Shown one piece after another: positions 1 through 37,198 of a DNA stretch of 37,198 nucleotides. Position 1 is the stretch's first letter. Every line of letters starts with the position of its first letter. The stretch covers positions 1-37,198 of the forward strand of contig CALJMD010000004.1 in assembly GCA_937981915.1 (NCBI GenBank), given 5' to 3'. Under the pieces are notes generated by a model that saw nothing but the letters and a program-made list of their open reading frames with translations, was not told the origin of the DNA and did not search any database. This stretch comes from an uncultured Acidimicrobiales bacterium (GTDB lineage: Bacteria > Actinomycetota > Acidimicrobiia > Acidimicrobiales > SZUA-35). The translations under genes were made by a program, and so were the position numbers.

Positions 1-345
1 TGTCGGTGCCGTGGTACCCGGTTCCTTGACCAGCGTGTGATCGAAGTACAGGCGAGCCGATGTTGAACCCAGCAGTTCCGCCACCATGTTGCCCACCCCC
101 GACGCCAAGGCGAACTCCCTGACCGTGTCGTCGGTGGGCCATAAGTAGCGGGAGGTGAACAGTCGGTCGAAGCTCGCCCCCGGATTGCTGTCGGTGACCC
201 ATTGGCCCGGGTCACCCAACTCCCGTTCTGCCACGGCCAGTAGCGGGTCAAACCACGAGGCGTCCACGGCAGCTGGAATCTTGACCACCCCATCAGTGCC
301 GAACCGTCGACGTTGCTCATCGGTTGTTCGAGCTGCGGTGGCCAT
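1..345 (-). CDS. Phytanoyl-CoA dioxygenase (PhyH)-like protein, partial (3' end lies outside window)
   Basis: Manual minus-strand translation from ATG at 345: MATAARTTDEQRRRFGTDGVVKIPAAVDASWFDPLL...SARLYFDHTLVKEPGT, open to the window edge; 'RLYFDHTLVKEPGT' resembles the PhyH family core. Not in the ORF track because it has no stop in the window. Confidence 0.7.
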   Translation of the reverse strand, partial: MATAARTTDEQRRRFGTDGVVKIPAAVDASWFDPLLAVAERELGDPGQWVTDSNPGASFDRLFTSRYLWPTDDTVREFALASGVGNMVAELLGSTSARLYFDHTLVKEPGTTAPT

Positions 346-426
346 CTGGCCAGGATGGCCCGCCCTGGCCGGACAGGCAAACCATCAAGGGGTCGGCTAG
401 CTTCGTGTCCACCGACTGGGGAAGCG

Positions 427-1032
427 ATGAGCACCGAACAACACCGAGAGTTCTACGAGGAGGAGGCTGCCCGCCGTAGTCGTCGACCGCATGAACCCGA
501 CAGTCCTCGGGGTCTGCTGCGCAGCGGCTTCGCTGAGCTCGTTCGCGGCGAAGGACGCCGTTCGATGGTGGACTTCGGCTCTGGGCCCGGCATTGATGCC
601 GCCTATTTTCTTGGCTTCGGTATTGCCTACGTCGGTGTTGACCTCGCTGTCGGCAACGCCAAGTTGGCGGCCGAGTCCGGCGTGTCTGTGATCGCCGGCT
701 CGCTGCTGAACCCTCCGCTTCGGGAGCGATCGTTCGACGCCGGTTGGTCGATGAGTGTGCTCATGCACCTACCTGACGGCGACGTCTCCGCTGCTGTGAC
801 CGCCATGGTCGCTCGGCTGAACGTCGGCGCGCCGTTCACTATCGGAACGTGGGGAAGCGCCAACCCACGTCACGTTTTGGAAGACGATGACTACCCCGAT
901 CAGCGCCGCCACTACTACCTGCGGAGTCTGGACACGAACGTCGACCTGGTCGGTGGCGTCGAAGCGGCCGAGACGATGGACGTCGGTCCATCCGGCTGGG
1001 AATATCACGTCCTGCGGTTGCGGGCAACGTAG
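427..1032 (+). CDS. Class I SAM-dependent methyltransferase
   Basis: Internal ATG (MSTEQHREFYEEEA) of ORF 313-1032; motif I-like VDFGSGPGIDAAYF, then VGVDLA. Confidence 0.75.
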   Translation: MSTEQHREFYEEEAARRSRRPHEPDSPRGLLRSGFAELVRGEGRRSMVDFGSGPGIDAAYFLGFGIAYVGVDLAVGNAKLAAESGVSVIAGSLLNPPLRERSFDAGWSMSVLMHLPDGDVSAAVTAMVARLNVGAPFTIGTWGSANPRHVLEDDDYPDQRRHYYLRSLDTNVDLVGGVEAAETMDVGPSGWEYHVLRLRAT

Positions 1033-1055
1033 ACGACTCGATCGAACTTGGTCTC

Positions 1056-1670
1056 TTAGTCGGCGATGATCCCAGCTTCGGGATCCCATTGATACTCGAT
1101 TTGTCGTGCGGTGGCCACCGCCAAGTCCCGGCTGTGCAGCCGCTCGACAAGGTGCAGGGCCATAGCGATGCCACTGCTCAAGCCACCTGAGGTAACGACG
1201 TTGCCGGCGTCAACCCATTTGGTTCCGGGAGATCCACCAGTGGAGCCCAGACGCTCGGCAAGCTCAGCGACGTCTTCAAAGTGGGTCGTCCACGGTATGT
1301 CGGCCAGCAGGCCCTGATCACCCAGCAAGAACGCCCCGGTACAAACTGAGGCGGCGATCTTCGCCTGACCTACTAGGGCCGAAATGGCCGCTTGGACAGG
1401 GGAGCGTTGGCTGACCGCCTCGATCTCGATCGCTCCAGGGACGATGACAACGTCAACCGGACCGGCGTCGCCGGCCGACATCGACGGGACGAGACCCATG
1501 CCGCCATAGGACACCACCGGCTGACCGTCGGCCGACACGGTACACACGTCGAACGTCTGCCCCTCGCCGCGTCGGTCAGCCAGGCGACCTGCGGTCAAGA
1601 ACACTTCGTAGGGTCCTCCGACGTCAAGCAGATCGACGTCGTCGAACAGCAAAATCGCTATTTGCTTCAT
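1056..1670 (-). CDS. DJ-1/PfpI family protein
   Basis: MKQIAILLFDDVDLLDVGGPYEVF...VCTGAFLLGDQGLL nucleophile-elbow Cys motif. Confidence 0.85.
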   Translation of the reverse strand: MKQIAILLFDDVDLLDVGGPYEVFLTAGRLADRRGEGQTFDVCTVSADGQPVVSYGGMGLVPSMSAGDAGPVDVVIVPGAIEIEAVSQRSPVQAAISALVGQAKIAASVCTGAFLLGDQGLLADIPWTTHFEDVAELAERLGSTGGSPGTKWVDAGNVVTSGGLSSGIAMALHLVERLHSRDLAVATARQIEYQWDPEAGIIAD

Positions 1671-2329
1671 TGGCTGCGCCCGTAGTTGGCGGCTGACGGT
1701 GAAGGTGGAAGGTCAACCCGCATGTCGTCCGCCGTGACCGGCGGGCCGAACGTCGTGTTGACCGGTAGGAGGCCGGCCCACACGGCGGCGTCCATGTCCT
1801 CTTCGTCGTCGACCGGTGGACCGTTGCGAATCTTGGCTGACGCTTCGTTGATGGGCAACCGCAGCACCGCAGTGGCGCGGATCTCGTTGCGGGTGTTCGG
1901 TCGGACCTCGGCACTGCGGCCGGGAATCAGAGCTTCGACCAGCACATCGAGAGCGGCCCCGGCTTCGTCATCGTCGGTGATCTGTTCAGGCACCCCGAAG
2001 ATGACCACCGAACGGTAGTTGGCTGAGTGGTGGAAGGCGCTGCGAGCCATCACCAGACTGTCGATCAAGGTGATGGTGACGCACACCTCGGTGTTGCGGG
2101 CGGTTCGGAGCAAGCGACTGGCGGCCGAGCCGTGAAGTAGCAGGTCGTCGCCGTCGCGGCCGTGGAAGGTGGGGATCACCACGGGGCGACCCTCTGCGTC
2201 CACAATGCCGACGTGGCAGATCATGGCCTCATCGATGATCGAGTACACCGTTTCGCGATCGAAGTGTGCCCGCTCGGGAATGCGTTTCAGTTCGGTTCGC
2301 GCTGTGGTTGAGATTGTCGCCTCAGTCAT
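1667..2329 (-). CDS. Pyridoxamine 5'-phosphate oxidase-like FMN-binding protein
   Basis: ICHVGIVDAEGRPVVIPTFHGRDGDDLLLHGSAASRLLR split-barrel flavoprotein pattern; 4-bp overlap with the DJ-1 gene. Confidence 0.8.
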   Translation of the reverse strand: MTEATISTTARTELKRIPERAHFDRETVYSIIDEAMICHVGIVDAEGRPVVIPTFHGRDGDDLLLHGSAASRLLRTARNTEVCVTITLIDSLVMARSAFHHSANYRSVVIFGVPEQITDDDEAGAALDVLVEALIPGRSAEVRPNTRNEIRATAVLRLPINEASAKIRNGPPVDDEEDMDAAVWAGLLPVNTTFGPPVTADDMRVDLPPSPSAANYGRSQ

Positions 2330-2396
2330 CGAAGCTCCTAGTGTAATTGCTTATGTACTGCTACAAAAATGAGTTTGTTCTGATATGTTGCAGCAT

Positions 2397-3722
2397 ATGG
2401 CCAAGATCGACGACCTGGCAACCGAAATTGAGCGACAGATCAGAACTGGCCAGCTCGCGCCAGGTGACCGCTTGGCACCGGTGCGTCAACTGGCCGACGA
2501 TCGTGGCCTAGCCCCCAACACTGTCGCCGCCGTCTACAAAACGCTGGCGGCACGCGGCCTGGTACAAGGCGAAGGCCGACGGGGCACGTTTGTGACCTCC
2601 AGGCCGGCGCTTCGCATGCCCGTCGATGAACCGGTGCCCGACCACCTGGTCGACATGGCCCGCGGTAACCCCGACCCGACCCTCTTCCCCGACTTGGCCG
2701 CGGCGCTGAAGGCAGTGCCCTCGAAGCCGCTTCTGTATGGGAGCGAACAAGTGCTCCCCACCCTTGCCGCCGCCTTCCGATCGGGCTTCGACGCTGATCG
2801 GGTCGACAGTACTGAATTGGCGGTGGTGGCCGGGGCGCTAGACGGCATCGAGCGAGTGCTCGGCGCTCACCTGCGGCCCGGCGACAAAGTCGGGGTTGAA
2901 GACCCGGGCTACTCATCGGTCACCGAGTTGGTGATAGCCATGGGTCTACGGCCGACTCCGGTGGCCGTCGACGCCCAGGGACCGACGCCGGCCGGCATGA
3001 AAACGGCAATCGAAGAAGGTATCGCCGCCGTAATCGTCACTCCTCGAGCCCAGAACCCGACAGGCTGTGCCGTCGACCAGGAACGGGCTTCCGAACTGCG
3101 TCAACTTCTACAACGCCACCCGGAGGTACTGGCCATTGAAGACGACCACGCAGGACCAATCTCCGGGGCGGACTACCACAGCATCATTCCAGAGCTCGTC
3201 GACCGAAACAGCGACGCCACCAAAGATCGACGGTGGGCGGTGGTCCGCTCAGTGGCGAAGTCTCTTGGACCTGACCTGCGAGTCTCCGCTCTGGCCGGCG
3301 ATGCAACCACCATTGCCCGGGTCCGGGGCCGACAAGCCCTTGGCACCGGATGGGTCAGTCACATTCTTCAACACATCGTCGCGTCCATGCTGACCCGATC
3401 GGACCATCAGGCGACGGTTGCGGCCGCCGCGGCCACGTACGCCAAACGCCGCAATGCCCTTCAACGTCGGCTGGCAGAACACGGCATACCCACTGCTTCG
3501 TCCTCCGGGCTCAACGTCTGGATTCCCGTTGACGACGAAGCATCGGTCGTCTCTGCCATGGAACGACGAGGTTACGTCATCCGATCCGGGGCGTCGTTTC
3601 GAATGGACTCGCCACCCGGCGTTCGCGTGACCGTCGCCGGTCACGATCACGATGTGCTGGTCGCGGCGGCTGACGCCATGGCCGACATCTTGACTCCACG
3701 GTCGCCGAGGCGAGGCGCCTGA
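2397..3722 (+). CDS. MocR-type GntR/aminotransferase fusion transcriptional regulator
   Basis: N-terminal GntR wHTH (LATEIERQIRTGQLAPGDRLAPVRQLADDRGLAPNTVAAVYKTLAARGLV) plus aminotransferase class I domain (AIEDDHAGPISG, VRSVAKSLGPDLR). ORF track starts at 2385; ATG 2397 is also possible. Confidence 0.85.
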   Translation: MAKIDDLATEIERQIRTGQLAPGDRLAPVRQLADDRGLAPNTVAAVYKTLAARGLVQGEGRRGTFVTSRPALRMPVDEPVPDHLVDMARGNPDPTLFPDLAAALKAVPSKPLLYGSEQVLPTLAAAFRSGFDADRVDSTELAVVAGALDGIERVLGAHLRPGDKVGVEDPGYSSVTELVIAMGLRPTPVAVDAQGPTPAGMKTAIEEGIAAVIVTPRAQNPTGCAVDQERASELRQLLQRHPEVLAIEDDHAGPISGADYHSIIPELVDRNSDATKDRRWAVVRSVAKSLGPDLRVSALAGDATTIARVRGRQALGTGWVSHILQHIVASMLTRSDHQATVAAAAATYAKRRNALQRRLAEHGIPTASSSGLNVWIPVDDEASVVSAMERRGYVIRSGASFRMDSPPGVRVTVAGHDHDVLVAAADAMADILTPRSPRRGA

Positions 3723-3732
3723 GGAACCGTCT

Positions 3733-5046
3733 CTAGGGCATCGGCTTCCATGAACCGTCGACACCGAGATACTCGGCCGGACGATCGCCGTCGCCCGATC
3801 CACGGTAGAAGCCTTCGGCTCCCGCGTCGCGGGCGGTGGCCAGCATCGACGGCACCTCGCCGCCTTCCGCCTCGATCCGCTCAATAACTCGAGTCGTCCC
3901 GATGGCGTCCAGCATTTCGAACGGTCCGAGTGCCCAGTTGAAGCCCCAACGGATGGCGTTGTCGACGTTCACGATGTCATCGGCGATCTCTGGCACCAAA
4001 CCGGCCGCATAGCGCAGCGTGCCACCAAAGATCTGCCACGCCAGCTGGCCTTGCGGTGTGTCAGTGAACATCACTTCACCCAGGTCGCCGGGGACTCCTT
4101 CGAGATCCGGTTCTGCTGCGTCTCGCCACTCGCCGGATTGAAGATCAAACGTGAGCTTCTTCTTCGCCCCGTCGTCCAGCTTCTCGACCTTGCCGAATCC
4201 GCCGACAGCTCGGGCTTTGCGCCCCAGTTGCCCTCGCTCCAACATGGCCTGCTCAGTCTCCGGGAAAGACGTGTAGGCAAGGCCGGCGTCGCCCTCCGGT
4301 AGGTTCACGGCCAAGTTCTTACCCACCAAGTCCATCACGTCCAAGCCGATCAGGTCGATTAGACCGTACAGGCCGGTGGGAGGCAGCCCGACCGGCCTGC
4401 CCAATACTGCGTCGATTGTCTCCTGGTTCATACCGTCGGCCAGGAACGGCTTGGCTAGGTGCAGCCCGGACAACATGAAGTAGCAGCCGATGCGGTTGGC
4501 GATGAAGTTCACGGTGTCTTTGGCGTGAACAACTCCCTTGCCCAGCTTGTCGGCACCGAACGCGCTGAGCGCCTCGATGACGTCAGGACTGGTCGACTCG
4601 CCCGGCACCAGCTCGAGCAACTTCATGACCTGAACTGGATTGAAGAAGTGGGTGATGGCCACATCGTTCAGCAGGCGGTCGCCTTGGCCGTCGGTGAGGT
4701 CCCGCAGCGGAATGCCGGAGGTGTTCGAGGTGATAACCGAACCCTCGCGACGTAGCGGCTCGATCTTGGCGAAAAGTTCGCGCTTTACGTCGACGTCTTC
4801 GACGATGGCTTCACAGATCCAGTCGTAGTCGGCGATCAGTTCGAGATCGTCGCCGAGTGAACCAACAGCGACCAAGTGACGGTGCTCCTTGTCGACCTTT
4901 TCGCGGGCGGCGGCTGCCGCATCGGCGGTCACATCCAGCATGAGAACTTTGCAGCCTTGAGCGGCCGAGATGGCGGCAATACCTGAGCCCATCGTTCCAC
5001 ATCCGAGGACTGCTACCGATTCGATTTGTCGTGCCATGGGAAGCAT
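3733..5046 (-). CDS. 3-hydroxyacyl-CoA dehydrogenase
   Basis: Rossmann VAVLGCGTMGSGIAAISAAQG; SNTSGIPL; THFFNPVQVMKLLELVPG. Confidence 0.93.
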   Translation of the reverse strand: MLPMARQIESVAVLGCGTMGSGIAAISAAQGCKVLMLDVTADAAAAAREKVDKEHRHLVAVGSLGDDLELIADYDWICEAIVEDVDVKRELFAKIEPLRREGSVITSNTSGIPLRDLTDGQGDRLLNDVAITHFFNPVQVMKLLELVPGESTSPDVIEALSAFGADKLGKGVVHAKDTVNFIANRIGCYFMLSGLHLAKPFLADGMNQETIDAVLGRPVGLPPTGLYGLIDLIGLDVMDLVGKNLAVNLPEGDAGLAYTSFPETEQAMLERGQLGRKARAVGGFGKVEKLDDGAKKKLTFDLQSGEWRDAAEPDLEGVPGDLGEVMFTDTPQGQLAWQIFGGTLRYAAGLVPEIADDIVNVDNAIRWGFNWALGPFEMLDAIGTTRVIERIEAEGGEVPSMLATARDAGAEGFYRGSGDGDRPAEYLGVDGSWKPMP

Positions 5047-5101
5047 TCTGGCAGCGCAAAACGCCGATCCCGCCTCCTCCCAGACCGGAATGTGGCAAGC
5101 C

Positions 5102-6493
5102 TCAGCTAGTGGTGAAGCCCTTGCGAACCTGCTGGCCCCATTCGGTGCGACCGGCCAGGTACAGGCGAACGCCCCACAGACGCCAGATCATCGTCAAATG
5201 CCGGTAGAAGAGCTGCTCCACGACGGCGTAGAACGCCAACCGCAGCCGATACCGAGTCTTCGGGTAGGACCGAAACGAGTGGTCGTCAAACCACAAGGTC
5301 ATGATTGTCACGGCGGCGCCGAAACCGTACGCCGCCCCCAGAAGCCACAGCGCCCCGGGATCGATGACGCCAGTTGCGATGGCGACACCGAGGATGATCA
5401 AACTCAAGATTTCGACGACCGGCGACAGGAACTCCACCAACAGAAAGTACGGCATGGCCAACATTCCGGCCGTCCCGTACTTCGGGTTGAAGACCATGCG
5501 CTGATGGCGGTTCAAAACATCAAGCAGGCCGCGCTGCCAGCGGTTTCGTTGCCGGGCCAGCACACGCAGGTCCTCGGGAGCTTCGGTCCACGCCACCGGG
5601 TCAGGCAGAAAGTCGACTCGAGCGAATCGCTTCTCCTCGTAGCCGTGTCGGCGTAGCCGCACGATCAGCTCCATGTCCTCCCCGATGGACGAACGTTCGT
5701 AGCCACCGGCTTCAAGAACATCGTCTCGCCGGAAGACCCCGAACGCACCGGAAATGATCAAGTTTCCACCTAGCGGATTCCAGCCCAACCGGCCCACGAT
5801 GAACGCTCGGATGTACTCGACCACCTGAAGCGCCGGGAGTGTCTTCTTTGGAACCACCAGTTCGACGACCCGGCTGCCTTTGACCGGCGAGTCGTTGGTG
5901 AGTCGAACGGTGCCGCCTGCTGCCACTGTCTGCTCGTTTAAGAGGAACGGCACGACCAGATGCTGCATGGCTTCGGGGGCGACGAGCGTGTCGGCGTCGA
6001 TGGCACAAATCAGATCTCCACCAGCGACGTTCAAACCGGCATTGAGCGAGTCGGCTTTGCCGCCGTTGAACTTGTCGACCAGCACCAGTCGCGGTTCGCG
6101 GCGGGACCGGTAGATGCTCTTAACATCGGCCGTAGCGATCACCTTCTGGAAGATCGGGTGAACGGGTTGAAGGTCGAAACGGTCGATCAGCACCTCGGCG
6201 GTTCGGTCGGGCGAACCGTCGTTGATCACCAGGATTTCCAGGTTCGGGTAGGACAACGCCAGAAGACCGAGAACCGTGTCGGTCACCGTCACTTCCTCGT
6301 TGTAGGCGGGAACCAGAATGGAGATCTTGGGCACCAGGGGCGAGCTCATTACTCTGCGCCACACCTGATGACGGTCGCGTTGGCGCAGGCGCCGGAGCTC
6401 CACCATGGCGGCAACGACAATGATCAGCTGAAGGAACGTGACCGAGACCACCCACAACGCGGTCCAGTAGTCAACCAGGCGAGAGAAATTCAC
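5102..6493 (-). CDS. Family 2 processive-type glycosyltransferase, membrane protein
   Basis: ISILVPAYNEEVTVTDTVLGLL, VINDGSPDRT, CAIDADTLV, GEDMELIVRLRRHGY, RQRNRWQRGLLDV (QxxRW), multiple TM segments. Confidence 0.92.
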   Translation of the reverse strand: MNFSRLVDYWTALWVVSVTFLQLIIVVAAMVELRRLRQRDRHQVWRRVMSSPLVPKISILVPAYNEEVTVTDTVLGLLALSYPNLEILVINDGSPDRTAEVLIDRFDLQPVHPIFQKVIATADVKSIYRSRREPRLVLVDKFNGGKADSLNAGLNVAGGDLICAIDADTLVAPEAMQHLVVPFLLNEQTVAAGGTVRLTNDSPVKGSRVVELVVPKKTLPALQVVEYIRAFIVGRLGWNPLGGNLIISGAFGVFRRDDVLEAGGYERSSIGEDMELIVRLRRHGYEEKRFARVDFLPDPVAWTEAPEDLRVLARQRNRWQRGLLDVLNRHQRMVFNPKYGTAGMLAMPYFLLVEFLSPVVEILSLIILGVAIATGVIDPGALWLLGAAYGFGAAVTIMTLWFDDHSFRSYPKTRYRLRLAFYAVVEQLFYRHLTMIWRLWGVRLYLAGRTEWGQQVRKGFTTS

Positions 6494-7605
6494 AGCCAGA
6501 AGCCGATCGCCGCGTAGGGGTCCGGTTCGTCGAGGCCTTCGAGCGGGTCGTGGGCCGGCGTGGTGATATCAAGCCCGCTGCGGGCAGCGGCGCCGTCCAG
6601 AACCTGGCGGGCCATGTCCCGGGCGAATTGGTCAGGATCTTCCAGGTGCCGTCGCAGGGAGAGGTGGCCGGCCGGTCGCAGGTCGTCGAGCGCCTGGCCT
6701 GCGGCGCGGCGGACGTTGAAGCTCTGATCAGCCAGACATCGTCCAATCCGGGTGACTGCGGTCATCACGCCGAGTCGGGCCAATGCCTCGATGGCGTTGA
6801 CTCGAACCTCGGCCACCGGATCCTGCAACATCTGTTCCAGTAGTCCAACGGCCATGGTGCCGGTGCCGTTGCCCAACACGTTGGCGGCCATAGCCCGTAT
6901 CTGTTCGTCGTGAGACCGGGCCAGCCCGATCACCGAGTCGACGAGACGTAGGTCGGGCAAGTGGGCGGCTACCCCGAGCGCCTGCATCACCATGGGGTGC
7001 TGGTCGCCGTCGAGGTGTTCCAGCAGACCGGGCACCGCCAACGGCCCGGCTTGGAGCAATGAATGTTGAGCACTCAACCGAACGGCCGGCGAACGGTCAG
7101 ACAGGAGCGTCAGCATGAGAGTGACATGGTCAGCGGCTTCGGTCGCCGCCATTGCTTCGGCCGCACGAGCTCGAACCAGCGGACTCGGGTCGGTGAGTAG
7201 ACCTGACCGGTCGAAATCAGGGTGGGTGATCAAGTGATGGAGTTGGGCCGCCTGAACACGAACCCGCCACCGTTTGCTCGATGCCTTCTTAATGATATGT
7301 TTCTCCAGCCCGGTGCTTCTCACTAACGTTCTGAGGCGTTCGTTCGCTTGGCCATCGAGGTCGACGGCCAAACTCTGAACAACATCGAGCAGCGGACGGG
7401 TCGGCAGGGCCAGTACCCGATGGAAGACGGCACCGGCTTCGTTGTGCGTGCCGAAAAGGACCACTTCCAACACCGAGAGAACTCGCTGTCGGGTAGCGTC
7501 GTTGCGCCGCACGACAAGATCCTTGGCAAAGCCCGTAATCAAATACAGCAGCGTCATGACACCGACGGTGGCCCAGGCGACGACAAAGATGGCAAACCGG
7601 TCCAT
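6490..7605 (-). CDS. HEAT-repeat protein with N-terminal TM segment
   Basis: Repeated 'VRARAAEAMAA', 'PAVRLSAQHSLLQAG', 'AEVRVNAIEALARLG', 'FNVRRAAGQALDDL'; N-terminal hydrophobic helix. Confidence 0.85.
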   Translation of the reverse strand: MDRFAIFVVAWATVGVMTLLYLITGFAKDLVVRRNDATRQRVLSVLEVVLFGTHNEAGAVFHRVLALPTRPLLDVVQSLAVDLDGQANERLRTLVRSTGLEKHIIKKASSKRWRVRVQAAQLHHLITHPDFDRSGLLTDPSPLVRARAAEAMAATEAADHVTLMLTLLSDRSPAVRLSAQHSLLQAGPLAVPGLLEHLDGDQHPMVMQALGVAAHLPDLRLVDSVIGLARSHDEQIRAMAANVLGNGTGTMAVGLLEQMLQDPVAEVRVNAIEALARLGVMTAVTRIGRCLADQSFNVRRAAGQALDDLRPAGHLSLRRHLEDPDQFARDMARQVLDGAAARSGLDITTPAHDPLEGLDEPDPYAAIGFWL

Positions 7606-9593
7606 TACGCTTCCAACGCTCTACTCAGGCGGTGAATGAGCAACGGCGCACTGAATGGCTTGGTGACGTAGTCGTAGGCACCGAGCTCGAATGCCCGCTG
7701 AAGTTCCATCTCCCGGGATCGGGTAGCCAAAACCACTACTCGATAGCGCCCTAGGCCACCGGCTTCGCGAAGCTGGCGGAGCATTTGGAGTCCGTCCAGG
7801 CCTCGCTGGTCGAGTTCCATCAGCACCACTCTGGGAAGTGGGGGACCGCCGGGGCGGGTGAGGTCATCCATGGCGTCGAGCGCCTGGCGGTAGTGAACAA
7901 CTTTGAGTCCTCGACGAACGAGGGTGCCCACCAGCACGTCACCGAGGTTCCGGTCGGGGTCGATGAGCATGACGTCGGGTGCTTCGGTTTCGGAGTCGCG
8001 CCAGTCCGCCCGCACGATTCTCGGGGAGTCTGGAGCCGAGGCCCGATCGAGGGCCGCCCGCCCGATTTCGACCAGTTCTTCCAGGGATCGCCCGTCAGCC
8101 GGGAACGACACCGAAGCGGATCGGACATCCAGCTCGTTGAGTCCGTATTTGCTGTGGACTTGTTCAAGTCGTCGGGTCAATACTTGTCGGGAGGCGCCCC
8201 GTAGCACGATGACGAGAAGCTCCGGCGAGTAGCGGGCGATCACGTCTTCGGTTCGGAACTCTCTGGCGATTTCGTCCGCCAGCGGGTCGATGGTGCCGTC
8301 GTTGTCGACACCAAGAGGGAGCGTTACCAGACCGATGCCAACCGGCTGGTTCTGGCGGAAGGCGGAAAGAAGGAGGCGTTCGATGAGAACCGTGGCCATA
8401 CTCCACGCCTGCAAGCTTCGCTCGCCGACAATGTTTCGGACCGGTTCGAGAAGGGCGCGACGCCGCAGCAACGCCTTCACTGCCGACGCCAGATCGTCAG
8501 GTTCGAGCGAACCTCCGAAGTACAAGTCGGCTCCGGCCCGCAGCATCTCACTCGAGTACTGTTCGTCGCCGATCACCACCGCAGCAGACCGGCGCGTTGA
8601 ACGGTCTGACCGGATGACTTGGATCAAGTTCTCGTTGCTCAGTTCGTTGTCCGACGGGGTCAACACCACCGCCCGGGCCTGTTCCGCCCGTAGCAGTTCG
8701 ATCAGCGCGGCCGGTGACGGTGCAACCGACGCGTCTAGACCGCGGTCAGCTAGGGCCCCGGCGGCTTCGGGAGCGTAGTCGCCAAGTACGGCGACAGTTG
8801 ACGGGTAGCTTTGGCGGGCCATTTCTCGGCGGACTTCTAGAATCACGTCGCTGGGTTTTACCTCGGCGGTGAGAATGGTGGTCACCCACTCGGCTGCCGC
8901 CGCCCGGTCGGCCACGCCGTGGATGGGAGCAACCAGAACAAACGGTTTGAGTGGATAGGTCTCGCGCATGCTGCGCAGGAGAGGGCGAGCTTGACCTAGA
9001 TCGGGATCGTCGACGACGGCCAGGATGGCAGAAGGGGTTGCGGTTGAGGTATCGACGCCGTCCACGTGTTGGACCACAGCCAAGCCTTGAGCGAAGGCCG
9101 ACCAGACAAGTTCGTCGACGTGTTCGGTTATAGGTCCGACGACGGCGAGTGGCGCGCTCATGCGGGGGACTTGTTTGATCTCGGCCACGGTGGTGGCGAT
9201 GATCGTCCTGGCGTCATCGAGCGAGGAAGCCAGGGTGACGGCGTTGGTCGGACCGAGGTCAGCCGACTGCAGCTCGACAGCGGCATCGCGGAGCAGGTCA
9301 GAGGCCTGGGCGAAGCCGAGAGCGTCCACCTTGAGAGCAGTGAGTTCGCAGAGTTCGACCGCGGCGTCGACCTCAAACGATTCGAGGCTGCGGTCGAACA
9401 AGGCGGCCGTCATCTGCTCGATGCGCCGCAGACCCTGTTCTAGCCTGGCGTGAACCCGGTCCCAGGTCTCATCGAGGACGCGTCGGCTTATGTCGTCTAG
9501 GTCATCTTGTGCATGACCAATGAGCGTTTCACCGCTTTCCACGTTGATCCTGTCGGCTGGACCAAACGAATCAATCTGGGCCTTACGACCCAA
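7605..9593 (-). CDS. Multidomain signalling protein: N-terminal HPt-like helical region, degenerate GGDEF-like domain, C-terminal REC domain
   Basis: C-terminus DVMLIDPDRNLGDVLVGTLVRRGLKVVHY...VVLMELDQRGLDGLQML...YDYVTKPFSAPLL is REC-like. GGDEF-like segment reads EDVIARYSPELLVIVLRG, so the signature is lost. Start is TTG at 9593 in the ORF track. Confidence 0.75.
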   Translation of the reverse strand: MGRKAQIDSFGPADRINVESGETLIGHAQDDLDDISRRVLDETWDRVHARLEQGLRRIEQMTAALFDRSLESFEVDAAVELCELTALKVDALGFAQASDLLRDAAVELQSADLGPTNAVTLASSLDDARTIIATTVAEIKQVPRMSAPLAVVGPITEHVDELVWSAFAQGLAVVQHVDGVDTSTATPSAILAVVDDPDLGQARPLLRSMRETYPLKPFVLVAPIHGVADRAAAAEWVTTILTAEVKPSDVILEVRREMARQSYPSTVAVLGDYAPEAAGALADRGLDASVAPSPAALIELLRAEQARAVVLTPSDNELSNENLIQVIRSDRSTRRSAAVVIGDEQYSSEMLRAGADLYFGGSLEPDDLASAVKALLRRRALLEPVRNIVGERSLQAWSMATVLIERLLLSAFRQNQPVGIGLVTLPLGVDNDGTIDPLADEIAREFRTEDVIARYSPELLVIVLRGASRQVLTRRLEQVHSKYGLNELDVRSASVSFPADGRSLEELVEIGRAALDRASAPDSPRIVRADWRDSETEAPDVMLIDPDRNLGDVLVGTLVRRGLKVVHYRQALDAMDDLTRPGGPPLPRVVLMELDQRGLDGLQMLRQLREAGGLGRYRVVVLATRSREMELQRAFELGAYDYVTKPFSAPLLIHRLSRALEA

Positions 9594-9604
9594 TCAAAAG
9601 CGGG

Positions 9605-9949
9605 CTAGTAGGGGAGTCGGAAACAGTTGTCGATGACGGCGGTCTGAAGCGAGGTTGTAATCGTTCGGCGGAGCTTGGCTTGCGCCGTTGAGTCTGTCGC
9701 CTCAATCGTGTCGTACTGGTGAATGGTGACTGTTACGCCGCGGGTCAGTTCGAAGTGAACGGGATCGGTGAGTATTTCGAAGCGCAGGTCGCCGGCAACA
9801 ATCGACGACTCGTCCCCATCGGCTTCAACGGAGAACGCTTGACTAGATGCCTGGCGCGTCATCGACCAGGTGTAGGCCACTTGGGCCCGACCGGCGGGCT
9901 CGTTCAAGCTGGCGATGGCGAGCTCTGCATCAACAAGCTTTTCGATCAT
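9605..9949 (-). CDS. Hypothetical protein
   Basis: 114-aa ORF with ATG, immediately upstream of and co-directional with the 7605-9593 gene. Confidence 0.55.
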   Translation of the reverse strand: MIEKLVDAELAIASLNEPAGRAQVAYTWSMTRQASSQAFSVEADGDESSIVAGDLRFEILTDPVHFELTRGVTVTIHQYDTIEATDSTAQAKLRRTITTSLQTAVIDNCFRLPY

Positions 9950-10115
9950 GTTCGTTCCCCGCCTGTCTCCACGACGCCGTAGCTAACGACAGTAGCGAAC
10001 ACCGGTCACTCAAAGCGACATCTGATTGCCATATGGACAAGCTGGACTTTGCATGACTGGCGATACATAATCAATTTCTGGCGGGTCGAATCAGCTTTTG
10101 ATTCTGGGAGGGATC

Positions 10116-10205
10116 ATGCAAGGAAACCGAGTTTTTGTGTTTGCCGTTGCCGTCGTGGCCATATTGCTGGCCGTTGAGCCGTTAGCGCCATCTGACGTGC
10201 AGTGA
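10116..10205 (+). CDS. Putative 29-aa hydrophobic small protein
   Basis: ATG preceded by GGGAGG; translates to MQGNRVFVFAVAVVAILLAVEPLAPSDVQ (single hydrophobic helix); absent from ORF track because of its length. Confidence 0.4.
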   Translation: MQGNRVFVFAVAVVAILLAVEPLAPSDVQ

Positions 10206-10210
10206 CGGGA

Positions 10211-11557
10211 CTAGGCGGGTGTGTAGTTGATTCGGATCACCGTCTGATAACAAACGCCGGTCATATCGCATACCGAGTAGCGGGCGTAGTCGTCGGTCGT
10301 GCGGAACCCGACTGAGGGAAGCACGAAATACAGTCTGGGTTGGGTTGGGTTTGGATCGAATCGCAAGCCACCTCGGGCGGGCGCGTCCCAAACGGTGAAC
10401 GTCTCGGGGTCAAGAAGGCTTGTTGCTTCGGCCGAGCCGAGCGGGATCGAAACCTCGGTCATCGACGTGTCGGCGGCCAGGGTGAGTTGTTCGTTGGCGG
10501 TGTAATCGGCGACGTTGCTGATTTCTGGTGTCGTGGTTGAGATCACGGTGGTCACCGTTGTCACGGTCGTCAACGATGTGGTCGTTGGGGTCGTGACAGG
10601 GATCGTGGTCTCCATGTTCTCGAAGATGTCCTCGAGTGGCTCGCTGTTATCATCGGGCACCGAATCGCCGGGCTGGCCGTTCGCTCCGTCGGCGCCGTCA
10701 TTGATGGCGTTCTCGTCTTCGCTCTGAGCCTGGTTGTCGATCGCCTGAGCAGACGTGGTCGGGGTGGCAGGGATTGTGGTAGCGCTGGTTTCCTGGCGCC
10801 TTGTTTGTTCAATGATGAGCGGCTCGTCCGGCACCGGTTGCTGTTTTTCAGACGACTCGTCGGCGTCGCTGACGAACAGGGCGGCCGATCTATCGTCGTC
10901 GGCGCCGTTGGGAGCCGACTCGCCATCAAGGCCAACCGGGTCGGTGGGTTCGATCTCGACGTAGGTTCCACCGTCGCCGCTCAACTGATTGGCGGCCACT
11001 AGCACCAAGATGATGGCGGCTACCGCCGCCAAGGCAGCGATAGCCCGGTGCTGTAGCCCTTTGACCGCCGTGATGGATTTGCCCAGGCGGTGGGCTGTTT
11101 CGTGAATGGAGAGATCCTCCATGAATCTCATCTGGATGACTTCCCGTTGTTCAACGGTCAAGTCGGAAATGAGATTCTCGACGGTCATCTTGTCGGCGAC
11201 GCGCTCGTCAAACGAACTCTCGTGCCTGTCGACGATGTCGACGTGCTCCAGCGATGTCTCTTCGGGGCGGGAACGGCGACGTTCGTCGATCAACCGGCTT
11301 CGGGCTATTGAGTGGATGTAGCCCCAGATCTGCTGATCGGTGTCGAACTGCAGGCGATTGAGGGCGCGAACGAACTCGGCCATGACTTGGTTTGCCATCG
11401 CCTCGGGAACGTCGGATCCGCGTCGACCCAGGTATCCCTGTAGGTCGGGTAGACACTGTTGCACCAGGTCATTCGTTGATCTGTCACAACCGTTTCGAGC
11501 ATCGTGAACGAGCTCAATTAGCGGGACTGTCGTCCGCGCAACCATGATTCTTGCCAC
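10211..11557 (-). CDS. ECF-type RNA polymerase sigma factor fused to a TM helix and extracellular Thr-rich/Ig-like C-terminal region
   Basis: Sigma2-like IWGYIHSIARSRLIDERRR and sigma4-like LTVEQREVIQMRFMEDLSIHETAHRLGKSITAVKGLQHRAIAAL, running directly into AAVAAIILVLVAANQL, then an acidic/Thr-rich linker and a C-terminal domain with YSVCDMTGVCYQTVIRINY. Start GTG 11557 or, better, ATG 11545 (preceded by GAGGTGG). Confidence 0.85.
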   Translation of the reverse strand: MARIMVARTTVPLIELVHDARNGCDRSTNDLVQQCLPDLQGYLGRRGSDVPEAMANQVMAEFVRALNRLQFDTDQQIWGYIHSIARSRLIDERRRSRPEETSLEHVDIVDRHESSFDERVADKMTVENLISDLTVEQREVIQMRFMEDLSIHETAHRLGKSITAVKGLQHRAIAALAAVAAIILVLVAANQLSGDGGTYVEIEPTDPVGLDGESAPNGADDDRSAALFVSDADESSEKQQPVPDEPLIIEQTRRQETSATTIPATPTTSAQAIDNQAQSEDENAINDGADGANGQPGDSVPDDNSEPLEDIFENMETTIPVTTPTTTSLTTVTTVTTVISTTTPEISNVADYTANEQLTLAADTSMTEVSIPLGSAEATSLLDPETFTVWDAPARGGLRFDPNPTQPRLYFVLPSVGFRTTDDYARYSVCDMTGVCYQTVIRINYTPA

Positions 11558-11802
11558 CTCTGAAGACTCCTTGGTATGTTGCTCCCGGCGGCGTGGTCAT
11601 TTGTTGACCACACCTTCGGGTAACCGAGTGCCAGTGGCATCCGGTCTGCAAGGCGGGAGCTTCTCCAAATAAGGCTCCCGGCTTATCTACGTCAGAGTAT
11701 CTCCACCTAGATGCTTCGACCAGATATCTGGTCAAAATAGCCCATAACGCAACTGGAGGGCCTGACGTCAGATGTCGCCCGGGTCGCCGATTCTGGCTCG
11801 AA

Positions 11803-12366
11803 TCAGTGGGCAATAGAGGCCACGATGTCGGCCAGAGCGGCGACCGCGCGGTACTGAAGACCTTTGACCGCCGAGACCGATTTGCCCATCCGTTCGCCTG
11901 TTTCCTCAATAGACAGGTCGTGAATGAACCGTAGCTGGAGAACCTGCTGTTGTTCGGCTGTGAGCTCATCGAGGAGGGTGGCAACGGCCAACTGGTCGGC
12001 GATCTGTTGGTCGAACGACTCGCTCACGGGAACGTCCACATCATCTTCATCCAACGGGATGTGTTCGGCTCGAAGTTTGCGACGCTCATCGATCAGCCTG
12101 CTCTTGGCGATCCGGTGAAGGTAGCTCCACACGTGCTGGTCAGATTCGAAGGTGAGACGGTAGAGCGACAGCAGAAACTCGGCCAGGACCTGATTCGTCA
12201 ACGCGTCAGGTGTCTCGGCCCCTCGCCGGGCGACGTACTGTTCGATGCGAGGCCAACACCGCTGGACCAACAGGTTGACGGAATTGGTCGAGCCGCGACG
12301 TGCGCCGTTCACGAGATGCAGTAATCCGGATGCCGTCGACAACGGGTCCGACTGTCCAATAGACAT
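11803..12366 (-). CDS. ECF-type RNA polymerase sigma factor
   Basis: HVWSYLHRIAKSRLIDERRK and LTAEQQQVLQLRFIHDLSIEETGERMGKSVSAVKGLQYRAVAAL; paralog of the sigma part of 10211-11557, lacking the C-terminal extension. Confidence 0.9.
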   Translation of the reverse strand: MSIGQSDPLSTASGLLHLVNGARRGSTNSVNLLVQRCWPRIEQYVARRGAETPDALTNQVLAEFLLSLYRLTFESDQHVWSYLHRIAKSRLIDERRKLRAEHIPLDEDDVDVPVSESFDQQIADQLAVATLLDELTAEQQQVLQLRFIHDLSIEETGERMGKSVSAVKGLQYRAVAALADIVASIAH

Positions 12367-12396
12367 GTTTGTCTCCGCCGCCCCGGGACCTGGTTA

Positions 12397-13428
12397 CTAC
12401 GCGAAGTACCGGTAGAGGAGGGCGCCCGCCCGCTCCGTCGTTGAGTCTGGAACGTCGGTGTCAGTTAACAGCTGTGTCAGCTGACCAAGAAGTGCTTGGG
12501 CGTCGTCGCTTGGGTGGTAGTCGTCGGGCGTCCACGTGAAGCGTCCAAGCACCGTGTCGGTGGCCCCGAACCTCCGCTTGAAGTCGATCAAGCCCGGCTG
12601 GTCGGAACTGCTACGACCGAGGTCAAGGTGACTGCAGCCGGCGTCGATGCCGTACCGCATTGCTTCGTACACCACTCGGTGGTTCACCCCTTCGCGTCGG
12701 AAGTCCGGGTCGGAAGCGGCGTACTTGTAGCAAGCGACATCGCCAACGGTAAGCAGCAGGCAACCTCCCACGACGCGGCCCTCGTGTCGGCCGATCACCA
12801 GAGCTCCGCCCCCGTTTGCCACATACTCATCCCACAAACGCTCGAACAGCTCGTAGGGCTGGCAGAGAAGCCCGTACTTGTGTCGGCGTACCCCAAGGTG
12901 TAGTTCGAAGAACTCGCGGAGTTCGTCGGTGCTCTGGGCGATGCCGAACTCAAGGTCGCTCTGCTTCGAGCGCTTGACCATCCGCTTCGGCATCGACGAG
13001 AACCTGGAGGACAAGTCTTCAAGCGTGCCGTCGAGGGCGATGACCTGACGTAGCGCGGTGGAGGACACCTTGAATCGGTCGTCGTCGGCCACCGGCGAGT
13101 CGATGGCGGTCATCAATGAAACCGGCACCGATCGACTGGTCAGCTCGTCGGCCAGCGCCGTCCATTTCGCCACGTCCATATTCGGGGGTAGGACGAAATC
13201 GCTGAACGGGCCGACAACGATGCGGTCGCCGCGAATATCACTGATGTGCGAGTAGGGAACTCCGGTTACCAGCTGGTCATCGGACCAGTAGCCGATGCCG
13301 TCGAGCGGCAGTTCGAACGTGTCGACCAGCACCCGAAGCCAACGGCTGCTGAGGAACAGCTCGCCGTCGAGACCTTCGATGGCATGCTGCCACTGTTGTG
13401 TTCCAAGAGGATTGAAATGACCGATCAC
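12397..13428 (-). CDS. FemAB-like / GNAT-fold protein
   Basis: GRVVGGCLLLTVGDVACYKYAASDPDFRREGVNHRVVYEAMRYGIDAGCSHLDLGRSSSDQPGLIDFKRRFGA resembles FemAB-like proteins found in polysaccharide loci. Confidence 0.75.
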   Translation of the reverse strand: MIGHFNPLGTQQWQHAIEGLDGELFLSSRWLRVLVDTFELPLDGIGYWSDDQLVTGVPYSHISDIRGDRIVVGPFSDFVLPPNMDVAKWTALADELTSRSVPVSLMTAIDSPVADDDRFKVSSTALRQVIALDGTLEDLSSRFSSMPKRMVKRSKQSDLEFGIAQSTDELREFFELHLGVRRHKYGLLCQPYELFERLWDEYVANGGGALVIGRHEGRVVGGCLLLTVGDVACYKYAASDPDFRREGVNHRVVYEAMRYGIDAGCSHLDLGRSSSDQPGLIDFKRRFGATDTVLGRFTWTPDDYHPSDDAQALLGQLTQLLTDTDVPDSTTERAGALLYRYFA

Positions 13429-14453
13429 GACTCTCTCATACCTAGGTGCGCTTCGATAATGGTTTGGGCGGCTGGCTCGTCATCTGTCTGCGGCAATGAC
13501 GGTGGTGGCGTTGGGCGGCTCGGCTCTCTAGTAGCAGAGGTTGCTGTCGCCGACCCTTGCCCGGCCGATTGGGTCGCGGGTCCCGGGGCCTGTGTCGACG
13601 TAGCCGTAATGCCGATATGGGTGGCGAAGATGCTTGTCGACACCTGGTTCGGTGAGCTGACACGACTAGTGACAACCGAGACCGGATGACCGGACTCGAC
13701 GTAGGTTTGTTCGAGCCGGCGGATAGCCGAGTCGGCCGGGAGGTCTCGATGAGGGATGCGGACCCGCACCGACGACGATTCGGCTATTGCTTCGGTTCCG
13801 GCCGGATCGTCGAAGACCACATCGGCCACCGAGCGAGTGTCAACGCAGTAGCGCTCGAGGCGAGACAACAAACGGTGCCGCCTGGCATCAGCCGGGGTTG
13901 ACGGCCACGCCATGATGGCCAACGGCTCGCCGTCGACAACGAGGACAGAGCCCGGTCGTCCTAAGCGGTCGCTGATCGACATCAGGTCGCCGGGCCGGGA
14001 CCGCACGGACTGCAGCTCAACCCGTAGCGCCTCGATCTCGCGGGCCAACTCGGCCTTCTCCCGTTCGGCGCGGTTCATCTCCCGTTCGTGGGAGTCGCCT
14101 GCACGTTGGAACCGGGTTTGCCACTCTTCTATGGCAGCGTCGTGGCGGATCTGAAGATCTATCAGTTGACGTTCGCCCGCTTCCACCATGTCGTGAATGT
14201 GTCGCTCAGTGTCAGCCATGGCCGTCTTGAGTCGCTCTACCCGAGCCCGCTCCTGGGCCGCCGTCTGCTGAACGTCACGGACCTCGGTCTTGCTCCGTTC
14301 AAGCTCTGCGGTTAGCCTCTGCGAGTTTTCTCGTTCGGCGTCGCGCTCGGCCAGCAAGCGTTGCCGGTCGTTCTTGAGCCGAGTCAGACTGGCCTCGATC
14401 TCGGAGAACACGGCTGCGAACTCGCCTGGGTTGGACTGCATGGATTCGGTCAT
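13425..14453 (-). CDS. Coiled-coil protein of unknown function
   Basis: Long heptad-like charged N-terminal half (RLKNDRQRLLAERDAERENSQRLTAELERSKTEVRDVQQTAAQERARVERLK), 4-bp overlap with the FemAB-like gene. Confidence 0.7.
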   Translation of the reverse strand: MTESMQSNPGEFAAVFSEIEASLTRLKNDRQRLLAERDAERENSQRLTAELERSKTEVRDVQQTAAQERARVERLKTAMADTERHIHDMVEAGERQLIDLQIRHDAAIEEWQTRFQRAGDSHEREMNRAEREKAELAREIEALRVELQSVRSRPGDLMSISDRLGRPGSVLVVDGEPLAIMAWPSTPADARRHRLLSRLERYCVDTRSVADVVFDDPAGTEAIAESSSVRVRIPHRDLPADSAIRRLEQTYVESGHPVSVVTSRVSSPNQVSTSIFATHIGITATSTQAPGPATQSAGQGSATATSATREPSRPTPPPSLPQTDDEPAAQTIIEAHLGMRES

Positions 14454-14481
14454 GCGACCGTCCTTTCGATCAGCGGCACGG

Positions 14482-16146
14482 TCAGTGCCTCGATTCGAAT
14501 CGTTGCGATGGCGCTCCCAATGGTGCGCCGGTGGAGCTAATGGTTCCGGTGGTCGAGGGCTGGCCTGATGGCCGGCCGGATAGGTGGCCGACTGCCATCA
14601 GAGCGGCCAGCGGATAGAGCACGTCGGCGGTACCTCGGAGTGTTATGTGAGGGTCGAATGTCTGGGCGACGAACAGCATTGCCAGCCCGGCGACAACGGC
14701 CGCGCCGACGACGCCGACCGGCCCCGGTCTTGTCTGCGCCATTTTCCGACCGGTGAAAACACCGACGGCAATGAAGGCGAAGAACGCGATGAACAGGGGA
14801 ACGCCTCCACTCCACAACAGCCACAGGTGGCCGGACTCGATCCAGATGAAGTCTTCGCCTTCCAGCGGCGACGGGACTCGGGCTTGAGGGGTTACACCCC
14901 ACATGACGTTGGCCGGATCGTCGAACTCGGGAATGAAGTAGGTCTCCAGGTTGTAGAGCCGAACCTCCCAGCTCGACCCGGGGTTGGCCTCGAACAGCAG
15001 TCGTGACTCGTCCTGGCCGCCGGCTTCGGCGATCGACTGGCGGGTGGCGCCGGTTACGTCGGCGCCACCGAAACCGTCGACTCGCTGACTAATCAGCGGT
15101 GTGATCAAAATGGCGCACAGCAGCACAAACGGAGCCGACCAGCGGATCAGCTGTAAGAGCGAGCGGGTCACCAACGCTAACGCTCCCAACCCGGCGATGA
15201 AGGCCAGCGACGGCCCGATCTGACCGCTGCCGAACACGCCGATGGAACAGCACATCGCAGCGACTGCGAGCGGCACCCGTGGGCGTTCGCCGCCCAGCAG
15301 CATGGCCAATGCCAGTGTGGCGTTGATTCCCTGGTAGACGCCGAACCCGATCGGATTCCCGATGGTGGCAGCCCCTCGACCGTCGTCGGCCTGCGGGCCG
15401 GCGTTGGGGAAGTACGGATTTAGCCGTTCGGCCATGTCCAGAACGTTTAGCGAGTCGGCGAGCCCTAACAACCCGAGGAAACTGGCGGTGGCCAGGCTGA
15501 AACCAATGGCGGTGCGAACATGCTCCGGTCGACGGATCGTGTAGCGGAAGACGCCGTAGAGAAGACCGAGTTTGACGAACACCAGGGCATAGAGAACATC
15601 GTCGAAGCCGAGGGGTCGCAGCCGAATGGTTTGAGTGAGGAGTGGAAGCAGGAACCCGGTGAACGCCAATCCCATCATGGTTAGATCGACGCCGTTTGGC
15701 TTCACCACGATCCGCCGGGACTCGTACAACCAGTGGAGCGCCAACACGCCAACCATCACGATGAGCAGCGCTTCGTTGGGTCGGAGAATGGGAATGACCT
15801 GATCACGGTCAAGACCGACAATCAGCGGTGCCAGCGACAACATGATGTAGGCCGCCATCGGCGGGTGGGTCCACGCCAAACCGATTACGGCCAACAGTCC
15901 CACCATGGCAACACCGATTTTCGGGTCGATGATTCCGCTGCCGGCTCCGACCATGAAAGCGATGACCGGCGCCAGCTTCAGCAGGTTGCGCTGCATCAGT
16001 GTCGGGGGCGAAGGGTGAAAGTAGGCCAACAAGTAGTGCAACCACTCGACGGTGGTGTGAACCGGAATTGGCGCTTCGGTCGACCGGTGACGGGCCGAGC
16101 CTTCGCCTGCAGCAGATGATGTGTGCGAACGGGTGTGGAGCGTCAT
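14482..16146 (-). CDS. O-antigen ligase/polymerase-like polytopic membrane protein
   Basis: Many TM segments, WzyC/RfaL-like layout with an internal periplasmic loop; start ATG 16146 (MTLHTRSHTSS) overlaps the upstream TGA (ATGA), so the 16317 start in the ORF track is likely too long. Confidence 0.75.
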   Translation of the reverse strand: MTLHTRSHTSSAAGEGSARHRSTEAPIPVHTTVEWLHYLLAYFHPSPPTLMQRNLLKLAPVIAFMVGAGSGIIDPKIGVAMVGLLAVIGLAWTHPPMAAYIMLSLAPLIVGLDRDQVIPILRPNEALLIVMVGVLALHWLYESRRIVVKPNGVDLTMMGLAFTGFLLPLLTQTIRLRPLGFDDVLYALVFVKLGLLYGVFRYTIRRPEHVRTAIGFSLATASFLGLLGLADSLNVLDMAERLNPYFPNAGPQADDGRGAATIGNPIGFGVYQGINATLALAMLLGGERPRVPLAVAAMCCSIGVFGSGQIGPSLAFIAGLGALALVTRSLLQLIRWSAPFVLLCAILITPLISQRVDGFGGADVTGATRQSIAEAGGQDESRLLFEANPGSSWEVRLYNLETYFIPEFDDPANVMWGVTPQARVPSPLEGEDFIWIESGHLWLLWSGGVPLFIAFFAFIAVGVFTGRKMAQTRPGPVGVVGAAVVAGLAMLFVAQTFDPHITLRGTADVLYPLAALMAVGHLSGRPSGQPSTTGTISSTGAPLGAPSQRFESRH

Positions 16147-17789
16147 GTCGTCACCGCCACTGGTTGCCCCGAACGCATCGTCGCAACGAGATCGGCCATC
16201 TCCGAATCGACCCACCACCGGGCCAAGCCGAACAGCGTCAGCGCCGAGGCGCTTGCCGCTGCAGTGACGGCAAGGACGGCCACTGCAGACAACGATGGCT
16301 GAGGGCCGAACGTCCACCAGAGCGCTGCGCTAACCAGGGCGAAGGGTACACCCGCAGTGGCCGCTGTCGCCGCCACGGAGCGCTTCAGGTGATATGGCGC
16401 GCCGGGGAGTGACCGGGCGATCCGCAGATGAAGAGCAACGGAGGCAATCAGGTCGCCGAGGCTCATAGCGACGACGATGGCGAACACCCGGGTGACCCCT
16501 GACGTGGAGGCGGAAGCCACGAGTGCCAGCGCAACGGTTATGGCGAACCGGACGGCATAGCCGTGGAAAGTGGAGCGGGCGTCATCCATGGCGAAGGTGG
16601 CCGAGGTCAACAACTGAAAGAGGCCTTCTCCCAGAACCGCTCCGGCAATGCCGGTCAGCACTGCCATCAACAGAGCGGGGCCGTCGCCGTTGGCCATCTG
16701 CCCGACAGCGAAACCGGGCCCGGCAAACCAGCCGAGAGACAGAGTGGCGATCGCCGCTGGTACAGCCACCAAGGCGGCCATGCCCACACTGCGCATGTAG
16801 GTTTCGGCCATCGAGGTCATGTCCCGGTTTTTGAACTGCAACGCCAGCCTGGGCAGGAGCGCGTAGGCGATTGGTTTGGACACCAGGGCCACCGGCAAGT
16901 TCAACATGTTCAGCGCGAACTGAAGCGCCACGACGCCACCGGGCACGGCGTTGCACGACACAAAGAGAACGAGGTAACGCAGCCCGTTGAGGGCCGCCGT
17001 CGCCGATGACGGCTTGGCCTGACGCCAAATAGATGCCATTTGACTGCTGCGCCAGTTGTTGTTCGGTCGGAGGCGAAACCCGAGTCGTCGAACCCCGTAG
17101 AGTTGCACCGCGGCATGAGCGATCACGCCGAGTGAAGACCCGACGCCCAACAAGATGATGTGTTCCATTGCCACGGTGTCGAGGGTGACGTCGCCTCCGG
17201 CTAGCACCGCGAACACGATCAAAGTGGCGATGACCACCACGTTTTCGATGATCGACGCCGCTGCAGGCAGAGCGAAGCTGCCCATGGCCTGCTGGACCGC
17301 CTGACCGGTTATCGCAATCCCGTAGCCGACGAGCTGTGGCGCGGTCAGCAACAGCAGAGGTACGCCGAGGCGCACATAGTCGGCCCGCTGCGCCGCGTCG
17401 TCGATCGGTGAGGCTAACAATCCGGCGACCAGCCACGATGCCGCCATCACGGCGATTGTGATGACGGCAAAGGCAGCCATCACCACCGTGAGGAAGCCCC
17501 CGGCCAGCCGCTGAGCGTCTTCAAGCCGACCGGCGCTGAGCGGTTCCACCAGCGCCGGAATGATCAGCGCATGTAACAGGGCGCCCACCGCCAGCTCGAA
17601 GGTGATCCACGGCAGCTGGTTGGCCAACTGGAAGAGGTTCCCCAAGTACGAGGGTCCGAACACCGCGCCAAGAAGCAGGACGCGCCCGAACCCGGTAATC
17701 CGGGAAATCAGCGTCCAGGTGGCGCCGGCGGCGGAATCGCCAATCAGCGATCCGTCGGTTCGTGTCTTGGTAGTGGCCCCGCTGCTCAT
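16143..17789 (-). CDS. MurJ/MviN-like lipid-linked oligosaccharide flippase
   Basis: ISRITGFGRVLLLGAVFGPSYLGNLFQLANQLPWITFELAVGALLHALIIPAL is typical of the MviN/MurJ N-terminus; ~14 hydrophobic segments. Confidence 0.85.
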   Translation of the reverse strand: MSSGATTKTRTDGSLIGDSAAGATWTLISRITGFGRVLLLGAVFGPSYLGNLFQLANQLPWITFELAVGALLHALIIPALVEPLSAGRLEDAQRLAGGFLTVVMAAFAVITIAVMAASWLVAGLLASPIDDAAQRADYVRLGVPLLLLTAPQLVGYGIAITGQAVQQAMGSFALPAAASIIENVVVIATLIVFAVLAGGDVTLDTVAMEHIILLGVGSSLGVIAHAAVQLYGVRRLGFRLRPNNNWRSSQMASIWRQAKPSSATAALNGLRYLVLFVSCNAVPGGVVALQFALNMLNLPVALVSKPIAYALLPRLALQFKNRDMTSMAETYMRSVGMAALVAVPAAIATLSLGWFAGPGFAVGQMANGDGPALLMAVLTGIAGAVLGEGLFQLLTSATFAMDDARSTFHGYAVRFAITVALALVASASTSGVTRVFAIVVAMSLGDLIASVALHLRIARSLPGAPYHLKRSVAATAATAGVPFALVSAALWWTFGPQPSLSAVAVLAVTAAASASALTLFGLARWWVDSEMADLVATMRSGQPVAVTT

Positions 17790-17793
17790 GGTT

Positions 17794-18681
17794 CTAGGAG
17801 TGCCCAGCCCTCAAGCCAGCAGACTGATTGCGACGCCTGACCATGGCGTTCCACTGAGCACCCAGGAATCCGAGGCCGGCCAGCATGCCGAAGACGGCGC
17901 CGGCGGCCGAGAAGACTCGTGGCCGGGGGAACACCTGCTCTTCAAAGACGAATGGTTCGGTGATGAGTACCGGCAGGCCGTTGACGGATTCGTCGAGGGC
18001 TTGAATCTGGTTCTCCAGCAGACGGGTTTCCAGGTCGTTCTGTCGAGCACGCAGGGAGTTGACAACTGCCTGATTCGCCGCCTGGTCAGCCCGACCGGCC
18101 GGTGTGTCGTCCCGGCTGGAGATCTCGAGTTCCAGCTCGGCTTGAGCCAGGTCGACCTGAACGGTGTCGAGCTCTTCTTGAAGGGTGTCGCGGATAGTTT
18201 CGGGGGTTCGCTCCGATATCCGATCGAGATAGCCGTCGGCCAGTTCGGCCACCGCAGACTGAGCCAACGCCGGGTCGGAGTTGACGAAATCGATCTGGAC
18301 GATTTGGGTTCCGGGCACCAACCCGGCGTCGAGCTTCTCTTCAAAGTCTTTGACGTCGATGCCGTGATTGGCAGCCACTGGTGCGACGAGAGACCGGCTT
18401 TGTACTGCCACTTCCTGCGTTTCGGTCCAGGCCGTACCGCGGTACTGAACCTGTGCTCGCGCCATCCACTGTGGTTCGAAGACAAGGGTCGATGCCAGGC
18501 CGATCTGGCCACCGACAACGGTCAGGACGAAAGTGAGGAGTAACACTCCCACTACCTGTCTGGTCGAAGGCCGGTCGAAGAGGCTGACCGGCTCGGTGGT
18601 GGAACTCGTCGGCCTGCGGTGCGGGGTTCGGCGGGCCCCGATGGGACGAAGGTGAGTCTGCGTATCGCGAAGCGCTCTCAT
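17794..18681 (-). CDS. Wzz-type chain length determinant protein
   Basis: Two terminal TM segments flanking a coiled-coil region (QSAVAELADGYLDRISERTPETIRDTLQEELDTVQVDLAQAELELEISSRD). Confidence 0.75.
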   Translation of the reverse strand: MRALRDTQTHLRPIGARRTPHRRPTSSTTEPVSLFDRPSTRQVVGVLLLTFVLTVVGGQIGLASTLVFEPQWMARAQVQYRGTAWTETQEVAVQSRSLVAPVAANHGIDVKDFEEKLDAGLVPGTQIVQIDFVNSDPALAQSAVAELADGYLDRISERTPETIRDTLQEELDTVQVDLAQAELELEISSRDDTPAGRADQAANQAVVNSLRARQNDLETRLLENQIQALDESVNGLPVLITEPFVFEEQVFPRPRVFSAAGAVFGMLAGLGFLGAQWNAMVRRRNQSAGLRAGHS

Positions 18682-19361
18682 TGTCCCACCACTCCGGCTC
18701 GATCCTCGATTGGCTTAAGGTCGGACACCGCTTTGCGAGGCGAAGCTGGCGAGCCGAAGCTGACCATGCCGGCGGGTACGTCCCTCGTCACGACCGACCC
18801 GGACCCGACGAGGGCTCCTTCGCCGATCGTCACGTACGGAAGGATGGTTACGCCAGCACCGATTTGGGCCCCGGCCTTGATGACCGGACCCCGCATGAGT
18901 CGTGCCGACTCGTCGTCGCCGGGATAGAGATCATTGGCGATGGTGACACCGGGGGCCAGGAAGGCGTCATCTTCGATCACCGTGAACTGAGCGATGTAGC
19001 AACCAACGTGAATCTTTACGTTGTCGCCGATGCGGCAGCCGTAGTCGACAAACGAGTTGCTCCAAATAGACACGTCGTTTCCAATGACGCACTCTTCTCG
19101 AACGACGACGTTGTGGCCGAGGTGAACGTTGTCGCCGATGACGGTGGCCTCGTAGATGATGCTGTTTGAGCGAATGCGTGCTCCGCTGCCCAGCGCAGAC
19201 GGATGATCGACCGCTCGATCGACGGGGTAGCCGACGATGCTGCCGGCATCGAGATTTGGGTGCTCTTGTTTGCTGGCGGATTGCTCCGGCCGAGGGACCG
19301 GTTGCCCGTTCGGCGGGTAGCCCTGGTCGAGGTCTGTTGCCGACCTACCGTTGACGATCAC
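18678..19361 (-). CDS. Left-handed beta-helix (hexapeptide) acyltransferase, WbpD-like
   Basis: Hexapeptide repeats NSIIYEATVIGDNVHLGHNVVVREECVIGNDVSIW...APGVTIANDLYP...VIKAGAQIGAGVTILPYVTIGEGALVGSGSVVTRDVP. Confidence 0.88.
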   Translation of the reverse strand: MIVNGRSATDLDQGYPPNGQPVPRPEQSASKQEHPNLDAGSIVGYPVDRAVDHPSALGSGARIRSNSIIYEATVIGDNVHLGHNVVVREECVIGNDVSIWSNSFVDYGCRIGDNVKIHVGCYIAQFTVIEDDAFLAPGVTIANDLYPGDDESARLMRGPVIKAGAQIGAGVTILPYVTIGEGALVGSGSVVTRDVPAGMVSFGSPASPRKAVSDLKPIEDRAGVVGQ

Positions 19362-20977
19362 CTAGCACCATCTCCTCGAAGCATTACCAGCGGCGTTGAC
19401 AGCAAGATTCCCAGGTCGCGCCGCAGCGACCAGTTGTTGACGTATTCCAAGTCGAACTCCAGCATCTCGGGCACCGAAAGGGTGCTCCGGCCTGACACCT
19501 GCCATAAGCCGGTGCAGCCGGGGGGAGCCAATGTTCTGACCTGGTACCTGTCGCCGAACATCGAGTGCTCCCAGTCGAGGGCCGGGCGTGGCCCCACCAA
19601 CGACATGTCGCCCCGGAGCACATTCCACAGCTGGGGGAGTTCGTCAATTGAGAGGCGACGCAGCCAGTAGCCGACTGCAGTGACCCGCGGGTCGTTGTGT
19701 TTGAACGTCTCGCCGAAGTTGGCGGTCTGGTCACCCGACAGCTGACGCATCACGTTGGCCACATGTTGGGAGTCGTCGGCGTTGGTGATCATGGTCCGAA
19801 ACTTGAAGATTCGGAACGGTTGGCCGTACTGGCCGATCCGGGTTTGTTCAAAGATGGCCGGACCGGGGGAGCTGAACCTGACCAGCAGGGCGACCACCAG
19901 AAGTAGGGGTGACAGCACGACGAGCAGTATGAGGGAAACCAGGACATCGAGCGCTCGTTTCAGCGCCCGCTGCAACGCCGAGCCGAAGTGCCCGTTCTTG
20001 GCGCCGAACAGCGAGGATCGGTTCGGGTTGGTGACACCGGTGGCAAACGGCTCGATCGGCTGATTTGGTGACACTGGACCGGCAGGCCCGACCGGCCCGG
20101 CGGGCCCGACCGGCCCAGCCAGATTGATCGGAACAGTGACCGCACGGTGGAATGCCATATATACACCGGCAACACCGATGAGACCTCCGGCAACACCGCC
20201 AAAGACAAGGGCTTGCATCGGATTGGGTGTAGCCGGTTCCTCCAAGATGAAGCCTGGAGTGACCACCCTTGGATCGGTCAGTCGACGTCGATTCTCCTCG
20301 GCCTCTCGGTCGGCCAGCATGATCGATGCTTCGTTAACCTGCCGCTGCACGCGAACCAACTGGTCCTGCAGATCAACCTGGCGAGCGGTCGACAACAGTT
20401 CGCGGGACTCAAGCGTGGCTGACAACCCGGCTTCAAGCGACCGTAGATCGGTCAGGCGTTCTTCGATCACGCCGTCGGCCAGGCTGGTGTCCGGCGTGCT
20501 GAACTCATCGACGTACCCCTGGACGATGTCGTTCACGATGCGGGTGGCCCGCTCGGGGTCTTCATCGATGAAGCGGACCCGGATGATCTGGGTACCTCCG
20601 GTCACCGACGCGTCGTAGTGCTTCTGGAATTCTTTGTCGCTAATACCTTCGCGTTCTGCGACCGGGTGCCACATCGCCGGGCTTTCCAGCGTCACGGCAA
20701 CCGTTTCGTTCAACACGGCGGGGTCACGAAATTCGACTTCGGTGACTGCCTCCCACTCCGGGGTTTTGAGGAACTCGGCGATCACGGCGCCCTGGGCCCC
20801 AAACCCGACGGTCACCACGCACAACAAGATGGCACCGAGAACCGTTGGCAGCGGCGGTCGAAGATGGGGCGACTGGTCGAACACGACCGTCGGCGTCGGC
20901 TCCCCGAAAAGAGCCGACGCGTCGTCAACTAGGCCTGCCGCAGTGTCGGGCCCGTCACCTCGACTGGTCGTCAGCAC
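19358..20977 (-). CDS. Wzz-like domain / collagen-like linker / polyprenyl-phosphate sugar phosphotransferase (WcaJ/WbaP-type) fusion
   Basis: N-terminal Wzz-like TM-coil-TM; linker NLAGPVGPAGPVGPAGPVSPNQP; C-terminal KRALDVLVSLILLVVLSPLLLVVALLVRFSSPGPAIFEQTRIGQYGQPFRIFKFRTM...LSIDELPQLWNVLRGDMSLVGPRP. Confidence 0.9.
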   Translation of the reverse strand: MLTTSRGDGPDTAAGLVDDASALFGEPTPTVVFDQSPHLRPPLPTVLGAILLCVVTVGFGAQGAVIAEFLKTPEWEAVTEVEFRDPAVLNETVAVTLESPAMWHPVAEREGISDKEFQKHYDASVTGGTQIIRVRFIDEDPERATRIVNDIVQGYVDEFSTPDTSLADGVIEERLTDLRSLEAGLSATLESRELLSTARQVDLQDQLVRVQRQVNEASIMLADREAEENRRRLTDPRVVTPGFILEEPATPNPMQALVFGGVAGGLIGVAGVYMAFHRAVTVPINLAGPVGPAGPVGPAGPVSPNQPIEPFATGVTNPNRSSLFGAKNGHFGSALQRALKRALDVLVSLILLVVLSPLLLVVALLVRFSSPGPAIFEQTRIGQYGQPFRIFKFRTMITNADDSQHVANVMRQLSGDQTANFGETFKHNDPRVTAVGYWLRRLSIDELPQLWNVLRGDMSLVGPRPALDWEHSMFGDRYQVRTLAPPGCTGLWQVSGRSTLSVPEMLEFDLEYVNNWSLRRDLGILLSTPLVMLRGDGAR

Positions 20978-22076
20978 CCAACACCTCGCAAACCCGACCG
21001 ATCGACTGTCCGTCGAGTGACGGGAACATCGGTAGGGAAAGGATCTGATCAGCTAGCTCCTCAGTGGCCGAAAGGTCAGCCCGGGGAGCATTGGCGAACG
21101 GTTCGTGACGATGACAGGGCACGGGATAGTGAAGTCCCCAGCCCACCCGTCCTTCATCTAGCCGAGCGGTGACCGTGTCGCGGGCTTCGGTCATGCAACG
21201 AACGATGTAGAGGTGATAGACCGAGCTGACGTCGTCTCGATCGGTCAACGGAGCGAACCCACTGGGTAACGAGGCCTCGTATGCCTTGGCCGCCGTTCGT
21301 CGACCGTCATTGGCGGCATCAAGGTGGCGGAGTTTGACCTCCAGCGCCGCGGCCTGAAGCCCGTCGAGTCGGGAGTTTCGTCCGAGCAGAATGTGGTCGT
21401 AGCGTGAGTCCAACGCCCTGCCGTGGTTGGCGATGACTCGGATCCGCTCGGCCAACTGGGCGTCGCTGGTAGTCACTGCTCCACCGTCGCCGAGGGCACC
21501 GAGATTCTTCCCGGGGTAGAAGCTGAATCCGGCGGCGACACCGAGTGAACCGACAGGTCGTCCTCGCAGCGTGGCTCCGTGAGCCTGAGCCGCGTCCTCG
21601 ATGATCGCCACGCCGGCTGGGCCGGTGACCGTGGCGAGATCGTCAACGTCGACCGGCTGGCCGTACAGGTGCACGGCCATGACGGCCACGGTGCGGGGGG
21701 ACATGACCGGCCGAATGGTCTCGGCAGTGAGCAGCGCAGTGTCGGGATCGACATCGGCGAAGACCGCTTTGGCTCCACAGTGGGCTACCGCTTCGGCGGT
21801 GGCGATGAACGTGTTGGCCGGGACAATAACTTCGTCGCCTTCGCCAACGCCGAGTCCGGCAAGGATGAGTTCGAGGGCGTCGGTGCCGTTTGCCACGCCA
21901 ATGCAGTTGGTGGTGGCGGTGTAGCGGGCGAATGCTTCTTCGAATGACTCGACTGCGACGCCGCCGATGAAGGCGCAATTGTCGACGGTGGCCTTCCAGG
22001 CGGCGTCCAATTCGTCGCGGATCTCGGCGGTTACCGCCTGTAGATCGAGGAACGGGATGGGATTAGGAGTGTTCAT
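20955..22076 (-). CDS. DegT/DnrJ/EryC1/StrS family PLP aminotransferase (WbpE-like)
   Basis: IPFLDLQAVTAEIRDELDAAWKATVDNCAFIGG, GVANGTDALELIL, EDAAQAHGA, FSFYPGKNLGALGDGGAVTT. Confidence 0.94.
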   Translation of the reverse strand: MNTPNPIPFLDLQAVTAEIRDELDAAWKATVDNCAFIGGVAVESFEEAFARYTATTNCIGVANGTDALELILAGLGVGEGDEVIVPANTFIATAEAVAHCGAKAVFADVDPDTALLTAETIRPVMSPRTVAVMAVHLYGQPVDVDDLATVTGPAGVAIIEDAAQAHGATLRGRPVGSLGVAAGFSFYPGKNLGALGDGGAVTTSDAQLAERIRVIANHGRALDSRYDHILLGRNSRLDGLQAAALEVKLRHLDAANDGRRTAAKAYEASLPSGFAPLTDRDDVSSVYHLYIVRCMTEARDTVTARLDEGRVGWGLHYPVPCHRHEPFANAPRADLSATEELADQILSLPMFPSLDGQSIGRVCEVLGADDQSR

Positions 22077-23143
22077 TTGGCTACCTCCACCAGTCGTAGC
22101 GACGAGTCGCCGTTGGTTGCCGAAGCGGTTATGGATGGATGGGGTACGTCAACCCAGCCGCCGCCTATTCGCTGCGATGCATCGGCGGCGCAAAGTGTGG
22201 CCACAACGTCCAACCCGCTTGATCCGTCGGCAGCGGGACGCTCACCGGTTCGGATCGCCCGGACGAAGGCGTTGAGCTCCAACATCAGGGGTTCTTGGAA
22301 GTCGATGTAAGGCGACACGATGTTGCCGTTGCGGTAGTGGAGGGGGTGTCCGGGTGACGTTTCGGCCGTCGATTTGTCAACTCCCTTGTCGAAGACCCGC
22401 AGTCGTTCGTCGGACACGTCGTCGTAGACGGCCATACAGTTTTCACCGACCACGGTGGTGCGACGAACCTTGAGGGGGTCGAGCCAGCTGACATGGATAG
22501 AGGCGTTTACGTCGATGTCGCCGTATCGCAGCGAGAGATAGGCGACGTCTGACTTGTCGCCCATCAACTTCAGCCCCCAGGCGGACACCGAGGTTGGGCG
22601 GGAGTCGAGAATCCGGTTGATGATGGAGATGTCGTGAGGGGCGAGGTCCCACAGCACGTCGGTGTCTTGTTGGTACAGGCCAAGGTTGAGTCGGGCCGAA
22701 TTGATGTACCGGACTCGGCCGAACTCAGGCGTTCGGATAGTGTCAGCCAGGCTCCATACCGCCGGGTTGTACTCGAAGGTATGACCGACCATCAGACAGA
22801 GACCACGCTCGTCGGCCAACCGGTTTAAGTGAACCGCATCGTCGATGTCGGTGGTCATGGGCTTCTCCACCAGAACGTGGAGTCCGGCGTCGAGGGCCAT
22901 CTTGGCCACCGGATAGTGGGTAGTCGGGGGAGTAGCAATAATCACCGCATCGAGCGAGTCGGCAACGTCTTCCAGTTTCGGAACCGTGGCGAACACGGTG
23001 TAGCTCTCCGTCAGCTGGGCTCGCCGCCCGGCATCTTGGTCGATCAAGGCAACGTCTACATCCGATATCGAGCTTAAAACACGTACGTGTTTCGAACCCC
23101 AGTATCCGCAGCCCACTACTCCTATTCGAAGATCTTCAGTCAT
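22073..23143 (-). CDS. Gfo/Idh/MocA family oxidoreductase (WbpB-like)
   Basis: MTEDLRIGVVGCGYWGSKHVRVL, HVLVEKPMTTDIDDA; ATG at 23143 fits the Rossmann start better than 23227. Confidence 0.9.
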   Translation of the reverse strand: MTEDLRIGVVGCGYWGSKHVRVLSSISDVDVALIDQDAGRRAQLTESYTVFATVPKLEDVADSLDAVIIATPPTTHYPVAKMALDAGLHVLVEKPMTTDIDDAVHLNRLADERGLCLMVGHTFEYNPAVWSLADTIRTPEFGRVRYINSARLNLGLYQQDTDVLWDLAPHDISIINRILDSRPTSVSAWGLKLMGDKSDVAYLSLRYGDIDVNASIHVSWLDPLKVRRTTVVGENCMAVYDDVSDERLRVFDKGVDKSTAETSPGHPLHYRNGNIVSPYIDFQEPLMLELNAFVRAIRTGERPAADGSSGLDVVATLCAADASQRIGGGWVDVPHPSITASATNGDSSLRLVEVAK

Positions 23144-23460
23144 ATATAACAACGTTTCTCTTGGACAGTTCAGGGCAACGTTCGCTGCACCTGATTTGTC
23201 TAGCCACCTGATGTGGAGATCAATCAACGTTCATTGAGCGCTTCACCGCGAGATGGGTAGCGAGCTTTGATCGCAATTGATGTTCCGAAGATGACCACCG
23301 AGCACTGATTCGCTGAAGATACGGGCGAATTATGAATTGGGTAAAAATGCCCACTAACCGTCTTCGCCTGCCGTGCGGTTGACATGAGTGGATCGCTGCT
23401 TACGGGCGCCGGTCACCAATCGCACACCCGACAGGAATTCGCTGACAGGGGATTTTGACA

Positions 23461-23763
23461 ATGGAACTCACAACCGAACTGATCATCGCTCTCATGGTCG
23501 TCGGAAATCTGATACTTCTCGGACTGGGCTACGTTTCGTGGCGTCTCATCTTCGGAACGCCACGCCCTGCGGTGCCGATGCAACAACAGCAGGCAAGCCC
23601 CGGCCCGGTGGAACGCGACGTTTGGGAGTCTTCGGTGCCGACGGAGCCGGTGGACCAATCGGAGCTCGATCCTCTCGCCGGTCTCTTCCGATATGACAGC
23701 TGGCATGCCGAAGAACAGACGGCCGGTGACCCTCGCTTCGGCGACGCCGGCGGGGTGCGCTAG
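23461..23763 (+). CDS. Small single-TM protein of unknown function
   Basis: MELTTELIIALMVVGNLILLGLGYVSWRLIFG... then hydrophilic tail; first gene of the rightward operon ahead of asnB-like gene. Confidence 0.6.
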   Translation: MELTTELIIALMVVGNLILLGLGYVSWRLIFGTPRPAVPMQQQQASPGPVERDVWESSVPTEPVDQSELDPLAGLFRYDSWHAEEQTAGDPRFGDAGGVR

Positions 23764-23766
23764 CTC

Positions 23767-25653
23767 ATGTGCGGAATCTCAGGAATCCACCGTCGAGACG
23801 GCGGTCCAGTGCAACCGGCCCTCCTGCGGCGGATGGCGGACTCGCTGGTGCACCGCGGTCCCGATGATGCTGGCTACCACAACGGTCCGGGCATCGGCTT
23901 CGGGTTCCGGCGGCTCTCAATTGTTGATCTAGAGGGCGGAAATCAGCCGCTTTCCAGCCACGGCAGCGTCTTTGTTCTCGGAAATGGCGAGATCTACAAC
24001 CATGCTGCCATCCGAGAGGAATTGGTATCCGAGGGCTACCGATTCAGCACCAATTCTGATATGGAAGTCGTCGCTCACGGCTATCACCGGTGGGGCGAAC
24101 GCGTCGTCGAACGTCTCAACGGAATGTTTGCGTTGGCCATCTGGGACGCGGTCGAGGAGCGCCTGGTCCTGGCCCGCGACCACTTGGGGATCAAGCCGCT
24201 CTACTATGGCGAAGCCGGGGGTGTGGTCCGATTCGGATCCGAAATCCGGGCAATCCTGGCCGACCCTGACATCGAGCGGCAGGTCGATCCGGATGCTGTT
24301 CGCCTGCTTCTGCACTTCGGCTACGTTCCGGCACCTCACACCCTGGTGGCCGGGCTGAAAAAGCTTCGTCCCGGGCACCTGTTGGTGTCGGACCGAGACG
24401 GTAGTCGAGTCAGCAGATTCTGGCATCCCGTCCCACAGGATGGGGGCCGACTCGATTTCGGCCAGGCTGTCGATCGCTACGCCGATCTGGTTGGTCAAGC
24501 TGTCGACCGGCAGCTCCTCGGCGATGTTCCCATTGGCCTGCTGTTGTCCGGTGGGGTCGACTCGTCGTACGTTCTGGATGAAATGGCCAAGTCGACAGAC
24601 GAGCAAATTCGTACCTTCTCCGTCGGCTTCGGATCAGAATTTGAATACGACGAGCTGGCCGTCGCCCGGCAAACAGCTGAGCGATACGGCACTCAACACC
24701 ATGAGCTTCAACTCCAGTTTGACTCGTTTGAGAATATCTATCAGCAAACAATGTGGCATCTAGAAGAACCAGTGTTGTCGCAGAGCACGTTTGCGTTTCA
24801 TCTGTTAACAGCCGAAGTTCGAAAGCATGTCAAAGTTGTACTGACCGGGCAGGGGGCGGACGAACTGTGGGCCGGATACGACCGGTACATGGCCGAACGT
24901 TACGCCGCTCCTGTGCGGTGGCTGCTCGGCTCATCGGCGTTCGGAACCGCGGCCGGAGCGACGTCTCGAACCCAGCGACTGGCTCGTGCAGCGCAGTCGC
25001 TCGGGCATAGTGATCCGGTCACCCGATTCGCCGCCATCCACCAGGTGTTCGCTCCCGAAGACCTTGGTTCTGGCCTGGGGGTGAGCGGCTCGGATGCTCG
25101 GGCCGAGGACGTCATCGAGTACTGGCAGCAACCGGTGGCCGACCTCGGCGACCTGGATCAGTTGCTTCACATCGACGTCCGAATGTCGTTAGCCGACGAT
25201 CTACTGTTCTACGGCGACAAGTTGTCAATGGCCAACTCGGTGGAGGCCAGAGTGCCGCTGCTCGACCGTGAGGTCGTCGAGTTTGTCGAGTCGCTGCCTG
25301 CCGAATTCAAGCTGCGGGGACGAACCGGCAAGCTCGGTCACAAGGCGGCGGCGGCCAAACGAGTTGCACCTGATGTAATCAAACGTCGAAAGCTCGGGTT
25401 CGCGACCCCGGTCGACCGGTGGTTCGCCACTGAGCTCGTCCCGGCATTGGAGCGGACGGTCTTGGCTTCCGACTCATGGTGCGAACGACACCTTGATCCC
25501 ACAGTCCTTAAAGGCCTCGTGGACGACCACGTGGCGGGGCGACGCAACAACCGGCGGCAGCTGACCACGCTTTTGTCGTTCGAGTACGCCTGTCAGCAAC
25601 TGTTCGACGGTGCCCATCCGGACACCACACAACCTGTTGGAGTCTCAAAATGA
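23767..25653 (+). CDS. asnB: Glutamine-hydrolysing asparagine synthase-type amidotransferase
   Basis: MCGISGIHRRDGG N-terminal nucleophile Cys, LVHRGPDDAG, LLSGGVDSSYVLDEM synthetase PPi loop. Confidence 0.95.
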   Translation: MCGISGIHRRDGGPVQPALLRRMADSLVHRGPDDAGYHNGPGIGFGFRRLSIVDLEGGNQPLSSHGSVFVLGNGEIYNHAAIREELVSEGYRFSTNSDMEVVAHGYHRWGERVVERLNGMFALAIWDAVEERLVLARDHLGIKPLYYGEAGGVVRFGSEIRAILADPDIERQVDPDAVRLLLHFGYVPAPHTLVAGLKKLRPGHLLVSDRDGSRVSRFWHPVPQDGGRLDFGQAVDRYADLVGQAVDRQLLGDVPIGLLLSGGVDSSYVLDEMAKSTDEQIRTFSVGFGSEFEYDELAVARQTAERYGTQHHELQLQFDSFENIYQQTMWHLEEPVLSQSTFAFHLLTAEVRKHVKVVLTGQGADELWAGYDRYMAERYAAPVRWLLGSSAFGTAAGATSRTQRLARAAQSLGHSDPVTRFAAIHQVFAPEDLGSGLGVSGSDARAEDVIEYWQQPVADLGDLDQLLHIDVRMSLADDLLFYGDKLSMANSVEARVPLLDREVVEFVESLPAEFKLRGRTGKLGHKAAAAKRVAPDVIKRRKLGFATPVDRWFATELVPALERTVLASDSWCERHLDPTVLKGLVDDHVAGRRNNRRQLTTLLSFEYACQQLFDGAHPDTTQPVGVSK

Positions 25654-27053
25654 CGAACATCATCACCGGGGACGATCCGGTTTCCGATCTGCTAGCCGGA
25701 CGGGTCCAATCTGCCGCCTCGTCCCGCATCGCCGTCTTCGGTCTCGGCTACGTCGGCACGGTCACCGCTGCCTGCTTCGCCGGGCTTGGACACAACGTGA
25801 TTGGCATCGACACCAACGACGACAAGGTCGCACAATTCGCGCGAGGTGACAGTCCAGTCCTGGAGCCGGGAGTCGAAGAACTCCTGGCTTCAGGACTTGA
25901 ACAAGGTCGGGTCGCCGCTACCAGCAACATTGATGATGCGGTTGCGGGCAGTGATCTTGCCTTGGTTTGTGTGGGAACACCGAGCCTGGCCAACGGCAAC
26001 ATCGATCTGCGCTACATCCTGGCGGTGGCCGCCGACATCGCCGGTGCCCTGCGGCGGTTGGACAAGAGCACTTACACCATTGTGATCCGCAGCACCGTCC
26101 TCCCGGGCAGCGCCGACAAGGTTCGATCAGTGTTGATCGACAATGGCATCGCCCCGCCGAGCCACGACGTGCACGTGGTGGTCAACCCGGAATTTCTACG
26201 TGAGGGGCAAGGGGTGGAGGACTTTCTGCGTCCCCCGCTCATCCTGGTCGGAGCGGACGACGACACAGCCGGCAGCCAGGTCCTGGACCTGTACGACGGT
26301 ATTGTCGCCGACCGCCAACTGGCTCCGACACGAGTGGCGGAACTGGTCAAGTACGCCAACAACAGCTGGCATGCGGTCAAGGTGACCTTCGCCAACGAAA
26401 TTGGCGTGGTGGCCAAAGCCCTCGACGTCGACGGTGTCGAGGTGATGCGGCTTCTGTGTAGCGACGAGAAGTTGAACATTTCGTCGGCCTACATGCGTCC
26501 GGGTTTCGCTTGGGGTGGGTCGTGCCTGCCTAAAGACGTGCGGGCGGTCAACTTTGCCGCCAAGAGCGCCGACGTCGTGGTGCCGATGCTGTCCAGCTTG
26601 TTGCCAAGCAACGGCATTCACACCTCCCGACTCATCGATCTTCTCCTGGAACTCGACAGGAACCGCATTGGTTTCGTCGGCTTGGCGTTCAAGCCGGGAA
26701 CCGATGACCTTAGGGAGAGCGCCATGGTCGAAGTGGTGGAGCGCATGAACGGCAAGGGGTTCTTGTGTCGCATTCATGATCAAGAGTTGATCCCTGACGA
26801 GTTGGTCGGTGGCAACTTGGCCTTCGTCCAAAGCGAGCTGCCGCATCTTGGGCAGCTTATGGATGATGACCTTGAGCAGATGGTGGCCGAGTCGGACGTG
26901 CTTGTGGTGTCCAAAGGGTCGGATCGAGTGAACGCGGTTCTTGCCGCCGCCGGTCGAGGACCGGACTCCGCCAATCCGTTGGCCGTTGTCGACCTGGTCG
27001 GTCTCCCCGACAACGTGCGCAGCGCGGTGTCTTACTACGGGGTGGCATGGTGA
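25650..27053 (+). CDS. UDP-glucose/GDP-mannose dehydrogenase family, closest by eye to GDP-mannose 6-dehydrogenase (AlgD-like)
   Basis: IAVFGLGYVGTVTAACFAGLGHNVIGID, NPEFLREGQGVEDF, YMRPGFAWGGSCLPKDVRAV, FVGLAFKPGTDDLRESAMVEVVE. Confidence 0.93.
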   Translation: MTNIITGDDPVSDLLAGRVQSAASSRIAVFGLGYVGTVTAACFAGLGHNVIGIDTNDDKVAQFARGDSPVLEPGVEELLASGLEQGRVAATSNIDDAVAGSDLALVCVGTPSLANGNIDLRYILAVAADIAGALRRLDKSTYTIVIRSTVLPGSADKVRSVLIDNGIAPPSHDVHVVVNPEFLREGQGVEDFLRPPLILVGADDDTAGSQVLDLYDGIVADRQLAPTRVAELVKYANNSWHAVKVTFANEIGVVAKALDVDGVEVMRLLCSDEKLNISSAYMRPGFAWGGSCLPKDVRAVNFAAKSADVVVPMLSSLLPSNGIHTSRLIDLLLELDRNRIGFVGLAFKPGTDDLRESAMVEVVERMNGKGFLCRIHDQELIPDELVGGNLAFVQSELPHLGQLMDDDLEQMVAESDVLVVSKGSDRVNAVLAAAGRGPDSANPLAVVDLVGLPDNVRSAVSYYGVAW

Positions 27054-28252
27054 GCGAAGCATCACGTCACGCACTCCTGGTAGTCGAGAACTGCCCTGTC
27101 CCTCACGATCGTCGAGTCTGGAATCAGGCCCGCTCACTGGTAACCGAGGGGTACGACGTCACCGTTATTTCGCCGTCGAGTGATCGGCACGGTCAAGACA
27201 CTGTGCGTGAACGGCGCGACGGCGTGGACATCATCCGCTTTCCTATGCCGTTCGGGGGACCCCGCAAAAAAGACTTTGTCCTTGAGTACGGCTGGGCGAT
27301 GCTGGCCATTCACTTCTTGGCCCTCCGGCTGTGGTTCTCCAAACGGTTCCACATCGTTCACGTCGCCAACCCTCCCGACTTGTTTTTCGGTCTCAAGTGG
27401 ATGTTCGGTTGGCGTGGCGTGAAGTTTGTGTTCGATCAGCACGACCTTGGACCTGAGACGTACCAGAGCAAGTTTGACGAGGAGCGAACCGGGGCGATGC
27501 ACCGGCTCCTGCTGTGGATCGAACAGCGGTCCTACCGGGCCTCCGATGTTGTGGTGGTGACCAACGAAAGCTACCGGGAGCGGGCCGTTGGCCGAGGTGG
27601 AAAGGCCGACGCTGACGTGTTCACGGTCCGCAACAGCCCCGACCCGACGTTGTTTACCCCTCGACAACCGGTGCCCGAGTTGAAGCAGGGCTTTGAACAC
27701 TTGGCGGTGTTTGTCGGGACGATGGGCCACCAAGACGGTGCACACGTCGTTGTCGACACTGCTCACTATGTTCGGTCGACATTGGGACGAACCGACGTGT
27801 TGTTTGTGATGGTCGGGACCGGCGACGCCTTCGATGAAGTTGAACGTCGTCATCGTGAGCTCGAACTCGGTGAAGGTCTGCGACTGACCGGTTTCATTTC
27901 CGACGACGACATGTTGGACTACCTGGCCACCGCCGACGTCGGACTGGCCCCCGACCTTGATAGCCCGCTCAACAACATTTCGACGATGATCAAAACAATG
28001 GACTACATGTCCATGAGCATCCCAGTGGTCAGCTTCGACTTGGTCGAGTCGAAGCGTTCGGCCGGTGACGCTGCGGCCTACGTGCAGGAGAACACACCCG
28101 AAGCGTTCGGCGATGCCGTGGTAGCACTGCTGGACGACGACGCTCGTCGCCGTGAAATGGCCGAGCTTGGACGCACGAGGATCACCGGGGACCTGTCGTG
28201 GGCCAATAGCGCCAAACAGTTGGCCGCGGCGTACGACCGGGCACTCGGCTAG
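27047..28252 (+). CDS. Glycosyltransferase, group 1 (GT4-like)
   Basis: NCPVPHDRRVWNQARSLVTEGYDVTVISP...VFVGTMGHQDGAHVVVDTAHYV...GFISDDDMLDYLATADVGLAPDLDSPLNNISTMIKTMDYMSMSIPVVSFDL. Confidence 0.92.
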   Translation: MVSEASRHALLVVENCPVPHDRRVWNQARSLVTEGYDVTVISPSSDRHGQDTVRERRDGVDIIRFPMPFGGPRKKDFVLEYGWAMLAIHFLALRLWFSKRFHIVHVANPPDLFFGLKWMFGWRGVKFVFDQHDLGPETYQSKFDEERTGAMHRLLLWIEQRSYRASDVVVVTNESYRERAVGRGGKADADVFTVRNSPDPTLFTPRQPVPELKQGFEHLAVFVGTMGHQDGAHVVVDTAHYVRSTLGRTDVLFVMVGTGDAFDEVERRHRELELGEGLRLTGFISDDDMLDYLATADVGLAPDLDSPLNNISTMIKTMDYMSMSIPVVSFDLVESKRSAGDAAAYVQENTPEAFGDAVVALLDDDARRREMAELGRTRITGDLSWANSAKQLAAAYDRALG

Positions 28253-28265
28253 TGCTCCACAAGAC

Positions 28266-29957
28266 GTGACAGTACGAGGTTGGCCTGTAGACCATCGGTT
28301 CGCCAACAGATGGCGGGTCACGGCCGCCGTCGTGGTGTTGAGTGTCGTGTCCACCGCGTGCGTCGGAACCTCGACAGATGGCGGATCCGCGGCCGGGACC
28401 ACTGTTGTGCTTGCTCCCGATATCGCTGACGGTGGCAACGAGCCGGGGTCCGGTGTCGAGTCGTCCGATGGTGGTTCGTCCACCTCCGAGCAGCCGCCTA
28501 CGCGACCCACGGCCGATAGCGACGGCGGACAGGCAGCAACGTCGCCGGAGCTGCTGGTCGATGTTCTTCCGTACATTGACTGGTCGGGGGCCGGTGCCAG
28601 ACCGGCCGAGTCCGGCGGCACCGTTTCGGTGGTCGACTTCGGGGCGTCGGCCGACGACGGGCAGTCCGACAGCAGCGCCTTCGCTCAGGCCATCAGAGCC
28701 GTTGATCGGTCCGGTGGACTGGTTGGGGTGGTCGAGATTCCACCCGGTCAGTTTCTGCTGACCGAGACACTTGAATTGCCCAGCTTCACCCTGTTGAGAG
28801 GCGCCGGGCGAGACACCATGCTGACCATCGATTTGGGCGGCCGGGCGCAGCAGGGGATCGTGTCCGAGGGACAAACAAGCGATCGCTGGACGAGCTTGCC
28901 CGACGGCGGCCGGATCAGATCGAGTCTGGTTGACGTGGCCGACGTCGGTCCATTCGCACCCGGAACGATTGTGGAGTTCGAACAGGACAACGATGCTGAG
29001 CGAATGAACACCGACCCGGCCTGGGACGTCGATTGGGGGAACGGTTCAGTCGGTGAGCTCGGTCGGGTGGTGGCGGTCGAAGGCAATCGGCTTCGCCTCG
29101 AGAGTGGCTTGAACAGCGACTACCGGCCCGAGCTTGGGGCCAGGGTGCGTGCGGTTCGACCGGTGGAACAGGTTGGCATCGAGTCGATGACGGTTGAACG
29201 GGTGGACGACGGCTTTGACGACACCATTGTCTTTCGTGCTGCCGTTGACGTCTGGCTTGACGATGTTGAAACGCTACGAACCAACTCGGCCCACATCGAA
29301 TTCGTTGAGACCTACCGTTGTTCGGTGACCGACTCGGTGATTCACGGAGCGTCCGACTTCGGCGACGGGGGTCGGGCGTACGGGTTGAGTCTGGCCCGAC
29401 ACGCCACCGACTGCCTGCTTCTAAACAACACCCTGTTCGACCTTCGCCATGCCATCATCATCCAGCTGGGCGCCAGCGGGAACGTGGTGGCCTATAACGA
29501 CGCTAGAGGTTCCGCCGGCTACGAGGATCGCCAGCCACGAGCCGACCTGTCGTTGCACGGGCACTGGCCGCAGGCCAACTTATTTGAGGGCAACATCTTT
29601 GATCGCGTGGTGTTTGCTGACTGGTGGGGGCCGTCGGGACCGGGCAACACGCTGTTCCGTTCGTGCGTAGCCGACTATGTCATCGTGACCGATCACTCCG
29701 ATGACCAGGCGCTGGTGAACAACACCATTGGGCCTGGCGGTTTGAGCGTCGACCCGTCGGTCGAACGGATTCTGTCATCGGGGAATCGGTCGGACCGATC
29801 ACCGGATGATGAGCCACCTTCGGCTGATAACGCCCCTGCTTCTTTGTGGAGCGACGACGCTCCCGATATCGGTCTTGAGGCCTGGCCACCGCTGACCTCA
29901 AACACCGACCCGGGTGATTGCCGACTGCCGGCGTCGGACGCATCACCCTTCGGCTGA
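28266..29957 (+). CDS. Lipoprotein with parallel beta-helix (pectate-lyase-like) domain
   Basis: GTG start gives TVRGWPVDHRFANRWRVTAAVVVLSVVSTACVG (lipobox); VSVVDFGASADDGQSDSSAFAQAIRAV...VEIPPGQFLLTETLELPSFTLLRGAG. Confidence 0.8.
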   Translation: MTVRGWPVDHRFANRWRVTAAVVVLSVVSTACVGTSTDGGSAAGTTVVLAPDIADGGNEPGSGVESSDGGSSTSEQPPTRPTADSDGGQAATSPELLVDVLPYIDWSGAGARPAESGGTVSVVDFGASADDGQSDSSAFAQAIRAVDRSGGLVGVVEIPPGQFLLTETLELPSFTLLRGAGRDTMLTIDLGGRAQQGIVSEGQTSDRWTSLPDGGRIRSSLVDVADVGPFAPGTIVEFEQDNDAERMNTDPAWDVDWGNGSVGELGRVVAVEGNRLRLESGLNSDYRPELGARVRAVRPVEQVGIESMTVERVDDGFDDTIVFRAAVDVWLDDVETLRTNSAHIEFVETYRCSVTDSVIHGASDFGDGGRAYGLSLARHATDCLLLNNTLFDLRHAIIIQLGASGNVVAYNDARGSAGYEDRQPRADLSLHGHWPQANLFEGNIFDRVVFADWWGPSGPGNTLFRSCVADYVIVTDHSDDQALVNNTIGPGGLSVDPSVERILSSGNRSDRSPDDEPPSADNAPASLWSDDAPDIGLEAWPPLTSNTDPGDCRLPASDASPFG

Positions 29958-29980
29958 GTCGAAGCGGTGGTGGCGCGGCC

Positions 29981-31099
29981 CTACGAGCCGGCGACCGGTA
30001 CGTTCCCCGATGACCGCCAGAATGCGCCGTCGGGGAAGAAGGTGGTGTAGTCCGCCGGGAACGAGGTGAATCCCGGTAGCACGTCGAGGTTGCCGCCGTC
30101 GCCGGAACGCTGCACACCCCGTTCGGCGGTCCATCGACCGGAACCGTCGGCGGCCACCAAGTCATCACCCGAACGTTCCAGTTCGACGGTTCGCCCGTCA
30201 ATCAGCCGGGAGTACACGGCCCAGTCGTCGCTGTCGTCGTCGACGGTGACGGCCACCGGTATCCCACCGACGTTGGTGTTGACGACGCCGGCCTGTCGAA
30301 GTTCGCTGACCGGGAACGCCACTGACTCAGAACCGAATTCGACCACGATGGCCATCTGGGCCAGCGCGAACCCGCTCATCCGCGCCGGGGCGTCGAGGGC
30401 GACGGTGTCGGGGTGTCGTTCAAGCCAGTCACCCCATTCGGTCAACGTGGACGCCAACAGGTCCAGCCTGGTCCCGGTCAACGGCCCGAGGATCGCTTCA
30501 CCGATGGGTTGACTCCACACGCTGCCGGTTTCGTGATCGAACCAGGTCATGGCGTTGCCCCATAGATCTCCCTGATTGCCCAATACCAGTGGCCTACCAT
30601 CTACTTCTCGGCGATGGACCATCGCCGTTCCGCACAGCGGTCACCAGGTGACAAACGTCGGAATGCCTCGATGCATGTCGACGACGATCTCTCGCCTGGT
30701 CAGAAACCCGATCGGGTACGCTCTGGCGTCTCCGTCGATCTCGACACCGATGATCAACTCGTCGCTGGGCCAATCAGTGTTTTCGACGGTTCGGAACTTC
30801 GGGGCGTACACCGGGAAGATACCGTCGCGGGGTAGTACCGGGCGATAGCCGTCGGGAAGCGATTCTCCCGCTGCCACCGGATCGAAGAGGTCGGAGGGGA
30901 TTTGGGCAGACGCTCCCTCCCAGCCGTCGGGGTGGAACGAATCCTGCGAGCTGCCAGGCCCGGAGTCGGCGGGAACAAAAACCACTACGGCGATGACCGC
31001 CAGGGCGGCGGCCAACGACACCAGCACGCCAACTGACAATGCCGGGCTAGGGCGGTGTGTCTCATCAAACTCGGGGAGAAACGGGTCGTCGTGAGCCAC
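29981..31099 (-). CDS. DUF3179-domain membrane-anchored protein with one in-frame TGA, candidate selenoprotein
   Basis: ORFs 30641-31099 and 29981-30622 are in the same frame, separated by one TGA plus 6 sense codons; read-through gives ...RREIVVDMHRGIPTFVTW[TGA]PLCGTAMVHRREVDGRPLVLGNQGDLWGNAMTWFDHETGSVWSQPIGEAILGPLTGTRL..., with TGA at the family CPLC first Cys. N-terminal TM helix. Confidence 0.8.
30609..30627 (-). promoter_or_regulatory. Putative bacterial SECIS-like hairpin downstream of the in-frame TGA
   Basis: Minus strand 5' CGGCGAUG-GUC-CAUCGCCG 3': perfect 8-bp stem (apex GGUC), beginning 13 nt after the TGA at 30643-30641. Confidence 0.65.
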
Positions 31100-31173
31100 A
31101 GACCATCAACAGGTCAGACCTGTTCGGCTATTCCCGGTTTGTTGTCATCTGTCGGCGCTAGCTTGATGTTGAC

Positions 31174-32244
31174 ATGATGATCGCATCGCAGCTGGTAGCG
31201 CTGTTGGACGGGTTTGGGCTGGCGGTGACGCTGCCCATCGGGCTGGTGGTGACGGCCTTTGGGTTCGGGGTCCGCCACGGTTTCGATTGGGATCACATCG
31301 CCGCGATTTCCGATCTGAGCGGCTCGGTCGAGAGCCGCCGCCGTGGCCTGGCGTTGTCGATGATGTACGCCCTCGGTCACGCGGCAGCCGTTCTTGTGCT
31401 CGGTCTGATCATTGTGGTGATCGGTTCATCGATTCCCGATCAGGTGGCGGACCCATTGGAGCGATGGATGGGTCGAGTGGTCGGCTTTACTCTCGTAGCG
31501 CTGGGTCTTTGGATCTTGATCGAGCTGGTGCGCAAGGGGCGCGACTTCCGGCTTCGGAGCCGTTGGATGTTGGTGTTGCAGGGCACGTTCGCCGGCGTTC
31601 GGCGGGTTCATCGCTCCTTGGATCCCCGAACGCGCAAGACGGTTCGCCACCTCGAGGTGGAACACGAACATCCTCACCCGCATGACGATGTTGACCCGTC
31701 GGGCGGGTCGACCCATGACGATGTGCAGGCCCATGATCACGCTCATATGGCTGAACCGGCTGCCGTTGCCGCCGAACCGGTGGCCGCTCTGTCGGAGGCG
31801 TCAGTCGGTTCCCTCGGGCATTCCCACGCCACTCACGACATCGATCTAGGCCAGAGCGAGGTTGACAGTCACAGCCACGGTCACAGTCTCAGTGACAGTC
31901 ATAGTCACCGGCACAGTCACAAAATGGCCCTAGGCGATCTTGGTGGAGGCACCGCGGTTGGTGTCGGGGTGTTGCACGGGGTAGGCGTGGAAAGCCCGAC
32001 TCAGATCGCCTTGTTTACGGCGTCGGCCTCGGTTGGACAGGGCTGGGCGGCCCTTGCATTGCTGGTCGCCTGGGTTTGCGGCCTTGTGGTGGCCAACGGC
32101 GTGTTGGCGGTGGTAGCCGGATTCGGCCTGCTGCAAGCCGAGCGCTATTTCGCTGTGTACGCCACGGTGGTGGTGTTGGTGGCGCTGCTGAGCATCGCCA
32201 TGGGCGGCGCACTTATAGCCGACGTTGCTCTACCGCTGCCCTGA
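31174..32244 (+). CDS. NiCoT-family nickel/cobalt transporter-like protein with long His-rich loop
   Basis: RHGFDWDHIAAISD matches the HX4DH NiCoT signature; multiple TM segments; His-rich insert EHEHPHPHDD...HSHGHSLSDSHSHRHSHK. Confidence 0.85.
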   Translation: MMIASQLVALLDGFGLAVTLPIGLVVTAFGFGVRHGFDWDHIAAISDLSGSVESRRRGLALSMMYALGHAAAVLVLGLIIVVIGSSIPDQVADPLERWMGRVVGFTLVALGLWILIELVRKGRDFRLRSRWMLVLQGTFAGVRRVHRSLDPRTRKTVRHLEVEHEHPHPHDDVDPSGGSTHDDVQAHDHAHMAEPAAVAAEPVAALSEASVGSLGHSHATHDIDLGQSEVDSHSHGHSLSDSHSHRHSHKMALGDLGGGTAVGVGVLHGVGVESPTQIALFTASASVGQGWAALALLVAWVCGLVVANGVLAVVAGFGLLQAERYFAVYATVVVLVALLSIAMGGALIADVALPLP

Positions 32245-32284
32245 GACTTCTGCCTGAGGTTTCGCCACGTGGAGCTGCCTGGAT

Positions 32285-33679
32285 CTAGGGGAGTAGTTCC
32301 TCGGCGAGCTGCAGTTGGTCGGGGGTGAACTCGCCGTAGGTCGAGTTGCTCGGGGACCCAACCCAGAGTCGGGCGACGGCTTCGGCGAAGTCTCCTGCGC
32401 CGACGCTGAAGTCGTTGAGGCCGTCCCCGGCCCACCATACGGCAGGCATCTGTCTGGCTTCGATCCACTGGGCCCTCTCGCCGCCACCGAAGTGGGTGAC
32501 GTCGATGGCGTGCCCTAGTTCGTGGGCCAGTATTTCGGCGATGGCTCCGGGGGTGTCATCGTCGTCGACGTAGATCTCGATTGATCGGGTCTGCGGAAAC
32601 GTGAGACCCCGATAGCCCGGTCGGTCATTCATGTAGGTGACTCGCCAGTCGGGTAGCACGGATCGCCAGTCGTAGTTGATGAGGGCTTCAGCCTCTACCC
32701 CGAGAGTGGTGGGGTCGGTGGCGGCCAGCTCGGTCGGTGCCGGGTCCGATTCGTCCGACGTTACCTCTGGTGCCTCGTCGGTCTGGTCGGTTTCCGTCGA
32801 CGTTGGTTGGTCCCCGTCAGTGATTGGCCCAGTGTCGCCGTCATCTTGAGCGGCGCTTGGTTGCTCGGCTTCTTCGGCCTGTTCTGCGGCCACGGTTGTT
32901 GACGACCGGGCCTGAAGCGGCTCGACGGTGATGGTGGTGGGGAACGACGGTGCGTCGATCATCTGCTCGTTGGCCGGTTGACCGACCGGTCCGGCTGAGG
33001 TCTGGGGAGCTGCTGTGTCACCTGCTGAAACTGACGAGATGACAAACGACCCGACAACGGTGGCGGCCACGAGTAGTCCAGCGTTTGGCAGTAGGAACCG
33101 GCCAATGAGCGACCGGGTGCGACTGTCGACTGTTTCGTCCAGCATGAGCTGGCCGAGCCGACGTTCGAGTCGACCGAGTTCCAGCTCGAGGGTTTCGCTG
33201 AGAATGCCCAGGTCGTCGTCGCGAATCGCTAACTCGTTGCCCGGTTCGATGCCCCGAAGCAGGTAGAGGAGTGACAGGTACCGTTCCAGCACCGCGTCGA
33301 CCAGTTGGTCGCCGGCGAGCGGGTTGGTCGTCCGGCGAATTTCGTAACTTTGACTTCCCACCGCAACCCGTCGGCCTGGCAGGTCGACGATCAGTTTGTT
33401 GTTGCGCTCGGCTGAGAGCGAGCCGGGGTCAAGCTGGTAGAGCTCGACGAGCCTCTCAGCGACAGGGTCGGTGAGCAGCACGAGGCCCTGCTCGGCTCGA
33501 CTTAAGAACCCCGAGGTGAACGCGCCGTGCGACCGGCCCGCCAGTTCGTCCAGTTCCACATCGAGTTCGGATCGCCTGGCCTGCAGCAGCGCCCCCAAGC
33601 GATCGGGGGAGATCAGGGAAGGTTGTTGGTCAGCGGAACGATCGACCATCGGTGAGCTAAGGGAGGATGTCATTGACAA
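32285..33679 (-). CDS. HTH (XRE-like) - TM - extracellular zincin-like metallopeptidase, paralog A
   Basis: N-terminal LGALLQARRSELDVELDELAGRSHGAFTSGFLSRAEQGLVLLTDPVAERLVELYQL; TM LLVAATVVGSFVISSVSA; C-terminal EILAHELGHAIDVTHF. Start could be an internal ATG (33673 or 33649). Confidence 0.75.
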   Translation of the reverse strand: MSMTSSLSSPMVDRSADQQPSLISPDRLGALLQARRSELDVELDELAGRSHGAFTSGFLSRAEQGLVLLTDPVAERLVELYQLDPGSLSAERNNKLIVDLPGRRVAVGSQSYEIRRTTNPLAGDQLVDAVLERYLSLLYLLRGIEPGNELAIRDDDLGILSETLELELGRLERRLGQLMLDETVDSRTRSLIGRFLLPNAGLLVAATVVGSFVISSVSAGDTAAPQTSAGPVGQPANEQMIDAPSFPTTITVEPLQARSSTTVAAEQAEEAEQPSAAQDDGDTGPITDGDQPTSTETDQTDEAPEVTSDESDPAPTELAATDPTTLGVEAEALINYDWRSVLPDWRVTYMNDRPGYRGLTFPQTRSIEIYVDDDDTPGAIAEILAHELGHAIDVTHFGGGERAQWIEARQMPAVWWAGDGLNDFSVGAGDFAEAVARLWVGSPSNSTYGEFTPDQLQLAEELLP

Positions 33680-34856
33680 GGTCCAGTTGGTCGGGCGTGA
33701 AGTCGCCGAAGTTTGAGTTGCTTGGTGAGTCGACCCAGGAGGCGGCGACGGCTTCGGCGAAGTCTCCCGCTCCGACGCTGAAGTCGTTGAGTCCGTCGCC
33801 GGCCCACCAGACCATCGGCATGTCCCTTGCTTCCAACCAGTTCATTCGATCATCGTCGTCGAGGTGGGTGACGTCGATCGCGTGGCCAACCTCGTGAGCA
33901 AGCACGCCGGCGACATCGTCAACCGAGGCGTTGGCGTCGATGTAGATCGTGATCGATTTGGTCGGCAGGTGGGTCATGCCTTTGTAGCCGGCGCTGTCGT
34001 CTTCGTACTTAACGTTCCACCCCGGTAGTAGAGATTGCCAGTCGTAGCTGATCATCGCTTCGGCTTGAGCGCCGATCTCGGCTAGCTCGGCCCGTGACCG
34101 TTGCACTGTTTCGGTCGTGACCGTGATTGACTCGGCCTCGTGATCATGGTCGTGATCATGGTCATGGTCACCAAGGGTGTCGTCTTCACTGAAGGCAGCT
34201 GTTATTGCTTCACTTTGCAGTGATGGCGTTCCCACGGTGTCGCTACCAAGGCCGCTGACGATGACAAGCGAACCGAGCGACATGGCTGCGACCAGCAGGC
34301 CGGCGCTTGGCACCAGATAGCGCTTCAGAAGTGACTTGGTGCGGCTGTCGACCGAGGCGCTGAGCATCAGCTCCATGAGGCGCCGTTCGATCATTTCGAT
34401 TTCTGCGGTCAGTGAGCCGGACAGCACCGCCAGGTCCGGATCCCGCAGTGGAACTTTTGTGCCGGGGTCGACTTTGCGCAGAATATAGAGCAGGGCCAGG
34501 TAGCGCTCGAGTATGTAGTCAAGCTGGCTTTCGTAGGTTTCTCCGCCCTCAGTGGCCGACAGTTCCACCAGCTCGTCTCCGACGGCCAGCTTCCCGCTAG
34601 GCAGATCGAGGACCAACTCGCTCTTTCGCTGGTCCATTGCTTCTTCTTCGATGCGGTATAGCGAAGCCAGCTTTTGCATTGTCGGGTCGGCCAGTGGCAC
34701 CCGGCCTTTTTCGACGATCGACAGAAACTGCGGAGTGAATTCGCCGTTGGACCGCTGCGAGAGGTCTTCGAGCTCCAAGCCTTGCTCGGATCGTCGGGTG
34801 TTGAGGAGCGCGCCGAATCGCTGTGTCGGTACCGGAGAGACAACTGTCGAAGCCAT
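33657..34856 (-). CDS. HTH (XRE-like) - TM - extracellular zincin-like metallopeptidase, paralog B
   Basis: FGALLNTRRSEQGLELEDLSQRSNGEFTPQFLSIVEKGRVPLADPTMQKLASLYRI; TM LLVAAMSLGSLVIVSGL; HDHDHDHDHE; GVLAHEVGHAIDVTHL. Confidence 0.8.
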   Translation of the reverse strand: MASTVVSPVPTQRFGALLNTRRSEQGLELEDLSQRSNGEFTPQFLSIVEKGRVPLADPTMQKLASLYRIEEEAMDQRKSELVLDLPSGKLAVGDELVELSATEGGETYESQLDYILERYLALLYILRKVDPGTKVPLRDPDLAVLSGSLTAEIEMIERRLMELMLSASVDSRTKSLLKRYLVPSAGLLVAAMSLGSLVIVSGLGSDTVGTPSLQSEAITAAFSEDDTLGDHDHDHDHDHEAESITVTTETVQRSRAELAEIGAQAEAMISYDWQSLLPGWNVKYEDDSAGYKGMTHLPTKSITIYIDANASVDDVAGVLAHEVGHAIDVTHLDDDDRMNWLEARDMPMVWWAGDGLNDFSVGAGDFAEAVAASWVDSPSNSNFGDFTPDQLDLVNDILP

Positions 34857-35022
34857 GTCCAGACCTTCGGATCAAATCTGGTCCTGGTTAATGGGATGTT
34901 GTGACCCGCCCCTGAGTTGATCTTCCCGGTCCTTTCGTTTGGGCGATTGCTAAAGAGCGGTTGCTAGGCGCCGACCTACATCCAGATAACCAACGATCTC
35001 CCATTGGGAGGAGTCTTAACTA

Positions 35023-36579
35023 ATGAACCACCAAGACGACAGGGCATCGGGGCGACGCCTTGGCTGGAGACAGGGCGCTTTGTTCGCCGCCGTGTCCCTG
35101 GTAGCCGCCTCCTGTGGATCCGACGCTGATCTGGCTGAACCGGGCGACTCGTTCGCTTTCGACGACTCCGGCATCACCGTTGTCTGCGACAAGACCGGGG
35201 CTGACATCACAACCAGCGACCACGACATTTCAAATGTGGTGGTGGCAACCAAGAACGGCCAGGAAACCAAGTTCGACAATCTTTCCGGCAAGACCTACCG
35301 AGTGGACATGCGCAATGTCGCAACCGTTTGGGTGAAGTCGGCCGACAACCAGTCGGGTGACGGTCCCGGCTACGGCGAGCGTTTTGAGTGCGGAGCCGAC
35401 GGCGACGCCGCGGTCATGGTTGAAGAGCCCTCCGGTGGCGAAGAACCGGCGGCTGAAGAGCCTGCCGATGATGGCGCCGCTGATGACGGCGCAGCCGAAG
35501 ACGGAGCAGCTGATGATGGCGCAGTCGATGACGGAGCTGGTAATGATGACGCTGCCATGGACGGTGGAGACGGCAACGTAGCCGCCGACTACGGCCCAAT
35601 CGCTTCACCCACCGGCATCACCGTGACCTGTGGCGCCGACTCGATTGGCGTGACCACCACCGACCATGACATCTCCAATGTCGTCGTCGGGCTGTGGGAC
35701 GGTACGCACATCAAACACGACAACCTCAAGGGCAAGTCATACACCATCGACCAGGCCGGCGTTGTCACCGTTTGGGTGAAGTCGGCTGACAATGATTCCG
35801 GTGACGGTCCGGGCTACGGCGAGCGTTTCGACTGCGCCAAGACCAAGACTGACATTGACACTGGTGCCATGCAGGCTCCGGCTCCGGCCCCGGCTGCGGT
35901 TGAGGTTGAGGCTTCCGATACCGGCATCGCAGTGGCCTGTACCAACAGCTTCGTGTACGTCACCACCGACCGACACGAAATCTCCAACATCGTTCTTGGG
36001 TTTGGTGGCGACGAGGCCACCAAGTACGACAACTTGAACGGCTACGAGTACAAGATTGAACAGGACGCGGTCGAGACCGTGTGGGTCAAGTCCGGCAACA
36101 ACGATTCTGGTGACGGTCCCGGCTACGGCGAGCGCTTCGAATGTAAGGACGCCGCTGGCGGTGTGCTGGTTGACGACGAGACTGCTGCTGATGGTGGCGA
36201 CGGCGACGGTGCCGTCAAAGCCAAGGGCAAGAAGAACAACGATGGTGGCGACGACGGAAACGCTGTTGCCCCGGTTGAAGCCGATCTGGAAGCTGCTGAT
36301 AGTGGCATTGCTGTTGCTTGCACCGCTAGCTCCATCTATGTGAGCACCACGGTGCACGACATCTCCAACATCGTCGTCGCACTGCAGGACGGCACTCACG
36401 TGAAGTACGACAACCTCAAGGGCAAGAGCTACACCGTGCCCGAGGCCAATGTCGTGACCGTGTGGGTGAAGTCCGGTGACAACGACTCTGGCGACGGTCC
36501 CGGCTACGGCGAGCGTTTCGACTGCACCGTTCCGGCTGTTGTCGGTGGCGACATTGATGCCGAGTACGTCTCCGGCTGA
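35023..36579 (+). CDS. Secreted lipoprotein with four copies of an unidentified Cys-bracketed domain separated by acidic low-complexity linkers
   Basis: GGGAGGAG SD before ATG; lipobox SLVAASC; four repeats each ending in VWVKS..N.SGDGPGYGERF[ED]C. Confidence 0.9.
   Translation: MNHQDDRASGRRLGWRQGALFAAVSLVAASCGSDADLAEPGDSFAFDDSGITVVCDKTGADITTSDHDISNVVVATKNGQETKFDNLSGKTYRVDMRNVATVWVKSADNQSGDGPGYGERFECGADGDAAVMVEEPSGGEEPAAEEPADDGAADDGAAEDGAADDGAVDDGAGNDDAAMDGGDGNVAADYGPIASPTGITVTCGADSIGVTTTDHDISNVVVGLWDGTHIKHDNLKGKSYTIDQAGVVTVWVKSADNDSGDGPGYGERFDCAKTKTDIDTGAMQAPAPAPAAVEVEASDTGIAVACTNSFVYVTTDRHEISNIVLGFGGDEATKYDNLNGYEYKIEQDAVETVWVKSGNNDSGDGPGYGERFECKDAAGGVLVDDETAADGGDGDGAVKAKGKKNNDGGDDGNAVAPVEADLEAADSGIAVACTASSIYVSTTVHDISNIVVALQDGTHVKYDNLKGKSYTVPEANVVTVWVKSGDNDSGDGPGYGERFDCTVPAVVGGDIDAEYVSG
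35170..36525 (+). repeat. Four ~74-aa protein-coding repeats: 35170-35391, 35614-35835, 35923-36144, 36304-36525
   Basis: Each unit is 222 nt, beginning GI[TA]V.C and ending GDGPGYGERF[ED]C; spacing between units varies while unit length is constant. Confidence 0.9.
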
Positions 36580-36605
36580 TAGTTGAGCCATCATCTCGAC
36601 CCTGG

Positions 36606-36641
36606 GTCGCGATGACACAGTAAGTCGCGATGACACAGTAA
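36606..36641. repeat. 18-bp perfect tandem duplication (gtcgcgatgacacagtaa x2)
   Basis: Direct reading of 36606-36623 and 36624-36641. Confidence 0.95.
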
Positions 36642-36647
36642 TCAGTA

Positions 36648-36680
36648 CAGCGACCCGGATGCTTCGGCTCCGGGTCGCTG
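36648..36680 (+). terminator. Hairpin downstream of the repeat lipoprotein gene, probable terminator
   Basis: cagcgacccgga-tgcttcggc-tccgggtcgctg inverted repeat, weak T-tract. Confidence 0.55.
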
Positions 36681-36785
36681 TCGCGTATCGACGAATTCAC
36701 GGGCGATATCAGGAGCGATATGTGGCGCGGACGCGGTAACCTTGTGGAGCCGGGTTGGTGCCTACCGATCTGTTTGGCAATGCAC

Positions 36786-36859
36786 GGCGATGTAGCTCAG
36801 TTGGTAAGAGTGCTCGACTCATAATCGAGAGGTCGTGGGTTCAAGTCCCACCGTCGCTA
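36786..36859 (+). tRNA. tRNA-Met (CAT anticodon)
   Basis: Cloverleaf by eye: acceptor ggcgatg/cgtcgct, D-arm gctc..gagt, anticodon arm ctcga-ctCATaa-tcgag, T-arm gtggg-ttcaagt-cccac; Met versus Ile2 cannot be settled by anticodon alone. Confidence 0.9.
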
Positions 36860-36867
36860 CGTAGAGG

Positions 36868-36892
36868 AACGGCCGCCCTGTGGGCGGCCGTT
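36868..36892 (+). terminator. Strong GC hairpin after tRNA, possible terminator
   Basis: aacggccgccc-tgt-gggcggccgtt perfect 11-bp stem. Confidence 0.45.
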
Positions 36893-37060
36893 GCTGTTGG
36901 TTCGGCTCTTCGGGACTTGAGTGGCTTGCCGGGTTCGGTGCGGTGCTCCGGCATGGACGGATTGTGCAGGCGGGGGCGATAGTCTGTCGTTCGTTAACGA
37001 CCGCCTGGCTACGGGACCCTGGAAGGGTTGGTCAGGACATCAAGGAAGGACAACACCGTT

Positions 37061-37198
37061 ATGGCCAAGGAAAAGTTTGAGCGTAATAAGCCGCATGTGA
37101 ATGTTGGGACCATGGGTCATATTGATCATGGTAAGACGACGTTGACGGCTGCGATTACGAAGGTGTTGTCGGATCGTGTTGAGGGTTCGAACGCGACA
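37061..37198 (+). CDS. tuf: Elongation factor Tu, N-terminal partial (runs off window)
   Basis: [46 protein letters not shown]-loop GHIDHGKT. Confidence 0.96.

Follow-up and report, generated by a model that had tools for sequence, protein, structure and literature searches.

An in-frame TGA divides a DUF3179 gene in the genome of an uncultured Acidimicrobiales bacterium, and the question is whether this codon ends the protein or encodes selenocysteine (Sec). The gene lies on the minus strand at 29981–31099 of the window, the whole 37,198-nucleotide stretch of DNA that was analysed. Its read-through runs from GTG through TTTGTCACCTGG-TGA-CCGCTGTGCGGAACGGCGATG to TAG, giving a coding region of 372 residues with Sec at position 153, the GTG start being uncertain. 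Codon 153 (30643–30641) is the sole in-frame stop between GTG and TAG; it provides the first position of a U-P-L-C motif and is shared with homologues. The ORF list shows the two halves as separate entries of 152 and 213 aa. Read as one protein, the sequence matches the DUF3179 profile (PF11376) with an E-value of 9.9e-53 and 179.9 bits, above the gathering score of 27, and the coding region is conserved from end to end among relatives. A sequence-only reading had described a candidate selenoprotein in which the two ORFs are one frame, broken by a single TGA in place of the first Cys of the CPLC motif. This is what the minus strand contains, and homologues carry either TGA or Cys at the codon; this alternation, a conserved hairpin, and Sec machinery in the genome or genus all support Sec. 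We regard insertion of Sec at residue 153 as very probable, and the locus is almost certainly a real selenoprotein gene, neither an error nor a pseudogene.

Sec has been associated with this family before. A 2022 review (PMC9312934) lists DUF3179 with UxxC/T as a prokaryotic selenoprotein family, and a 2026 review (PMC13188914) lists it again. The 2022 review credits a 2007 study, which the two reviews identify as Zhang and Gladyshev, NAR 35:4952, on an Olavius algarvensis symbiont. The earlier hint that no Sec form of DUF3179 was established is thus mistaken, and the gene is therefore an added member of a known family. By their published description, the known proteins belong to the same Pfam family and have a UxxC motif with Sec first. 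They are described from a deltaproteobacterial symbiont, whereas the genes here form a large clade in Acidimicrobiia whose hairpin hardly varies. The groundwater survey of metagenome-assembled genomes (MAGs) cited in PMC13188914 may already contain the Acidimicrobiia form; our literature search found no paper tying selenoproteins to Acidimicrobiia, though one may exist elsewhere. The present analysis contributes the clade in Acidimicrobiia, the covariation of the hairpin, the controls provided by Cys forms, the internal duplication of the protein, and an AlphaFold model with Rieske-type matches. A predicted exported Sec protein is widespread in Acidimicrobiia, in a gene that a standard gene caller cuts in two.

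TGA and cysteine at the codon among homologues

Around 85,000 species genomes were scanned with six peptide patterns, none of which spans the TGA. This gave 42 loci, with titles that are mostly Acidimicrobiia or Acidimicrobiales. The site is readable in 41 of the 42, where 40 of 42 genes have TGA and two have a Cys codon; the latter are the first copy at a tandem locus (L045), adjoining a TGA copy, and L056. Judged from these sequences, such recurrence among homologues sampled blind to the codon is far beyond chance, and it is not the case that the closest relatives all have TGC, which had been named as grounds for rejecting Sec. Further TGA genes are present in the same genus, family and class and in other classes of the phylum, the genome searches for TGA forms having been centred on the window's own phylum. 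The source genome (G000) itself has another DUF3179 gene (contig C55:4190–4577, L113) that shows the same TGA and the beginning of the same hairpin before the contig end truncates it.

Sec and Cys alternate at this column of the DUF3179 alignment, the pairing that the sequence-only reading had suggested examining. Among 53 aligned DUF3179 proteins position 153 is always U or C, while position 156, the Cys partner of Sec153 in UxxC (30632–30634, minus strand), is always C. In the tree a 100/100 branch separates the ordinary Cys paralogues from a clade made up of the TGA genes together with three Cys orthologues, and the placement of these orthologues within the clade requires three separate TGA-to-Cys changes. 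At the tandem locus the two DUF3179 genes (4923–5996 and 6150–7157) are one Cys and one TGA form, and the Cys copy keeps the full hairpin.

A sequencing error or recent nonsense mutation, leaving a pseudogene or an unwanted truncated protein, might be entertained for a gene from a draft MAG, and one relative has truly decayed: the 42nd locus (L057, 4900–5400) holds the frameshifted remains of a Sec-type DUF3179 gene, reading W-TGA-PLW. But dozens of independent assemblies share the TGA, and neither TAA nor TAG occurs at the Sec codon in any homologue examined. Moreover the downstream half keeps 45–77% identity among relatives and has dN/dS of 0.16–0.34 in five pairs, which is purifying selection. 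Error or decay is extremely improbable.

An RNA hairpin downstream of the UGA

A bSECIS-like hairpin, CGGCGAUG-GUC-CAUCGCCG, is found at 30609–30627 on the minus strand, with a stem of 8 bp and a 3-nt loop that opens with GU. The stem starts 13 nt past the UGA and the loop lies 21 nt past it, and the 45 nt counted from the UGA fold at –17.6 kcal/mol. The bSECIS rule, as summarized in PMC13188914, calls for a loop of 3–9 nt with G within its first two positions, a stem of 4–16 bp, a distance of 16–37 nt from the UGA and an MFE of at most –7.5. The hairpin agrees with all of these in its GUC loop, 8-bp stem, spacing of 21 nt and low MFE. An Rfam scan of the window identified one tRNA and nothing else.

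The hairpin is present in all 46 distinct TGA genes, 45 with all eight pairs and one with a single mismatch, and the loop is GUC or GUU throughout; the clade-wide form is CGGCGAUG-GUY-CAUCGYCG. Conservation on this scale disposes of the earlier reservation that hairpin conservation might be lacking. In a table of 43 genes the codons ACG, GCG and CAT are fixed within the hairpin while other codons of the gene vary, and synonymous diversity in the hairpin codons is ~2.7-fold lower than in the rest of the gene. With the peptide TAMVHRR and genic codon usage held fixed, full pairing has a chance probability of 0.0045 per sequence; all 43 TGA genes encoding TAMVHRR are fully paired, but these genes are related and hence not independent.

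Since the stem is mostly invariant, the case rests on the synonymous invariance together with four contrasts. In L144, from another class, the hairpin is GGGAAUG-GUC-CAUUCCC, with two compensatory pairs (C–G to G–C and G–C to A–U), and these changes alter two amino acids, Ala to Gly and Arg to Ser. L143 has a TGC codon and keeps the peptide CGTAMVHRREL, with TAMVHRR identical, but synonymous changes have destroyed the hairpin, leaving five of the eight pairs. The hairpin is gone from the Cys orthologues L056 and L092. The exception among Cys forms is the tandem locus L045, which has an intact hairpin in a genome that retains selB and selC; its Cys copy looks like a recent reversion. The remaining Cys forms are without the hairpin, two paralogues having seven of eight pairs. 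At the level of sequence, the comparison shows that the UGA is coding, and that this state is linked to the SECIS-like hairpin in Sec-competent genomes. It is an unusually clean comparative case for Sec coding, in which UGA and hairpin are gained and lost together, and in which compensatory changes and Cys reversions serve as natural controls.

Could the gene instead make two proteins, with termination at the UGA and a restart 18 nt on at the ATG (30622) that begins the second ORF? Every one of the 43 TGA genes in the codon table has this ATG. It falls within the hairpin, though, and an 8-bp stem covering it would be expected to impede initiation. The residues P-L-C between UGA and ATG are fixed as protein while their codons vary synonymously, the stop codon is invariably TGA, the Cys orthologues are single continuous proteins with the same residues, and the first of two structural repeats would be split. 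Such a restart is most improbable.

The selenocysteine machinery

The source genome is a draft assembly, 88% complete in 484 contigs. It contains selB above the cut-off, and directly upstream an ORF that reads as SelA by its sequence rather than by a profile match. The selD gene (368 bits; contig C214:36251–37180, minus strand, L058) itself encodes a selenoprotein, with an in-frame TGA in SHGAG-U-ACK, a form that with its downstream hairpins is common to most relatives having selD. SelD thus shares with the DUF3179 gene an in-frame UGA followed by hairpins, but it is a selenophosphate synthetase and is not exported. The SelB sequence of the source genome (G000:C17:29352–30488; L008, L013) matches its family model in separate pieces, as do those of G008 and G010; SelB of other relatives gives one continuous match.

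Of the four genes that the sequence-only reading had proposed to seek, selB, selD and a SelA-like ORF are present, and the search of the 88%-complete draft gave no selC. The weak tRNA-Sec candidates there are tRNAs for Ser, Leu, Arg, Cys, Lys and Trp. The absence, which had been put forward as an argument against Sec, applies to this draft and not to the genus: of 11 further genomes searched within the genus (RF01852), 10 have selC, the exception being G010, and ARAGORN confirms tRNA-SeC(tca) in relatives. Three genomes with the UGA form (G010, G023 and G030) gave no selC. As selC sits at a contig edge in several relatives (G006, G018, G008 and G460), its loss during assembly is plausible.

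Across 61 genomes, selB scores over the cut-off in all 13 that bear the TGA form (p = 0.011). No significant association of selC with the UGA form was found in these genomes (p = 0.57), most of which have selC regardless. One genome (G104) has the Cys form while keeping both selB and selC, indicating that a Cys replacement can arise even where these genes are retained.

These data bear also on the idea that the UGA specifies Trp or Cys, either because the code has been reassigned or through leaky readthrough. Homologues do have Cys here, and UGA is generally the leakiest stop codon. Yet TGA is the usual terminator in the window, ending 16 of 26 apparent genes; SelB, a SelA-like ORF and a Sec-type SelD are encoded; and the SECIS-like hairpin goes with TGA at this codon. 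We consider decoding as another amino acid highly improbable. For Sec insertion we propose, with strong comparative support, that SelB, on which the process would depend, binds the hairpin just 3′ of the UGA and brings Sec-tRNA(Sec) to the ribosome, which would place Sec at residue 153 instead of stopping.

Architecture and probable function of the protein

The AlphaFold model (pLDDT 92) has an N-terminal helix followed by two beta-rich repeats. Residues 19–40 (30980–31045, minus strand) form a predicted transmembrane helix, from the hydrophobic sequence and the modelled helix, and lack a lipobox. Repeat 1 (residues 85–235; 30395–30847, minus strand; pLDDT 92) carries the UxxC, and repeat 2 (residues 236–372; 29984–30394, minus strand) has the same architecture without a CxxC. 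Profile comparison by hhalign (probability 99, E 2e-18) indicates that the two are homologous, the product of an internal duplication with UxxC confined to the first. The single helix is predicted to anchor the protein, with both beta domains outside the cytoplasm. The Cys-type DUF3179 proteins of the same bacteria (CPLCNSA and similar forms) share the two-part fold and the invariant CxxC position; they differ in having Cys for Sec, in lacking the hairpin and, in many, in a lipobox-like N-terminus, and are 26–33% identical to the Sec form.

What might the UxxC do? Because its positions are invariant as U or C, and because DsbD_TM and redoxin genes lie near some relatives, a redox role is suggested. 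The U-P-L-C pair of the first domain would most likely alternate between a selenol/thiol form and a selenenylsulfide bond, and the product would be an extracytoplasmic oxidoreductase. We favour use of UxxC in redox, with some reserve, and an extracytoplasmic selenol/thiol redox protein is the likely role. DUF3179 is a family without known function, for which there is now a structural model of high confidence and an active site that can be put to the test.

NCBIfam and PDB sequence searches found no relative of the protein. In a Foldseek search of the model against the PDB, every match above probability 0.9 is to a Rieske-type domain (TM by target at most 0.6), the best having E 3e-3 and probability 1.00, and the model of a Cys paralogue gives matches of the same kind, though weaker (probability 0.75 and 0.63). 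From these matches one might suppose that Sec is inserted but that UxxC binds metal rather than acting in redox catalysis, on a Rieske-like scaffold minus the usual cluster ligands. The E-values are all above 1e-3, hhalign against a Rieske profile (of only 7 sequences) gives a probability of 0.3%, and the alignment of DUF3179 proteins has no invariant pairs corresponding to the Rieske ligands CxH and CxxH. A metal site is unlikely, and with neither sequence-level support nor conserved ligands the Rieske likeness itself stays a lead. Only a little less doubtful is a further proposal retaining the redox role, in which DUF3179 would be a duplicated exported Rieske-like beta fold whose Sec-x-x-Cys redox pair replaces the iron–sulfur ligand loop for an extracytoplasmic reaction, Sec being kept by selection in Acidimicrobiia. 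If true, this selenoprotein would have an architecture other than the thioredoxin-like fold.

No neighbouring gene is conserved across the clade. A DsbD_TM gene is found near six relatives, five of which also have a redoxin gene nearby; together with a NicO-type neighbour these would provide the sole supporting context for the proposed insertion, location and redox role. The NicO-type transporter gene, with a His-rich loop, lies at 31174–32244 on the plus strand, divergent from the DUF3179 gene, and the same arrangement is found in L016.
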